Positions 1-64,000 of a DNA stretch of 64,000 bases are shown piece by piece. Under the pieces are notes generated by a model that saw only the letters and a list, made by a program, of their open reading frames with translations, was not told the DNA's origin and made no database searches. Each line of letters opens with the position of its first letter. The first letter of the stretch is position 1. The DNA comes from Xanthocytophaga agilis. Lineage in GTDB: Bacteria; Bacteroidota; Bacteroidia; Cytophagales; 172606-1. Where the stretch lies: contig NZ_JASJOU010000007.1 in assembly GCF_030068605.1 (NCBI RefSeq), forward strand, positions 124,001-188,000. Direction: 5' to 3'. A program made the position numbers and the translations under genes.

Positions 1-1
1 A

Positions 2-306
2 AGTCGCAGCAAAAAATACCAGACGGATTCAGGCAGAGAAACCATCTATAGACAGAAAAATGAATAGCATGATGAACCAATTGTATGGAGCCATACAACC
101 ATTGCTTTTATTGGATTTTCATTTACAATTGCTGATCTGCCTATCTATAAAAATCAACAATGGGCATAGCTTATTCTGCCTTGCAGAAAGCAGAAGAATA
201 CACCAAACCACCTGTCTTAGGCTCTGAAATAAAGCCACAAGATACATGCACACTCTGGGTCTATAAGAAAGACCCAGGTATGGGAGCATCCATACATAGA
301 CTGTGA
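2..306 (+). pseudogene. Decayed coding remnant at left edge
   Basis: No intact frame is present, but protein-like text continues across breaks. One frame reads from the window edge to an in-frame TAG near 71-73, continues through a stretch containing TIADLPIYKNQQWA, and ends at TAG near 166. A second frame then continues from about 160 with AYSALQKAEEYTKPPVLG and ends at TGA 304-306. The join WA/AYSAL suggests one former protein C-terminus with a nonsense codon and a frameshift. I do not recognise the family. The call is inference from codon-like text only, and part of the gene lies outside the window. Confidence 0.3.
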
Positions 307-324
307 AAATCCGATAAAAAACAG

Positions 325-906
325 TTATACTACTCTGGGAGGAGGAGAAGCGATATCCAGATAATGAGAAGAAAAATCTATTTTAGTCATAGCAGGATAT
401 TGGGAAGACAGGCTACAAGCATAAAAGCAGAACGAAGTTTCCCATAAAGGCAGGTATTCTTGTGTCAATGAGAACTTGAGATGTTTTTGTGTTTTCTCAG
501 TTTGTGGCCCTGCCGAATCTGCGATGTGCGTTTTTATGTGATTAGAAAGATCATTCTGTATCTGTTCCTGGGTGTGGTTATTGACACAATAAAGGTATAA
601 TGTATCATTCTGTATACTACGCATTACCTTTTCATAAATTCTACCCTGATAGCTAAATTCTCCTTCTACAGGCTCCAGAGAATGGTCCAGTTGGTGATAC
701 AAGTCAATGGGAATTGAAAACCGTATCCATTGCTGGTTATGCACCTTCGCATCTACTTCAGCCTGACTAAGAGCTAAACTATTGCTATCCAGAAATAGCC
801 GTAGTTGTGTTCTTGCCATACTTTGGCGATATGTATAATACACATAATACCCCATGGTATTATAGAGCAACAAACCCAGGAGCAATATGGCAATCGCTTT
901 CTTCAA
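325..906 (-). CDS. Hypothetical protein with N-terminal membrane anchor
   Basis: This 193-residue protein starts MKKAIAILLLGLLLYNTMGYYVYYTY, a single hydrophobic helix near residues 4-24 with a basic N-terminus, so it is probably a membrane-anchored or secreted protein. The remainder is hydrophilic, with aromatic and Gln-rich stretches, and has no cysteine lipobox. I see no domain I can name. It is the last recognisable gene before the decayed remnant at the left edge and is transcribed in the same direction as the DUF2278 gene upstream (stop 1078), about 170 bases away. The coding call rests on length, the clear signal/anchor segment and lack of a competing frame. Confidence 0.7.
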   Translation of the reverse strand: MKKAIAILLLGLLLYNTMGYYVYYTYRQSMARTQLRLFLDSNSLALSQAEVDAKVHNQQWIRFSIPIDLYHQLDHSLEPVEGEFSYQGRIYEKVMRSIQNDTLYLYCVNNHTQEQIQNDLSNHIKTHIADSAGPQTEKTQKHLKFSLTQEYLPLWETSFCFYACSLSSQYPAMTKIDFSSHYLDIASPPPRVV

Positions 907-1077
907 GGTGGCATAAGGATATCTGTCAAAGATACAAACCTTTTAAATTATACCAAGAAAAACATAAACTTTTGCCATAATACATTCATCAGGCTAGAGA
1001 GTACCTTCCCTGCTACTAGGTTGTACATATAGTAACAGTTAAATACAATCTAGCCGATTTAAAAAGTTATATAAAAC

Positions 1078-2094
1078 TTAAAACTGAATCAACCGATTCT
1101 CAACCGAGGCCTGTTCTTTGGTATAGCTAACCCCATCAATCTTGTTACCTTCCTGGTCCAGCAGAGAAATAATACCGCCTTTATTGCTTAACTGGGCGCC
1201 ATTGCCACTTAGACGTACTTTCAGACTGGTATGTGCTTCAATAAAAATATTACCCAGCACGTCATATAACTTAGCCTTATCTGCAATGCGCCAGTTATGC
1301 AAAGCAATAGCCTCATTGTCAGAATTAAACAACACAACAAATTCTTTCCCAACATCATCTTTTGAGGGATTTACCATAGCAGCAATAATTCTAACAGGTG
1401 TTTTACTTTCCGGCTGCTGCGGATGATCTGGTGGCAATGTATTGAGCGGATCTCCGGTTTGATCGTCAGTATGCCATGCCTGTACCTGAAAAGCGATAAA
1501 GATAGCAACCCATTTGTTACGGGAAGGAAAGTGCAGCAGTAAGCCACCATCCTGATATACACCATTATCTTTTTTAAACCTACCCGAATTACCCTGATTC
1601 ATATGTATATCATGAATACCATTTCCAGGAGTAAATCCGAAGTATTGATCCGGTTTATTTTCCTCTGGTCCCCATTTCTCACCAAATGCATAGACAACAG
1701 CATCTGTGTCATTGATGGCCTGTTGCACATAAAAGTCCAGCTTCTCATTCAGGTCATTATCGGCTCCCGGTTGATTGTAAGGAATGGGCTTCATTTCTTG
1801 TGTTGGAAACAAGTTACCCCGAATGAAGTCTAATGCGATACCTGCAGGTCTTGATGGTATCTTAGTATATCCATCTGGCAGATTGGCTTGCACAATATTA
1901 TCTGTAATGGGATGTACGAAATTTTCATCCATGTAAAATAATACCTCGGGTGGACTTAACTGTGACATTACGTTGATAGCAATACGGTGGTGCTCTGTTC
2001 CAGCCAGAATATGGATCTGGAAATGTTCATGGGAAGGAGACGCCATTTCCCGTTCGATAGCCTTACCTTTTAATACCCCATAGTTCTTTAACAT
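1078..2094 (-). CDS. DUF2278 (YukJ-like) protein with C-terminal lamin-tail-like domain
   Basis: A 338-residue protein. Residues 1 to about 215 match the DUF2278/YukJ family as I know it: the opening LKNYGVLKGKAIER, then a HIHMNQGN motif (near 163-170) and a following segment on a displayable GGLLLHFP strand. Residues about 235-335 resemble a lamin tail domain (LTD): IIAAMVNPSKDDVGKEFVVL, NWRIADKAKLYDV, and a closing LLDQEGNKIDGVSYT strand. Family function is not established; LTD domains often accompany secreted or nuclease-like proteins, but no signal peptide is visible here, so it is probably cytoplasmic. The start ATG at 2094 gives the conserved N-terminus. The gene is divergent from the padR gene. 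Confidence 0.85.
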   Translation of the reverse strand: MLKNYGVLKGKAIEREMASPSHEHFQIHILAGTEHHRIAINVMSQLSPPEVLFYMDENFVHPITDNIVQANLPDGYTKIPSRPAGIALDFIRGNLFPTQEMKPIPYNQPGADNDLNEKLDFYVQQAINDTDAVVYAFGEKWGPEENKPDQYFGFTPGNGIHDIHMNQGNSGRFKKDNGVYQDGGLLLHFPSRNKWVAIFIAFQVQAWHTDDQTGDPLNTLPPDHPQQPESKTPVRIIAAMVNPSKDDVGKEFVVLFNSDNEAIALHNWRIADKAKLYDVLGNIFIEAHTSLKVRLSGNGAQLSNKGGIISLLDQEGNKIDGVSYTKEQASVENRLIQF

Positions 2095-2471
2095 AGTAAA
2101 TGGTTGATTATCTGTTGCCTACTCTTATATGGCTGTTTTCGGCATCCCAGCTGGTTGTACAACTTTGTGTTTCTTCTTATTAGTATTTCATTACAGGGAA
2201 AAAGTAATATCTTTTACCAAAAACTATCCTCCTTATACCCCAGAAATCAAGGCAATACCAACTAATAAATCAATACCTCATTTTAGGTATTCTACCGAAT
2301 GTAAAAATTAATTGACATACAAATCTATATGTCCGTTTATGAAGCATCTGTGTCCGCAGCCGGACATACACATACACTACAACGTACTCAAATACAGACA
2401 CATGCATAGAAAAACAGCTTTGGCAGTATATTTGTACGACAAAATAGAAAATAATATATCATACCATATTT
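2095..2471. other. Intergenic region between divergent DUF2278 and padR genes
   Basis: This 377-base AT-rich spacer must carry promoters for both directions. The only element I can point to is TATATTTG at 2427-2434, which fits the Bacteroidota -7 box TAnnTTTG 38 bases before the padR ATG; a TTG at the matching -33 distance is not evident. Short open frames here look like chance. No repeat or RNA gene is seen. Confidence 0.4.
2427..2434 (+). promoter_or_regulatory. Candidate -7 promoter box for padR
   Basis: TATATTTG matches TAnnTTTG, the Bacteroidota housekeeping -7 consensus, and lies 38 bases upstream of the padR start. No convincing -33 TTTG is visible at the usual distance, so this is a single-box match and may be fortuitous. 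Confidence 0.35.
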
Positions 2472-2810
2472 ATGCGTCGGACATATTTAGGCGAACTGGA
2501 AGAAATGATACTCTTAATGGTAGCTATCCTTGATGGAGAAGCGTATGGAGTAACCGTTAGTCAGCAACTCGAACAACACACAGGCAGGCAATTAACCTTT
2601 GGCACAGTCCATAATACACTGATTCGCCTGGAAGAGAAAGGGTTTGTAGCATCACATCTGGGAGGAGCTACTACAGAAAGAGGAGGACGAAGAAAACGTT
2701 TTTTCACTCTGACTGCCTTAGGTAGCAGAGCCCTGCAGGATGTTCAGGAGTTACGCAATCAGCTTTGGCAAATGGTACCTCCACATGCATTGCAAGTCAA
2801 TGGACTATGA
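2472..2810 (+). CDS. PadR family transcriptional regulator
   Basis: A 112-residue winged-helix regulator. The family signature is visible in order: a start helix YLGELEEMILLMVAILDGEAYG, recognition-helix region FGTVHNTLIRLEEKGFV (about residues 45-62), and the wing with ERGGRRKRFFTLTALG (about 70-86). This short form lacks the long C-terminal dimerisation domain of canonical PadR. Its TGA stop (2808-2810) overlaps the ATG of the next gene (2807) in an ATGA junction, so the two are translationally coupled. By family precedent it probably represses its own operon in response to an unknown ligand; the target is inferred, not seen. Confidence 0.93.
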   Translation: MRRTYLGELEEMILLMVAILDGEAYGVTVSQQLEQHTGRQLTFGTVHNTLIRLEEKGFVASHLGGATTERGGRRKRFFTLTALGSRALQDVQELRNQLWQMVPPHALQVNGL

Positions 2811-5425
2811 AACAGCCAACTACTCCACCCCGTTGGGCTTATAAACTACTAACATGGTTTCACCCTGATGATACCCTGGAGGAAGTAGAAGGTGATTTGG
2901 ATGAAATGTATCAGTACTGGTATCAGCGGGAAGGCAAAACGCGGGCTACTATTCGCTATGTGATAGATGTGATTTCCGTTTTGCCCCCCTTTGTACGAAA
3001 AAGACATAAAAAGAATGCCTATCCTCACCCTATATTCAGCCTTTCTATGTTTCGCAACTACTTCAAAATCGCTTTGCGCAATTTGCTTAAACAGAAAGCT
3101 TACAGCCTGTTTAACCTGCTTGGTTTATCACTAGGTATTACCTGTGGTTTATTGCTTACACTTCACATCAAAGAAGAGTTAAGTTATGAAAAGAATATAC
3201 CCAACCATAATCGTATTTTCAGAGTAGCCAATACAGAATGGTCTAAATCATCTCCGCCACTGGCAGGTGAAATGATCAAGTTCTTCCCGGAAATCAAGAG
3301 CATTACCCGGTTTGCATCCTTAGGAACACAGGTTGTCAATACAGAAGATGACAAACAAGGTGAGAGTGTCGGATTTTTCGCAGACTCTACAGTAGTAGAG
3401 GTGTTTGATCTGCAACCAGTATTGGGAAATCCGGTTAAAGCATTGGCTGAACCTTCTGCGATAATCATTACCCGCAGTATGGCTGAAAAATATTTTGGAA
3501 GCAAAGACCCTATTGGTCAGAAACTGACATTTGAGAATAAAGAAGAACTCTGGGTAAGAGCAGTTATAGAAGACAGAACAGGTAATACCCATCTTAAATT
3601 TGACTATCTGGCTTCTATGCCAACTTTCTACAACTATGTATCAACTGACTGGCTTACTAATAAAGGGTGGATGTTTGGCTGGACATATGTACTGCTAAAT
3701 CACCCGGAAGATGTACATAAACTGGAAGCTCGCATGAAAGATTTTTATCTTAGTTTTTATGCAGGAGATAAAAAAGAGGAGATACTCAAGGCTGCGGAAT
3801 CTGCCAGACTGCAACCTATTACAGATATACATCTGAAGTCCAATCTCATTCAGGAAGTAGGTCCTAACAGCAGTATTTTGTATGTGTATATTTTTATTGC
3901 GGTAGAAGTGCTGGTGCTGATTATTGCCTGTGTCAACTTCATTAACCTCTTCACTACTCAGGCCTTGAAACGAATGAAAGAGGTAGGAGTCCGCAAGGTT
4001 CTGGGAGCACGTAAAGTACAGTTAGTGATTCAGTTTCTGGGAGAGTCATTTTTACTTACTTGTTTGTCGGGAACAATTGCGATTGTCTTGTATTTGATAG
4101 CGTTGCCTTTTTACAATCACATTTCTGGACGACAGATAACAGGCTGGGAAATTATACAACCTGATAATCTTCTGATTGTTGCAGGTATGGTTCTCTTTGT
4201 TGGACTTCTGTCAGGCTTATTTCCAGCCTTCTTCATCTCTAACTTTGAGCCGGTTTCTTCACTCAAAGCCAATAAAACACCCCGATCTTCTGCTCAGTTT
4301 TTGCGGAAAGGTCTTATTGTTTTTCAGTTTGTGGTAGCTAGCTTTCTGATTATTGCAACAGTACTTATCTACCAGCAAATGTATCTTTTCAATAACAAGC
4401 AACTGGGTTTTGATAAAGAGCAGATTGTAGTGGCCAAACTATATGGTAAGTTTAAAGAAAAGCTGATTCTCAATCCTGAGGTTATTCAAAACGAACTCCT
4501 CAAAAATCCGAATGTAGTCACAATAGGCAAAGCAACCAATCGGATCGGTGATGATGCGAGTGTCGAGTCGGTAGTACCTAGTCCTCAGGAACCTGATAAG
4601 GAATATCCATCATTTAGAGTACTTCGCATTGACGAAAATTATCTCAATGCGATGAGCATCCCCTTAAAAGCAGGTCGTAACTTTTCCCGTGAGTTCAGTG
4701 ACTCTGCTTCCTTTATTATCAATGAGAAGGCAGCAAAGATACTGGGATTAAAAGATCCCATTGGTGCTACAATTACCAATACAACTATGAACATACAGGG
4801 TAAAGTAGTGGGTGTAGTAAAGGATTTCCATTTTGTCTCTTTACACAATCAGATAGAGCCTTTATTACTAGAGTATCGCCCCTGGTGGACAGGTAACATG
4901 TTTATCAAGATTAAACCAGGTAATGTACCAGCAACACTGGATTTTCTGAAAAATACGATACAGAAAATAGCTCCCGGAACCTTATTCAAATACGGGTTTC
5001 TGGATGATCATGTGGCAGGACTGTATAAAAAAGAAAATACAATGAGCACTCTGTTGAAACTATTTTCGATACTAGCAATTGTCATCTCTTGTCTTGGTTT
5101 GTTTGGCCTGGCAGCTCATACAGCTGAAATACGTACCAAAGAGATTGGTATCCGAAAGATACTTGGGGCTACACTCAGCAATCTGGTTAAGATCTTTTCT
5201 CAAGAGTTTATTCTATTAGTTTTAATAGGAAATATTATTGCCTGGCCACTGGCATGGTATGCAGTAAACCGCTGGTTACAGGAATTTACCTATCGGATAG
5301 ATATAAGCTGGGATGTATTTGTTCTTTCAGCAGTCGTAACATTATGCATTGCTTTGGTAACGATTGGTTACCATTGTATCAAAACTGCCTTGTCTAATCC
5401 GGTTAATTCGTTACGAACGGAGTAA
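2807..5425 (+). CDS. FtsX/MacB-type ABC transporter permease with PadR-associated prefix domain
   Basis: A protein of about 872 residues using the ATG at 2807; an upstream ATG (2765) lies within padR and is less likely. Residues 1-65 form the 'permease prefix domain' often seen with PadR partners (RWAYKLLTWFHPDDTLEEVE). Then come TM1 (near 105-125), a MacB-like periplasmic domain, three FtsX helices (about 360-480) with the VGVRKVLGAR motif, a second TM and periplasmic domain, and a final FtsX module with KEIGIRKILGATLSNLVKIF. This is the duplicated arrangement (8 predicted helices) common in Bacteroidota. No ATPase gene is adjacent, so the energising subunit must come from elsewhere or the protein acts without one. 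Followed by a strong terminator. Confidence 0.92.
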   Translation: MKQPTTPPRWAYKLLTWFHPDDTLEEVEGDLDEMYQYWYQREGKTRATIRYVIDVISVLPPFVRKRHKKNAYPHPIFSLSMFRNYFKIALRNLLKQKAYSLFNLLGLSLGITCGLLLTLHIKEELSYEKNIPNHNRIFRVANTEWSKSSPPLAGEMIKFFPEIKSITRFASLGTQVVNTEDDKQGESVGFFADSTVVEVFDLQPVLGNPVKALAEPSAIIITRSMAEKYFGSKDPIGQKLTFENKEELWVRAVIEDRTGNTHLKFDYLASMPTFYNYVSTDWLTNKGWMFGWTYVLLNHPEDVHKLEARMKDFYLSFYAGDKKEEILKAAESARLQPITDIHLKSNLIQEVGPNSSILYVYIFIAVEVLVLIIACVNFINLFTTQALKRMKEVGVRKVLGARKVQLVIQFLGESFLLTCLSGTIAIVLYLIALPFYNHISGRQITGWEIIQPDNLLIVAGMVLFVGLLSGLFPAFFISNFEPVSSLKANKTPRSSAQFLRKGLIVFQFVVASFLIIATVLIYQQMYLFNNKQLGFDKEQIVVAKLYGKFKEKLILNPEVIQNELLKNPNVVTIGKATNRIGDDASVESVVPSPQEPDKEYPSFRVLRIDENYLNAMSIPLKAGRNFSREFSDSASFIINEKAAKILGLKDPIGATITNTTMNIQGKVVGVVKDFHFVSLHNQIEPLLLEYRPWWTGNMFIKIKPGNVPATLDFLKNTIQKIAPGTLFKYGFLDDHVAGLYKKENTMSTLLKLFSILAIVISCLGLFGLAAHTAEIRTKEIGIRKILGATLSNLVKIFSQEFILLVLIGNIIAWPLAWYAVNRWLQEFTYRIDISWDVFVLSAVVTLCIALVTIGYHCIKTALSNPVNSLRTE

Positions 5426-5486
5426 ACACCTTTGGGCAATAGAAAATATGAATCATCTACAATTTTAGATGAGAGTTTGTTTTACA

Positions 5487-5536
5487 AAATCAGCGTCTAT
5501 GCTTTTGAAAAGAGTATAGACGCTGATTTATTTTTG
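5487..5536 (+). terminator. Rho-independent terminator after the permease gene
   Basis: A long inverted repeat: AAATCAGCGTCTATGCT pairs with AGTATAGACGCTGATTT (17 bp with one G-T wobble) around a short loop, followed by ATTTTTG. It lies 62 bases after the permease stop and closes the padR-permease operon. Confidence 0.88.
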
Positions 5537-5900
5537 AGTAAGCTCTTTTCCTGAAGTTGTTTATTGTCCCTTACATGATTCTACTTGCAGCTCCTTCATT
5601 TTTTGCTTGCCCAAAAAAGGACAACAAATGAGAATTTGTTGGGCCAGTATGTGTGCCAGCTGCAAAAAAGGACCCTTTTTCCCGATCCTTCTGCCACAGG
5701 CCAAAGGCCAACCTCGCGCAGAAAAGAAGCCCAACACACCTACACGACCATTCGCTATTTAGGTCGACTCTTTTTGTGACATTTATTATCCTTTCTCAAT
5801 GGCATTTTTTACTCAAAATTCGGGATGACTCATGTATAAGTCAATAGACTATATGGAAAATGAAGGGGATAAGACTCTATTAGATAAAACTTGATATACA
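5537..5900. other. Intergenic region with a G+C-richer, repeat-like segment
   Basis: Between the terminator and the next gene lies a stretch (about 5595-5775) that is visibly richer in G and C than its surroundings, with short open frames in two phases over the same bases. Its translated text is low-complexity and unlike a folded protein. Segments of this style occur as dispersed, non-coding repeats in other Bacteroidota, so it may be an interspersed repeat copy; only one copy is in this window, so this cannot be confirmed. I do not call a gene. Confidence 0.3.
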
Positions 5901-6683
5901 ATGAAACTCTCTCTCATAATCCACTCAGAACTATCCTCACCAAAAATAGCACCAACAATATATTTAGCATCGTTTCTACTTTGTCTGGTAAGCGGATTGC
6001 TCTTTTACTTTACCTCCACTCAAGTAACCATTCAACAAAGTAATAATCACACACTAATTGATTCTACAAACCAAACAAACCATTTATTTACCTATACGAG
6101 TGCTAAGGCAATGGCATACTATCCTGTATTTTACATTGGCATTCGTTCTGATACACTCAATCTTCCGCATAATCCTGTTTCAGGATTTGCCTCCTGGAAT
6201 GAACAAAGTAAATATGAAAAATCATCTTACTGGAGCTTTGCAGATACAACCAAAATGCAGATAAAAGTAGACACGACATTTGATCTTGGCTATAAAAAAT
6301 ATTTTGGAGAGTATACTGAAAATGGAGTATTCATAACAGATTCTATTTGTAACTATAAAGCATTTCCAATATTTATCTATAACACATCGGACTCAATTTT
6401 TTCGGTAGGTATCAGAAATGCAGTAGGAAATCTGGTGCGGGAAATTTATACACTAAGTGGACAGTGGGTGCCCCTTGAGAAACCCATCGATTATTTCTGT
6501 GCAACTTATAGTCGTGATCTGGTCATTGAACCTAATAATATACTAGTAGCAAAGTTACTACGCTATGAAGGAGAGGTTAAAGCCCTATTTAGACTCAAAT
6601 ACATGTATCACCAATCAATTGTCTATTCAAATACATTTGAAGATTATGTTGATTCTATCACATGGAGACAAATCAACCAATAA
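5901..6683 (+). CDS. Hypothetical membrane-anchored protein
   Basis: A 260-residue protein with one hydrophobic segment (about residues 21-41, YLASFLLCLVSGLLFYFTST) after a short cytoplasmic tail, so the bulk is predicted to be periplasmic. The body is rich in Tyr, Asp, Ser and Thr and looks like a beta-rich extracytoplasmic domain. No catalytic motif or lipobox is visible and I do not recognise a family. It stands alone between the repeat-like spacer and the GH97 gene, 178 bases apart, so cotranscription with GH97 is not obvious. Confidence 0.72.
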   Translation: MKLSLIIHSELSSPKIAPTIYLASFLLCLVSGLLFYFTSTQVTIQQSNNHTLIDSTNQTNHLFTYTSAKAMAYYPVFYIGIRSDTLNLPHNPVSGFASWNEQSKYEKSSYWSFADTTKMQIKVDTTFDLGYKKYFGEYTENGVFITDSICNYKAFPIFIYNTSDSIFSVGIRNAVGNLVREIYTLSGQWVPLEKPIDYFCATYSRDLVIEPNNILVAKLLRYEGEVKALFRLKYMYHQSIVYSNTFEDYVDSITWRQINQ

Positions 6684-6861
6684 GTGAATGTGTTAATATA
6701 AGGATATTCTCTACAAAATATGTATATCCGATAAACTGATTAAATAAACTTGTGTTTGTGTATTTAATCTAGGAAGAATATATTTCAGAAAGTATTGTAG
6801 CCTCTTACATTTACTAAAATGTATAATTCTTTTAGATTTCTATTTCACCACACAACTCATT

Positions 6862-8820
6862 ATGAAAATTAAATTTTTACTTTTTGTCCTCTCTCTTTTT
6901 ACTATTTGTGCAGAAGCTCTACTTGCCCAGAAAGCCTATCACCTAAAATCTCCGAATGGTAGCATTGACGTATCCTTAAACATCGCAGATAAGATTTACT
7001 ATACAGTAAACTATAACCAGGATGTATTATTAAAAAACAATTATCTGGCAATGGAAGTAAATAACGAAGTTCTGGGAAGCCAGCCAAAGCTTGTTAGTGC
7101 AAAAACCAGTGCAATCAATACAGTTATTAAACCTTATGTAGCACTGAGATACTCCACAGTTACGAATAGATGTAATTCCCTCCTACTTACCTTTAAAGGA
7201 GATTATTCTGTTGAGTTTCGGGCATTTGATGATGGGATTGCCTATCGTTTCATTACCAAAAAGAAGGATTCCATTGAAGTCAAAAATGAACAGGTTGCCT
7301 TACAGTTTCCCGAGGACTATGTCCTTCACCTTCAGCAACCCGGAAGTTTTAAAACGGCCTATGAAGAAAACTACTCAACTATCCATTCCAAAGACTGGAA
7401 AACAGAAGATAAAATGTCAACCTTACCAGTCTTAATTGATACTCAGAAACCATACAAGATATTAGTCAGTGAATCAGATCTTTCTGATTATCCTTGTTTA
7501 TTTCTAAAAGGAACAGGACAAAATGGTGTTTCCTCTGTTTTCCCAAAAGCTCCTCTGGAATTTGGTGAAGATGGAGATCGTAGTCTTAAAATCACAAAAG
7601 AAGCTCCCTATATTGCTAAAACGATAGGTACACGTACATTTCCCTGGAGATACTTTGTAATCACAACCGATGACAAACAACTTCTGGAAACAACTATGAC
7701 TCTGAGACTAGCATCCCCAAGTGTGTTAAAAGATCCGAGTTGGGTTAAGCCTGGACAAGCAAGCTGGGAGTGGTGGAATGGAGCGACTCCGTATGGACCG
7801 GATGTAAACTTTGTATCTGGCTTTAATCTGCAAACTTACAAGTACTACATTGATTTTGCAGCAAAATATGGCATCAACTATATTATTATGGATGAAGGAT
7901 GGGCTAAAAGTACCCTCGATCCTTATACTCCGAATCCGGATGTAGATGTACATGAACTGATTCGTTATGGAAAGCAAAAGAATGTAGGAATAGTATTATG
8001 GCTAACCTGGTTAACGGTACATAATCATATGGACTTGTTTCAGAAGTTTAAAGAATGGGGAGTAAAAGGTGTCAAAATCGACTTTATGGACCGTAGTGAT
8101 CAGTGGATGGTAAACTTCTATGAAACAGTGGCTAAAGAAGCTGCCAGAAATGAATTGTTTGTAGACTTTCATGGTGCTTTTAAACCTGCGGGACTGGAAT
8201 ACAAATATCCAAACGTGCTTTCCTACGAAGGAGTGAGAGGTATGGAACAAATGGAAGGTACACTTCCCAACAATAGTCTATTTCTGCCTTTTATGCGCAA
8301 TGTAGCTGGTCCAATGGACTATACTCCCGGAGCTATGATTAGTATGCAGCCAGAACTCTATAGAGCTGAAAGACCCAATGCAGCCAGTATAGGAACCCGC
8401 GCATACCAGTTAGCTCTATTTGTCGTATTTGAAAGCGGTATCCAGATGCTGGCAGATAATCCGACATTGTATTACCGCAATCCTGATTGTACTGAGTTTA
8501 TCACCTCTGTACCGACTACATGGGATGAAACAAAGGGACTGGTAGCGATAGCAGGTGAAATAGCCGTTGTAGCTAAACGCAAAGAAAACAAATGGTTTAT
8601 TGGAGGCATTGCCAATGGAAAAGAGAAAGAAAGGAATGTACAGTTTAATCTGGATTTTTTAGATAAAAGCAGAACTTATAAAATGACCTACTTTGAAGAT
8701 GGTATCAATGCCGATCACCAGGCAATGGATTACCGGACTAAAACCATACCTGTAAAAGCAGGTGACAACATTAAAGTCAAAATGGCACGAAACGGTGGGT
8801 ATGCAGCAGTTATATTCTAG
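6862..8820 (+). CDS. Glycoside hydrolase family 97 enzyme (alpha-glucosidase or alpha-galactosidase)
   Basis: A 652-residue GH97 protein with a signal peptide ending near AEALLAQ (about residue 22). The order is an N-terminal beta-super-sandwich (25-280), a TIM barrel (285-560) starting at SWEWWNGATPYGPDV, and a C-terminal beta domain. Visible active-site text: VKIDFMDRSDQ with Asp407 at the end of a barrel strand, VDFHGAFKP (Asp435, His437), and SYEGVRGMEQ with Glu456. GH97 contains inverting (SusB-like) and retaining members; the Asp in KIDFMDR and the 'DFHGA' segment suggest the retaining group, with Asp407 as candidate nucleophile and Glu456 as acid/base. That mechanistic assignment is inference. 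Expected product is periplasmic hydrolysis of alpha-linked hexosides. No SusC/D pair is nearby. Confidence 0.95.
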   Translation: MKIKFLLFVLSLFTICAEALLAQKAYHLKSPNGSIDVSLNIADKIYYTVNYNQDVLLKNNYLAMEVNNEVLGSQPKLVSAKTSAINTVIKPYVALRYSTVTNRCNSLLLTFKGDYSVEFRAFDDGIAYRFITKKKDSIEVKNEQVALQFPEDYVLHLQQPGSFKTAYEENYSTIHSKDWKTEDKMSTLPVLIDTQKPYKILVSESDLSDYPCLFLKGTGQNGVSSVFPKAPLEFGEDGDRSLKITKEAPYIAKTIGTRTFPWRYFVITTDDKQLLETTMTLRLASPSVLKDPSWVKPGQASWEWWNGATPYGPDVNFVSGFNLQTYKYYIDFAAKYGINYIIMDEGWAKSTLDPYTPNPDVDVHELIRYGKQKNVGIVLWLTWLTVHNHMDLFQKFKEWGVKGVKIDFMDRSDQWMVNFYETVAKEAARNELFVDFHGAFKPAGLEYKYPNVLSYEGVRGMEQMEGTLPNNSLFLPFMRNVAGPMDYTPGAMISMQPELYRAERPNAASIGTRAYQLALFVVFESGIQMLADNPTLYYRNPDCTEFITSVPTTWDETKGLVAIAGEIAVVAKRKENKWFIGGIANGKEKERNVQFNLDFLDKSRTYKMTYFEDGINADHQAMDYRTKTIPVKAGDNIKVKMARNGGYAAVIF

Positions 8821-8903
8821 CAGGCGTATTCAGATTGGTCCTGAAATCGGTAGGCTGTATTTCGCAATCACTACTCTATATTGAAAATAGACACATCGTT
8901 CAT

Positions 8904-8946
8904 ATCCTATTGTCAATCTATCATTAATGTAAATTGACAATAGGAT
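8904..8946. terminator. Bidirectional hairpin between convergent genes
   Basis: A perfect 14-bp inverted repeat (ATCCTATTGTCAAT, 8904-8917; ATTGACAATAGGAT, 8933-8946) with a 15-base loop. It lies between the GH97 stop and the stop of the convergent minus-strand gene, whose TGA it touches. No long T-run follows on either strand, so efficiency is uncertain. Confidence 0.6.
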
Positions 8947-9521
8947 CAAACAACAAGTATCTTATCCTTACTATTCTTAAATAATTCGATCTGTAATGCA
9001 AGTAACTTATGTAATTCGACCAAATCATCCTGAGGTTCTTCCCACCAGGAAACTTTAATTGTTCGAAAGAAATTCTCAAAAATATGTATGCCATACAAAG
9101 TTCCATCTAATCCAACTCCATTCATAGGTGTAATACGGAAAGGTATGCTGGTAGCATAGATTTTTTCCAACAATTGGGTTAACTGCACGGCCGGAATGAG
9201 AATCTTTTTATAGCCAGGTGCTATCGTCTTCCGACTTATCAGCACATTCTCATAGAGTGAATATGTCTGGATGCCGGTCTCTTCTTCTTGCCGGATATCC
9301 CAGATATAATTTATTTCAAAAGGAGGCATATAGAGAATCTGCACTTTTAATTGACCTATACCTCGAATGGACAAATCTTCGTCTATAGGTCTCGGACTGC
9401 TTAGAACTTCTTTTCTTTTATTCTCCTCTTCAACTCTTTGAGTCTCCCGTCTGGAATCTCCCACACTTTTAATCTTACGAGCATAGGCTTCAGGATCAAT
9501 TGGTGGTTTAGGCTTATACAC
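8946..9521 (-). CDS. Hypothetical protein (possible immunity-type small protein)
   Basis: A 191-residue cytoplasmic-looking protein with no signal peptide. The best start is GTG at 9521 (reading MYKPKPPIDPEAY); an ATG nearby at 9526 is in another frame. The N-terminus to about residue 50 is charged and probably disordered, followed by a mixed alpha/beta body and an acidic Trp-containing C-terminal helix (SWWEEPQDDLVELHKLL). Small acidic proteins of this kind placed next to similar unknown genes are often toxin immunity proteins, but I see no toxin in the window and recognise no family. It follows the broken gene upstream by 24 bases and could be cotranscribed with it. Confidence 0.62.
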   Translation of the reverse strand: MYKPKPPIDPEAYARKIKSVGDSRRETQRVEEENKRKEVLSSPRPIDEDLSIRGIGQLKVQILYMPPFEINYIWDIRQEEETGIQTYSLYENVLISRKTIAPGYKKILIPAVQLTQLLEKIYATSIPFRITPMNGVGLDGTLYGIHIFENFFRTIKVSWWEEPQDDLVELHKLLALQIELFKNSKDKILVV

Positions 9522-9545
9522 GTCATATCTGGTTTATTGTTGAAA

Positions 9546-10177
9546 TTATTCTATTGAGCAACTTTGAATCCTATCATATATGGATAAATAGTCACTTTTT
9601 ATGTATTGAGAAACAAGTAAATAATTGCCATACAAAATCTTTTCACTCTTTTTGTAAATAATCTCTTGAATTTCTTTATCTCCATTGCATCTCTCAATCA
9701 GTTGAGAATGCTCTTTTAACCATTCTGATTTACTCCACATATTTTCATATAGAGATAGTTCAATTTCCAAAATATGAAACTTATAAGTGGCATCTTTCTT
9801 AAGTTGCTCAAAATCTTCCTCAGATAAAGAATAGTAATGTTGTGGCTCTCGTTGTATTGCTTCCAGATACAACGGAAAAACTTCTTGCAATGACTTTATA
9901 CTATTCCCCCAATATGATTTTGCAAGAGTGAGAAAAGGTATACCTAATTTGGTGTTCTTAGTGAGAACAAACTCCCAGAAATCTATTTCCTGCTCTTTAG
10001 TCCAGCCATAATTGCACTGCATAAAATGAGAATGGATTCATGCTCCAAAAACTCATATCTGGAAATAAGAGCTTTGATTTTTTCGTAGCTGTAGTTCTTC
10101 TGTACGAAATCTCCGATTTGTGTTCCTTGGACTGTCAAACCGGGTTTTGTATTATATATTCCAAGCTGATGTAGCAT
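9546..10177 (-). pseudogene. Hypothetical gene split by an apparent frameshift
   Basis: Two overlapping frames on the minus strand look like halves of one protein of about 205 residues. The first runs 10177 to 9983 (starting MLHQLGIYNTKPGLTVQG) and the second 10022 to 9546 (starting MQCNYGWTKEQEIDFWEF). They overlap by 40 bases, and the second frame has a stop only six codons upstream of its ATG. Adding one base to the A-run at 10023-10026 (a T-run in the coding sense) joins them smoothly. Alternatives are two genuine overlapping genes or a sequencing slip in the run. The product is all-alpha and acidic in appearance, without recognisable motifs; context suggests an immunity-like role, which is speculative. 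Confidence 0.5.
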
Positions 10178-10300
10178 CTTATTCTATAGTCTCAGATAAG
10201 TTTCTATTCCAAACTTAGAATTTATAAGTAAAGAAACGACTGAAGGCCATTCGAATATAAGGGATGTTTCATTTTTTCGAAAGTGTATAGCTGTAAAATG

Positions 10301-10328
10301 AAGAAGTCCGGTTATAACCGGACTTCTT
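10301..10328 (-). terminator. Perfect palindrome overlapping a stop codon
   Basis: A perfect 28-base palindrome: AAGAAGTCCGGTTA followed directly by its complement TAACCGGACTTCTT. It contains the TAA of the minus-strand gene at 10312-10314 and is followed in that direction by CATTTTAC. It would form a stable hairpin and probably ends that transcript. Confidence 0.65.
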
Positions 10329-10710
10329 GTAGTTGTAGTGTTTCCGTAATATCTTCAAAGACACTATACCCTCTTCCTATTTTATCTGATTTTTCAACGG
10401 TTATAAATACATCCTGCCCTCCCTCATCAAACTCATGGTATATGTGTGTTATGACCAGTACGAGCTTGGCATCTTTCTCAATTACATCAACTATTCTATT
10501 GCGTATCTCTGCTATTTTATCCGGATGTTTATCTGAGATAACTTCAAATCCTTCTTTGCCTAAAAATATAGCTTCGCCAACTCTTGGCAGATAAGTTAGT
10601 TTACCTGTTAGTTTTAATCTAAAAGGTAATCCCAATACTAGTTGAATAGTAGATTCCATGTCTATGAATAAGTGATTATGAAAAAATTTAAAACTACACT
10701 GAATGTCCAT
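10312..10710 (-). CDS. Hypothetical protein, 132 residues
   Basis: A small soluble protein with no signal peptide. An internal Met at residue 18 (10659), opening MESTIQLVLGLPFRLKL, is an equally good start and would give 115 residues. The sequence alternates short hydrophobic strands with charged turns (VGEAIFLGKEGFEVISD; KLVLVITHIYHEFDEGGQDV), suggesting a small beta-rich fold. I do not recognise a family. It belongs to the same run of small minus-strand unknowns as its downstream neighbours. The stop codon lies within a perfect palindrome that likely terminates transcription. Confidence 0.68.
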   Translation of the reverse strand: MDIQCSFKFFHNHLFIDMESTIQLVLGLPFRLKLTGKLTYLPRVGEAIFLGKEGFEVISDKHPDKIAEIRNRIVDVIEKDAKLVLVITHIYHEFDEGGQDVFITVEKSDKIGRGYSVFEDITETLQLQEVRL

Positions 10711-10857
10711 GTAGATTGGACCTCTCTATTGCATAAATAACAGTGCCTGATTAAATTTTAATGAGGGATAATAGTTATGTAGGTGACTGGAAAATATCAC
10801 ACTTGTTTGTCCAACTATTTTTACAGCTAAAAGTTGTTGAGTACGACAATGGAATTC

Positions 10858-11301
10858 TTATTGCCACAATTCCAAAAAAATATAAACTTCATTATCTGAC
10901 AGCCCTCTCACTTTTTCAGTGAACCCTCTTTTAGTATAAAACGCCATTGCCGTTCTATTTTTTTCTAAACACTTAAGCCCTACAGGCAAACCAATTTTAT
11001 CTATTATCGTGTCCAATAATTTGGACCCAATACCAAGGTTATGATAATTCTTATCCACATACAAATGATGAATGAAATTGTCTGTTAACCAAACCGCAAT
11101 GAATCCAACGACTTTATTTTTGGCGAGTGCAACTAAGATATACTCCCCTTCTGTTTCCTTATCGAAATCCAACAAAGTAAAAACGCTTGTATCTATCCAG
11201 ACAAAAGTTTGCTGTCTGACTTCTAAAAACAGAGTTCGCAATTCAGCTATATCCTTTTGCTGCTTTTCTCGTATTTTAATTTCTGAAACTGTGCTGTTCA
11301 T
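10858..11301 (-). CDS. GNAT family N-acetyltransferase
   Basis: A 147-residue acetyltransferase of the GNAT fold. Visible elements are the N-terminal IREKQQKDIAELRTLFLEV, strand 4 KVVGFIAVW, strand 5 with the acetyl-CoA site NFIHHLYVDKNYHNLGIGSKLLD (the NLGIGS turn stands for Q/RxxGxG/A), and the C-terminal signature CLEKNRTAMAFYTKRGF. These are the family's usual elements and length. It should transfer an acetyl group from acetyl-CoA to an amine; the substrate cannot be read from sequence. It stands alone, separated from the tRNA gene by a strong symmetrical terminator. Confidence 0.92.
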   Translation of the reverse strand: MNSTVSEIKIREKQQKDIAELRTLFLEVRQQTFVWIDTSVFTLLDFDKETEGEYILVALAKNKVVGFIAVWLTDNFIHHLYVDKNYHNLGIGSKLLDTIIDKIGLPVGLKCLEKNRTAMAFYTKRGFTEKVRGLSDNEVYIFLELWQ

Positions 11302-11346
11302 ACATTGAAATAGTGTTTGTAAAGCAACGAAAGTGATAGAAAATAC

Positions 11347-11377
11347 AAAAGGTCTTAGAGAGTATCTAAGACCTTTT
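11347..11377 (-). terminator. Terminator after tRNA-Val
   Basis: AAAAGGTCTTAGA and TCTAAGACCTTTT form a perfect 13-bp stem around GAGTA. It lies just downstream of the minus-strand tRNA gene and upstream of the GNAT gene, so it separates the two transcripts. Confidence 0.85.
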
Positions 11378-11387
11378 GTTAATATAG

Positions 11388-11462
11388 TGGAGGCTGAGGG
11401 ATTCGAACCCCCGACCCTCTGCTTGTAAGGCAGATGCTCTGAACCGGCTGAGCTAAGCCTCC
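11388..11462 (-). tRNA. tRNA-Val (anticodon TAC)
   Basis: On the minus strand the 75-base gene begins GGAGGCTTAGCTCAGCCGG and ends AGCCTCCA. The acceptor stem GGAGGCT pairs with AGCCTCC, the anticodon stem TCTGC pairs with GCAGA around loop CTTACAA (anticodon TAC, reads GTA and probably other GTN codons), and the T-arm contains GGTTCGAATCC. CCA is not encoded. The D-loop has the usual AGCTCAG...GGTTCAGAGC. Confidence 0.96.
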
Positions 11463-11678
11463 TTTTTGCTTTCCATTGTTTGACTTGTTGTCGTTGAATG
11501 GGACTGCAAAAGTATGGTCTTTTTTTTATAACGCAATATTTGAGACAAAAAAAAATTAAAAAAATATTCTCACATAGAAAATCAAACTGACTATCAGCAT
11601 TTTACTATTTTTAAAATTTTCTTCTTGTTTCAGAAAAAATCTTTCTTCATAATTTTTCAAATTCCGATAAAATTATTT

Positions 11679-11686
11679 TAACTTTG
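11679..11686 (+). promoter_or_regulatory. Candidate -7 promoter box for rpmG
   Basis: TAACTTTG fits TAnnTTTG and lies about 48 bases before the rpmG ATG in a very AT-rich leader. The -33 region is T-rich but lacks a clear TTG. The position is typical for ribosomal protein genes in this phylum. Confidence 0.5.
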
Positions 11687-11733
11687 CAGTCCTGTTTTAA
11701 AAAGCATTCGATTCATTAAAAATATTTACAAAA

Positions 11734-11916
11734 ATGGCAAAGAAAGGTAACCGTGTGCAGGTAATTCTGGAATGCACCGAACAAAAAGATTCTGGCGTTG
11801 CAGGAATGTCTCGTTATATCACTGTTAAAAACCGTAAAAACACAACTCAACGTATCGAGTTGAAAAAATATAATCCGTTCCTGAAAAAAGTAACGGTTCA
11901 TAAAGAAATCAAGTAA
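11734..11916 (+). CDS. rpmG: 50S ribosomal protein L33
   Basis: A 60-residue protein beginning [18 protein letters not shown] and containing the family text [27 protein letters not shown]. Length and sequence are typical of the cysteine-free type of bL33 (no paired CxxC motifs, so probably zinc-independent). It belongs to the large ribosomal subunit near the E site. In many Bacteroidota rpmB (L28) precedes it; here rpmB is not in the upstream 270 bases, which instead hold a promoter. The next gene, the bL38 homologue, follows 95 bases on and is probably in the same transcript. Confidence 0.97.
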
Positions 11917-12011
11917 TCGTTCGTGTTAGCTGGTTTTTAGAAAAGTTTATCTAAACAATAGCATTCTGATTACTCAATTAACTCTTCATCTTACTAACGT
12001 TTACAAAGAAA

Positions 12012-12163
12012 TGGCAAAGAAAGTTGTTGCGACCCTGAAAAAAAATGATGGCAAAGGTTTTGTCAAAATCATTAAAGCTGTAAAGTCACCAAAAACTGGT
12101 GCTTATACATTTAAAGAAGAGATGGTATCTACTGAAGAAGTACAAGCCGCTCTGAAACGCTAA
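12012..12163 (+). CDS. Bacteroidota-specific ribosomal protein bL38 (DUF4295), frame uncertain
   Basis: The DNA encodes MAKKVVATLKKNDGKG followed by KIIKAVKSPKTGAYTFKEEM and a C-terminus ending AALKR, which is the DUF4295 family found next to rpmG throughout Bacteroidota and, from published ribosome structure work in Flavobacterium as I recall, a ribosomal protein (bL38). By my base count the distance from ATG 12012 to TAA 12161-12163 is 152 bases, one short of a multiple of three: the GGTTTG at 12057-12062 would need one more T to read G-F-V. As printed, the first frame ends at TAA 12081. This could be a real lesion, a sequence error or my miscount. The family identity is sure; intactness is not. 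A strong terminator follows. Confidence 0.72.
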
Positions 12164-12184
12164 GCGCATTTTGATTTCAAATCT

Positions 12185-12212
12185 AAAAAGTCCCTTGTTG
12201 GGACTTTTTTTG
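12185..12212 (+). terminator. Rho-independent terminator after rpmG-bL38
   Basis: AAAAAGTCCC and GGGACTTTTT form a 10-bp stem with loop TTGTT and a T-run. It lies 21 bases after the bL38 stop and about 70 before ftsY, so ftsY probably has its own promoter or is reached by read-through. Confidence 0.9.
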
Positions 12213-12284
12213 TTATTTTAGGCCATTAATTCACCCGGTTCCAAAATTAGCTTATTCTGGCAACCTGAAATTTGAAAAATACAC

Positions 12285-13247
12285 ATGGGACTTTTCGATT
12301 TTTTAAAACCTAATAAAGAAGAACAAAAAGAGTCATTAGACAAAGGGCTGGAAAAAACAAAAGAAAGCTTCTTTAGCAAGCTAGGTAAAGCAGTTATTGG
12401 AAAGTCAAAGGTGGATGAAGAAGTACTCGACGAACTGGAAGAGATACTTCTGACATCAGACGTTGGAGTTGCTACAACCCTCAAAATCATTGAGCGTATA
12501 GAGAAAAGAGTTGCAGAGGATAAATATTTAAATGCCAGTGAACTGGATTCAATTTTAAGAGACGAAATCGCAAAGTTACTATCAGAGAATCGTTCACAGG
12601 ATATCAAAAACTTTGATGTACCGGATACAACCAAACCCTATGTGATTATGGTAGTAGGTGTAAATGGTGTAGGTAAAACTACTACCATTGGTAAACTGGC
12701 AGCTCAATTTCATAAAGCTGGAAAAAAGGTGGTATTAGGAGCAGCGGATACCTTCCGGGCAGCAGCAGTAGATCAGCTAAAACTTTGGGGACAACGAGTA
12801 GGTATTCCAGTAATTGATCATGGCATGAATACTGATCCGGCATCTGTTGCCTTTGATGCGGTGAAGCAGGGAAACGAACAAAAAGCTGATATTATTATTG
12901 TAGATACTGCAGGTCGATTACACACAAAAGTCAACCTAATGCAGGAACTCACAAAAATAAAACGCGTTATGCAGAAGGTAGTACCTGATGCACCCCATGA
13001 AGTACTACTGGTACTGGATGGTAGTACAGGGCAGAATGCATTTATTCAGGCTCAGGAGTTTACCAAAGCTACTGATGTAACAGCTCTGGCTATTACCAAA
13101 CTGGACGGAACGGCCAAAGGAGGTGTGGTAATTGGGATATCAGACCAATTTAAGATTCCGGTAAAATACATTGGGGTAGGAGAGAAAATTGATGATCTTC
13201 AGTTGTTTGATAAAGTCGCTTTCGTCAATTCTTTATTTAAGAAATAA
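12285..13247 (+). CDS. ftsY: Signal recognition particle receptor FtsY
   Basis: A 320-residue SRP GTPase. Residues 1-30 are a short lysine-rich lead with no long acidic A domain, then the N helical bundle (about 30-110) and the G domain with P-loop GVNGVGKTTT (125-134), the DTFRAAAVDQL motif, DTAGRLHTK (G3) and TKLDGTAKGG (G4 and after). It docks ribosome-nascent chain-SRP complexes at the inner membrane for cotranslational insertion. The short form without an extended A domain is usual in Bacteroidota. Position after the rpmG-bL38 pair is the conserved order in this phylum. Confidence 0.97.
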   Translation: MGLFDFLKPNKEEQKESLDKGLEKTKESFFSKLGKAVIGKSKVDEEVLDELEEILLTSDVGVATTLKIIERIEKRVAEDKYLNASELDSILRDEIAKLLSENRSQDIKNFDVPDTTKPYVIMVVGVNGVGKTTTIGKLAAQFHKAGKKVVLGAADTFRAAAVDQLKLWGQRVGIPVIDHGMNTDPASVAFDAVKQGNEQKADIIIVDTAGRLHTKVNLMQELTKIKRVMQKVVPDAPHEVLLVLDGSTGQNAFIQAQEFTKATDVTALAITKLDGTAKGGVVIGISDQFKIPVKYIGVGEKIDDLQLFDKVAFVNSLFKK

Positions 13248-13291
13248 TCTATTTTATTCATTTTCAAAAGGCACCTGAAAAATAGTACTCA

Positions 13292-13924
13292 TTGAGATCC
13301 TATATTATTCTCAGCCTTCTGTTTCTCACCTATAGCTGTTCTCCATTGGAAGAGCAGGAGCAAACAATTGAAATGATGTGGGTAGGCTGGGCATGTGATT
13401 GCCCTAACTGAATGAAACCAACAGATCTTTCCCTAGTAGATTCATCTGGATATGATTGCGAAAAGGAAGGAACTTGTATAAATATAGTGCCAGCCTCATC
13501 TGACCTTAAGATACCAGAAGAGCATTGGCAACAACCTGATGACTGGCATCGTTTTCGTTTTACAGGGAGATTTTATACAACGAAACGCCCTTCGTTAGGT
13601 AATGATCGGATTGTGTGGGCAAAGACGTTTCGTTATACAAAGTATGAATATATTTTATCACCTTGGCAAATAGCCAATCGAACTTTTTTAATCAAAGATA
13701 GTGTTGCAGAAAGAATAGTAGAGAATCTTTCTGAGATAAAAGATAGTTTGAACCAAGTTAATGCATACCATGAGAAGTTATATCAGGTAACCTCAGTAGA
13801 ACCTGCAACCACATCTTATCCATATTATTGTATTGCATTGGAAACAACCACAGGAGACTCAATTGTAAAAAAGTATAGAGTTGATGCCTGTAATGGGTAT
13901 GTTGAACCACTCACAGAATACTAA
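13292..13924 (+). pseudogene. Lipoprotein gene interrupted by an in-frame TGA
   Basis: From 13412 an open frame encodes 170 residues (MKPTDLSLVDSSGYDCEKEG). The same frame is open upstream back to TTG 13292 and reads LRSYIILSLLFLTYSCSPLE, a lipoprotein signal with lipobox, followed by a tract containing WVGWACDCPN, then TGA at 13409-13411. Reading the TGA as Trp gives ACDCPNW, which fits the cysteine/tryptophan motif of a secreted Bacteroidota family I recall loosely. So a nonsense change (TGG to TGA) appears to have separated the secretion signal from the body; no ATG remains at the 5' end either. Alternatively only the 170-residue part is translated, in the cytoplasm. No function is known. 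Confidence 0.5.
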
Positions 13925-13995
13925 AAACCAAATCATATTTCTCTGACAGATAAGCTCACTCTTTCCTTACTGTCATTCTTTTGTCAGAAACATAA

Positions 13996-15315
13996 ATGAA
14001 AACCAAAGGATCTGTAAAAAACAAAGTCAACATTGTGACGTTGGGGTGCTCGAAAAATCTCGTGGACTCGGAAGAAATCTTTACCCAACTCAGGGCAAAC
14101 CAGTTTGATGTAACACACGAGTCGAAAAAAGACGATGCCAATATTGTTATCGTTAACACATGTGGCTTTATAGACAATGCCAAACAAGAATCTATTGATA
14201 CAATACTACGTTACGCTGACGCCAAGGAACATGGATTAATTGATAAACTCTATGTCACTGGTTGTCTTTCACATCGGTATAAAGACGATCTGGAAAAAGA
14301 GATCCCAACTGTTGATGCGTATTTTGGTACCAATGAACTACCTCGCCTTCTCAAAACATTAAAGGCAGATTACAAACATGAACTGGTTGGCGAACGGCTA
14401 ATTACTACGCCTGCTCACTTTGCCTATCTTAAAATAGCTGAAGGTTGTGATCGCCCATGTTCATTCTGTGCCATTCCACTGATGCGTGGAGGACATATAT
14501 CCAAGCCGATCGAACAGTTGGTTAGAGAAACACAAAGTCTGGTAAAGCGTGGCACCAAAGAACTTATTCTGATTGCACAGGATCTTACCTATTATGGGTT
14601 AGACCTGTACAAAAAACGTCGTCTTGAAGATTTGCTTCGGGCTCTTTCCGATGTAGAAGGGCTGGAGTGGATACGTCTTCAATATGCCTACCCATCTGGC
14701 TTTCCAATGGAAATACTGGATGTAATGGCCGAACGTGACAATATCTGCAAATACCTGGATATGCCTCTGCAACATGGATCCAATAAAGTGTTGAAGTCTA
14801 TGCGTCGTGGGATTACCCGTAAAAAGACAGAAGAACTTATTCAGCAAATTCGTAGTAAAGTTCCAGGTATTGCCTTACGTACTACACTGATCAGCGGTCA
14901 TCCGGGAGAAACAGAAGAGGACTTTGAAGAAATGTATCGCTTTGTAGAAGAAATGCGTTTTGACCGTCTGGGTGTATTTAATTATTCACATGAAGAGAAT
15001 ACACATTCCTATACAATGGAAGACGATGTACCAGAGGATATCAAACAGGAACGTACAGATGCTATCATGGAACTACAGCAGGGAATCTCCTATGATTTGA
15101 ATCAGGCAAAGATAGGTCATACATACAAAGTCTTATTTGACCGTAAAGAAAATGGCTACTTTATAGGAAGAACAGAGCATGACTCACCTGAAGTAGATAA
15201 TGAAGTACTAGTAGAAGCAACATCAGATACGTATATACGACAAGGAGACTTTGCGACTGTTATCATTACGGATGCAACAGAGTTTGACTTATATGGACAG
15301 CTAGTAAAAGCCTAG
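13996..15315 (+). CDS. rimO: Ribosomal protein S12 methylthiotransferase RimO
   Basis: A 439-residue radical-SAM methylthiotransferase. The N-terminal UPF0004 domain shows VTLGCSKNLVDSE (Cys18) and further cluster cysteines in NTCGF and TGCLSHR. The radical-SAM site CDRPCSFCAIP (about 151-161) carries the CxxxCxxC motif. Later text PLQHGSNKVLKSMRRGITR and GHPGETEEDFEE is family-specific, and a TRAM domain closes the protein. It methylthiolates Asp of ribosomal protein S12 using two 4Fe-4S clusters and SAM. The SKNLVDSE wording distinguishes RimO from MiaB. A hairpin terminator follows. Confidence 0.97.
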   Translation: MKTKGSVKNKVNIVTLGCSKNLVDSEEIFTQLRANQFDVTHESKKDDANIVIVNTCGFIDNAKQESIDTILRYADAKEHGLIDKLYVTGCLSHRYKDDLEKEIPTVDAYFGTNELPRLLKTLKADYKHELVGERLITTPAHFAYLKIAEGCDRPCSFCAIPLMRGGHISKPIEQLVRETQSLVKRGTKELILIAQDLTYYGLDLYKKRRLEDLLRALSDVEGLEWIRLQYAYPSGFPMEILDVMAERDNICKYLDMPLQHGSNKVLKSMRRGITRKKTEELIQQIRSKVPGIALRTTLISGHPGETEEDFEEMYRFVEEMRFDRLGVFNYSHEENTHSYTMEDDVPEDIKQERTDAIMELQQGISYDLNQAKIGHTYKVLFDRKENGYFIGRTEHDSPEVDNEVLVEATSDTYIRQGDFATVIITDATEFDLYGQLVKA

Positions 15316-15341
15316 TTGAAAATAGGTTAGAAATAAAGATT

Positions 15342-15370
15342 AAGCCATGGTTATTCTATGGCTTTTTTTA
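15342..15370 (+). terminator. Terminator after rimO
   Basis: AAGCCAT and ATGGCTT form a short stem (loop of nine bases with extra wobble pairs) followed by a run of seven T. Located 27 bases after the rimO stop. Confidence 0.8.
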
Positions 15371-15401
15371 TGTTGCATGTCTAAGTCTTTTTATACAACT
15401 T

Positions 15402-16301
15402 ATGATTCAACAGCAGACCTTACAGGATTACCCGTTTCAGTATCTTTCGTCATCCGCTAATCAGTCCAAAGATATCTTTGCTGCCTACTCCATTGAGGAC
15501 TTTTCCAGAGAAACAGCACAGGTTTCTTCTATCTATTGCCGCAGAGACTTTTATAAAATTACTCTCATCAGTGGAGATGCTACGTATTCATATGGTGACC
15601 GACAAGTTATGTTACAAGCAGGGCAGTATGCGCTGTTATTCACCAATCGTGAGATTCCTTATAAATGGGAAATACACAGTGGTACATGTCAAGGATATGG
15701 ATGTGTCTTTACCGATGATTTTTTGCCCTTACATACATATCTGCGGCCAAGTGACTGGACAGTCTTTGATCCGAATGGACAATCCCTCTTTTACCTGAAT
15801 ACCGAACAGGTAGAACTATTCAGTAACTTATTTAAGAAGATGATTAAAGAATACTCATCATCATATCTACATAAACAGCAACTAATATTCATCTATTTGC
15901 TGGAATTCATTCATGAAGCATTGAGAATGGAACCGTCTATACCAGATACTAATTTTTCAGCCGCCAATCGTTTAACAGAATCATTCAGAGAGTTACTTGC
16001 TCAACAGTTCCTGGTTATTACATCACATCAAAAATTAAAATACCGGACTGCTCAGGATTTTGCAGATAAGTTAGCTGTTCATGTCAACTATCTGAACCGG
16101 ACGTTAAAAGCGGTCACTGGCAAAACAACCACTCAGCTAATAAATGAACGCATCATACAGGAAGCACGGATCTTGCTGCTTCATACAAACCTGCCCATAA
16201 ATCAGATTGGTTATTGTCTGGGTTTTGAAGAAGCTACTCACTTTACCCATTTCTTTCACAAACACACCCAGATGACGCCTTCGTCTCTACGTCAGGTTTG
16301 A
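15402..16301 (+). CDS. AraC family transcriptional regulator
   Basis: A 299-residue regulator: an N-terminal cupin-like sensor (about 25-170; GDATYSYGDRQVMLQAGQYALLF) and a C-terminal AraC/XylS double helix-turn-helix (about 200-299) with FADKLAVHVNYLNRTLKAVTGKT and the second-helix signature INQIGYCLGFEEATHFTHFFHKHTQMTPSSLR. The signal it senses is unknown. It sits directly upstream of, and in the same direction as, a short-chain dehydrogenase gene (90 bases), a common regulator-target pair in Bacteroidota; regulation of that gene is inferred. Confidence 0.94.
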   Translation: MIQQQTLQDYPFQYLSSSANQSKDIFAAYSIEDFSRETAQVSSIYCRRDFYKITLISGDATYSYGDRQVMLQAGQYALLFTNREIPYKWEIHSGTCQGYGCVFTDDFLPLHTYLRPSDWTVFDPNGQSLFYLNTEQVELFSNLFKKMIKEYSSSYLHKQQLIFIYLLEFIHEALRMEPSIPDTNFSAANRLTESFRELLAQQFLVITSHQKLKYRTAQDFADKLAVHVNYLNRTLKAVTGKTTTQLINERIIQEARILLLHTNLPINQIGYCLGFEEATHFTHFFHKHTQMTPSSLRQV

Positions 16302-16332
16302 TTTTCGTCATTGTTGGTTTGAATGGTGTCAG

Positions 16333-16361
16333 TTGTCTTCGAAAGGCATTCTTTACTTTTG
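16333..16361 (+). promoter_or_regulatory. Bacteroidota-type promoter of the SDR gene
   Basis: TTG at 16333-16335 and TACTTTTG at 16354-16361 are 18 bases apart, matching the -33 TTTG / -7 TAnnTTTG pattern of this phylum. The ATG of the SDR gene is 30 bases further on. This implies the SDR gene has its own start apart from the AraC gene. Confidence 0.6.
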
Positions 16362-16391
16362 TAAATAATCACAATTAAACTTACAAAAGAA

Positions 16392-17219
16392 ATGAGAACA
16401 TGGTTCATTACTGGTAGTTCAGCAGGATTGGGAAGAACGCTGACAGAGAAATTACTCAAACGAGGAGATCGAGTAGCTGCAACATTGCGAAAAACACATG
16501 CTCTTGATGATCTTAAAGCGGAGTATGGTGATCGGCTTTGGATAGCCCAACTGGACGTAACACATATACCTGCTATACATCAGGTTATGCAGGATGCCTT
16601 CAATGCTTTGGGTCGAATTGATGTTATTGTAAACAATGCTGGCTATGGACTTTTTGGTTCAGTAGAAGAGGCTAGCGATGACCAGATACGAAAGCAGATA
16701 GAAACAAATATTATGGGATCTATTCAGATAATTCGGGCAGCACTTCCCTATCTCCGTGCTCAGGGAGAAGGACGTATTATACAGCTTTCATCAGCCGGTG
16801 GGCAAGCTACTTACCCTAATTATGGGTATTATCATATGACTAAATGGGGTATAGAAGGATTTGCAGAAACTGTAGCTAAAGAGATTTCTATATTTAATAT
16901 CGGTTTGACAATAGTAGAGCCAGGAGCACTTAGAAATGGATTTGTAAGCAACATGGATAGCGCGACTCCTATGGAAGTATATGCACAAACGCCAGCAGGA
17001 GAAGTACGCCGTCTGATTCAAAACAATGCATTTCCCATTCCAGGCGATCCGGAAAAGACAGCTCAAGCAATTATTGACTCAGTGGATGTAACTCCAGCGC
17101 CATTGCGATTGGCACTAGGCCCAGATGCTTATACAGCGATACGCTCATCTCTTGTATCAAGGCTTGACTCTTTAGATGCTCAAAAGGATATAGCTATGTC
17201 AACAAAAGTTGAGGAATAG
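16392..17219 (+). CDS. Short-chain dehydrogenase/reductase (SDR), classical type
   Basis: A 275-residue NAD(P)-dependent oxidoreductase with the Rossmann glycine motif TGSSAGLGR (residues 7-15), NNAGYG after strand 4, the Ser of the catalytic triad in IIQLSSAGGQ, and the YxxxK pair in YYHMTKWGIEG. An Arg after strand 2 (TLRK) hints at NADPH preference. Substrate cannot be read. Its length and C-terminal pattern resemble the DltE/retinol-dehydrogenase-like SDRs that AraC-type regulators often accompany. A convergent terminator separates it from the TonB-like gene. Confidence 0.94.
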   Translation: MRTWFITGSSAGLGRTLTEKLLKRGDRVAATLRKTHALDDLKAEYGDRLWIAQLDVTHIPAIHQVMQDAFNALGRIDVIVNNAGYGLFGSVEEASDDQIRKQIETNIMGSIQIIRAALPYLRAQGEGRIIQLSSAGGQATYPNYGYYHMTKWGIEGFAETVAKEISIFNIGLTIVEPGALRNGFVSNMDSATPMEVYAQTPAGEVRRLIQNNAFPIPGDPEKTAQAIIDSVDVTPAPLRLALGPDAYTAIRSSLVSRLDSLDAQKDIAMSTKVEE

Positions 17220-17240
17220 ATCAACACAGAAACGTAAAAG

Positions 17241-17270
17241 AAAAAGCCTGGAATTGCTTCTAGGCTTTTC
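17241..17270. terminator. Bidirectional terminator between SDR and TonB-like genes
   Basis: AAAAGCCT (17242-17249) and AGGCTTTT (17262-17269) form a stem with A/T-rich flanks on both sides, suited to both convergent transcripts. Confidence 0.78.
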
Positions 17271-17287
17271 ATATCTTAATATTACTA

Positions 17288-17806
17288 TTAGTTCAACACA
17301 AAGTGAATATACATAGTATAAGGCATATCTACAGGTTCGTCATCTTTTTTACCAGGATTCCATTTAGGCATTACAGTTAACAAGCGAACAGCTTCCTGGT
17401 CACATCCTGCTCCTAGTCCACTAATCACTTTAGGAGTAGTAATAGTGCCATCTTTTTTTACCATAAACCGAACAAATACATCTCCCTCTACTTTATCTTT
17501 TCTTGCCTCTTCCGGATACTTCATATTCTGAGATAAAAACTCATTCATTTTATCTTTGCCACCTGGAAATTCCGGAGGAACAAATCCTTTAACTTTCACA
17601 TTTCGTAAGGTATCTTTTTTTACTTCTTTGTACTCAAACGTCAAAGAATCCTTTACTGCTGTAGCTGTACTCTTCGCCTCACTGGTTTTAGTTTTAACTT
17701 TTGTAGCAGTGGTTGTTTTCTTTTGCGTTTTAGTGCTTTTCTGCTGTCCTATTGCCAGCCCTGCCACCATTAGAAATAAGCCAATCAAATAAAATATCTT
17801 CCGCAT
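17288..17806 (-). CDS. TonB-family energy transducer-like protein
   Basis: A 172-residue exported protein: signal sequence MRKIFYLIGLFLMVAGLAIG, a Lys/Thr/Ala-rich linker (about 22-60), and a TonB C-terminal domain (about 73-172) with FPGGKDKMNEFLSQNMKYPE, VEGDVFVRFMVKKDGTI and the closing MPYTMYIHFVLN strand. Canonical TonB keeps an N-terminal membrane anchor; here cleavage after AIG would release the protein to the periplasm, so it may be a free TonB-like domain rather than an ExbBD partner. No ExbB/D genes are nearby. Confidence 0.9.
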   Translation of the reverse strand: MRKIFYLIGLFLMVAGLAIGQQKSTKTQKKTTTATKVKTKTSEAKSTATAVKDSLTFEYKEVKKDTLRNVKVKGFVPPEFPGGKDKMNEFLSQNMKYPEEARKDKVEGDVFVRFMVKKDGTITTPKVISGLGAGCDQEAVRLLTVMPKWNPGKKDDEPVDMPYTMYIHFVLN

Positions 17807-17985
17807 AATGTCCTAAGGATAAGTTATATATCATTTACGAACAAAATTAAGTCAAGGTTTCTATAACTCCAGATGAATGTATGATAAATGCTTAAATAAC
17901 TCTCCTCCTCTCCACAAGTTACTGGCTGTCAACATTCAACTTCAACTCTTATAATAAAAACCTGATTTATAAAGATTTATAAAGC

Positions 17986-20900
17986 TTAGTGTCTGCCCTC
18001 TGATGGATTATCTTCTGATGATCTCTGAGCCTGCATCTCTGCCAATTTCTTCTTACCATAAGCAAGCTTTGTAATGGTGACATACAATACCGGCACGAAA
18101 AAGATAGCCAGCAAAGTTGCAGACAACATACCCCCAAACACAGTCCATCCAATAGTACGGCGAGCCATTGCCCCTGCCCCTGATGAGAATGCCAGTGGCA
18201 ATACCCCCAGAATAAAAGCCAGAGAGGTCATCACAATAGGGCGTAACCGCAATCGTGCTGCTTCTAAAGTAGCTTTAACAACTTCCATGCCTGCATCTAC
18301 CCTTTCTTTCGCAAACTCCACAATAAGAATGGCATTTTTGGCAGCCAGGCCAATCAGGGTAATCAATCCAATCTGTGCATACACATTGTTGGTAAGTTGC
18401 GAAGAGAAAGTAAGAGTCAATATAGCGCCAAATGCACCAATAGGTACTGCCAGCAAGACGGAAAAGGGAACAGACCAGCTTTCATACAAGGCAGTTAAAA
18501 ACAGGAATACAAACAAGATAGATAAACCAAATATATAAATGGTGCTTGATCCTGCAGCGATTTCTTCCCGGCTTAAAGCAGAAAATTCATATCCATATCC
18601 AACAGGCAATACTTCGGCAGCTACTTCTCTTAGTGCTTCAATAGCTTGTCCACTACTAAATCCAGGAGCAGATTCACCATTGATTTCCGCAGACCGGAAC
18701 AAATTAAAATGGGAAATGAGAGGTGCGCTTTCTACAACTTTATAGGAGGTCAATGTACTTAGTGGCACCATCTCTCCACTCTGGCTACGCACATAATATC
18801 TTCCTAACTCTTCGATGGTACCTCTGTAGGATGTATCTGCCTGTGCGACTACCCGGAAGTTACGCCCATATAATGTAAAGTCGTTGACATAGGCACTTCC
18901 CATAAACGTTTGCATAGTGCTAAATACATCTGAAACTGCGACTCCCAACTTTTTACATTTTTCCCGATCTACAGTTACCTGATAACCAGGTGTACGGGCA
19001 GTGAAAAAAGTAAATGCCCGACTGATTTCCGGACGCTGATTTGCTTTTGCCAGAAACTGCTGCAGCACTCGTTCAAACTCTTTGATATCCTGTGTAGCTT
19101 GTCGTTGCTCTAATACAAAAGTAAAACCAGCGGTCTGCCCTAACCCAGGGATAGGAGGTGGTGGAATTACAACAATGTTTGCCTCCTGAATAGCAGCAAA
19201 TTTCTTCCGTAACGTACCAATTAAAGCACCTGCCTGTAATGAGTCGGCTTTTCGATCGGCCCAAGGCTTCAGCTGGCAGAACACAGTACCACTACTGGAT
19301 TTAGATGAGAAGTTTACTACGTTCAATCCACCCAGACCAGCAAAGTGAGCAATGCCTTCTGTCTCTTTCAAGATTCCCATCATCTGTTTCAATATAGCCA
19401 CCGTGCGGGAAGAAGAGGAAGCATCAGGTAATTCAAACGTAATAATAATCCTTCCTTCGTCTTCTACAGGAATAAAACCTGTTGGCTTATTTACAAATAA
19501 AACTCCTGTACCCACAAACAGACATAGTAACAAGATAAGTGCATAGCGTCCATACTGAATGGTTTTCTGTACACCTTGCCCATATCGATTGGTAGTACGT
19601 CCAAACCATTGGTTAAACTTATAGAAGAACTTATTTAACCCACGAGAGTTTTGATCTAACTTCATGGGTTTTAGGAATAATGAACAAAGGGCAGGTGTTA
19701 GTGATAATGCGACAAATGCAGAAATCAATACAGAGACAGCAATAGTTATCGCAAACTGCTGATACAATCGGCCCACGATACCAGGTATAAATCCAACAGG
19801 GACAAATACAGCGGCCAGAATCAATGCAATGGCAATAACAGGTGCTGAAATATCTTTCATGGCCTTTACTGTAGCCTCTTTAGGTGAAAGTCCCTCCTCA
19901 TCAATATAATGCTGCACAGCCTCTACCACCACAATAGCATCATCCACCACAATACCAATTGCCAGTACCAGACCGAATAGCGTTAGTGTATTGATTGTGA
20001 ATCCCAATGGAATAAACATGGCAAACGTAGCTACAATAGATACTGGAATAGCCAATATAGGAATCAAGGTTGCTCGCCAGCTTTGCAGGAACAGAAATAC
20101 CACAATTACCACCAGAATCAATGCTTCTACCAGTGTATGTACTACTTCGTCAATTGAAACTTCTACCACAGACACTGCTTCAAAAGGCACTACGTAATCT
20201 ACATCTGCAGGAAAAGATTTCTTTAATTCTTCCATAGCTGCGTATACACCCTTGGCGGTCTCCAATGAGTTACTTCCAGGAGCCTGATATACCAGCAGGT
20301 AAGAAGCAGGACGACCATCTACAAATGAGTTACTGGCATAGTTAAACTTTCCTAGTTGTACACGTGCAATGTCTTTCAGATAAACCAAAGCTCCTCTCTG
20401 AGGATCACTCTTCACAATAATCTTCTCAAACTCTTCAGACCGAGCCAGACGTCCATTCACATAAATTGTATATTCAAAAGTTTGTGTATTTTTCTGAGGT
20501 GGCACACCCACTGATCCGGCTGCTACCTGTACGTTTTGCTCTCTCAACGCATTAAGTACATCTGTAGCTGTCATATTTACCTGAGCCAGCTTGTCTGGCT
20601 GTAACCAGATACGCATACTGAAATCATCAGCTCGTGTAAAGATATCCCCCACCCCTTTTACCCGTAACAAGGCATCTTTTATATAAATATTAGTATAATT
20701 ATCTGTAAAGGGCACATTATGGCTCCCTTTGGGAGAATACAATGCAACTAGCATCAAAATACTTGGATTCCGTTTCCGAACAGTCAAACCTAACCGACGT
20801 ACTTCATCTGGTAATTGAGGCGTCGCTACACTTACCCGGTTCTGTATATCCAAAGTGGCAATGTCTATATTCGTACCAACTTCAAAGGTAACGTTCATCG

Positions 20901-21168
20901 TCATCCGTCCGTCACTGGTACTGTTGGTAGACAGATAAGCCATACCTGGCGAACCATTCACCTGAGATTCTATAGGTGTAGCCACAGTTTGTTCAACAGT
21001 TTGAGCATCGGCCCCTGTAAATGTACCCGTCACCTGTACTACAGGTGGAGTAATTTCCGGATACTGGCTCACTGGCAAATTGATCAAAGCCAGTATCCCA
21101 ACCAATAAAAGAACAATAGAAGCAACTATAGCTGTTTGGGGGCGTCTTATAAATACATCAGCAATCAT
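17986..21168 (-). CDS. RND efflux transporter permease, HAE-1 (AcrB-like)
   Basis: A 1060-residue inner-membrane pump subunit. It starts MIADVFIRRPQTAIVAS (TM1), has two large periplasmic loops (about 30-330 and 560-860), and the TM4 motif GLVLAIGIVVDDAIVVVEAV with the adjacent Asp pair of the proton relay. Other family text includes PVSQYPEITPPVVQVTG and GAGAMARRTIGWTVFGGM. It should export hydrophobic or amphiphilic compounds by proton antiport, in complex with the MFP and TolC proteins encoded upstream in the same operon. Order of transcription is TolC, MFP, RND. A hairpin lies between the MFP and this gene. Confidence 0.96.
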   Translation of the reverse strand: MIADVFIRRPQTAIVASIVLLLVGILALINLPVSQYPEITPPVVQVTGTFTGADAQTVEQTVATPIESQVNGSPGMAYLSTNSTSDGRMTMNVTFEVGTNIDIATLDIQNRVSVATPQLPDEVRRLGLTVRKRNPSILMLVALYSPKGSHNVPFTDNYTNIYIKDALLRVKGVGDIFTRADDFSMRIWLQPDKLAQVNMTATDVLNALREQNVQVAAGSVGVPPQKNTQTFEYTIYVNGRLARSEEFEKIIVKSDPQRGALVYLKDIARVQLGKFNYASNSFVDGRPASYLLVYQAPGSNSLETAKGVYAAMEELKKSFPADVDYVVPFEAVSVVEVSIDEVVHTLVEALILVVIVVFLFLQSWRATLIPILAIPVSIVATFAMFIPLGFTINTLTLFGLVLAIGIVVDDAIVVVEAVQHYIDEEGLSPKEATVKAMKDISAPVIAIALILAAVFVPVGFIPGIVGRLYQQFAITIAVSVLISAFVALSLTPALCSLFLKPMKLDQNSRGLNKFFYKFNQWFGRTTNRYGQGVQKTIQYGRYALILLLCLFVGTGVLFVNKPTGFIPVEDEGRIIITFELPDASSSSRTVAILKQMMGILKETEGIAHFAGLGGLNVVNFSSKSSSGTVFCQLKPWADRKADSLQAGALIGTLRKKFAAIQEANIVVIPPPPIPGLGQTAGFTFVLEQRQATQDIKEFERVLQQFLAKANQRPEISRAFTFFTARTPGYQVTVDREKCKKLGVAVSDVFSTMQTFMGSAYVNDFTLYGRNFRVVAQADTSYRGTIEELGRYYVRSQSGEMVPLSTLTSYKVVESAPLISHFNLFRSAEINGESAPGFSSGQAIEALREVAAEVLPVGYGYEFSALSREEIAAGSSTIYIFGLSILFVFLFLTALYESWSVPFSVLLAVPIGAFGAILTLTFSSQLTNNVYAQIGLITLIGLAAKNAILIVEFAKERVDAGMEVVKATLEAARLRLRPIVMTSLAFILGVLPLAFSSGAGAMARRTIGWTVFGGMLSATLLAIFFVPVLYVTITKLAYGKKKLAEMQAQRSSEDNPSEGRH

Positions 21169-21252
21169 ATAAATCGTGACTTAGGCGTTAATGTTTGTCC
21201 ATAAAATCTTCTTTCTACTTTATCAGCAGAACAAAAGAGGCTAAAAAATGAA

Positions 21253-21278
21253 AGGATACCCTTTGAAAGAAGTATCCT
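21253..21278 (-). terminator. Intra-operon hairpin between MFP and RND genes
   Basis: AGGATAC and GTATCCT (7 bp) flank a 12-base loop; on the minus strand the stem is followed by TTTCATTTTTTAG. Position just after the MFP stop suggests an attenuator or partial terminator that lowers RND expression, though it may only protect mRNA. Confidence 0.45.
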
Positions 21279-21289
21279 AAATATATATC

Positions 21290-22408
21290 TTATCGGGAGG
21301 CTGTTTTAGCAGGCTGCGTCTGGACAGGGGCCTCATTTTTAAGTTTCTGAATTCCTTCCACAGCTATCTGTTCTCCTGCATTCAATCCGGTGGTAATAAT
21401 TGTCTGATCCTGTAATACTGCCCCCAAAGAGACTTTACGTTGCTCAGCCTTATTATCCTTAATCACATAGACAAAATATTCACCCATCTGCTCTATAACC
21501 GATTTAGAAGGAACCAGCAGTTGGCGTTTACCTGATTTGTTGAGCACCTGTACAGTTGAACTCATTCCCGTTCTCAACAGGTGTTTAGTATTCGGAAACT
21601 GTAAACGGATTCGAATAGTCCCTGTTTGTGGATTAACAGCTCTGTCTATAACTGACAACTGTCCTGGCGTATCATATTTTATACCTCCAGGCAATACCAG
21701 CCGGAATGTAGAATCACTGGCAGTCTTTTGTTTAGGCAAGTTGTAGAAACGCACCATTGTTTTTTCATCTACTTCAAAGTCAACGGCCATCGGGTCATCA
21801 GAGGATATTGTATTCAACAATGTTTGTCCCTGATTCACTAATGCTCCCATCTTTACCTGAGAAATTCCAATGGTACCTGTAAATGGAGCAAGGATAACAG
21901 AATAGGAAAGATTAGTACGGGCAGTGGTCAGATTAGCTTGTGCAGACGTTACCTGTAATTGTGCATTTCGTAAATCAGTTTCAGCATTTTCAGCAATCTG
22001 ACGTGCTACAGCATCCTGTTTTAATAATCGGTTATAGCGATCTGCATCACGCTGAGCTTTTTCCACATTGGCTTCTGCAATTCGTAAGTTGGCTAATGCC
22101 TGATCATAAGCTGCCTGATAACGGATACGATCAATTTCATAGAGCTTTTGTCCTTTCTTAACTACTTCTCCTTCTTTAAAAAAGATACCTGTCACATACC
22201 CATTTACCTGTGCTAGTAAAGTTACCTCATTAAGTGCGACAATTGTGCCTGGAAAATTATCATAGTAGATTGGATCTCCTTCCTGTACAACCTGAACAGT
22301 TACAGGTATGGCAGCATCTGGTTTAGCTCCCTCTGTGGCTGCTTTTTTCCCACATGAGAAAAGTCCTACTAAAAATATATTAAAAAAAAGAATGGATAAA
22401 CGTTTCAT
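21290..22408 (-). CDS. RND efflux periplasmic adaptor (membrane fusion protein)
   Basis: A 372-residue lipoprotein: signal MKRLSILFFNIFLVGLFSCG with lipobox FSC, then a lipoyl half-motif (LAQVNGYVTGIFFKEGEVVKKGQKLYEID), an alpha-hairpin (about 85-150, coiled coil), the second lipoyl half (FTGTIGISQVKMGALVNQG), a beta-barrel and a membrane-proximal domain. It bridges the RND pump and the outer-membrane channel. The gene follows the TolC-like gene by about 40 bases on the minus strand. Only ordinary features are seen. Confidence 0.95.
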   Translation of the reverse strand: MKRLSILFFNIFLVGLFSCGKKAATEGAKPDAAIPVTVQVVQEGDPIYYDNFPGTIVALNEVTLLAQVNGYVTGIFFKEGEVVKKGQKLYEIDRIRYQAAYDQALANLRIAEANVEKAQRDADRYNRLLKQDAVARQIAENAETDLRNAQLQVTSAQANLTTARTNLSYSVILAPFTGTIGISQVKMGALVNQGQTLLNTISSDDPMAVDFEVDEKTMVRFYNLPKQKTASDSTFRLVLPGGIKYDTPGQLSVIDRAVNPQTGTIRIRLQFPNTKHLLRTGMSSTVQVLNKSGKRQLLVPSKSVIEQMGEYFVYVIKDNKAEQRKVSLGAVLQDQTIITTGLNAGEQIAVEGIQKLKNEAPVQTQPAKTASR

Positions 22409-22447
22409 GAATAGTAGATAGATTTTGAATCATGTAACAGATAGTAT

Positions 22448-23788
22448 TTATTCGTTGTATGGGACACTACCCATAGCACGTAAAAGATCGTATTTGCTGG
22501 AAATGACCCGCAACAACGCATTTCTGGCGTCTAACTGTGCACTACGCAAGTCTGTTTCTGCCACAATAACCTCCAGATATTGTTTTATTCCTTCCTTATA
22601 CTGAAGATTAACAGTATTGTAAACATCCCGGGCGATCTCTTCATTTTCTTCAAGCACCTTCCAATCACTTACTGCACTTTTATAATTGGCTAGGGCTAAT
22701 CTATACTCTGAATTGATTTGATTTTTCAAACCTTTCTGCTGCCAGTCAAAACTGCGGATCTGCAATTCAGCCTTTTGTACATTACGAAGCCGTTTAAAAC
22801 CCTGAAATAAGGGAACAGAAAGTCGAAGCCCATAATAAGTGTATGGATAGGACCTATTGTATAAATCAGATATATTATCATTAAGATATAGAAAATCATG
22901 CGTAAATATGGCTGACAGAGTAGGTAAGAAGGCCCAGCGGTAATATGATAGATTGGTCTCCTGTAGCTTAAGAGCAGTTTGTAGTTGTTGATATTCAATC
23001 CGGTTCACAGGTTCCAATGTTTGAAGTGTATCAACAATGGCCGCTTGCCGTAAACTAGCTGTATCAAATGCTACCACCAAATCATTTTCAGCAGGGTATC
23101 CGATGGTTTGTTTTAATACAGCTGTCTTATAAATAATACTTTCCTGGGCAGCTTTCTTTTGTGAACGAGCACTGTTTAAAGCAATAGTAGCTCTTTTATA
23201 GTCTATCTTATCTGTGATACCGCTTTCGTATTGATTATAGGTATCTCTCAAATTTCTTTCCAGCCGTACAATATCCTCATCCAGGATAGAAAGTTGATCC
23301 ATTGTGATGAACAGATCAAAGAATGCCTTACTCACATTAACTACTACATCTATTTTGGATGCGGTAACATTCTGAGAAGCCTGCTGTCGAAGTACTGGTG
23401 CAGTTCGTGAAGCTAATCTCAGATTATTGTTAAATATTGTTTGTGTAGCAGAAAAGATAAGATTGGAATTATTTTTCAGACCAAATTGTACTGCCCGCCT
23501 TTGGCCAGTAGCTGCATCGGGAATAATATTCGTTTGCAGCTTAATATAATGGGTAATGTCATAATTGAAGTTTATTTGTGGATACCAATCTGCCAGATTA
23601 ATCTGTACATCTTTCTGGGTGATTTGTTCTGCTATTTTTTGTTGCTGAAGAGTTGGTTCATTCTGCAATGCATACTTAATACATTCATCTAACGTCATAT
23701 TTTGGTTATTCGATTGCGAATAACCCAGATCAGGTAGTAAACAAAAAGAGCATAATAGAATCCAACCAGATACTAAAAATCTTTTCAT
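22448..23788 (-). CDS. TolC family outer-membrane efflux protein
   Basis: About 446 residues using the ATG at 23788 (MKRFLVSGWILLCSF, a clear signal peptide ending near GYSQ); an upstream in-frame ATG at 23845 would prepend 19 residues without signal character and is less likely. Two outer-membrane efflux repeats are visible: LDECIKYALQNEPTLQQQKI ... VVNVSKAFFDLFITMDQLSIL and the C-terminal NYKSAVSDWKVLEENEEIARDVYNTVNLQYKEG. It forms the trimeric exit duct of the adjacent RND system. First gene of the three-gene operon; no local regulator is adjacent. Confidence 0.94.
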   Translation of the reverse strand: MKRFLVSGWILLCSFCLLPDLGYSQSNNQNMTLDECIKYALQNEPTLQQQKIAEQITQKDVQINLADWYPQINFNYDITHYIKLQTNIIPDAATGQRRAVQFGLKNNSNLIFSATQTIFNNNLRLASRTAPVLRQQASQNVTASKIDVVVNVSKAFFDLFITMDQLSILDEDIVRLERNLRDTYNQYESGITDKIDYKRATIALNSARSQKKAAQESIIYKTAVLKQTIGYPAENDLVVAFDTASLRQAAIVDTLQTLEPVNRIEYQQLQTALKLQETNLSYYRWAFLPTLSAIFTHDFLYLNDNISDLYNRSYPYTYYGLRLSVPLFQGFKRLRNVQKAELQIRSFDWQQKGLKNQINSEYRLALANYKSAVSDWKVLEENEEIARDVYNTVNLQYKEGIKQYLEVIVAETDLRSAQLDARNALLRVISSKYDLLRAMGSVPYNE

Positions 23789-24051
23789 AAATCGATGATA
23801 AGTGGAGAGAATATGAATAAAGCTATATCTGTATGATTTACGCAAACAATCTTTCTTACAAAAAAGTGCAATTAGTGTTGGACTTATAGTAACCTTTTCT
23901 GCTCCGAGGATAAAAAGAATAATAATTCATCAAAAATAAATACTAGTTTAATAAAAGTTGATAGTTTTATTAAACTCATTTTCAGCAAATTAATCATCTT
24001 ATAGAAGACCACAATACATTTTCACTTATTTGTAAATTTTTATATCTATAA

Positions 24052-24085
24052 TAAAAAAACCTGTCCGTTAGAGACAGGTTCTTTT
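24052..24085 (-). terminator. Terminator after htrA
   Basis: AACCTGTC and GACAGGTT form an 8-bp stem around seven bases; on the minus strand it is followed by TTTTTAT. It lies 21 bases beyond the stop of the protease gene. Confidence 0.85.
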
Positions 24086-24105
24086 ATTATCTTCCTACTA
24101 CATAT

Positions 24106-25518
24106 TTAATAATACATCTGATAAGTGACTCTCTCACCGGAAGGGTCTAATCCTTCAATAATCAAACGACCTCTTACATTTCCCATCATGTCAACCACAT
24201 CTTTCGGTGCGTTTACGGGCTGACGGTTAATGGAAGTGATGATAAATCCTTCATCAAACTGACTCAACACGCCACGTCCTGTAATTTTCACAATCCGTAC
24301 CCCATTTTGTAATCGAAACTTATCCTTCTCAACTTTAGACAAAGCTTCCAACTCTGCACCCAGCGATTCTGCTTTATAGGTTTCATGTTTCAATAAACCT
24401 GTAGTACCTTCCCGATTTGTTAGCGTCAGTTGTCCTTCTTTGGTATCATTACCTCTACGATACGTCACCGTTATTTTATCTCCCGGACGATAGAAACTCA
24501 ACTGTTCATCAAACTCAGCCTTACTATTTATAGTCTGTCCATTTACTTTCAGAATCACATCACCCTTACGTAATCCCAGCTTTTCTGCTGCAGAACCAGT
24601 TTCAAGATATGTCACGACGGCACCAGAGTAATCATTCAGAGCATACTTTTCAGCTGTTTGGCTATTGATGTCTGAGACTTCTGCTCCCAGGAAGCCAGTC
24701 TGCACTTCTCCGTATTTCACAAGGTCATTAAATATCTTGTTTACAATATCTACAGGAACAGCAAAACCATAACCTGTGTAGCTACCTGTACGTGATAAAA
24801 TTGCACTATTAATACCAATTAATTCTCCTTTGATATTCACTAATGCCCCCCCACTATTACCAGGATTAATGGCCGCATCTGTCTGAATAAAAGACTCAAT
24901 AGGAAACTGACTACCCAAAATACCAATATTACGACCTTTTGCACTTACAATACCAGCTGTTACCGTAGAAGTAAGGTTAAACGGATTACCAACAGCCAGT
25001 ACCCATTCTCCTACCTGTACATCCCGGCTATGGGCTAACTTAATAGCAGGTAATCCTTTTCCTTCGATTTTTAACACAGCAATATCTGTAGACGGGTCAG
25101 TACCAATCATCTTGGCTTTGTAAGATCGTTTATTATGTACTACCTCAATAGAGTTCGCATTTTCAATTACGTGGTTATTGGTTACTACATATCCATCTGC
25201 TGTAAAAATTACTCCAGACCCGGAACCAGAAACTTTTTGTTCGCGACCTCCGCCACCAAAAAACCAGTCAAACATATCATACTGATTGGCAATGGTTGAA
25301 GTGGTTTTAATAAATACTACACTGGATGTACTGGCAGCAGATGCTGCCACAAAGTCAGCATTTATCGGTGAATTAGTATAGGCCTGACTGACAGTTCGCA
25401 TTACAGAAGTAGTATTTTCTGGTAGAACCGGAGTAGGAGAAGTTCCCAAGTGCTGAAACAAAAAGGCTCCAAATACTCCCGAGCCTAAGCTTAACAAAAC
25501 TGTTTTTAATGTTTTCAT
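24106..25518 (-). CDS. Periplasmic serine protease HtrA/DegQ
   Basis: A 470-residue trypsin-like protease. N-terminal membrane/signal segment (about 1-25), protease domain with catalytic His116 (TNNHVI), Asp145 (DPSTDIAV) and Ser222 (NPGNSGGAL), then two PDZ domains (about 260-360 and 380-470). It degrades or refolds damaged envelope proteins. The second PDZ is recognisable by RLQNGVRIVKITGRGVLSQF. The gene is monocistronic: a hairpin terminator follows and a divergent lipoprotein gene precedes it. Confidence 0.95.
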   Translation of the reverse strand: MKTLKTVLLSLGSGVFGAFLFQHLGTSPTPVLPENTTSVMRTVSQAYTNSPINADFVAASAASTSSVVFIKTTSTIANQYDMFDWFFGGGGREQKVSGSGSGVIFTADGYVVTNNHVIENANSIEVVHNKRSYKAKMIGTDPSTDIAVLKIEGKGLPAIKLAHSRDVQVGEWVLAVGNPFNLTSTVTAGIVSAKGRNIGILGSQFPIESFIQTDAAINPGNSGGALVNIKGELIGINSAILSRTGSYTGYGFAVPVDIVNKIFNDLVKYGEVQTGFLGAEVSDINSQTAEKYALNDYSGAVVTYLETGSAAEKLGLRKGDVILKVNGQTINSKAEFDEQLSFYRPGDKITVTYRRGNDTKEGQLTLTNREGTTGLLKHETYKAESLGAELEALSKVEKDKFRLQNGVRIVKITGRGVLSQFDEGFIITSINRQPVNAPKDVVDMMGNVRGRLIIEGLDPSGERVTYQMYY

Positions 25519-25534
25519 TAGGGTTCAGACAAAA

Positions 25535-25542
25535 CAAACATA
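25535..25542 (-). promoter_or_regulatory. Candidate -7 box of the htrA gene
   Basis: On the minus strand this reads TATGTTTG, matching TAnnTTTG, 16 bases before the htrA ATG. A -33 TTG at the normal spacing is not evident, and the short leader is unusual, so the assignment is tentative. Confidence 0.35.
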
Positions 25543-25760
25543 CTGTAAACTAACTCTTTTCTGACATAGAATCAAAAATTATGCAATAGAAAGAAAGACG
25601 GAAAAACTATAAGCTAGATTTTGGTTGGATTATCCCCTATTCCGAATCATCTCGCATATCCTCTCTTTCCTGATTTTTTCAATTAAACATAGGTTACCTA
25701 CTAATCTCAAAGGTATTAAAATTTGAAAATGTATATCTTTTGCTACAACGCTAACTACCT

Positions 25761-26486
25761 ATGAAAACGTCATTAATAGCTTTTGTATTACTTACAATCT
25801 TTAGCAGTTGCGGAGAACTCGAATCGTCACAAACGCAAACACTCTTTGACCAGCCACAACCAGCAGATGTCAAAAACACAACGGAGTTTGGCAAAAAAAT
25901 TCAAGGTACTTATATGAATCAGAAGATTCATATTTCTCAGGATTCTTCAGGCTTTTATTCGGATACTACTTTTTTGCAAGTATATTCCAATTCAATCCTT
26001 TCAGTATCCCGATTCTTTCTAAAACAGCATCGCAGGGATTTGGATCTTCCTGATTCGGTAAAAAATTTAAATAACACAGCTTTACTTTCCTATATTACCA
26101 AAGAAGAAGGTTTGACCAAAGCATATTTTGTTGCAGATACTCTATTTTGTTTTACACAAATCTCTGACACAATTCTTAAACTTTCTGCACCTACTGTACT
26201 TCGCTACTACAAAGGTTCCTACTTTATCAATACTCCAGTTGAACCATCTGGTTGGGAAGTAATGCGACTGACACCTAAAAAGGATTATCTTCTTGTGAGC
26301 TACTTATATGCAGAAGATTCCATCACCACAGATATTGAACAAATCACACCCGTGAAAGTGACAACATACGAACAGGATAGCTCCAGCTATACTTTCACAT
26401 CTATCAATCCAAGTCGAAAGGAATTTAAGAAACTAATCAAAGAAGATTTATTTACAACAGAAAAAGTCTACAGGAAAATCCGATAA
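25761..26486 (+). CDS. Hypothetical lipoprotein
   Basis: A 241-residue protein with a lipoprotein signal MKTSLIAFVLLTIFSSCGEL (lipobox FSSC, Cys17). The mature part is mixed and rich in Ser, Thr and Tyr; I recognise no domain. Predicted location is the periplasmic face of the inner or outer membrane. It is convergent with the archaemetzincin gene: the two stops lie only about 5 bases apart (26486 and 26492), with no room for a separate terminator. Confidence 0.82.
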   Translation: MKTSLIAFVLLTIFSSCGELESSQTQTLFDQPQPADVKNTTEFGKKIQGTYMNQKIHISQDSSGFYSDTTFLQVYSNSILSVSRFFLKQHRRDLDLPDSVKNLNNTALLSYITKEEGLTKAYFVADTLFCFTQISDTILKLSAPTVLRYYKGSYFINTPVEPSGWEVMRLTPKKDYLLVSYLYAEDSITTDIEQITPVKVTTYEQDSSSYTFTSINPSRKEFKKLIKEDLFTTEKVYRKIR

Positions 26487-26491
26487 TCTTT

Positions 26492-27386
26492 TCAATCTTC
26501 TGTAATAGCCACTATACTCCTATCATAAAACCGGACCAGTTCATAGTTTTTTTCATTTACCCAAAAACTACGAACCCTTGTCAAATGCTGTTTTTCATCC
26601 TGCTTTAGATTCCAACACAATTTTCGCAAACATTCCGGACAAAAATAAGTAGGACGCCCATCCATCTCAAACTTGTTATTACTCCCATTCATACAACATT
26701 CATATTTGACACAATGTCTAATAGAAAACATATGTCCAATTTCATGATGCAGTCCGGATTGTACGCTGAAACACCTGATCAAATTCTTTAGGATTATCAG
26801 CACATCCAAAGCGATTAATAGACCATACACCCACACGTTTTTTCAAAGATGCTAAACCAAAGACATAGTTCCAATCTGGTCGGGGATACAAATCATAGGT
26901 TGTAAATGCGATTAAAACAGCGGCATCACCAGGTAGCACAGGAGCTAACACGTCATTGAGAATCAGACTGGCACTTAGTTGTATACCTGTATCTTCCCGT
27001 TCTCTTGAGTCTTTCAGAAAGTTGGCATTCTCAGGCACAGACACATACTTTACTTGAAGTCCATAAAATAACCAGAGATATTGGGCTGTTTTTGAAACGA
27101 TTTGTAATTCTGTGGGAGAAAATGTCCCAATACGCATAATATAGATCTTGTCCCGCCCACCATCCAGACGAGTGGGCTTTTTGTTCACATAGGTTTCAAA
27201 AGACTGATAGGTTTCTTTGTGTTCTGCCAGCCATTCTCCTGGCATAGGCTGTTCTTTTAACTTATGTAAAGGAGTTAATTTCTGTTGTATAACGACTCGA
27301 CTGTCTTTCTTTTCTTTACACGAAATCATTAACAAACATAAAATTCCTCCCACTAAGAGAGTTCTTACATACTTATGATTTAACAT
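26492..27386 (-). pseudogene. Archaemetzincin-type zinc metalloprotease, frameshifted lipoprotein
   Basis: Two frames together give one archaemetzincin. The first (27386 to 26742, 214 residues) starts with a lipoprotein signal MLNHKYVRTLLVGGILCLLMISC and reads to TIRTAS before TGA. The second (ending 26492) carries the catalytic text HHEIGHMFSIRHC, then YECCMNGSN and YFCPECLRKL, which match the family's HExxHxxxxxHC...CxM...CxxC zinc sites. Known homologues run directly from the 'TIRTA' helix into HEIGH, so the frame changes at about 26744-26752 (two bases missing, or one extra). As printed, no single frame contains both the N-terminal half and the zinc site, so the protease should be dead unless the ribosome shifts frame. 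Family identity is firm; the cause of the break is open. Confidence 0.82.
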
Positions 27387-27472
27387 ACAATGCAGACTGA
27401 TGGCTTACAGATAAAATTGTATCTAAATGTAGAAATATAAAACAGTAATTGAAAAAGGTGTATTTTTACCGC

Positions 27473-28975
27473 ATGGGAATTCGTTCATTTTTAGCAAAGC
27501 CATTTGCCTCATCCGTTGTAAAAGCACAAAATCGGTGGGCAGCGGCACCAGTAGAATCACAGAATGCAGTTTTTCAGTCACTGCTTGCAGGAGGAAAAGA
27601 TACACTTTTTGGAAAAGAACATGGGTTTTCTTCCATTCGTACGTATGAAGATTTTAAACGTCAGGTCCCTGTACGGGATTATGAAGATATTAAATCTTAT
27701 ATTCAGCAAGTAAAAGAAGGTAAGTCAGATATTCTCTGGAGGGGTAAACCTCTGTATTTTGCCAAAACATCAGGTACAACTTCTGGGGTGAAGTATATTC
27801 CCATATCAAAGGAATCTATTCCCAATCATATTAACTCTGCCAGAAATGCATTATTGACCTATGTGCATGAAACTGGTAAAGCAGACTTTCTGGATCGCAA
27901 ACTGATATTTTTGTCAGGTAGTCCAATTCTGGATATGTCAGGTGCTATCCCAACAGGTAGGCTTTCAGGTATAGTTAACCATCATGTTCCAGGCTATCTG
28001 CGTACCAATCAACTCCCTAGTTATAAAACCAATTGTATTGAGGATTGGGAAATAAAACTCGATACAATTATTGGAGAAACGTTATCAGAAGATATGTCAT
28101 TGATATCTGGTATTCCACCTTGGGTACAGATGTATTTTGATCGTATCATAGCCAAAACAGGCAAACCTATCAAAGATATCTTTCCTAACTTCTCTTTGTT
28201 TGTATATGGTGGTGTAAATTTTGAGCCCTATCGGGCTAAGATTTTTGAATCTATTGGAAAGAAAATAGATTCCATAGAAATGTTCCCTGCCTCAGAAGGC
28301 TTTTTTGCTTACCAGGATAAACAAGTACATGAGGGGCTATTATTGTTATTGAATAGTGGAATCTTCTATGAATTTATACCAGCAGAAGAGTTTTTCAATA
28401 CAAATCCCACTCGTCTAAGCATTGCAGATGTTGAACTAGGTAAAAACTATGTATTGATTGTAAACAATAATGCAGGTTTATGGGGATACAATGTAGGTGA
28501 TACGATCAAGTTTGTCTCCAAAAATCCATACCGTATTATCGTATCTGGCCGTATCAAACATTTTATCTCAGCATTTGGAGAACATGTGATAGGAGAAGAA
28601 GTAGAAAAAGCAATGCAATATGCAATGCAAAAACATCCGGAAGTAGAGCTGATTGAATTTACAGTAGCCCCAATGGTAACACCTGATGGAGATCAATTAC
28701 CTTATCATGAATGGTTTGTAGAATTTGCTAAACCACCACAGGATATGAATGCGTTTGCCAGAGATATAGATCAGAAATTAGTTCAACTAAACGTATATTA
28801 CAAAGATCTGATTTCAGGTAGTATATTACAAACCCTAAAAATTACTGCCTTACAACCAGATGCATTCCGTAATTACATGAAATCCCAGGGTAAACTGGGT
28901 GGACAGAATAAAGTTCCCCGATTATCCAATGATCGGAAACTGGCTGATGAACTGGTAAAATTCAGAATCAATTAA
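27473..28975 (+). CDS. GH3 auxin-responsive-type acyl-adenylating enzyme
   Basis: About 500 residues with ATG at 27473 (MGIRSFLAKPFASSVVKAQN); an in-frame TTG at 27449 would add eight residues. The protein matches the plant-type GH3 family (ANL-related acyl-acid amido synthetases): the ATP-loop region YFAKTSGTTSGVKYIPIS, the later YGGVNFEPY, and the EMFPASEGFFAYQD segment. Family members activate a carboxylic acid with ATP and may join it to an amino acid; bacterial substrates are unknown. This is a common lone gene in Bacteroidota, here upstream of dxr (77 bases) and probably unrelated in pathway. Confidence 0.94.
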   Translation: MGIRSFLAKPFASSVVKAQNRWAAAPVESQNAVFQSLLAGGKDTLFGKEHGFSSIRTYEDFKRQVPVRDYEDIKSYIQQVKEGKSDILWRGKPLYFAKTSGTTSGVKYIPISKESIPNHINSARNALLTYVHETGKADFLDRKLIFLSGSPILDMSGAIPTGRLSGIVNHHVPGYLRTNQLPSYKTNCIEDWEIKLDTIIGETLSEDMSLISGIPPWVQMYFDRIIAKTGKPIKDIFPNFSLFVYGGVNFEPYRAKIFESIGKKIDSIEMFPASEGFFAYQDKQVHEGLLLLLNSGIFYEFIPAEEFFNTNPTRLSIADVELGKNYVLIVNNNAGLWGYNVGDTIKFVSKNPYRIIVSGRIKHFISAFGEHVIGEEVEKAMQYAMQKHPEVELIEFTVAPMVTPDGDQLPYHEWFVEFAKPPQDMNAFARDIDQKLVQLNVYYKDLISGSILQTLKITALQPDAFRNYMKSQGKLGGQNKVPRLSNDRKLADELVKFRIN

Positions 28976-29052
28976 GCATTAGGAAATACAGGAGTAAAAG
29001 AAATCATATATATTACTGAGCAATTACATCCCTAAAAGCTCGGTTCCCTATT

Positions 29053-30216
29053 ATGGATATTCAAAAAAAACGGGTTGCTATCTTGGGTTCAACAGGATCT
29101 ATTGGCACACAGGCATTGGAGGTAATTCAGGCCAATCCAGAATCATTTGAAGTAGAAGTATTAACAGCACAGAATAATGCAGATTTACTGATTCAACAAG
29201 CGATACAGTTTCAGCCTAATGTAGTTGTTATCTGTAATGAAGACTTTTACGAGAAAGTAGCTGCAGCCTTAATTAACCATCCGGTTAAGGTATATGCAGG
29301 TGCCAAATCTATGGCGTCTGTAGTTCAGATGGAAAGTGTTGACATTGTATTAACAGCCTTGGTAGGTTATGCAGGATTGATCCCAACCATAAAAGCTATT
29401 GAAGCAGGCAAACCTATTGCTCTTGCCAATAAAGAAACTTTGGTTGTAGCAGGTGAACTGGTTACTCAGCTAGCACGTGAAAAAGGAGTGAGTATTTATC
29501 CAGTTGATTCTGAACACTCAGCCATTTTTCAATGTCTGGCTGGTGAATGGCACAATCCCATTGAGAAGATTATTTTAACAGCGTCAGGAGGACCGTTTCG
29601 AGGCAAAGACAGAGACTTCCTACGTACAGTAACCAAAGCTCAGGCACTCAAACATCCTAACTGGGATATGGGAGCTAAAATAACCATTGATTCAGCAACT
29701 CTTATGAACAAGGGACTTGAGGTTATTGAAGCTAAATGGTTATTTGGTATAGCTGCATCTCAGATAGATGTGGTAGTTCATCCGCAATCCATTATTCACT
29801 CATTGGTACAGTTTCAGGATGGTAGCCTCAAGGCACAAATGGGCTTACCGGATATGAAACTTCCTATTCAATACGCATTAGGTTATCCTAAACGACTTTC
29901 TGCGGATTTTCCACGGTTTAACTTTGCCAGCTATCCGACTCTTTCCTTCGAAGAGCCTGACAAAAAGACATTTATAAATCTTCAACTAGCTTTTGACGCA
30001 TTAGATAAAGGTGGTAATATGCCTTGTATCGTGAATGCAGCTAATGAAGTGGCCGTGGCAGCATTTTTGAGAGAGGAAATAGGATTTCTGGAAATATCTG
30101 ACTGGATTATTCGTTGTATGGCTAAAGTACCGTATATTGGCAATCCGACATTGGACGACTATATCCATACAGATAAAGAAGCCAGACGGATAGCATCTGA
30201 ACCTCTTACAGTGTAA
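29053..30216 (+). CDS. dxr: 1-deoxy-D-xylulose 5-phosphate reductoisomerase
   Basis: A 387-residue enzyme of the MEP isoprenoid pathway converting DXP to MEP with NADPH. Visible: the Rossmann motif LGSTGSIGTQAL (residues 11-22), the substrate/metal segment YPVDSEHSAIFQCL with ligands Asp and Glu, the flexible loop with KHPNWDMG and the metal-binding NKGLEVIEAKWLF. Length is normal. The neighbour rseP follows 163 bases on, the usual order in Bacteroidota; cotranscription is likely. Confidence 0.97.
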   Translation: MDIQKKRVAILGSTGSIGTQALEVIQANPESFEVEVLTAQNNADLLIQQAIQFQPNVVVICNEDFYEKVAAALINHPVKVYAGAKSMASVVQMESVDIVLTALVGYAGLIPTIKAIEAGKPIALANKETLVVAGELVTQLAREKGVSIYPVDSEHSAIFQCLAGEWHNPIEKIILTASGGPFRGKDRDFLRTVTKAQALKHPNWDMGAKITIDSATLMNKGLEVIEAKWLFGIAASQIDVVVHPQSIIHSLVQFQDGSLKAQMGLPDMKLPIQYALGYPKRLSADFPRFNFASYPTLSFEEPDKKTFINLQLAFDALDKGGNMPCIVNAANEVAVAAFLREEIGFLEISDWIIRCMAKVPYIGNPTLDDYIHTDKEARRIASEPLTV

Positions 30217-30379
30217 AGTTTTACAATCTTTCTGATTATCATTCGTCTTCAATATAGAAAGATATAGAATAGAAGAACTGATATGAATCTTACAGATGCG
30301 CATTCTCAAATAAAAAACGAGTATTTATTTCTAATTCAATATAGTAATTTCACATATCAAATTTAGCACTGAAATTTAA

Positions 30380-31783
30380 ATGGATGTAGTAGTAATGATT
30401 GCCCAGCTATTGTTGGGTTTATCCATTCTGGTAGGCGTACATGAGTTGGGGCATTTCTTGACTGCCAAATGGTTTAAAATGCGTGTGGAGCAATTTGCCT
30501 TAGGCTTACCTCCTCAAATGTTTGGTTTGAAATTCTTACCTGCTAAAATATTTAGTGTTCGTCATGGTGAAACAGAATACCTGTTATCACCCCTGCCTTT
30601 AGGTGGTTATGTTAAGATTGCAGGTATGATGGATGAGTCGATGGATACAGAGCAGATGGCAAGTGAACCCCAACCTTGGGAGTTTCGTAGCAAGCCAGCA
30701 TGGCAGCGCTTGATTGTTATGATGGGTGGAATTATTGTCAATGTCATCACCGGCATTGTAATCTTTGGCTTCCTGTTATTAATTTATGGAGAGCAATATA
30801 TTCCAACAAAAGCATTGAAATATGGCATTGTGGCAGGTCCTGTTGCTCAGAACATGGGACTACGTACAGGTGATAAAATAGTAAAGTTAAATGGACAGAC
30901 ATTTGAAGACTTCTCTGATATTTCCAAATCGCTTTTAAACTCAGGAAGTTACTATACTGTTGAACGTAAGGGACAATTAATTGACCTTCAGGTTCCAGAT
31001 AAACTGTTAAATGATCTATCCAATAAGAAGAGTCCTCAGAATTTCATCTTCCCTCGGATGACTTTCACTGTGGATACAGTTCCTCCCGTTGAGCAACCAG
31101 GTTTTCTTGCTCGTCTGATTCTTCAGATGAAAGGCAAAGATCCTGTAGCAAAAGAAAGCCCTGCTCAGAAAATCGGATTGCAGTCAGGAGATAAGATCGA
31201 AAAAGTAAATGGTACTCCTATCCGTTTCTTTGATGAACTTCAGGAAACGCTGAAGGCTAATAAAGGTAAAACCGTTACATTTACCATTAACCATAAAGGT
31301 ACAATAAGAGAGTCTACTACTCAACTGGATACAACTGGCGTATTAGGGTTTATCCCAAAACAAGATATTGAAACTGCTACTATAGATTATAGCTTTGGGG
31401 AAGCTTTTGCCAAAGCCCCAGCCAGAGCATTCGAAGTAATCGGAAATCAACTGAAAGCGTTTGGAAAGATCTTTAGAGGCGAGTTATCTCCTACCAACTC
31501 TTTAGGTAGCTTTATCTCTATTGGTAAATTATATGGAGGTATCTGGGACTGGGAAAAATTCTGGAGTCTGACAGCAACTCTTTCGATGGTACTTGCATTT
31601 ATGAACTTCCTTCCAATCCCGGTACTTGATGGAGGACATGTGGTATTCTTGTTATATGAAATGATAGCAGGACGCGCTCCATCTCAGAAATTCATGGAGG
31701 TAGCTCTTCGCTTTGGCATGGTACTCCTCTTTGGCTTAATGGCTTTTGCAATTGGCTTGGATTTCTATCGATTAGTACGATAA
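30380..31783 (+). CDS. rseP: RIP metalloprotease RseP (site-2 protease)
   Basis: A 467-residue intramembrane zinc protease. TM1 bears the metal site GVHELGHFL (His21, Glu22, His25), two PDZ domains follow (about 150-205 and 255-310), and the conserved NFLPIPVLDGGHVVF (third metal ligand Asp) sits before the last helices. It cuts anti-sigma factors or signal-peptide remnants in the membrane. About 40 residues longer than E. coli RseP in the inter-PDZ region, which is ordinary for this phylum. A clean terminator follows. Confidence 0.96.
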   Translation: MDVVVMIAQLLLGLSILVGVHELGHFLTAKWFKMRVEQFALGLPPQMFGLKFLPAKIFSVRHGETEYLLSPLPLGGYVKIAGMMDESMDTEQMASEPQPWEFRSKPAWQRLIVMMGGIIVNVITGIVIFGFLLLIYGEQYIPTKALKYGIVAGPVAQNMGLRTGDKIVKLNGQTFEDFSDISKSLLNSGSYYTVERKGQLIDLQVPDKLLNDLSNKKSPQNFIFPRMTFTVDTVPPVEQPGFLARLILQMKGKDPVAKESPAQKIGLQSGDKIEKVNGTPIRFFDELQETLKANKGKTVTFTINHKGTIRESTTQLDTTGVLGFIPKQDIETATIDYSFGEAFAKAPARAFEVIGNQLKAFGKIFRGELSPTNSLGSFISIGKLYGGIWDWEKFWSLTATLSMVLAFMNFLPIPVLDGGHVVFLLYEMIAGRAPSQKFMEVALRFGMVLLFGLMAFAIGLDFYRLVR

Positions 31784-31802
31784 AGAATACTTTTATAAAA
31801 TA

Positions 31803-31834
31803 AAGAAGCCTTCAAGTGATTGAAGGCTTTTTTA
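31803..31834 (+). terminator. Terminator after rseP
   Basis: AGCCTTCAA and TTGAAGGCT (9 bp) flank GTGA, followed by TTTTTA. It ends the dxr-rseP transcript. Confidence 0.9.
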
Positions 31835-31880
31835 TTTTATAGATCGTAAGAATGACAGTGTCTTCAATATATACCTTGTT

Positions 31881-32261
31881 TTAATCAAATAAATCTTCAG
31901 TACGCTCTAACATTAGAATAGAAGATTGAGGTACAATTACATATTTATCATCCTGATATACAACTTCAATAGCGTTGCGCTGCAGATAAATAGCTACATC
32001 TCCTTCCTGAGCCTGTAAAGGAAGATATTTGATTTTCTCATCTGTTTGTTTCCATGGCTCATCTTCTGCAACAGCCGGAATTGGATAACCAGGACCTACT
32101 TTTACAACATAGCCACTCTGTACATCTTCTTTTTCCTGAACAGTCGGAGGTAAATATAATCCACTTGTGGTTCTGTCTGTTGGGCTTTTGGGCTTAATTA
32201 ATACCCGATCTCCAACAATTATAAGTTTTTTCAATTGATTACTGGCAGTTACTTCCATCAT
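31881..32261 (-). CDS. GroES-like co-chaperonin paralogue
   Basis: About 126 residues from the ATG at 32261 (another ATG is at 32258; TTG 32273 is possible). The Cpn10 fold is visible: IIVGDRVLIKPKSPTDRTTSGLYLP at the start, the mobile-loop region TVQEKEDVQSGYVVKVGPG, and the closing VIYLQR...VIVPQSSILMLE strands. It is longer than housekeeping GroES (about 95 residues) owing to an insertion around residues 65-90, and no GroEL gene is adjacent, so this is a paralogue rather than the main co-chaperonin. Function in folding is inferred. Confidence 0.85.
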   Translation of the reverse strand: MMEVTASNQLKKLIIVGDRVLIKPKSPTDRTTSGLYLPPTVQEKEDVQSGYVVKVGPGYPIPAVAEDEPWKQTDEKIKYLPLQAQEGDVAIYLQRNAIEVVYQDDKYVIVPQSSILMLERTEDLFD

Positions 32262-32361
32262 AGACAATAGCAAGAGATTAATAAAAACAGTTTGCTTGGT
32301 TATTCAATGCAATCACAAAAATCAGACAACGCTGATAGCTGTGTCATAATGGCAGAAAAAC

Positions 32362-32395
32362 AATCGGGCTTATCTGCATGCAGATAAGCCCGATT
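32362..32395 (-). terminator. Terminator after gmd (34-base palindrome)
   Basis: A perfect palindrome with half-site AATCGGGCTTATCTGCA and no unpaired centre. On the minus strand it is followed by GTTTTTC. It lies 34 bases beyond the gmd stop. Confidence 0.8.
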
Positions 32396-32428
32396 AAAGA
32401 GATACTATCTTATAACTTATAGATTATA

Positions 32429-33541
32429 TTACTCGTGGTAGTTCAATACACGATGACCTTCAGAAGCTAATAGCTGATCGCGTTTGAACAATGCAATATC
32501 AGCATCCATCATATCTTTTACCAATGCAGGTAAATCATATTTCAGTTTCCAGCCTAATTTTTCTTTTGCTTTTGTAGGATCTCCCAATAACAGATCTACT
32601 TCTGTAGGACGGAAATATTTAGCATCAATGGCAACTATTTCTTTGCCAATTGGCAGTTGATATTCAGGATTAGAGCAAGACGCTACATAGGCTTTCTCAT
32701 CAATACCTTCTCCTTTGAAATCCAGTTCAATACCCACTTCTGCAAATGCCATACGTACGAAATCGCGAATGCGGGTAGTAACACCAGTTGCGATAACAAA
32801 ATCTTCAGGCTTTTCTTGTTGTAATATCAACCACATTGCCTCAACGTAGTCTTTGGCATGTCCCCAGTCACGTTGTGCATCCAGGTTTCCTAAATATAAT
32901 TTATCCTGAAATCCTAAAGCAATACGAGCAGCTGCACGTGTAATCTTACGTGTTACGAATGTTTCACCACGTAATGGTGATTCGTGGTTAAATAAAATAC
33001 CATTACAAGCATACATATCATATGCTTCACGATAGTTTACTGTAATCCAGTAACCATACAACTTTGCTACAGCATAAGGAGAACGAGGATAGAAAGGTGT
33101 AGCCTCAGATTGCGCATGTCCTTGTACACCACCATATAGTTCGGAGGTAGATGCCTGATAAATCTTAGTCTTTTTAGTCAGACCCAACAACCGCACCGCT
33201 TCCAGGATACGTAATGTACCAATTCCATCTACTTGAGCTGTGTATTCAGGTTCGTCAAAACTTACACGTACGTGAGACATAGCTCCCAAGTTATAGATCT
33301 CATCTGGCTGAATTTCCTGGATGATACGGATTACGTTGGTTGAATCACTAAGGTCTCCGTAATGCAGTTTAAAACGTACACCTTTCTCATGTGGATCCTG
33401 ATACAAATGATCAATACGTTCCGTATTAAAAAGAGAACTTCTTCTTTTAATACCATGAACCTCATACCCCTTGCTTAGCAATAACTCGGCTAGGTAAGCG
33501 CCGTCTTGTCCTGTAATACCTGTAATAAGAGCTTTTTTCAT
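32429..33541 (-). CDS. gmd: GDP-mannose 4,6-dehydratase
   Basis: About 370 residues from ATG 33541 ([20 protein letters not shown]); 12 further residues would be added from 33577 but lack family similarity. SDR-extended enzyme with the GxxGxxG motif [11 protein letters not shown], the RRSS NADP-binding text in [16 protein letters not shown], catalytic Thr/Glu in STSELYG and Tyr-Lys in [12 protein letters not shown]. It converts GDP-mannose to GDP-4-keto-6-deoxymannose, first step toward GDP-fucose and related sugars for surface glycans. The partner fucose synthase (fcl) is not in this window. Monocistronic here. Confidence 0.97.
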
Positions 33542-33771
33542 AGAAATTGATAAATTACTACCGATTGAAGAGTACAAATATGATAATTAAAATATTGACA
33601 TTCAATTTTATGGACAAAATCTTCCAAAACATTACACCGTTTCCTCCACGATCACATGCTTATTAATCAGCAAAGAATAAGAAAGGTAAATGCTCATTCT
33701 GAATTTTGTCAAAATAAATTAAGTACAATCTGAAAAAACATGCACAGTTTAATTTCCTGACACTTCCTCAT

Positions 33772-34878
33772 TTAGTGTGTCTGTGGAATTTTTTGGACAA
33801 ATCCATCCTGATTGATACACCACAGGATTTTATCTCGTCCCTGAATTGTACCCATAAACTGATGAGTAGTAGCTTCTATATGCAGTTTATTAGTTTGCTT
33901 ATCGATTATCACCTGACTGGATGTAAACTGTAAATCAGATACATGAGTAGCATATTTTCCATATTTCTCATGATATTGTTTTTGCCGATAGTATATCAGC
34001 CACAGATAACGCTTTTGTTGTTCAGCATATGGTAAAACAATCGAACCAGATGATGTTATTGTACGTACGAACTGCAAATAGCCCCATCTTTCCGGATAAT
34101 GCATATTGATCACTCCTTGTGGCGACCATACCCAATTATGTTCTGGAAGGTTTCGTCCATTAGCATCCTTACGTTTTACATATTTTCCATTCTGAATATC
34201 TGTATCCCACTCAACACGTGAAAAATTTATACGCCACAAAGTACCATCTGCAGGTACAGTTAGATTATTGCCAATTGTAAGAGCCCAAAAAGGAATAGCC
34301 ATTTCTACTGTCCATCCTTTATCTATATCTGAAGGATTATTTAACGTTCCGTTTACTTTCACAGCCGAACGCAACTTGTCTACATGCCATGAAATCATGG
34401 CATCCCCTCCATTACGATAAGGTTTTGGCAAAAGTAAATCAAAAATTGTATTTATTGCATTTACCTCTATCTCAAAATATTGATGTGTATTCTGGTCTGG
34501 ATCAATAAATACCTCAAAATCATTGTCCTGATAGATAATTTCGTCGTGTTGCTTTAAGGTTGCCCATACATGTGGCTCGTCTAGTTCTGCGGCAATGAAT
34601 AAAGCAGAATCCGACCATATCAATTTTACGCGGGTTGCCCAAGTAGGTTTGGGCTGTTTGTCACCTTCGATATCTGTAAACTGTTCTGTCCATGGTACTG
34701 ATTGCCATACAGGATCATTGATATCTCCATCAATCACAGGTTTACCAGCGGTATAAATAGCCTGATACTGTTTGGGCTTAGTAAAAAGATGTTCCAGTCC
34801 AGCAAATGTAGTTTGCCCATACAAGTAGCTCACTTTAAGTCCACTAACGAGAAATACGGCTAAAAGTTTCTTAATCAT
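33772..34878 (-). CDS. Carbohydrate-binding family 9-like secreted protein
   Basis: A 368-residue protein with signal peptide MIKKLLAVFLVSGLKVSYLYG. Residues about 40-250 match the CBM9-like (DOMON-related) domain: KPVIDGDINDPVWQSVPWTEQF, LFIAAELDEPHVWATL, DNDFEVFIDPDQNTHQYFEIEVNA, WRINFSRVEWD. Such proteins bind sugars, often xylan ends, and accompany glycan-degrading enzymes. The C-terminal 100 residues are unassigned. It follows the GH3 glycosidase gene, though a terminator lies between them, so it may be a separate unit or reached by read-through. Confidence 0.9.
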   Translation of the reverse strand: MIKKLLAVFLVSGLKVSYLYGQTTFAGLEHLFTKPKQYQAIYTAGKPVIDGDINDPVWQSVPWTEQFTDIEGDKQPKPTWATRVKLIWSDSALFIAAELDEPHVWATLKQHDEIIYQDNDFEVFIDPDQNTHQYFEIEVNAINTIFDLLLPKPYRNGGDAMISWHVDKLRSAVKVNGTLNNPSDIDKGWTVEMAIPFWALTIGNNLTVPADGTLWRINFSRVEWDTDIQNGKYVKRKDANGRNLPEHNWVWSPQGVINMHYPERWGYLQFVRTITSSGSIVLPYAEQQKRYLWLIYYRQKQYHEKYGKYATHVSDLQFTSSQVIIDKQTNKLHIEATTHQFMGTIQGRDKILWCINQDGFVQKIPQTH

Positions 34879-34912
34879 ATATTTATGTTGCTCGATTTAT
34901 GTATATAGGAAC

Positions 34913-34958
34913 GAAAAAAAGAAAGAGTGAAATCTTTTCAGAGATCACTCTTTCTTTC
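34913..34958 (-). terminator. Terminator between GH3 glycosidase and CBM9-like gene
   Basis: AAAGAAAGAGTGA and TCACTCTTTCTTT form a 13-bp stem with a 14-base loop that can pair a little further (TCT/AGA). On the minus strand T-rich bases follow (TTTTTTTCG), so it should end the GH3 glycosidase transcript. Confidence 0.82.
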
Positions 34959-34975
34959 TATTGTACCAACTTGAA

Positions 34976-37141
34976 TTATTTTATTTTAACGGTTACAGAC
35001 AGTTTATCATCCTGTGAGTGGCTACCTAATACAATTTTATAATTACCACTATAAACTTTCCATTGTCCTTTTTGCAAATCCCACTTACGCAATTCATTTA
35101 CAGGTATCTTGAATGTCACATTTTGTTCTCCGTTTTTTTTCACTGTAACCCGCTGAAAACCTTTCAGTTCTTTCAATGGCATCCGCTCAATACCTGGATA
35201 TTGGATATATGCCTGTACCACTTCATCTGCATCTATTGTCCCAGTATTCTTTACAGTAACTGTAAATTCCAGTACATCCTTTGCAGAGTAAACAGCTTTA
35301 GGCACTTTACCCCAACTATAAGCAAAAGAAGTATAACTCAATCCAAAGCCAAATGGGTATTGTACCTCTCCATTAAAATACCGATATGTTTTCCCTTTCA
35401 TTATATAGCTGTCATAGGCAGTAAGGTCAGAAAGTGATTTGTAGAAAGTAACTGGTAAATGGCCGGAGGGAGAAATCTTTCCGAATAGTATATCAGCCAA
35501 TGCGTTTCCTCCCTGTTCACCAGGATACCACGCCAGAACAATAGCATCTGCATATGGCTCAATAGCTGCAATATCTATTGCACTACCTGCTGTAATTACA
35601 GCAACTATTGGTTTATTGTGACGTTTGCGGAGCGCTTTCAGAAAAGCAATATGACTGGCAGGCAAACTCATATTTACTCGATCTCCACCACTAGCCGCAA
35701 GGAAAGCGTCTCCTTCTTCACCTTCTAATACAGGTGTTAATCCAAGTACGGCAATAGATAAATCACTATTTTCCGCTGCCCAAAGTCCACCAAAACGTGT
35801 TGTATCCGTATAGTCACATCCCTGATCATATTGTACACCTACTCCAGGACCAGCAGCATCTGTAATTCCTTCTACAAAAGTCACTGTATTTTTAGATACC
35901 CCATGATAATTGGCAACCAATGCATCCAATGATGCAGCATTAGGTCCCAGAATCATAATACTATTATACTGTGATTGTTTTAATGGAAGAATACCTTTAC
36001 TATTCTTCAAAAGTACCATACTCTGTTGTGCCATCTTTCTTGCCAGAGCTACATGCTCTGGAGAACGAACGCTTTCAGCGCCTAGCTTGCTATAAGGAAC
36101 CAGAGAGGGATCATCAAAGAAACCCAATTTAAATTGTGTACGTAAAGCAGGTGCCAGAGCTGAATCAATATCGGCAGCAGTAAGCAATCCCTCTTTAATT
36201 GCCTGTAATGCATCCTTTTGCAGGATATTAGAACAATCCAGATTGATACCTGCTTTGATTGCAGCAGCAGCTACTTCTACAGGGCCTTTCATAACCTTAT
36301 GTCTCGACCAAATATCATCTAAAGCACCACAATCTGTTACCTTATGTCCCTGAAAATGCCATTCCTTTGTAAGGATGTCGTTTAGTAAGGTATTACTTGT
36401 ACAGCAAGGTTCATTATTCACTCTGTTGTAACCACACATAATAGATTCAACCTTTGCATCAACCAGTTTATTAAACGCATACAAATACGTTTCACGTAAG
36501 TCTTTTTCATCTACCACAGCATTAAATGAATGTCTGCCAGCTTCCGGACCGCTATGCACTGCAAAGTGTTTGGCGCAGGCTGAGGTTTTCAGATAATGAG
36601 GATCATTCCCCTGCAATCCTTTGATAAAGGCAACTCCCATCTGTGAAGTCAAGAAAGGATCTTCACCATATGTTTCCTGCCCTCTTCCCCAACGCGGATC
36701 ACGGAATATGTTGATATTAGGAGACCAGAACGTCAGTCCCATATATTGAATACGACGATTCTGTTGCAAAGACAAGTTATACTTGGCTCTTGCTTCTGTT
36801 GAAATAGCAGCAGAAATATCTTTTAACAACTGATCATTAAAAGATGCCGCCATACCAATAGCCTGAGGAAATATAGTAGCTTCACCAGCCCGTGCAACTC
36901 CATGCAATGCTTCATTCCACCAGTTATAGGCAGGAATATTTAAACGGGTTATTTCCGGACTACGATATCCTAGAAGAGAAATCTTTTCTTCCAGAGTCAG
37001 TTGTTTTAACAAATCTTGAGTACGAACAACTAATGTTTGTTTACTATCTCTGAAAAGGGGTGTCTGCTGTGCATAAGACATTGAAGTCATACAACACAGT
37101 AGAAGCAACAGCTTGTAAGCCTGATGTTTAATAAAAAGCAT
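34976..37141 (-). CDS. Glycoside hydrolase family 3 (beta-xylosidase/beta-glucosidase type)
   Basis: A 721-residue secreted GH3 enzyme: signal peptide to about residue 24 (SMSYAQQ), GH3 N-terminal barrel with WWNEALHGVAR, DPRWGRGQETYGEDP and nucleophile Asp270 in KVTDCGALDDIW, the GH3 C-terminal domain (about 365-590; acid/base candidate Glu in LEGEEGD), and a fibronectin-III-like domain (about 625-715). The 'WWNEALHG' and ETYGEDPFL text resembles the xylosidase/arabinosidase side of the family; the exact specificity is inferred. Acts on plant-type beta-linked oligosaccharides in the periplasm. It forms a small glycan-degradation locus with the GH92 and CBM9-like genes. Confidence 0.94.
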   Translation of the reverse strand: MLFIKHQAYKLLLLLCCMTSMSYAQQTPLFRDSKQTLVVRTQDLLKQLTLEEKISLLGYRSPEITRLNIPAYNWWNEALHGVARAGEATIFPQAIGMAASFNDQLLKDISAAISTEARAKYNLSLQQNRRIQYMGLTFWSPNINIFRDPRWGRGQETYGEDPFLTSQMGVAFIKGLQGNDPHYLKTSACAKHFAVHSGPEAGRHSFNAVVDEKDLRETYLYAFNKLVDAKVESIMCGYNRVNNEPCCTSNTLLNDILTKEWHFQGHKVTDCGALDDIWSRHKVMKGPVEVAAAAIKAGINLDCSNILQKDALQAIKEGLLTAADIDSALAPALRTQFKLGFFDDPSLVPYSKLGAESVRSPEHVALARKMAQQSMVLLKNSKGILPLKQSQYNSIMILGPNAASLDALVANYHGVSKNTVTFVEGITDAAGPGVGVQYDQGCDYTDTTRFGGLWAAENSDLSIAVLGLTPVLEGEEGDAFLAASGGDRVNMSLPASHIAFLKALRKRHNKPIVAVITAGSAIDIAAIEPYADAIVLAWYPGEQGGNALADILFGKISPSGHLPVTFYKSLSDLTAYDSYIMKGKTYRYFNGEVQYPFGFGLSYTSFAYSWGKVPKAVYSAKDVLEFTVTVKNTGTIDADEVVQAYIQYPGIERMPLKELKGFQRVTVKKNGEQNVTFKIPVNELRKWDLQKGQWKVYSGNYKIVLGSHSQDDKLSVTVKIK

Positions 37142-37209
37142 TTGTAATATAATTTGAAAGAAAATAGAAGAATACTATGCGATGTGGTATATCCGGAATG
37201 CTACTTAGT

Positions 37210-37253
37210 ATTCTCCATAATTAGTGGTTCGTAAACCACTAATTATGGAGAAT
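37210..37253 (-). terminator. Very stable hairpin between GH92 and GH3 genes
   Basis: A 20-bp perfect inverted repeat: ATTCTCCATAATTAGTGGTT (37210-37229) and its exact complement (37234-37253), loop CGTA. It lies between the GH92 stop (37273) and the GH3 start (37141). On the minus strand no T-run follows, so it may stabilise or attenuate the transcript rather than terminate it. Confidence 0.6.
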
Positions 37254-37272
37254 TTTCTGTAACGAATAATCT

Positions 37273-39564
37273 TCATTCAGGCAGTGAACGAGCCCAGCTT
37301 TCCTTAGCAACACCCCATGTCTTGCTAGGTTTGCTGCCCATCTCAATAACTAATTCACCCCCTTTTATAATATCTTTATGTAAAAGATACGATTGAGGAT
37401 AAGGCGTGCCATTCAGAGTCATACGCTGAATGTACAGATTCTGTGGACTATTGTTTTTGATCTGTATATGAAATGTTTTATTCTCTCCAACAGTTAAACG
37501 GACATCATCAAATACTGGGCTCCCCATCACGTAGGCTCCATTTGCAGGGTTGGCAGAGTAAAATCCCAGGGAAGACAATACATACCAGGCAGACATCTGG
37601 CCCACATCTTCATTACCTGATAATCCATCAGGCTTTTCAGTGTATAAGTTATCCAGGATATACCGAACTTTCTCAGCGGTCTTCCAGGGTTGGCCTACAT
37701 AAGCATACATATAGGTAATATGATGACTAGGCTCATTGCCATGTGCATATAAACCAATCAATCCGGTAATATCATTAGAAGCTTCATTTCCCATATCACC
37801 TTTGATCACAAATAACGAGTCCAGCTTATCAGTGAATTTTTTTTCGCCACCCATTAACTGAACCAGTCCTTCTACATCGTGTGGCACCAACCATGTATAT
37901 TGCCAGGAATTACCTTCTGCAAAATCATCTTTCATGTGTCGGGTAATAAAAGGACTAAAAGGAGTACGCCATTCAGTCTCCGAGATACGACCTCTTACAA
38001 AGCGGATTGCAGGATCAAAATAGTTTTTGTAGTTAGCACCTCGTTTGCTAAAATACTGATAATCTTCTTCCTTACCCAACATTTTAGCAACCTGTGCAAT
38101 ACTCCAGTCATCAATAGAATACTCCATTCCTTTGGACACACTTTCCAACTCAGCGTTGGCTGGTATATACCCTTGTTTTTTTACATAATTTAGTCCACGT
38201 TCATCTAACATAGCAGAAGCTTTCATCGCTTCAAAGGCCAGATTTACATCAAATCCATTAAATCCTTTCAGACAGGCATCCGCAATTACAGGAATGGCAC
38301 TATTACCAGGCATGGTATTGGTTTCATTTCCCATCAAATGCCATACAGGTAATTTTCCCTGTTGTTGATAAATAGCCAACATGCTATTCACCATATCATT
38401 TACCCGCTGATGTTGTACAAGAGTGAATAGAGGATTGGCTCCGCGATATGTATCCCAGAGAGAAAAGGTTGTCAGATTGGTAAATGGTGCATTCCTATAA
38501 ATCTGTTTATCTGTGCCTCTGTAGTCCCCATTGTGGTCATTAAAGGTAGAAGGAGCTATCATAGTGTGATACAATGCTGTGTAAAATATCTTCAGTCGTT
38601 TGGTATCGTTTGACTGGACAGCAACTTTATTTAATTCTTTATTCCAAGCAGCTTTTGCATTATTTACTACTTTTGTAAAATTCCAGTGTGGCAATTCGGT
38701 TTGAATATTAGCCAGTGCATTGTCTGCACTTACAGGAGAAATACCGACCTTCACATGTACTACTTCATTTTCAGTAGTAGCAAAGCTAACCACACCTTTG
38801 ATTCGATTGCCATCAGCCATAGTCCCTTTAACAGGTATCTGATCGTTATATAAATCAAATTTCTTAATTGGCTTAGAAAATACTATAGTGAAAAACAAAC
38901 GTTGATCGGGTGCCCAGCCTTTGGAATTTCGAAAACCAATCAAAGTAGAGTCATTCAACTTTTCTAGTCGTGTAACAGTAGCCAGATCCCAACCAATACC
39001 TTCTTTCAAGTCAATTACCAAGTGTGCATCTGAAGATTTTGGAAAAGTGTATTGATGAAAACCAACTCGTTCTGTAGCAGTTAGTTCAGCCTTGATACCA
39101 TATCTTTTCAGTAGGACAGAATAATATCCCGGTTTAGCAACTTCATCACTGTGAGAAAACAAAGAAGAATATCCACTATTTAAATCTTTGGGTGTACCTT
39201 TGGTAACTTTTACATTTCCGGTGGTAGGCATAATTAGTATATCTCCCAGATCACCAATTCCAGTACCACTCAGGTGAGTATGAGCAAAACCAATAATAAC
39301 TGAATCTGAATAGTGATATCCGGAACACCAATCCCAACCTTCAGAAATCTGCGTAGGGCCTAATTGTACAGCCCCGAAAGGCACATTGGCGCCCAGAAAT
39401 ACATGCCCATGGAAACCAGTACCAATGTAAGGGTCAACATATACGGTGAGATCGTTTTGTTCTGCAGAAGAAGCAGAAGAGTTCTTGACGTGAGCACTTT
39501 TGCATGCTACAATCATCCCCAGGCAAATACACCATAGGGTAACTTTAAGAGAAGAGCAGGTCAT
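37273..39564 (-). CDS. Glycoside hydrolase family 92 alpha-mannosidase, lipoprotein
   Basis: A 763-residue GH92 enzyme with lipoprotein signal MTCSSLKVTLWCICLGMIVACK. The N-terminal beta-sandwich opens with VDPYIGTGFHGHVFLGANVPFGAVQLGP, and the catalytic (alpha/alpha)6 barrel contains SLWDTYRGANPLFTL, the general acid region GNEASNDITGLIGLYAHGNEPSHHITY and the base-containing GLSGNEDVGQMSAWYVLSSLGFY. These are calcium-dependent inverting exo-alpha-mannosidases acting on mannose side chains of glycans, at the cell surface or in the periplasm. It has normal length and motifs. The linkage (1,2 versus 1,3 or 1,4) cannot be read here. Confidence 0.96.
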   Translation of the reverse strand: MTCSSLKVTLWCICLGMIVACKSAHVKNSSASSAEQNDLTVYVDPYIGTGFHGHVFLGANVPFGAVQLGPTQISEGWDWCSGYHYSDSVIIGFAHTHLSGTGIGDLGDILIMPTTGNVKVTKGTPKDLNSGYSSLFSHSDEVAKPGYYSVLLKRYGIKAELTATERVGFHQYTFPKSSDAHLVIDLKEGIGWDLATVTRLEKLNDSTLIGFRNSKGWAPDQRLFFTIVFSKPIKKFDLYNDQIPVKGTMADGNRIKGVVSFATTENEVVHVKVGISPVSADNALANIQTELPHWNFTKVVNNAKAAWNKELNKVAVQSNDTKRLKIFYTALYHTMIAPSTFNDHNGDYRGTDKQIYRNAPFTNLTTFSLWDTYRGANPLFTLVQHQRVNDMVNSMLAIYQQQGKLPVWHLMGNETNTMPGNSAIPVIADACLKGFNGFDVNLAFEAMKASAMLDERGLNYVKKQGYIPANAELESVSKGMEYSIDDWSIAQVAKMLGKEEDYQYFSKRGANYKNYFDPAIRFVRGRISETEWRTPFSPFITRHMKDDFAEGNSWQYTWLVPHDVEGLVQLMGGEKKFTDKLDSLFVIKGDMGNEASNDITGLIGLYAHGNEPSHHITYMYAYVGQPWKTAEKVRYILDNLYTEKPDGLSGNEDVGQMSAWYVLSSLGFYSANPANGAYVMGSPVFDDVRLTVGENKTFHIQIKNNSPQNLYIQRMTLNGTPYPQSYLLHKDIIKGGELVIEMGSKPSKTWGVAKESWARSLPE

Positions 39565-39695
39565 ACACGAAAGTCAAACAATGAGAATTTATGAAGCGAT
39601 AAAAATAATAAAATATTTTACGAAGAGATTCCGCAATAAAAAATATTTTACTTTTAGATAAAACTCCCAATAATAATTGGTGACATGCTGAATAT

Positions 39696-39737
39696 AAAAA
39701 ATAGAAGCCCTGTCATATAACAAGGCTTCTATTTTTT
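39696..39737 (-). terminator. Terminator after the SPOR lipoprotein gene
   Basis: AATAGAAGCC and GGCTTCTATT, extended by A/T pairs to about 13 bp, around a 14-base loop. On the minus strand it is followed by T-rich bases. It separates the SPOR gene from the GH92 gene. Confidence 0.85.
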
Positions 39738-39795
39738 GTACTATCCTATTAGTATTTATCGTACTTATAAGAACAATTTCTACTTTCTGTGTATT

Positions 39796-40332
39796 TTATC
39801 TGATCTCAATGCGCTCCGGTACAATCAGTGCTGTTGGAAATTCAGCTTTCAAGGCTACATATACACGTTGCGCTTCCAGCCGATCAATAAAATCACCTAC
39901 TTTTACCCTAAAGTTGGGTTGCACATAGACAATGTGAGGGGTAATATCCGGAAATAATGTATAGGATCGATCTCTGGCCCGGTTTGCCTCTTCGCTACTA
40001 TTGCCTGAATAGATCTGCACCCGGTAACCCTGTGCAAACCGAATATTCTTGTTTGTATTGGCAATAGTATCCAGAATCACATCCAGTTTTTGTGTGATGT
40101 CTCCAACAGGCTTACCCTTTGTCATAGGCTTACTTGGTTCGGAAACAGGAGTAGTCTCAGTACTCTTTGTTTCGTTACTTACTGTATAAACAGGCCGATA
40201 GGCTGATACATCGTCCTTAAACGATCCTACATTACTAGTTGTTTTACTGGCTGCTTTTCCTGACACACAACTTTCAAGAATACCCAAAAAAATACAAAGT
40301 ATACCCAGTAAAATCACACGATATGTTATCAT
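39796..40332 (-). CDS. SPOR-domain lipoprotein
   Basis: A 178-residue protein with a lipoprotein signal ending in GILESC (Cys22), a Ser/Thr-rich linker (about 25-85), and a SPOR-like domain (about 95-178) with GYRVQIYSGNSSEEANRARDRSYTLFPDITP and the closing YVQPNFRVKVGDFIDRLEA. SPOR domains bind septal peptidoglycan stripped of stem peptides. This small lipoprotein type is common in Bacteroidota. It lies 142 bases downstream of secA on the same strand but a terminator separates them. Confidence 0.92.
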   Translation of the reverse strand: MITYRVILLGILCIFLGILESCVSGKAASKTTSNVGSFKDDVSAYRPVYTVSNETKSTETTPVSEPSKPMTKGKPVGDITQKLDVILDTIANTNKNIRFAQGYRVQIYSGNSSEEANRARDRSYTLFPDITPHIVYVQPNFRVKVGDFIDRLEAQRVYVALKAEFPTALIVPERIEIR

Positions 40333-40411
40333 AACAAATTGCTTAAAGGCCTATTCTATATTATCAGAACTATCAATGAAGACTACAAAGAAAACACTAT
40401 CTTTTCAAACG

Positions 40412-40456
40412 AAAAAACCTGACAGAAGTTACCTATAACTGCCAGGTTTTTATTTT
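40412..40456 (-). terminator. Terminator after secA
   Basis: AAAAACCTG (with partial extension through a mismatch) pairs with CAGGTTTTT around a loop of about 20 bases; on the minus strand it is followed by CGTTTGAAAAG-like bases after a T-run within the stem. It lies 19 bases beyond the secA stop. Confidence 0.75.
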
Positions 40457-40474
40457 TAGCTATAAAAGTGATGC

Positions 40475-43400
40475 TTAGTCAATCAACACACATAGATTAT
40501 TACGCAGATCATCTTCCACCTTCTTAAACTTCACATCCCGCTTAATGCTTCCATCATTGTATTTGACACTGACTATATCATTCCGGTTTGGAAGTTTCTG
40601 AACCCGAATAGGATTGATCTTCTCGACAGGCAGAGGTTCTTCTACGATAGGACCGCCGTTATATTCAGGATTTATCGGAGAATGAAACTCTTCTTTGCTT
40701 ACCTGTAGCTTAGGCTGTTGCTTACGCACAGGCTGACGAGCCTCCTGTACTTCACTGCTATCTTCCACAGGAATTTCAGCTTTCATCAGGAATGATATCA
40801 CATCCCCATTTACACGCGCTACAAATTTGCGGAATAATTCAACTGCTTCAAACTTATAGATCAACAAAGGATCTTTTTGTTCAAACACTGCATTCTGAAC
40901 GGATTGTTTCAAATCGTCCATATCGCGCAGGTGCTCTTTCCACTCCTGATCAATAAGAGCCAGAGTAGTAATCTTTTCCATAGCACGAATCAGTTCACGA
41001 CCATCGCTCTCCACCACTTTTTTCAGATCAGCAGATACTGCAATCTGGCGGACTCCATCGGTAAATGGCACTACCACATCCTGGATATGTTGACCCCGGG
41101 TTTGATATACATCCCGTAACACAGGCATTGCTTTCTCAGCAATACGCGCTTCTTTGCTGAAATAATGCTTTTCAGCCTCAATATATAATTTATTTGCCAG
41201 TAACTCTGCTTTCAAACGGCGGAATTCGTCGTCTGCAATAGTAGTTTCAAAGCCTAAGGTACGCAATACTTCCAGGCGGAAGTTGTCTGTATTACCAGCA
41301 GTATTTTCTACGATATTCTCACAAATAAAGTGTAAGCTATCCAGAATATCCAATTGCACCCGGTCACCAAATAAGGCATTGCGACGACGACGGTAAATAG
41401 CTTCCCGCTGATAGTTCATCACGTCATCATATTCCAGCAAACGCTTACGAATACCAAAGTTATTTTCCTCTACTTTGCGTTGTGCTCTTTCAATGGATTT
41501 AGTAATCATAGAGTGCTGAATCACTTCTCCTTCTTCCAGTCCCATCCGATCCATCAGTTTAGCAATCCGGTCAGAACCAAACAAACGCATTAGGTTATCT
41601 TCTAATGACACAAAGAATTGTGATGTACCTGGATCACCCTGACGACCAGCCCGACCACGTAACTGACGGTCTACCCGACGAGCTTCGTGACGTTCTGTAC
41701 CTACAATCGCTAGTCCACCAGCAGCTTTGGACTCAGGAGTCAGTTTTATATCGGTACCACGACCAGCCATGTTAGTTGCAATGGTAACAGTACCTGGCTT
41801 ACCTGCTTCAGCTACAATTTCTGCTTCGCGTTGATGTTGCTTAGCATTTAATACCTGATGTTTGATTTTTCGGAAAGTAAGCAAACGACTCAGAATCTCA
41901 GAATTCTCAACAGAAGTAGTACCTACAAGCACAGGACGCCCTTTTTCAACGAGCCCAACAATTTCATCTACAACTGCATTGTATTTCTCACGAACACTTC
42001 GGTATACTTTATCTTCACGATCTTCACGGGTGATAGCACGGTTAGTTGGAATAACAACTACATCCAGTTTATAGATTTGCCAGAATTCACCTGCTTCTGT
42101 TTCCGCGGTACCTGTCATACCAGCCAATTTATGGTACATCCGGAAGTAGTTCTGTAAAGTTACAGTTGCGTATGTCTGAGTTGCTTCTTCAATCTTCACA
42201 TTTTCTTTTGCTTCAATCGCCTGATGCAATCCATCAGAATAACGACGACCTTCCATGATACGACCAGTCTGCTCGTCTACGATTTTCACTTTACCTTCCT
42301 GGATAATGTACTCTACCTCATTTTCGAAAAGAGTATATGCTTTCAGCAATTGGCTAATAACGTGAATACGTTCAGATTTGGCAGAATAATCAGAAATCAA
42401 TGCCTCTTTCTGCTGTAACTTCTCACTATCAGTTAAGCTGGTATTTTTCTCAATCTTACCTAACTCAATAGATAAATCGGGTAGTATAAAAAAGTGAGGA
42501 TCTTCTCCTGAGCGGGTAATATAATCAATACCTTTCTCAGTAAGCTCTACCTGATTGTTTTTCTCATCAATAGTAAATAACAACGGTTCGTCCGCTTCAG
42601 GCATCAAACGCTGGTTATCCTGTAAATAGTAGTTTTCTGTCTTTTGTAATACAGCTTTTGTTCCTTGTTCACCCAAATAGCGAATTAATGGTTTATTCTT
42701 AGGCAAACCACGAAATGCCCGGAACAACGATACTCCACCTTCTTTATCATCTCCGGCAGCAATCTTTTTCTTTGCATCATTCAGGAAATCAAGAGTAATT
42801 TTTTTCTGAGCTTCTACCAGAGAATGTACACGAGGTTTCAGATCATAAAAAATCTGTTCATCACTACGACTTACAGGACCTGCAATAATCAATGGAGTAC
42901 GGGCATCATCAATCAAAACGGAGTCAACCTCATCGACCATTGCATAGTGATGTTTCCGTTGTACCAGTTCTCCTACTTCACGTGCCATGTTGTCACGCAG
43001 ATAGTCAAAACCAAATTCGTTATTAGTACCATAGGTAATATCTGCAGCATATGCATTGCGACGAGCCTCTGTATTTGGCTGATGCTTATCTATACAATCA
43101 ATAGTTAAGCCATGAAACTCAAACAAAGGAGCCATCCACTCCGAGTCACGCTTAGCCAGATAATCGTTAACCGTTACAATATGTACACCTTTTCCAGCTA
43201 AGGCATTGAGGAATGCAGGAAATGTAGCAACCAACGTTTTACCTTCACCGGTAGCCATCTCTGAGATTTTGCCCTGATGCAATACCACACCACCTATAAT
43301 CTGCACATCATAATGTACCATATTCCACACAATCTCACTTCCGGCTGCCAGCCAACGATTTTTCCATACAGCCTTATCTCCATTTTCAATACTTACATGA

Positions 43401-43843
43401 GCCTTTTTTGCTGCAATCTCGCGATCATAAGGTAGTGCCGTAACAACAAGTTCTTCATTATTTGTAAAACGACGGGCAGTCTCTTTAATTACAGCAAATG
43501 CACGTGGTAAAATTTCCAGCAAAACAACTTCCAGCTGCTTATTAACATCTTTCGCTAACTCATCTATTTTACCAAAAATAGCTTCTTTTTCATCCAGTCC
43601 CATAGTAAAATCCTCAGCCACTCTCTGACGCAAAGATTGAATCTCATCTTCGGTAGACTTCAGTCTTTCACGGATTATATTCTTAAGCTCAAAAGTCTGC
43701 TCGCGAAGTTGATCATTCGTAAGGGAGCTAAGCTTCTCAAATTCTGCATTCACTTTTCCTATGTAAGGTGTTAGCTCCTTTACATCCCGCTCCGACTTGG
43801 TACCAAAAAATTTGGTAACGGATTTAGTTAGAAAATTTAACAT
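40475..43843 (-). CDS. secA: Preprotein translocase ATPase SecA
   Basis: A 1122-residue SecA, about 220 longer than E. coli SecA, which is normal for Bacteroidota because of insertions in the nucleotide-binding region (about residues 330-420). Visible: Walker A MATGEGKT, Walker B DEVDSVLID (DEAD-like), NMAGRGTDIKL, and the helical-scaffold text GRAGRQGDPGTSQFFVSLEDNLMRLF. The C-terminal zinc-binding SEC-C motif is absent; the end is lysine-rich and reads CVLID. It drives post-translational export through SecYEG. Expressed from a leader carrying a TACCTTTG box (43967-43974). Confidence 0.98.
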   Translation of the reverse strand: MLNFLTKSVTKFFGTKSERDVKELTPYIGKVNAEFEKLSSLTNDQLREQTFELKNIIRERLKSTEDEIQSLRQRVAEDFTMGLDEKEAIFGKIDELAKDVNKQLEVVLLEILPRAFAVIKETARRFTNNEELVVTALPYDREIAAKKAHVSIENGDKAVWKNRWLAAGSEIVWNMVHYDVQIIGGVVLHQGKISEMATGEGKTLVATFPAFLNALAGKGVHIVTVNDYLAKRDSEWMAPLFEFHGLTIDCIDKHQPNTEARRNAYAADITYGTNNEFGFDYLRDNMAREVGELVQRKHHYAMVDEVDSVLIDDARTPLIIAGPVSRSDEQIFYDLKPRVHSLVEAQKKITLDFLNDAKKKIAAGDDKEGGVSLFRAFRGLPKNKPLIRYLGEQGTKAVLQKTENYYLQDNQRLMPEADEPLLFTIDEKNNQVELTEKGIDYITRSGEDPHFFILPDLSIELGKIEKNTSLTDSEKLQQKEALISDYSAKSERIHVISQLLKAYTLFENEVEYIIQEGKVKIVDEQTGRIMEGRRYSDGLHQAIEAKENVKIEEATQTYATVTLQNYFRMYHKLAGMTGTAETEAGEFWQIYKLDVVVIPTNRAITREDREDKVYRSVREKYNAVVDEIVGLVEKGRPVLVGTTSVENSEILSRLLTFRKIKHQVLNAKQHQREAEIVAEAGKPGTVTIATNMAGRGTDIKLTPESKAAGGLAIVGTERHEARRVDRQLRGRAGRQGDPGTSQFFVSLEDNLMRLFGSDRIAKLMDRMGLEEGEVIQHSMITKSIERAQRKVEENNFGIRKRLLEYDDVMNYQREAIYRRRRNALFGDRVQLDILDSLHFICENIVENTAGNTDNFRLEVLRTLGFETTIADDEFRRLKAELLANKLYIEAEKHYFSKEARIAEKAMPVLRDVYQTRGQHIQDVVVPFTDGVRQIAVSADLKKVVESDGRELIRAMEKITTLALIDQEWKEHLRDMDDLKQSVQNAVFEQKDPLLIYKFEAVELFRKFVARVNGDVISFLMKAEIPVEDSSEVQEARQPVRKQQPKLQVSKEEFHSPINPEYNGGPIVEEPLPVEKINPIRVQKLPNRNDIVSVKYNDGSIKRDVKFKKVEDDLRNNLCVLID

Positions 43844-44352
43844 ATTTTATAATGTGATATGTAATTGATTCTGATTTACTGACAATAGCTGTGCCAACAA
43901 CCAAATATCTGACAGGTCGACAGATATATTTTCAATAGACACTACTGCTTATCGTTATGAATACAACAAAGGTAAAGCTTTTTTCGAAAGATTAAGAGGT
44001 AGAATGTATTGTGATTAAAATAGTAAGAATCGAGTTTTCTGTCATAATACAAAATGAAAATCGTAATTCAAATGATTTGGCCCAACACAGATAACTGCAA
44101 AGTTGCCAGGAAAGACAGTTTACTTACACAGTCTCGTTCCAGTCATAGTGTTTTTCCAACCATTTGTGAAATATACCTGGCAATCTGTTTCATAGTTTTA
44201 TCAAAAAATCTAACTTTATCTCAAAATCTCTCACAATTGAGAGCTGGTCTCAGGCACTCTTGCCATTTATATATTAGTATATCGCAACTCATTATCAGAA
44301 AGATAACTACAAACAAATTAATTAGTTAAGATAACATAAAACCTCTTTTCAT
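43844..44352. other. Intergenic region between divergent secA and hydroxylase genes
   Basis: This 509-base stretch holds the secA leader. On the minus strand TACCTTTG (43967-43974) fits the Bacteroidota -7 box, giving a leader of about 120 bases that contains a small inverted repeat ATATCTG/CAGATAT (43905-43927). A short open frame at 44054-44329 has no protein-like features and I do not call it. Nothing else is recognised before the hydroxylase small-subunit ATG. Confidence 0.4.
43967..43974 (-). promoter_or_regulatory. secA: Candidate -7 promoter box of secA
   Basis: Minus-strand TACCTTTG matches TAnnTTTG and lies about 124 bases upstream of the secA ATG. A -33 TTTG is not clear. The resulting long leader could hold regulation. 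Confidence 0.45.
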
Positions 44353-44862
44353 ATGGCATCATTCACACTTTCTATCAACAACCAATCGCATACGGTTGAT
44401 GTAGATCCTCAAATGCCTTTATTATGGGTAATCAGAGATTTTGTTGGACTCACCGGAACAAAATTTGGATGTGGTATGGCACTATGTGGTGCCTGCACAG
44501 TCCATTTGGATGGAAATCCTATTCGGTCATGCTCTACTCCTATATCTGTAGTTCAATCCGGTCAAAAGATTACAACCATTGAGGGTATCTCTACCAACAC
44601 AGATCATCCTGTGCAACTAGCCTGGATAGAAGAGCAGGTTCCTCAATGTGGTTATTGCCAATCCGGCCAAATTATGTCAGCAGTAGCATTACTTAAAAGT
44701 AATCCCAATCCCACAGACGATGATATTGATGCCGCTATGAGCGGTAATATCTGTCGGTGTGGAACATATCCACGTATACGCAAAGCAATAAAACGAGCAG
44801 CTAAACAAGCTCAGGATAAGTCAGGCCAAACAACACCTGTTCAAAAAACGTCTTATAAATAA
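44353..44862 (+). CDS. Molybdenum hydroxylase small subunit, (2Fe-2S)-binding (isoquinoline 1-oxidoreductase alpha type)
   Basis: A 169-residue electron-transfer subunit of the xanthine oxidase family. A plant-type ferredoxin cluster is formed by [15 protein letters not shown] plus the Cys of RSCSTP, and a second [2Fe-2S] by CGYCQSGQ and [10 protein letters not shown]. It passes electrons from the molybdenum centre of the large subunit. The two genes are 38 bases apart and form an operon; no separate FAD subunit or cytochrome gene is adjacent, which is typical of the isoquinoline oxidoreductase (IorAB) type, where a cytochrome or external acceptor is used. Confidence 0.94.
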
Positions 44863-44900
44863 GATGTAGTATTTGCTTTCCACCTTAACATTTTACGCCT

Positions 44901-47057
44901 ATGGATACTCTCACTGTTGATACATCCCGCCGCCAGTTTTTGAAACTTACAGGCTTGCTAGCCATTGGGTTTTCCCTTCCGGGACAAGCAAGTTCATTAG
45001 TGAATAAAGTTGAGCCTGTCGCAGCAGAACTTGAACTGACTCCGTTTATTCTGCTAACCAAAGAAGGCAAAATTACCATCTTTAATACTAGTCCGGATAT
45101 GGGACAAGGAACATGGCAGTCTGTTCCTTCTTTATTAGCAGAAGAACTAGAAGTAAGTCTTACAGATGTTGAAATACGTCAGACAGCAGGTTTGGCTAAA
45201 CACAGAATGCAGTTTTCTGGTGGCTCCAGTTCTATCAGAGGGCAGTGGGAACCTCTGCGTAAAGCAGGAGCGGCGGCTCGTGAGATGTTGACTCAGGCAG
45301 CAGCCAATACTTGGAAAGTACCAGTGAGTGAATGTTATGCAAAAGAAGGAAAAATTTACCATAAACCTTCCAATAAAAGCCTGAGTTATGGAGAATTAGT
45401 TGAGCAAGCGTCCAAACTGGAAGTTCCGAAAGAGCCCAAACTTAAAGATCCGAAAGATTTTAAAATATTAGGCAAGGTGTTGCCACGGCCCGATGTTCCA
45501 TCCAAAACAAATGGAACTGCCCTGTTTGGCTTAGATGCGAAGGTGCCAGGTATGTTATATGCAAGTATTCAACGATGTCCGGTTATACATGGCAAAGTAG
45601 TGTCCGTTGATGATGCAGAAACTAAAAAGATTCCAGGTGTCAAAAAAGTACTGCGAGCTGAACGGAAAATGCCACACAAAACAGTTGAAACAGTAGCTGT
45701 GCTGGCAGAGAATTACTGGGCAGCCCTGCAAGGTAGAAAAGCACTTAAAATTCAGTGGGACAATACTGGTTACGACAAAATCTCCACAGATAATTACTAT
45801 GCTAAATTACGTCAGGCAGTGAAAGAACCAGGTAATGAACTGAAAGGAAAAAAAGGTGATGTAGATAAAGCATTGGCTACAGCTTCTAAAAAACTGGAAG
45901 CACACTACGAAACTCCCTTTGCCGCCCATGCCATGATAGAACCCGAGAATGCAATAGCATGGGTTCAGGGAGATAAAGTAGAAATATGGGCACCCAATCA
46001 ATCACCTGACTGGCTGATTGGACAAGCATCCGAATATCTTAAAATTCCTAAAGACAATGTAAAGGTAAATACATACTTTATGGGTGGCTCCTTTGGAAGG
46101 AAAGCTTACTTTGATTTTATCATGGAAGCCATTAATCTTTCCAAACAAGCCAATGCACCTGTAAAAGTGATCTGGACTCGGGAAGATGATATCACACAAG
46201 GCCCTTATCGTCCAGGTATGCTGGATGCATTACGTGGTGGGCTGGATGCCAATGGCAAAGTTGTTGCGTTTGAACACAAGGTAATTGGAGAATCCATTCA
46301 AGGCCAAACCAATAAAAAAGATTTGTCACAAACTGCTGACGACTGGATGCATGAAGTAATCAGCGAAGAAGACAGTCCTTACGCAATTCCTAATCGTAGA
46401 GAAGCGACTAAAGTTATTTCCACAGATATTCCAATTGTCTGGTGGAGATCAGTATACAGTTCAACCAATGCATTTGGACATGAATGTTTTGTTGATGAAC
46501 TAGCCCATGCAGCCCAAAAAGACCCTCTCGCATTCCGACAGGAAATGCTTCATGAAGCTCCACGCTTTGTCAATGTTCTAAAGTATCTGGCAGAAAAAGC
46601 ACAATATAAACTCAAGCCAAACCCTAATCAAGCTATGGGTATTGCAATGGCACGTTCATTTGGCTCTATTGCGGCCTACGCCATTACAGTGTCAAAAGCA
46701 GGAAAAGGTATTAAAATAAATAAAGTAGTAGGTGTCATTGATTTAGGTATGACAGTAAATCCGGATAATGTCAAAGCACAAACAGAAGGAAATGTTGTAA
46801 TGGGATTGTCTGCAGCTTTAAAACCAGGGATCACATTTAAAGATGGACAATGTGAGCAAACCAACTATCATCAATATTCTGTACTTCGTATGAATGAAGT
46901 CCCTCCTATTGAGATTCATGTTATGCCAAGTACAGAAAAACCGAGCGGTGCTGGAGAGCCAGGTCTGCCTCCTGTAGCTCCTGCTCTATGTAATGCCATT
47001 TTTAATCTTACAGGAAAGCGGATCCGTAAACTACCTTTTGATATTGATATGATATAA
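44901..47057 (+). CDS. Molybdenum hydroxylase large subunit (isoquinoline 1-oxidoreductase beta type)
   Basis: A 718-residue molybdopterin-binding subunit with an N-terminal Tat signal ([17 protein letters not shown], twin Arg), so the enzyme is exported folded to the periplasm. Domain text: two xanthine-dehydrogenase-like halves with [27 protein letters not shown] (cofactor loop), [10 protein letters not shown], and the closing [19 protein letters not shown] that bears the family's active-site Glu. It should hydroxylate an aldehyde or N-heterocycle with water as oxygen source; substrate is unknown. It follows the small subunit directly. A terminator follows. Confidence 0.94.
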
Positions 47058-47062
47058 AACAC

Positions 47063-47111
47063 TATGCGCTTTGTGGGTTAAGAAACCATCCATAAAGCGC
47101 ATATTTTATTT
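47063..47111 (+). terminator. Terminator after the hydroxylase operon
   Basis: ATGCGCTTT and AAAGCGCAT form the base of a stem, with inner GTGG/CC-type pairing, followed by TATTTTATTTT. It lies 7 bases after the large-subunit stop. Confidence 0.8.
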
Positions 47112-47475
47112 TATGAATCTCCCCTATTCTAATTGAGATCTCAATATATATTCAGTTACATTAACTATTTAGAACTTTATACGATACCATCTACTATTCA
47201 GAAAAGTAAAGTTCAGACTATACAACAAAAGAAAGCTTACTAAAAGACACTTCTTTTTTAACTACTCCCAAGTTTCATCTCTACTTCAGTCCTACACAGT
47301 ATCTAAGGAGTATTCTTAGTGATATCTATTCCTATGGAATATCAGATCAAAACTCAAAACTTTTAATCCTATCAGCTTGCTCAATCAATAAGGCTCACTA
47401 TTTGTTAATAAGTTTCAGATTGTATAGATGACCATCATCCAGTACTAAAACTGCACAAAAATAAGGAGCCATTAT
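47112..47475. other. AT-rich intergenic region upstream of tetR operator
   Basis: About 360 bases between the hydroxylase terminator and the palindromic operator of the TetR gene. I see no gene-like frame, repeat or RNA. The tetR promoter and operator lie just to the right. Confidence 0.4.
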
Positions 47476-47519
47476 ATTAATCAAATAATTTAACCAATTG
47501 ATTAAATTATTTGATTAAT
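47476..47519. promoter_or_regulatory. Long palindromic operator upstream of tetR
   Basis: A perfect 18-bp inverted repeat, ATTAATCAAATAATTTAA (47476-47493) with its exact complement at 47502-47519, around an 8-base centre CCAATTGA. It ends 4 bases before the -33 element of the tetR promoter. A related half-site ATCAATTGATTAA lies at 47559-47571, directly before the tetR ATG, and similar TTAATC/GATTAA text recurs before the TolC gene (about 48242-48290). This is the expected layout for autoregulation by the adjacent TetR protein; binding is inferred. Confidence 0.6.
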
Positions 47520-47522
47520 ACT

Positions 47523-47554
47523 TTTGCTTAAACCAAAAAACACTTTTACATTTG
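47523..47554 (+). promoter_or_regulatory. Bacteroidota-type promoter of tetR
   Basis: TTTG at 47523-47526 and TACATTTG at 47547-47554 are 20 bases apart, a close match to -33 TTTG / -7 TAnnTTTG. The start of transcription would be near 47561, 15 bases before the ATG at 47576; this excludes the in-frame ATG at 47552 as start. Confidence 0.68.
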
Positions 47555-47575
47555 TTTCATCAATTGATTAAAATT

Positions 47576-48181
47576 ATGAAAGAGACAGCCACAGCGGAAG
47601 AACGGATCAAGGACGCAGCACAAAAAGTTTTCCTTGAGAAAGGATTTGATGGCACAACAACGCGAGATATAGCCAAAGAAGCAGGAGTAAATAGTGCGTT
47701 GATGAATTATTACTTTCGGAGTAAAGAAAAGTTATTTTGCTCTGTATTCTCTGATATGTGCCAGCTATTTTTCCAGGGAATGCAGGATATACTTACCAAA
47801 CCTCTGGAACTAAAAGAAAAAATAGCAGAGATTATTGACCATGATTTTAAAATGTTCAAAAACCATCCGGACCTGTCACTATTTATTTTGAACGAAATCC
47901 ATAGAAATCCGGAAAGAGTAATGGAAGCAATTCCAATTGCCAAACATATAGTTCATGGCATATTTGAAGAACAATTGAGAGATGCAATAACCCATAAGCA
48001 GGTGCGTAATGTCGATGTCAAAAGCATATTTCTTATGATTATTGCCAATACACAGTTTATTTTTCAATGTAAGGCAATGCACATGCACATGTGGCAGGTG
48101 AGCGAAGAAGAATACTATGAGTTTGCAGAAAAGCACAAGAAGCTCATTTGCGACATGATTATATCCTATTTATTTATCTAG
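47576..48181 (+). CDS. TetR/AcrR family regulator of the adjacent efflux operon
   Basis: About 201 residues from ATG 47576 (MKETATAEERIKDAAQKVF). The helix-turn-helix GFDGTTTRDIAKEAGVNSALMNYYFRSKEKLF is typical; the C-terminal ligand-binding bundle contains HMHMWQVSEEEYYEF. An upstream ATG (47552) lies inside the promoter box and is rejected. It sits directly before a TolC-MFP-RND operon and a palindromic operator flanks its promoter, so it most likely represses itself and the efflux genes until a toxic ligand binds. Confidence 0.93.
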   Translation: MKETATAEERIKDAAQKVFLEKGFDGTTTRDIAKEAGVNSALMNYYFRSKEKLFCSVFSDMCQLFFQGMQDILTKPLELKEKIAEIIDHDFKMFKNHPDLSLFILNEIHRNPERVMEAIPIAKHIVHGIFEEQLRDAITHKQVRNVDVKSIFLMIIANTQFIFQCKAMHMHMWQVSEEEYYEFAEKHKKLICDMIISYLFI

Positions 48182-48207
48182 TTTATTTATCTAGACCTAT
48201 TTTGTAG

Positions 48208-48235
48208 TGAGTCATATAGCATGACTCATTTTTTT
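48208..48235 (+). terminator. Terminator between tetR and tolC
   Basis: TGAGTCAT and ATGACTCA (8 bp) around ATAGC, followed by seven T. The following genes would therefore be transcribed from their own promoter, in the TTAATC/GATTAA-rich stretch before 48304. Confidence 0.85.
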
Positions 48236-48303
48236 ACCACTAATTTAATCAAACGATTAAACCAAATCATTAAATCAAAGTATTAAACAAAATCAATCTA
48301 ACC

Positions 48304-49623
48304 ATGCAATTTTCACGTTGGTTTTTATTTTTTATTCTGGGTTTATCGGGAGGACTCGCCTATGCTCAGGAGCTTACGCTAAATCAATTAATTGATAAGG
48401 CGCTACAAAGCAATCAAAATGTACAGATCTCTCAGATAAGTGAACAACAGACAGCAGCACAGATCAAATCTGTAAAAGCAGGTGCACGGCCTCAGGTAAA
48501 CGTAAGTGGTGATTACAAACGTTACATAAAAATTCCTGGACAGGTAGTTCCTGCTTCAGCATTCGGTGGCCCAGATGGTACATACACAACATTAGCATTT
48601 GGATTACCTTACAATTTATCGACTTCCTTACAAGTCAGTCAGGCAATCTTCAATCCATCTATTGGTATAGGCCTTAAAGCAGCTAATCTGAGTCTGGATC
48701 TTTCTAAGCTTCAGACTACTAAAACAAAAGAAGATGTTGCTTATAATGTATCTGTGACTTACTATAATCTACAGAGTGTTACTCAGCAAATCGTTTTCTT
48801 ACGCAGCAACCTGGCATCTACAGAAAAACTTATTAAGGTAACAGACCTGCTATACAAAAATCAACTCTCACAAGGTATTGATGTAGATCGTCTGCGTATT
48901 ACTCATACACAAACTAAAACCCAGTTACAATCACTTCAGGCATCAGAAGAAGAACTCATCAACATGCTCAAATTCCTGACAGGTACACCACAAACTGACT
49001 CATTAAAAGTACAGGTAGCTATTGACGAACAAGCTATTCAGCAAGCTTTACTACAACAGGAAACTGTAAATCGTACAGATCTGCTTTTACTAGATCGCCA
49101 GAAAGCATTAAATGAACTTAATCAACGCAATACCAAAGCAGGCTTTATTCCTACTTTATCAGCCTATGGAGTAGCCAACTCTACATTTTACGGACAAGGA
49201 GGAGAAGATGGAGTGTTCAAACATGTGCCTGGTTATTGGGTGGGTCTGCAATTAAACTGGAATATTTATGATGGATCGGCCAGACGAGCAAAGCTAAGCA
49301 GTCAGCGTGCGGAGAACAATACACTGAATCTGCAAATGCAACAAGCGCGTGAATCAATTTTGATGGAAATGAAAAATGCCCAGAATAAGTTTCTGGTAGA
49401 GCAGCAAAATCTGGCATCCAGTCATGAACAGGTAACACTAGCCGACAAAGTATACACCCAATCTCAACTTCAATTCAAAGAAGGTACCAGTTCTCTTACG
49501 GATGTAATCCAGGCAGAGAACTCTTTGCGGGAAGCTCAAAATAACTATCTGAATGCACTTATAAATTTGCGATCTGCAGAGCTAGACTGGAAAAAAGCAT
49601 CGGGAAATCTTATTGCCAAATAA
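48304..49623 (+). CDS. TolC family outer-membrane efflux protein (second system)
   Basis: A 439-residue channel subunit with signal peptide to about residue 21 (GGLAYAQ). Two outer-membrane efflux repeats are visible: ELTLNQLIDKALQSNQNVQI ... VAYNVSVTYYNLQSVTQQIVFL and AQNKFLVEQQNLASSHEQVTLADKVYTQSQLQFKEG. First gene of the efflux operon controlled by the preceding TetR. The next gene starts 31 bases after its stop. Unrelated in sequence detail to the TolC at 22.4 kb, so this is a second independent system. Confidence 0.94.
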   Translation: MQFSRWFLFFILGLSGGLAYAQELTLNQLIDKALQSNQNVQISQISEQQTAAQIKSVKAGARPQVNVSGDYKRYIKIPGQVVPASAFGGPDGTYTTLAFGLPYNLSTSLQVSQAIFNPSIGIGLKAANLSLDLSKLQTTKTKEDVAYNVSVTYYNLQSVTQQIVFLRSNLASTEKLIKVTDLLYKNQLSQGIDVDRLRITHTQTKTQLQSLQASEEELINMLKFLTGTPQTDSLKVQVAIDEQAIQQALLQQETVNRTDLLLLDRQKALNELNQRNTKAGFIPTLSAYGVANSTFYGQGGEDGVFKHVPGYWVGLQLNWNIYDGSARRAKLSSQRAENNTLNLQMQQARESILMEMKNAQNKFLVEQQNLASSHEQVTLADKVYTQSQLQFKEGTSSLTDVIQAENSLREAQNNYLNALINLRSAELDWKKASGNLIAK

Positions 49624-49654
49624 TCCTACTCAAACATATACAAAGCAACAACAT

Positions 49655-50704
49655 ATGAAACGCATTATCACAAGTATAGCTATTATTGCTCTTTTAGGTC
49701 TTACTGCATGGAAGTTGATCAACAACAAGGAGACCGTCGCAGACAAAGTATACCGTCCAGATCCCAATCTGAAGGTAGGGGTAAAAACTGTAAAAGCAGA
49801 GTTACACAATCTAACGGAAGAAGCACAATTTTTAGGTGCATTCTCTCCAAACCGTAAAATAGAAATTCGCCCACAGGCTGGTGGAGAAGTACTTCAGTTG
49901 CCAATTGAAGAAGGTCAAATTGTACGTACAGGCCAACTGATTGCCAAACTGGATGACGCTCAGTTACGCTATCAACTGGAAGGTGCTCAGGTTAGTCTGG
50001 AAGGATATCAGAATGACTTGAAACGTTATGAAGTCTTGGTAAAGGGAGATGCTGTTCCTGCTATTAATCTGGAGAGAACACAACTGAGTATCCGTTCCAC
50101 ACAAGCCCAGATCAAGCAATTAAAGAAACAGCTTGATAACACAACCATTACAGCTCCTTTTGCAGGTATTATTACTTCCAAAACAGTAGAAAAAGGCTCT
50201 GTAGTATCGGTAGGAAGTCCTATCGCTACACTGGTAGATATATCTCAGTTAAAACTGGTAGTGAATATTCCAGAAAATGCAGTTAATCAGTTTCATACAG
50301 GCCAAACAATCTCAGTAAATACAGAAGTATATTCAGCAGTTGAATTCAAAGGTCGCATTACCATGATCGGAGCGGAAGGAGATGCTGCACACAATTACCC
50401 TGTAGAAATCATTGTTCCCAATTCTGCTCAAAACCCATTGAAAGCAGGAATGTATGGTACCATATCCAATGCTGATAAACGTAAAGCACAGGCACTAGCT
50501 GTTCCGCGTCAGGCAATTGTAGGTTCAGCAAAGAAGCCACAACTGTATGTGGTTGAAAATGGTAAAGCAGTTTTACGCTCTGTTGAAATTGGTGCTACCA
50601 CCAATGAGTATTTTGAGATTACCAAAGGTTTGAAAGAAGGTGAACAAGTAGTTACCAGTGGCCAGATCAACCTTCGTAATGGAGTACCTGTTATAGCTCA
50701 ATAA
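49655..50704 (+). CDS. RND efflux periplasmic adaptor (second system)
   Basis: About 349 residues from ATG 49655 (MKRIITSIAIIALLGLTAWKL, an uncleaved membrane anchor); an in-frame ATG at 49613 overlaps tolC and gives no better N-terminus. The lipoyl halves IRPQAGGEVLQLPIEEGQIVRTGQ and ITAPFAGIITSKTVEKGSVV flank an alpha-hairpin (about 95-150), followed by the beta-barrel and membrane-proximal domains. No lipobox cysteine, unlike the first system's adaptor. It joins the pump and TolC encoded on either side. Confidence 0.93.
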   Translation: MKRIITSIAIIALLGLTAWKLINNKETVADKVYRPDPNLKVGVKTVKAELHNLTEEAQFLGAFSPNRKIEIRPQAGGEVLQLPIEEGQIVRTGQLIAKLDDAQLRYQLEGAQVSLEGYQNDLKRYEVLVKGDAVPAINLERTQLSIRSTQAQIKQLKKQLDNTTITAPFAGIITSKTVEKGSVVSVGSPIATLVDISQLKLVVNIPENAVNQFHTGQTISVNTEVYSAVEFKGRITMIGAEGDAAHNYPVEIIVPNSAQNPLKAGMYGTISNADKRKAQALAVPRQAIVGSAKKPQLYVVENGKAVLRSVEIGATTNEYFEITKGLKEGEQVVTSGQINLRNGVPVIAQ

Positions 50705-50730
50705 TTTTTTCCGCTTCAAAAAGCAACACT

Positions 50731-53700
50731 ATGAAATTTGTAGAATCCCTTATCAAACGTCCATCCATTATTATAGTATTGTTTGCTATACTAACCTTGG
50801 GTGGGTTATTCTCATACAACATGCTTAGTTATGAACTGATGCCTGAGTTTTCAGTTCCTGTAGTTACCGTCACTACGGTGTATCCTGGTGCAGCTCCTTC
50901 GGAGGTAGAATCTGAAATTAGTAAGAAAATAGAAGATGCAGTATCAGGACTAGACAATATCGATGATGTAACTTCTAAATCGATGGAAAATGCATCAATT
51001 GTCATCATTCAGTTTAAAGCAGGGACAGATATAGATATGGCACTGGATGAAACACAACGTAAGATCAACAATATGGTCAGCGATTTGCCGGATGATGCGG
51101 AAACACCTTCGCTTTCTAAAATATCTCCAAGTGATCAACCTATCATGCAGTTACTTGCTACATCAAATCTTCCCAATGAGGTATTCTATCAACAGGTTGA
51201 AGATCGTTACTTACCTGTCTTACAACAGATTCCAGGGGTAGCAGAAATTACTATGGTTGGGGGTGATCAGCGTCAGATCCGTGTCAATGTAGATGATGAC
51301 AAGCTTAATTATTATGGTTTGTCCCTGTTGCAGGTGACACAAGCTATTGGTCAGGCAAACATGGACTTCCCTACTGGAAAAGTAAAAAATGCTAGCGAAA
51401 ATATTACGTTACGTCTGGCTGGGAAATTTACTTCACTGGATCAGATCCGTGATCTTGTTATCACAACGCCTCCACAAGGAAGCCCTATTCGTGTAAAGGA
51501 TGTAGCAACTATCACAGATGGTCTGGCAGATCCGGAAAGTATAAGCCGATACAACGGTCAGAATGGTATTGGTTTATTTGTTAAGAAACAATCAGACGCC
51601 AACGCTGTAGAAATTAGCCGATTAATGCAGGAAAAACTGACACTGATCGAAAAAGAACACGCAAATGAAAAAGTGCATTTCACCATTGCCTATGACAGTA
51701 GTACTTTCACTTTGGAATCTGTAGAAGCTGTAACACATGATTTGATTTTAGCTGTTGTACTAGTAGCTGTTGTCATGTTGCTTTTCCTGCACAGTTTCCG
51801 AAATGCATTTATTGTTATGGTTTCTGTTCCTGCTTCACTGATATCAGCATTCTTGTTCATGTTTGTGATGGGATATTCCCTGAACCTGATGACATTGCTG
51901 GCCTTATCCCTGGTAATTGGTATCCTGGTTGACGACTCGATTGTAGTTCTGGAAAATATTCAACGCCACCTGGAAATGGGCAAGAATCGTTGGCAGGCAA
52001 CAATTGACGGTATTAATGAGATTGGTTTTGCTGCAGTAGCTATTACACTGGTGATTGTGGTTGTGTTTGTTCCTATTACACTTGTTAACTCGGTAATTGC
52101 AGATTTGTTACGCCAGTTTTCATTGACTGTAGCTTTTGCCACTATGGTTAGTCTCTTAGTCAGCTTTACACTCACTCCTTGGCTGACCTCTATGCTGGGA
52201 AAGCTGGAACATCTGGACCCTAAAAATCCGTTTCAAGCCTTTTTACTTTGGTTTGAAGGTATCCTGACAGGTCTCACCAAATGGTATCATGGAAGTTTGG
52301 ATTGGGTACTGTCTCATAAACTAGTTTTTACAAGTATTCTGCTTGCTTTATTTATCGCAACAGGTTGGGTAGTGGGCTTAGGTATCATTGGAAGCGAGTT
52401 TGTGGCTCAAGGTGATCAGGGCAAATTTCTTTTAACCATGAAACTGGATAAAAGTACATCGTTGGAACAAAACAACCTGACAGCTCGCACTATTGAAGAA
52501 TATCTGCGCAAAAAAGTAGAAGTAAAAGCCATCTTCGCTAATGTAGGTGGCGCCAGCACAGGTATGAATAGTACAGGACAAGGAGAAACCAACCGTACAG
52601 AGTTAACAGTAGAATTGATTCCTGTTGACGAACGAGTAGGTCATATTGGTACTGAGAAATACATGATAGAGGTTCGAAAAGAGTTACAGGAAAAGTTTGC
52701 AGGGATTGAATTCAAATCAGCAATTGTCGGTATGGTAAATACAGGTTCCTCTCCTATTGAGATTTTCTTAAGTGGTGATAATGTAGAGCGCAATCTGGAC
52801 GCAGCCAATAAACTAGCAAATAACTTGCGTAGTATGCCGGGTGCTAATGATATAAATATATCCGTAGAGGCAGGAAATCCAGAAGTTCAGGTTGAAATTG
52901 ACAGAGAAAAAATGGCAAAGCTGGGATTGAATATCCAGACAGTGGGAGCCGTACTTCAAAATGCATTTGCAGGTAACGACGATTCCAAATTCCGGGATGG
53001 TGGAGAAGATTACGAAATCGAGGTTATGCTTGATGCTTTTGATCGTAAAAATCCTGAAGATGTCAAAAATATCAACTTCTTTAGCCCGTTGGCAGGCCGT
53101 CCGGTTCGCCTGGGAGAATTTGCCAAAGTATCTTTGAGCAATGGGCCATCCATTCTTGAAAGAAAGAACCGTCGTTCATCTGTAACTGTAACAGCTAATA
53201 CATTAGGTATAGGATCAGGTACATTGATTCAGAAGATACAGGAAGATCTTGCTAAAAACCCACTTCCGGCAGAGGTAACCGTAACATGGGGAGGTGATGC
53301 CAAAAACCAGAGTGAAGGGTTTGGTTCGTTGGGGATTGCCATGATAGCAGCATTATTACTAGTTTATTTTATCATGGTGCTTCTGTATGATAGCTTTATT
53401 TATCCTCTTGTAGTATTATTCTCTATTCCGGTAGCTGTGATTGGTGCATTGCTGGCTTTGGCACTCTCATCTTCTAATATTAGTATTTTCGCTATGTTGG
53501 GTATGTTAATGTTAATTGGTCTGGTAGTAAAAAATGCGATCTTGATTGTAGACTTTGCCAATCAGCAGAAAGCCAATGGAACGCCGTATCGGGATGCCAT
53601 TCTACATGCAGGAGAAGAACGTTTACGCCCTATTCTGATGACAACTATCGCCATGGTAATTGGTATGATTCCTATCGCGGTTGCCAGTGGCGCAGGTGCA

Positions 53701-53877
53701 GAATGGAAAAATTCACTGGCGTGGGTACTTATTGGTGGGTTAACCAGTTCTATGCTACTTACAGTATATCTGGTACCTATGATTTATTATGGAGTAGATC
53801 GCTTTAAAGAAAAATTTCTTTCTTCTAAAGAATCTGAATCAGCTATTTCGGCTAGTCCATCTGTATCTAACGTCTAA
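50731..53877 (+). CDS. RND efflux transporter permease (second system)
   Basis: A 1048-residue AcrB/HAE-1-like pump. TM1 at the start (RPSIIIVLFAILTLGGLF), SYELMPEFSVPVVTVTTVYPGAAPSEVE, a TM4 motif ALSLVIGILVDDSIVVLENIQRH with the proton-relay Asp pair, and the C-terminal ASGAGAEWKNSLAWVLIGGL. It follows the adaptor by 26 bases. Substrates are unknown. It is less similar to the first system's pump than to other Bacteroidota 'multidrug or lipid' RND pumps by wording of the porter domain, so the two are not recent duplicates. Confidence 0.96.
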   Translation: MKFVESLIKRPSIIIVLFAILTLGGLFSYNMLSYELMPEFSVPVVTVTTVYPGAAPSEVESEISKKIEDAVSGLDNIDDVTSKSMENASIVIIQFKAGTDIDMALDETQRKINNMVSDLPDDAETPSLSKISPSDQPIMQLLATSNLPNEVFYQQVEDRYLPVLQQIPGVAEITMVGGDQRQIRVNVDDDKLNYYGLSLLQVTQAIGQANMDFPTGKVKNASENITLRLAGKFTSLDQIRDLVITTPPQGSPIRVKDVATITDGLADPESISRYNGQNGIGLFVKKQSDANAVEISRLMQEKLTLIEKEHANEKVHFTIAYDSSTFTLESVEAVTHDLILAVVLVAVVMLLFLHSFRNAFIVMVSVPASLISAFLFMFVMGYSLNLMTLLALSLVIGILVDDSIVVLENIQRHLEMGKNRWQATIDGINEIGFAAVAITLVIVVVFVPITLVNSVIADLLRQFSLTVAFATMVSLLVSFTLTPWLTSMLGKLEHLDPKNPFQAFLLWFEGILTGLTKWYHGSLDWVLSHKLVFTSILLALFIATGWVVGLGIIGSEFVAQGDQGKFLLTMKLDKSTSLEQNNLTARTIEEYLRKKVEVKAIFANVGGASTGMNSTGQGETNRTELTVELIPVDERVGHIGTEKYMIEVRKELQEKFAGIEFKSAIVGMVNTGSSPIEIFLSGDNVERNLDAANKLANNLRSMPGANDINISVEAGNPEVQVEIDREKMAKLGLNIQTVGAVLQNAFAGNDDSKFRDGGEDYEIEVMLDAFDRKNPEDVKNINFFSPLAGRPVRLGEFAKVSLSNGPSILERKNRRSSVTVTANTLGIGSGTLIQKIQEDLAKNPLPAEVTVTWGGDAKNQSEGFGSLGIAMIAALLLVYFIMVLLYDSFIYPLVVLFSIPVAVIGALLALALSSSNISIFAMLGMLMLIGLVVKNAILIVDFANQQKANGTPYRDAILHAGEERLRPILMTTIAMVIGMIPIAVASGAGAEWKNSLAWVLIGGLTSSMLLTVYLVPMIYYGVDRFKEKFLSSKESESAISASPSVSNV

Positions 53878-53888
53878 TTCACTCAACA

Positions 53889-53920
53889 CCTGGAGTATGT
53901 CAATTAAGTCATGCTCCAGG
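53889..53920 (+). terminator. Hairpin after the second RND operon
   Basis: CCTGGAGTATG and CATGCTCCAGG (11 bp with one T-G wobble) around a loop of about ten bases. The T-run after it is poor, so termination may be partial. Confidence 0.6.
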
Positions 53921-54082
53921 CATTTAAAGAATACTATAAACTATTTGGAAATCAAACACCAGATAAAATACGAGCAACCTAATTAATATAATTCAGCCTT
54001 AAAGCTGATGACAAAAGTGATTACAATCTTTGCCATACTATTGTAATCTTTTCTATGAGCATTAAGGAGGTTAAAATACAAT

Positions 54083-54487
54083 ATGCAAGTCTATCTGTTA
54101 GATCAATGGAAAACGGTTTGTAAGAACTATTTACAAGATTTGAATAATGGCTTTCCTGAGGCCTTTACATTATACAACAAACAGATAGAAGAAACCATCA
54201 AAAAAATCTTGATACGAGGAATAAAAGAAGTTTTTTTCTGACCCCAGCTAGAAATAGACATTATTTGTAAACTAGCTCTTAACCAATATACACAAGCATT
54301 TAAAGCAGCTTGCCAACTGGGAAAAGACAAATCATTAACCCAAATTCTGCTTTACCATTACCGGCACTTCTTTCTGAGAATCTGTACACAATATAGGACA
54401 TCAGCAACTAATGTCCGTATTATCGTATGTAGAAAAATAAGAGAAATTAAAATATTGTTTGAAAGTAAACGTCATCGCAAACAATAG
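54083..54487 (+). pseudogene. Unknown small gene broken by an in-frame TGA
   Basis: A frame of 134 codons starting MQVYLLDQWKTVCKNYLQDL has an in-frame TGA at 54239-54241 (after residue 52) and continues in the same frame to TAG 54485-54487 with coherent helical, basic text (IREIKILFESKRHRKQ). An AAGGAGG at 54064-54070 lies 12 bases before the ATG, an unusually good ribosome site for this genome. I do not recognise the product; the basic helical pattern could suit a small nucleic-acid-binding or sigma-like protein, but that is speculation. It may be a nonsense pseudogene; the first 52 codons alone could also be a real small protein. Confidence 0.38.
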
Positions 54488-54594
54488 GCAGAAATTACAG
54501 TTTCTGTTTATTGATGGCACCAACACCTTACCATGCATAGATTGTACGAAAGATTTGTATCCTTAGAATTGTTCTTTACTTTCTGAAAGAATAG

Positions 54595-54602
54595 TATCTT
54601 TG
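54595..54602 (+). promoter_or_regulatory. Candidate -7 promoter box of the second tetR
   Basis: TATCTTTG matches TAnnTTTG exactly; a TTG at 54569-54571 is 23 bases upstream, slightly far for -33. The ATG at 54633 lies 31 bases downstream. Because the in-frame ATG at 54600 overlaps this box, the later start is preferred. Confidence 0.55.
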
Positions 54603-54632
54603 ATTACCAATACACTATCACTACAGACATCT

Positions 54633-55265
54633 ATGCAGATTACAGAAGAAACGTTAACAACTGAGCAGAAGATTTTACAAGCCGCTCGTAAGCTTTTTAT
54701 TCAAAAAGGCCTAACGGGTACCCGAATGGATGATATAGCGAAGGAAGCGGGTATCAATAAAGCATTACTACATTATTACTTTAGAAGCAAAGAAAAATTA
54801 TTTGAACTGGTATTTGAGGAAGAGTCCAAGCATTTTCTCGGAAAGATATTAGATGCAATAGAGTCAGATAAGTCCCTGTTTGAAAAGATTGCACAGTTGG
54901 TAGAGATTGATACAGAGCATTATCTGCATAACAGTTGTGGAGCGTCAGTTCCTATGTTTGTTTTTTATGAGATGGCGCGTGATCCGGAATTGGCAGCCAG
55001 GCAGATGCGTTTTAAAACAGGTTTGACCAGACGCATTATGGATGTATTTGGACAACAAATTAAAATAGAGATAGAGAAAGGAACTATCCGTCCCATAGAT
55101 CCAAGTGACTTGTTTATCAATATTATGGGACTGGTTCTTATGCCTTTTATGGCAAAGCCAATGCTTCAGATTATGCATGATTGGGATGAAGAAGCTTTCC
55201 GTCAGATAGCGGAAAAAAGAAAGAAAGAAATAACAGAATTTATTATAAATGCCATCAAAGTCTGA
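54633..55265 (+). CDS. TetR/AcrR family regulator
   Basis: About 210 residues from ATG 54633 (MQITEETLTTEQKILQAARKLF). The DNA-binding helix-turn-helix KGLTGTRMDDIAKEAGINKALLHYYFRSKEKLF is plain; the C-terminal bundle contains ETEHYLHN-type polar text and IMGLVLMPFMAKPML. It lies downstream of a broken gene and 484 bases upstream of the glycan operon, in the same direction, and GGTTAA-type palindromes lie in between, so regulation of that operon or of itself is plausible but unproven. Confidence 0.92.
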   Translation: MQITEETLTTEQKILQAARKLFIQKGLTGTRMDDIAKEAGINKALLHYYFRSKEKLFELVFEEESKHFLGKILDAIESDKSLFEKIAQLVEIDTEHYLHNSCGASVPMFVFYEMARDPELAARQMRFKTGLTRRIMDVFGQQIKIEIEKGTIRPIDPSDLFINIMGLVLMPFMAKPMLQIMHDWDEEAFRQIAEKRKKEITEFIINAIKV

Positions 55266-55748
55266 TTTTTTTTGCAATTCATTTAATCATCTGGTTAAAC
55301 TAAGAAGTTAACAAAGATTAATCAGACTTTGAAAGTATACCAAACCTTATTGTTAGCCTTGGTTAACCAAAAAGTTAAACCATACAATTAAATTCACTTT
55401 TATTTACTTTTATTCACATATCATATGCGGGGTCTTGTTAACCACAAGGCTTTTTCCTGTAAAAAAAGCCTTGATCTGTCCAATCCAGATTGTTTGCTGC
55501 TCATTCATACTGAGAATATTCTCAGTGCATTATCTATTGTCTCATTAGTTATTAGCCAATCAGTCTTAAACACTTCTACTCATTTTTATCTTATTCAGGA
55601 TTCATTTCTACTAAACTCGCTATATGCAGCGATAAACAATCCTCTGGCTGTTACATAGTTTTCAATCCTCTATACTATACAAAATCAACTAACCAAACCT
55701 TATAACCTGTAGATGTGAGCCAATCTACCATACAAAACTTTTTTCGTT
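55266..55748. promoter_or_regulatory. Intergenic region with GGTTAA palindromes before the glycan operon
   Basis: Between tetR and the epimerase gene lie several TTAA-centred elements: CTGGTTAAAC near 55290, GTTAAC near 55306, and the perfect 12-base palindrome TTGGTTAACCAA at 55359-55370. Downstream, CAAGGCTTTTT and its complement (55445-55473) form an 11-bp hairpin without a following T-run. A short open frame across 55425-55658 shows no protein-like pattern and is not called. The layout suggests TetR operators plus a leader of the glycan operon; the link is inferred. Confidence 0.45.
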
Positions 55749-56756
55749 ATGAAACATTATCTGATTACCGGAGGTGCTGGATTTATAGGTAGTCATCTGA
55801 TTGAAAAACTCCTTACCCAGGCGGATATACATATTACCTGCATTGACAATTTTGACTCCTATTACCCTGTTTTGCAGAAATTAAATAACATTGAATCATT
55901 TATAGATGACCCTCGTGTTGTTTTACTTGATGAAGACATATCACAACATGATATAGTAGTAAAGCGTATTGAAGAAAGTCGTTTTTCTCATATGCCTTTT
56001 GATGCTATTATCCATCTGGCAGCAAAAGCAGGGGTCAGAGGCAGCCTTCAGACTACCCAAGAATATTACCAGACCAATGTAATGGGTACACTCAGTATGC
56101 TGGAGATTGCCCGGAACTTTGATATACCCCAGTTTATTTTTGCTTCTTCGAGCAGTGTCTATGGTACAAACCCACGAATCCCATGGGCAGAAGAAGATCT
56201 GGAAACTATGCCGATCAGCCCTTATGCATCCAGCAAGCTGTCTGGAGAGGTAATCGGACAAGTTTATGCACACTTATATGGCATCCGATTCGTAGCCTTA
56301 CGTTTCTTTACAGTATATGGACCACGTCAGCGTCCAGACCTGGCTATTCATAAGTTTACCGAGTTGATTCAACAACATCAACCTGTTCCATTATATGGTA
56401 CAGGCGATACATCCCGTGATTATACCTATGTAGAAGATATCGTAGAAGGAATCAGACTGGCAATAGATTATCAGGACAGCCCCTACGAAATATTTAATTT
56501 AGGCAGTGGACAACCCATCTCTTTAAAACATATGGTTACCCATTTGGAACAGGCACTTCATATGGAAGCCATGATTGATTATCTGCCAGAACAACCTGGA
56601 GATGTACCTCAGACATTTGCAGATATAGCCAAAGCGCGTACTAAACTGGGTTACCGTGCTCATACCAGTATTGCAGAAGGTATTCAACGTTTTGTTGACT
56701 GGAAGCTAGGTCATAATCATATTCAGGAACACGACTCCTTCAACCTTACATTTTGA
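55749..56756 (+). CDS. Nucleotide-sugar epimerase (UDP-glucuronate/UDP-glucose 4-epimerase family)
   Basis: A 335-residue extended SDR. GGAGFIGSHLIEKL (residues 8-21) is the NAD site, HLAAKAGVRGSL and the catalytic SSVYG...SPYASSKLSGE (Tyr-Lys) are visible, and FFTVYGPRQRPDLAIHKF is the substrate segment typical of UDP-glucuronate 4-epimerases. It would make UDP-galacturonate or a related 4-epimer. It is the first gene of a five-gene operon with two glycosyltransferases, so it probably supplies the sugar transferred by them. A 15-bp stem-loop separates it from the next gene. Confidence 0.92.
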   Translation: MKHYLITGGAGFIGSHLIEKLLTQADIHITCIDNFDSYYPVLQKLNNIESFIDDPRVVLLDEDISQHDIVVKRIEESRFSHMPFDAIIHLAAKAGVRGSLQTTQEYYQTNVMGTLSMLEIARNFDIPQFIFASSSSVYGTNPRIPWAEEDLETMPISPYASSKLSGEVIGQVYAHLYGIRFVALRFFTVYGPRQRPDLAIHKFTELIQQHQPVPLYGTGDTSRDYTYVEDIVEGIRLAIDYQDSPYEIFNLGSGQPISLKHMVTHLEQALHMEAMIDYLPEQPGDVPQTFADIAKARTKLGYRAHTSIAEGIQRFVDWKLGHNHIQEHDSFNLTF

Positions 56757-56770
56757 TAGTATAAAAGTGA

Positions 56771-56834
56771 TAACTCTGTAAGATAAAGGTTTCGGTAATC
56801 TTATGTATAGCCAAACTTCTATCTTACAGAGTTA
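56771..56834 (+). promoter_or_regulatory. 15-bp inverted repeat between epimerase and glycosyltransferase genes
   Basis: TAACTCTGTAAGATA (56771-56785) and its exact complement (56820-56834) with a 34-base loop, ending 14 bases before the next ATG. No T-run follows, so it is more likely an mRNA element or regulator site than a terminator. Confidence 0.45.
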
Positions 56835-56848
56835 AAAATGCATGCGTT

Positions 56849-58525
56849 ATGAAAAGAATACTATCTACACAAATACAGAATCCCTATTGGATAGTATTGC
56901 TGCTATCTATAGTGGTCTTTGGTTTCAATGCTGGTGAGTTAATGCTATATGGGCTGGACGAAACAAAAAATGCAGAGTGTGCACGTGAAATGTTGCAGAG
57001 AAACGATTGGATTGTGCCAACATTTAACGGAGAACTACGCACAGATAAGCCTCCTCTTCATTATTATGGAATGATGATAGCGTATAAAGTACTGGGAGTA
57101 AATGAGTTTGCTGCGCGTTTCTTTTCGCTGGCATGTGGTGTTATTACTATACTATTCACCTATCGATTCACGCAGAAATATTTCAACACACGTACTGCCT
57201 GGATTGCAGCGACCATACTTCTCGCTTCAGTCCATGTATCTATCCAGTTCCGGATGTCAGTGCCTGATCCTTATCTGATTATGCTAATGAGCTTTTCGCT
57301 GATGAGTTTCTTTTATGGCTATTCACAGACACATCACAGCAAAAGCAGAAATGGATTTTTGTTATTTTATATAGGTATTGGATTAAGCATCCTATCCAAA
57401 GGTCCTGTAGGGATGCTATTACCAGGATTAATCATTTTGTTTTTTCTGATCCTGAAAGGTGACATTCATTTTTCAGATCGAAAACTGCAGTTATCTATTC
57501 TCAGCAAATTTCATATTATCCCAGGTTTGTTGCTTGTTTTGCTGATTGCTTTACCTTGGTACATTGCTGTTCATATTCAGACACAAGGAGAATGGACTGA
57601 AGGATTTTTTCTGAAACACAACCTATCCAGATATACCGCTTCGATGGAAGGCCATGGAGGCATCTTTTTGATAACTATTCTATATGTACTGGTAGGATTG
57701 CTGCCTTTTTCTGTATTTCTGCCTCAGAGCTTTCTGCTTGCCTGGAAGCAACGCAAAAACAATGATGTATTACTGTTCTCTTTGTTAGTAGTAAGTGTTA
57801 TTACAGGGTTCTTTATGATCTCCAGCACTAAATTACCTAATTACACAGTTCCGGCTTATCCCTTTGCAGCTATTCTGATAGCCTATTTTCTGGATTCTGT
57901 AGTATCTACCAGACAATATCAAAAGCTTAAAGCAGGTTTGATTGTTTATCTCATACTCATGTTCATTCTGCCTATAGGTGTATATATTGCTCTGCAACAG
58001 GATGCATCTTTAAAACATCTGGCATGGTTAGCATTCTTGTTTCTTACTTTCCCACTGGGAGCAGCCACAGCATGGGTCTATTATAATCGACACAATCTTT
58101 TGATAGCTTATCATGCAGTTGTTATTTCTTTTCTGGTTACCATTGGAGTCTTATTTGGATATGCCTATCCTAAAGTAGACAAAGAAAACCCTGTAGCTCA
58201 AACACTCAGACTATTACCTAACCAACAAGTAGTTGTGGGATTTAAGCTATTCAATCCAGCCTATGTCTATTATCTGAAACGTTCAATACCTGTAATGCAT
58301 GATCCAAAAGAACTCAGTCTTTTCTTACGACAGCATCCCAATGCGATTGTCATTAGCAGAGAAGAGTTTATGAATGAACTGACAGACATTGCTCATTGGA
58401 AAGTCCTTAAAAAACGCAGAGATACATTTGAATCTCCCACTACTGTACTACTACAGAAAGAACAAAGAGAGATAACACCCGAACAACTAAATCTGCCTCA
58501 GTTAACAACCAATCAAGGTAGATAA
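56849..58525 (+). CDS. ArnT/PMT-like membrane glycosyltransferase (GT39/GT83 clan)
   Basis: A 558-residue integral membrane protein with about 12 helices. The first periplasmic loop bears the family signature GLDETKNAECAREMLQRNDW with the catalytic Asp/Glu, then FNGELRTDKPPLHYYGM, and later SIQFRMSVPDPYLIM and SKLPNYTVPAYPFAAIL. ArnT-type enzymes move a sugar from an undecaprenyl phosphate donor to an outer-leaflet acceptor (lipid A in E. coli). Here the acceptor is unknown. The GT2 gene 14 bases downstream would load the sugar on the lipid carrier. Confidence 0.9.
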   Translation: MKRILSTQIQNPYWIVLLLSIVVFGFNAGELMLYGLDETKNAECAREMLQRNDWIVPTFNGELRTDKPPLHYYGMMIAYKVLGVNEFAARFFSLACGVITILFTYRFTQKYFNTRTAWIAATILLASVHVSIQFRMSVPDPYLIMLMSFSLMSFFYGYSQTHHSKSRNGFLLFYIGIGLSILSKGPVGMLLPGLIILFFLILKGDIHFSDRKLQLSILSKFHIIPGLLLVLLIALPWYIAVHIQTQGEWTEGFFLKHNLSRYTASMEGHGGIFLITILYVLVGLLPFSVFLPQSFLLAWKQRKNNDVLLFSLLVVSVITGFFMISSTKLPNYTVPAYPFAAILIAYFLDSVVSTRQYQKLKAGLIVYLILMFILPIGVYIALQQDASLKHLAWLAFLFLTFPLGAATAWVYYNRHNLLIAYHAVVISFLVTIGVLFGYAYPKVDKENPVAQTLRLLPNQQVVVGFKLFNPAYVYYLKRSIPVMHDPKELSLFLRQHPNAIVISREEFMNELTDIAHWKVLKKRRDTFESPTTVLLQKEQREITPEQLNLPQLTTNQGR

Positions 58526-58539
58526 TAACATATTCACAT

Positions 58540-59544
58540 ATGTCACAAATTAAACTATCATTAGTCATTACACTTCTCAATGAAGAAGACAATATAGAGC
58601 CTTTGCTCAAAAGTATTTATCAGAATCTGGAAGGAATTAACTATGAGGTGATTCTAGTGGATGATGGTTCAACGGATGCTACCGTACGAAGAATACAACA
58701 ATTCGCCAGTGAAAGAGTACAAGCCTTGGTGCTACAACGCAATTATGGACAGTCCACAGCTATGGCAGCAGGTATTCACCAAGCTCAGGGAGAATATATA
58801 GTTACGCTTGATGGAGATCTGCAAAATGATCCTTCGGATATTCCAATGCTTCTACAAATGGCAGAAGACGAAGGTTGGGAATTGATTGCTGGTTATCGTA
58901 AAAACAGACAGGATGGAGCTTTATTACGCAAGATTCCCAGTAAAATTGCCAATGCACTGATTCGCAAGCTGACTGGAGTATATCTTCAGGACTATGGATG
59001 TACGCTAAAACTATTCAGAAAGGAAATTGCCAAAAACCTGGGACTATATGGCGAGTTGCATCGGTTTATACCTGTGCTGGCCAAAATGCAGGGTGCTTAT
59101 ATGCGGGAAGTAGCAGTAAAGCATCATCCTCGTATTCATGGTAAATCCAAGTATGGATTAGGTCGTACATTTAAAGTGATGAGTGACCTTTTGCTGATTC
59201 TGTTTTTTCAGAAATATTTTTCCAGACCAATGCACTTGTTTGGTCCTCCTGGTATTCTTTCATTCTTTTCAGGCATAGGCTTGGGATTATATCTGTTGTT
59301 TGTAAAGCTTATGGGTAATGATATTGGTGGTAGACCTTTGCTTACACTAACAGTTGTACTTCTGCTTGGTGGATTACAATTGATCACTTTTGGATTTATG
59401 GCAGAGATACAAATGCGAACGTATTATGAATCTCAACATAAACCTAATTACACAATCAAGAGAATTTATAACATTCAACAGACAGATGGAGCCAGCAAAG
59501 AAAGAAGAAACGCCAGTGAAAGCATGGCTCAAGTTACTGCTTAA
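58540..59544 (+). CDS. ArnC/DPM1-like polyprenyl-phosphate glycosyltransferase (GT2)
   Basis: A 334-residue GT2 with the nucleotide-sugar fold opening LSLVITLLNEEDNIEPLLKSI, DDGS, the DxD-type metal site TLDGDLQNDP, LIAGYRKNRQDGALLRKIPSK and the RIHGKSKYGLGR acceptor-helix motif, and two C-terminal TM helices (about 228-300). Family members make dolichyl/undecaprenyl-phosphate sugars on the cytoplasmic face. Its end overlaps the start of the next gene by 59 bases, so the two are tightly coupled. Confidence 0.93.
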   Translation: MSQIKLSLVITLLNEEDNIEPLLKSIYQNLEGINYEVILVDDGSTDATVRRIQQFASERVQALVLQRNYGQSTAMAAGIHQAQGEYIVTLDGDLQNDPSDIPMLLQMAEDEGWELIAGYRKNRQDGALLRKIPSKIANALIRKLTGVYLQDYGCTLKLFRKEIAKNLGLYGELHRFIPVLAKMQGAYMREVAVKHHPRIHGKSKYGLGRTFKVMSDLLLILFFQKYFSRPMHLFGPPGILSFFSGIGLGLYLLFVKLMGNDIGGRPLLTLTVVLLLGGLQLITFGFMAEIQMRTYYESQHKPNYTIKRIYNIQQTDGASKERRNASESMAQVTA

Positions 59545-60421
59545 GGTCAGTCTAACAGGGACTGCACTCTATCTGGTATCTTTAAAAATATCCTGGCAGC
59601 AAATCTGGCAGATCGTTCAAACAGTCCATTCTGGCTGGATGTTTGGGGCATTTGTGCTTTTTAACGCCTCAAAGATTGTTAGTGCCTTGCGTTTGCAGTA
59701 TTACTGGGATGCCATAGGGTTGCGACTTTCATCAACTTATAATCTGAAACTCTATTATACAGGCATGTTTTACAACCTGTTGCTTCCCGGAGGTATAGGT
59801 GGCGATGGATATAAAGTATGGTTGTTGGGAAAGGATCAGTCGATTTCTTACAAGAAGCTAATCTCTGCCACAATTCTTGATAGAATAAGCGGATTATTTC
59901 CGCTTCAACTGCTACTTTGTCTGCTTCTGATAAAAATGGGTTTTATAGATTCCTGGTATCTGTTACTATTGGTAGTAGGCCAGATAGCTTTTTATCTGGG
60001 AGGGCAAACGCTGGTACAATTCTTTTTCAAGGATTTTACCAAAGTATATCATATTACCAATTTACTGGGAATGTTGGTTCAGATTTTGCAGGTCACATGT
60101 GCGCTCTTTATTGTTCAGGCACTGGATATTCATTCATATTATGTAGAGTATGTATTTTTATTTCTGTTATCATCAATTATGGCAGTATTACCAATTACCA
60201 TTGCAGGTATAGGGGCTCGGGAAGTTGTGGGTATGCTGGGAAGTCAGTATCTGCCAGTCGACTCAGAAAAAATGATATCTCTAACACTTTTATTCTTTGC
60301 TATTACAACTATCAGTTCGCTAACAGGTATATTCCTAAAAACAGGTTTCCCCATTCAAACAATGAAAAACAATCCTTTACATAATACATTGTCCACTGAG
60401 CAAATTATTTCTGATAAATAA
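59486..60421 (+). CDS. LPG-synthase/UPF0104-like membrane protein, putative flippase
   Basis: About 311 residues from ATG 59486 (MEPAKKEETPVKAWLKLLLK), which is inside the preceding GT2 gene; an earlier in-frame ATG (59390) is deeper in that gene and less likely. About eight hydrophobic helices and the family text PGGIGGDGYKVWLLG (first cytoplasmic loop) and AGIGAREVVGML identify the lysylphosphatidylglycerol-synthase TM/UPF0104 (YbhN) family. Relatives are flippases or lipid-modifying proteins. Next to a polyprenyl-phosphate glycosyltransferase, a role in moving the lipid-linked sugar across the membrane is plausible. Confidence 0.85.
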   Translation: MEPAKKEETPVKAWLKLLLKVSLTGTALYLVSLKISWQQIWQIVQTVHSGWMFGAFVLFNASKIVSALRLQYYWDAIGLRLSSTYNLKLYYTGMFYNLLLPGGIGGDGYKVWLLGKDQSISYKKLISATILDRISGLFPLQLLLCLLLIKMGFIDSWYLLLLVVGQIAFYLGGQTLVQFFFKDFTKVYHITNLLGMLVQILQVTCALFIVQALDIHSYYVEYVFLFLLSSIMAVLPITIAGIGAREVVGMLGSQYLPVDSEKMISLTLLFFAITTISSLTGIFLKTGFPIQTMKNNPLHNTLSTEQIISDK

Positions 60422-60483
60422 CCGTATAAAATTAACTTTTAATTGTCTAATAGAATTAACAGTAATACCTAACTTATAAAACT

Positions 60484-60750
60484 ATGATACAAGTGATTAA
60501 AGATCGGGTTGAGTATAACCTACAGCATCATTTTCTTATTCGCCAAACACGTGTTAATCCAGAGTATAATTTCAATAAATTGGGATTAAGTCCAATGGAA
60601 AAACTGGAACTACTATTATATATTGAAAGGGAGTTTGGCATCGAATTCTCTGAAGAGGAGATTCATTCTATTGGAACTGTATCAGACTTAATTAAACATA
60701 CAGACTGGCATTACTCTCAGCAACATCATTTTCATGAGTGGTCTAATTAA
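60484..60750 (+). CDS. Acyl-carrier-protein-like protein lacking the canonical serine
   Basis: An 88-residue helical protein that aligns without gaps to acyl carrier proteins: NKLGLSPMEKLELLLYIEREFGIEF stands where ACP has [24 protein letters not shown]. The phosphopantetheine Ser of DSL falls on Pro37; Ser36 is adjacent. Residues 60-72 (HSIGTVSDLIKHT) match ACP helix IV. A His-rich tail (WHYSQQHHFHEW) is added. It should not be loaded in the normal way unless Ser36 serves. Last gene of the operon, 62 bases after the flippase-like gene and ended by a strong terminator. Confidence 0.85.
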   Translation: MIQVIKDRVEYNLQHHFLIRQTRVNPEYNFNKLGLSPMEKLELLLYIEREFGIEFSEEEIHSIGTVSDLIKHTDWHYSQQHHFHEWSN

Positions 60751-60774
60751 ACCTACCTTCATTTATATATGCCC

Positions 60775-60803
60775 AGCACAGATTTGTATCTGTGCTTTTT
60801 TTC
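60775..60803 (+). terminator. Terminator of the glycan operon
   Basis: AGCACAGAT and ATCTGTGCT (9 bp) around TTGT, followed by seven T. It closes the epimerase-to-ACP operon. Confidence 0.92.
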
Positions 60804-60855
60804 TATCCAATAAAATTAATTCACTTTATATAATGCCTGGCAAATAGAGAAATGT

Positions 60856-61523
60856 ATGTTATATACAACACAGGAAAAAGAAAATGTGCTTCGATTACTA
60901 CAATCTGGACAAAATTCAGCTATAGAGCTAGGCATTGAGATAGCTCTATAGCTGGAAATCCACATTAGTGAACTTATAGTAGATACGGAGATAATTTATG
61001 AATGGATAATGACAGGAGTAGGTTATCAGGCTTGGAAAATGTCATTGGTTAATCAGTCCAAAATTACATACTCAACTCATATACTAAGTCTCTCATCATT
61101 GTACATTTCTGAAATACCTGTTCAGATCAGATATATAAATAAGCTTACAGAACTATATCTGCCAGATAATTATATCAAAGATCTTCCCTATGAAATTACA
61201 AGTATTAACCAATCTAAAACCACTAGCTAGGTCTAGCTAAGAATCAGTTAAATGGCTTACCTAACCCTCTTTTCAAACTTATTAGGTTGGAAGATTTAAA
61301 TATGGAAGGAAATAAATTATAGGAAGTATCCTCTGAGATTGCAAAGCTCCAATATATGCAGACACTTAATTTACAAAAGAATCAACTCAGGTATTTGCCA
61401 GAAGCGATCAAATAACTTACTCAATTGACAGCTCTAGAACTCTCAGGCACTCCTTTCAGTATAGAGGCAATTGTGCAAATCAGAATATGGCTTCCAAAAT
61501 ACAACATTATCTTTCTCAAATAG
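60856..61523 (+). pseudogene. Decayed leucine-rich-repeat protein gene
   Basis: The first frame runs from ATG 60856 (MLYTTQEKENVLRLLQSGQ) to TAG 61228-61230 with an in-frame TAG at 60949-60951; it contains INKLTELYLPDNYIKDLP. A second frame continues with LRxNQLNGLPNPLFKLIRLEDL, TLNLQKNQLRYLPEAIK and LTQLTALELSG, broken by further stops (61319, 61413 regions). The LxxLxLxxNxLxxLP repeats are unmistakable. Homologous proteins begin with the same 'LLQSGD..' N-terminal helix. At least one frameshift and three nonsense codons make it a clear pseudogene. Confidence 0.85.
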
Positions 61524-61986
61524 AATTATAATAATCCAATACATGATTATAATATTTAACTGCTTTACAGATACATTACTAAACCAATGATTATCTTAAT
61601 CCAATCACATTGATCATCTGATGACCACAAAAATTCCGGTTAATTGCCAGTTTGTATAATTGTAGTAATTATTTCGTGTCTCTACATAAATTTCAATAAA
61701 ACTATCTTCTTAGTCAAGAAGCTATATACTCACTACTATTTGTCAAAGACAAATAACATTTATCCTTATTACAGCATTTTCAGGTTTCCGTTTGCAGTCA
61801 CTTACATTTCTTATATATTAGCCACCTTGTATTGAAACCACCCTTTATAAAACATACAATCAGAAGCTGATAATAAATCTATGAATACACTGGATTACAA
61901 TTTATCTACCAGTTATCTGGTCTGCTTCTGAATGAGTCAATTGTATTGTATAGTGTTGATTTTGCATCTATCCGGCAAACTTTTTT
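61524..61986. other. AT-rich intergenic region before the histidine kinase
   Basis: This 463-base stretch carries no convincing gene; short frames in it have no protein-like pattern. It must hold the promoter of the histidine kinase. I see no repeat or RNA element. Confidence 0.4.
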
Positions 61987-64000
61987 ATGAACCACAGCCA
62001 GGAAGAACCTTCCATGCCACACATGGAGAGTAGATATGATGGTATCTCCAGTAATACTGTTTCTCAGCAGGTATTGGCTTATGCCCGTGCATTTGGAAAT
62101 ATCTCCTCTCAGATGGTTCATTTACATAATGCAGCTACTTTCGAATTTCTATATGTCAGTGATCACATTTCATCTCTTTTAGGTTATACATTTCAAGAAC
62201 TTCACAAAGAGAAAAAGACACTTCTTTCGCTTCTTACGCCTGCTACTCCCAGAGAGTACATCTTGCCTCTTATCCAACTCTCCATACGAGATGGAATAGA
62301 CCATAAACCTCAACCCTTAAACTTAAGGATTAGGCATAAAAATGGTTCGGAAAAAATACTGCAAACACAATTTACTGTATTTGAAACAGATGCCAATGGC
62401 AATCCTCATATCTTGCTATGCCTTTCTCAGGAAATAACACAGGAAGTCCAAAGTATTACGTACACTCAAGTCAGTGACGGTTATGAAATTCAGTGGGATA
62501 GTGAAATATTGATGGCGGAGGCAGAACGTATGCGCCATTTTGGAACCTGGCAGATGCATTTGCCTACAGGCCGCATTGGCTGGACAGAAGGTATGTATCA
62601 TATTTTTGGTTACTCGGATCCTGCAACACGCCCAAATATTATTACGCTGGAACTGATTTTCTCTCATGTGCGTCCGGAAGAACGTCAAAAGCTTTGGGAT
62701 GAAGCCCATACCAATCTGGCTAAAGGAGAAGATTATCAGGGAGAATGGATTATGGTACGAAGAAATGGAGAACAAAGAGTTTTGCTGGAACAGGTCCGTA
62801 TTCTTAAGGATGCAGATAATAGGCCTGTTGTTGTGTTGGGTAGTACCTCTGATATAACAGAAGAACGTCAAATGGCCAACAACCTAAATAAGATTGAAAA
62901 ATTACTTCATGAAAATGAACGGACGTTTGGCTTTGGGAGCTGGGAGTGGAGTGCAGTGACCAATAAAATAATGTGGTCGGATGGTACTCTATTGCTATTT
63001 GGGTTGGATCCAGAAGAATGGAGATACAAACTAACCTATAAGCATTCGCTGACACTTGTTGATCCCAGAGATACTGCACACACCTTACAAGTAATGGAAA
63101 AAGCTATTCTAAACAGGCAAACGTATGAGATCGAGTTTCGTCCGAGACATGGCACTCCTGAACGATGGTTACGAAGTCGTGGCGTACCAGTATATGATAC
63201 AGAAGGGAAGCTGGAAAGAATTTATGGCACTACTGTTGATATTACAGCCGAACGTAAAGTACTACAGAAATTACGGGAGAACGAAGAATTACTTTCTACA
63301 GCTGAACATCTTACACGTTCAGGTAGCTGGTTATGGGATATACGAAAAAACGAAGTAACCTGGTCAAACGGGCTTTGGGAATTACTGGAATATCCGCCTG
63401 AGGAAAGAACACCTAGCGTTGCATCTCAGTTTTACTATGAACATATTCATCCCCAAGATAAAGCAGCTTTAGAACAGTCTTCCACCCATTTTCAGGAAAC
63501 AGGTATACGTACTGCCTCACCCATATACCGATTGATTACAAGATCTGGACAAACCATCTATGTAAATAATAAATTACAAATAGTAGAGCAAGACACAAAA
63601 GGTAAACCCTTACGTGTAATAGGAGGAACCGCAGATGTGACCCATTTAAAAAATATTCAGATGGAATTGGAGAAAAAGGTTGAGCAACTCAATCACTCCA
63701 ATGCAGAACTAGAGCAATTTGCCTATATCGCTAGTCACGACCTTCAGGAGCCCCTGCGCAAGATCGTTGCATTCTGTAATCTTCTTGTCCGCACATATCA
63801 ACCCCTTTTTGATGAAACAGGTCTTATGTACCTGGATCGGATTGAATCTGCTGTTCGGCGAATGCAGCACCTGATTAGTGATCTGCTCGATTTTTCACGC
63901 ATAAGTAATCGAATCAATCCCACAGAATATTCTTTTGAGCGCACAGACCTGAATCAGATAGTCCGAAATGCGCTACAGGATCTTGAGTTGGCAATTCAGC
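61987..64000 (+). CDS. Multi-PAS sensor histidine kinase (cut by right edge)
   Basis: The frame is open from ATG 61987 (MNHSQEEPSMPHMESRYDG) to the window end, 671 codons so far. About four PAS domains follow one another (about residues 25-135, 170-295, 310-430 and 435-560), the later ones with PAC-type text such as GTTVDITAERK and GGTADVTHLKN. A coiled coil then leads to a HisKA domain with the phosphoacceptor motif FAYIASHDLQEPLRKI (His584). The ATP-binding HATPase domain lies beyond 64000. There is no TM helix, so it is a cytoplasmic sensor; the PAS ligands are unknown. Similar proteins are bacteriophytochrome-related or PAS-rich kinases of Cytophagales. Confidence 0.92.
   Translation, partial: MNHSQEEPSMPHMESRYDGISSNTVSQQVLAYARAFGNISSQMVHLHNAATFEFLYVSDHISSLLGYTFQELHKEKKTLLSLLTPATPREYILPLIQLSIRDGIDHKPQPLNLRIRHKNGSEKILQTQFTVFETDANGNPHILLCLSQEITQEVQSITYTQVSDGYEIQWDSEILMAEAERMRHFGTWQMHLPTGRIGWTEGMYHIFGYSDPATRPNIITLELIFSHVRPEERQKLWDEAHTNLAKGEDYQGEWIMVRRNGEQRVLLEQVRILKDADNRPVVVLGSTSDITEERQMANNLNKIEKLLHENERTFGFGSWEWSAVTNKIMWSDGTLLLFGLDPEEWRYKLTYKHSLTLVDPRDTAHTLQVMEKAILNRQTYEIEFRPRHGTPERWLRSRGVPVYDTEGKLERIYGTTVDITAERKVLQKLRENEELLSTAEHLTRSGSWLWDIRKNEVTWSNGLWELLEYPPEERTPSVASQFYYEHIHPQDKAALEQSSTHFQETGIRTASPIYRLITRSGQTIYVNNKLQIVEQDTKGKPLRVIGGTADVTHLKNIQMELEKKVEQLNHSNAELEQFAYIASHDLQEPLRKIVAFCNLLVRTYQPLFDETGLMYLDRIESAVRRMQHLISDLLDFSRISNRINPTEYSFERTDLNQIVRNALQDLELAIQ

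Follow-up and report, generated by a model that had tools for sequence, protein, structure and literature searches.

The window, a 64,000-nucleotide stretch of the Xanthocytophaga agilis genome, carries on its minus strand a gene for a lipoprotein archaemetzincin that is divided between two reading frames. The features of the locus are as follows.

27386-26742, minus strand: N-terminal part of the lipoprotein archaemetzincin (listed ORF, 214 aa from an ATG)
26836-26492, minus strand: zinc-site frame (listed ORF, 114 aa from a nominal GTG; assigned by Pfam PF07998 and by its motif)
26745-26748, minus strand: site of two bases missing relative to the copy in the same-genus genome G001 (gap placed within these positions by two aligners, one of them BLAST)

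The N-terminal ORF comprises a signal peptide with a lipobox, an extension and the first part of the M54 domain, and its C-terminal end, FQRTIRTAS, is set by a premature stop just past the break. The LLMISC near its start fits the lipobox rule and marks a putative lipoprotein signal. Alone, this ORF has no Pfam match at E ≤ 0.001 and a weak match to NCBIfam archmetzin (34.1 bits, cut-off 145). The zinc-side ORF contains the stretch LHHEIGHMFSIRHC (= HEIGHMFSIRHC = HHEIGHMFSIRHC), followed by C-x4-C-x-M and a CxxC (FCPEC), and by itself matches Pfam Peptidase_M54 at 38.4 bits against a cut-off of 24.4. Only 26492 to about 26747 of this ORF is equivalent to the intact protein; the rest, upstream, is an out-of-frame reading of the N half. 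A scan for promoters and terminators gave little above shuffled sequences.

The initial annotation had described an archaemetzincin with a lipoprotein signal, split between frames that meet at 26744-26752 and otherwise complete in its catalytic elements. Each of these points was borne out: the zinc-side ORF passes the Pfam M54 cut-off, the putative signal is visible, the C half carries the zinc motif and the cysteines, and in an alignment with an intact sister copy the break falls at about 26745-26748. The existence of two ORFs could also be taken to mean that the two halves are translated independently and function together as a split protein, an idea we find scarcely credible, as the zinc-side ORF starts within the out-of-frame reading of the N half and the ATG overlapping the stop opens, by eye, a third frame and not the zinc frame.

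An intact copy in the same genus

Of 59 genomes searched with the N-terminal part, 8 gave matches, among them the genome of the window itself. The best other match, in G001 (apparently Xanthocytophaga flavus YF14B1), is 98% identical over residues 1-213 of the N part and belongs to a whole gene of 298 aa. The surroundings are collinear between the two genomes and the gene is the same, but it occupies one intact frame in G001, whereas it is split in the window. The alignment holds a single gap, of two bases, on the window side and immediately 5' of HEIGH. Because the window is two bases short, a ribosome would need a +1 or −2 shift to reach the zinc frame. In another genome of the genus, G002 (completeness 72%), the 1801-base query matched over its first 40 bases alone, which lie outside the archaemetzincin gene and so carry no information on the break.

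Directly observed are the split into two frames, the whole gene in G001 and the two-base difference between the copies. From these observations we infer, with a probability of about 0.7, that a gene for a long-form lipoprotein archaemetzincin (about 300 aa) has recently been inactivated here by a two-base deletion; that the missing bases reflect a deletion and not a sequence error is part of this inference. A deletion directly before HEIGH would put the zinc-site part out of frame, and ribosomes would then run on for no more than one or two codons past the break, leaving a 214-aa lipoprotein that lacks every zinc ligand and is presumably not a protease. The loss would be tolerated, perhaps buffered by an intact second, short archaemetzincin gene elsewhere in the genome. 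This short M54 gene (G000:C14, L001 1387-2010) encodes 207 aa, is the sole other M54 match found in the genome, begins with a lipobox-like LLACTS and scores 125.6 bits against NCBIfam NF033823, below the cut-off of 145. G001 has the short copy too. A recent pseudogene, if this is one, would matter little beyond correct genome annotation.

Deletion, sequence error and selective constraint

A local assembly or sequencing error, which would leave the gene intact in the living strain, is possible though we doubt it. The gene looks constrained outside the break and keeps its zinc motif and cysteines, as an error would predict, and the absence of obvious decay would be expected from an error as well as from a recent event. 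The break site, however, lies outside any run of four or more equal bases, and a comparison of gaps between the window and G001 also points away from error. For this comparison 44 of the 56 ORFs were used, the 12 left out mostly overlapping others, and 39 of the 44 lie inside the stretches aligned with G001 (8946-31782, 31882-61544 and 61590-62780). A frame-changing gap is absent from 33 of these 39. Of the other six, two are the ORFs of the archaemetzincin gene and two fall where the sequences diverge (9546-10710); in the last two (16392 and about 49613-49639) the gap sits at the ORF start or close to it, which we read as start-choice effects. The remaining four gaps inside ORFs are all multiples of three.

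With 33 of the 39 ORFs free of frame-changing gaps, a real, recent deletion is favoured over an error, and the gap count lends no support to a generally error-prone assembly. Recent break and sequence error had both been put forward at the outset; both stay in play, with the comparison leaning towards the break. At about 9546-10828 the window differs from G001 by several indels, among them ones of 31 and 36 bases, and two listed ORFs are broken there; this region is possibly non-coding or decayed.

Relative to G001, dN/dS is 0.131 for the N half (211 codons) and 0.194 for the C half (83 codons), ratios based on few nonsynonymous differences (5.5 and 7, respectively). Among 21 other genes the values range from 0.003 to 0.373; three exceed that of the N half and only one clearly exceeds that of the C half. 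Judged from these substitutions, both halves look constrained on average, less so than most neighbouring genes. Within the C half, the 47-codon core shows a single difference of each type, synonymous and nonsynonymous, so a ratio there means little; the 36-codon tail shows six of each. The higher dN/dS than in most other genes could reflect some relaxation that predates the break. An old pseudogene is less likely, given a C half that has no stop beyond the break and a ratio as low as 0.194. As the gene shows no clear decay, a true break, if real, is probably recent.

Long-form copies in the order and class

A profile built from six intact relatives matched 38 of the 390 genomes searched in the order and 53 of the 395 searched in the class. 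At most five or six first-look candidates were scored per genome; the long-form loci number at least 35, and some copies may have been missed. Loci above 100 bits were counted as long-form, together with G191 (70.5 bits), whose pieces align to the long form, giving 35 distinct loci with the window included (L015-L039 and L049-L058). Weaker, mostly shorter matches were left out (20 of 48 rows for the order, 54 of 67 for the class), and 16 of these 74 rows have stops inside the matched stretch. The long-form lipoprotein archaemetzincins have a patchy spread across the sampled order and class.

Thirty-one of the 35 long-form copies are single-frame with the zinc motif, one is single-frame without it (G153), and three are split: the window, G053 and G191. 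Single-frame here means open over the matched stretch, which in G203 runs to the contig end and in G758 begins only at model position 52. The break in G053 (L005, 1315-2296) lies upstream of the zinc site, in the GV-SI region, and HEIIH replaces HEIGH in this copy. In G191 (L039) the break is near the position equivalent to that in the window and, by our reading, leaves the copy one base short, not two. An accessory, dispensable role would be in keeping with losses in individual genomes. The breaks in the window and G191, two of the three split loci, lie no more than about two codons apart. One could imagine that in lipoprotein archaemetzincins indels recur in the stretch just ahead of the catalytic helix and act as a reversible, phase-variation-like switch, but we give this next to no credence.

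Programmed recoding, in which a +1 or −2 ribosomal shift at the junction would yield the whole enzyme, deserves very little weight. Both frames are otherwise intact, the junction immediately precedes the catalytic motif, and G191 is broken at almost the equivalent position, all of which recoding would accommodate. The same-genus copy in G001, however, requires no shift, and 32 of the 35 long-form copies, with the window counted in the 35, are single-frame over the matched stretch. A shift conserved among the relatives was not found: G001 is intact and the splits in G053 and G191 differ in place or size, that in G191 lying moreover in a copy that lacks the zinc ligands. No slippery heptamer of the form XXXYYYZ occurs in the 101 bases scanned at the window site, where less usual +1 signals were sought by eye only, and the sole run of at least four equal bases there is a TTTT after the stop. 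The 121 nt around the junction fold slightly less stably than shuffled sequences do on average (z 0.67), with 147 of 200 shuffles matching or exceeding them. The initial annotation had raised recoding as one option and proposed a search for a slippery heptamer with structure near the shift; neither was found in the 101 bases scanned or the 121 nt folded, and the option was not upheld. Because G001 is intact, most copies are single-frame, the other splits differ and these stretches showed neither a heptamer nor a notable fold, we reject recoding as unlikely, though the near coincidence of the breaks in the window and G191 counts against dismissing it altogether.

The two long-form copies from genus g63, in G153 (L038) and G191, lack the zinc ligands, with KQIANLFSIPNV / KQIVNMFSISNV standing where HEIGH...HC is found elsewhere. 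Both have also lost the CxxC. The G153 protein, with its frame open and its ligands lost, may be a pseudo-enzyme.

Placement among archaemetzincins

Pfam classes the intact protein of G001 as an archaemetzincin (PF07998, 47.2 bits against a cut-off of 24.4); it does not reach the cut-off of NCBIfam NF033823 (101.4 versus 145 bits). The six-protein long-form profile matches the solved structures 2x7m, 3zvs and 4axq (archaemetzincin) and 3lmc (zinc-dependent peptidase) with E values from 1.7e-21 to 2.7e-16. A literature search on peptidase M54 in Bacteroidetes found no paper, and was too narrow for the group to be called undescribed.

The long form shares with the M54 archaemetzincins (PF07998, NF033823) the HExxH...HC zinc motif followed by C-x4-C-x-M and CxxC. 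It differs from them in its N-terminal extension and lipobox and in scoring below the NCBIfam cut-off, and the window copy differs further in being frame-broken. The archaemetzincin consensus is given as HEXXHXXGXXHCX4CXMX17CXXC in PMC3427221. Set against this consensus, the window C half (L032) has the ligands and cysteines, but Ser replaces the Gly, and 16 residues, not 17, precede the CxxC. Every one of the 33 motif-bearing long-form copies has the 16-residue spacing, as does, by eye, the solved 4axq. At the metzincin Gly position, 22 of these 33 copies (the window among the 33) have Ser, 10 have Gly and one has Thr.
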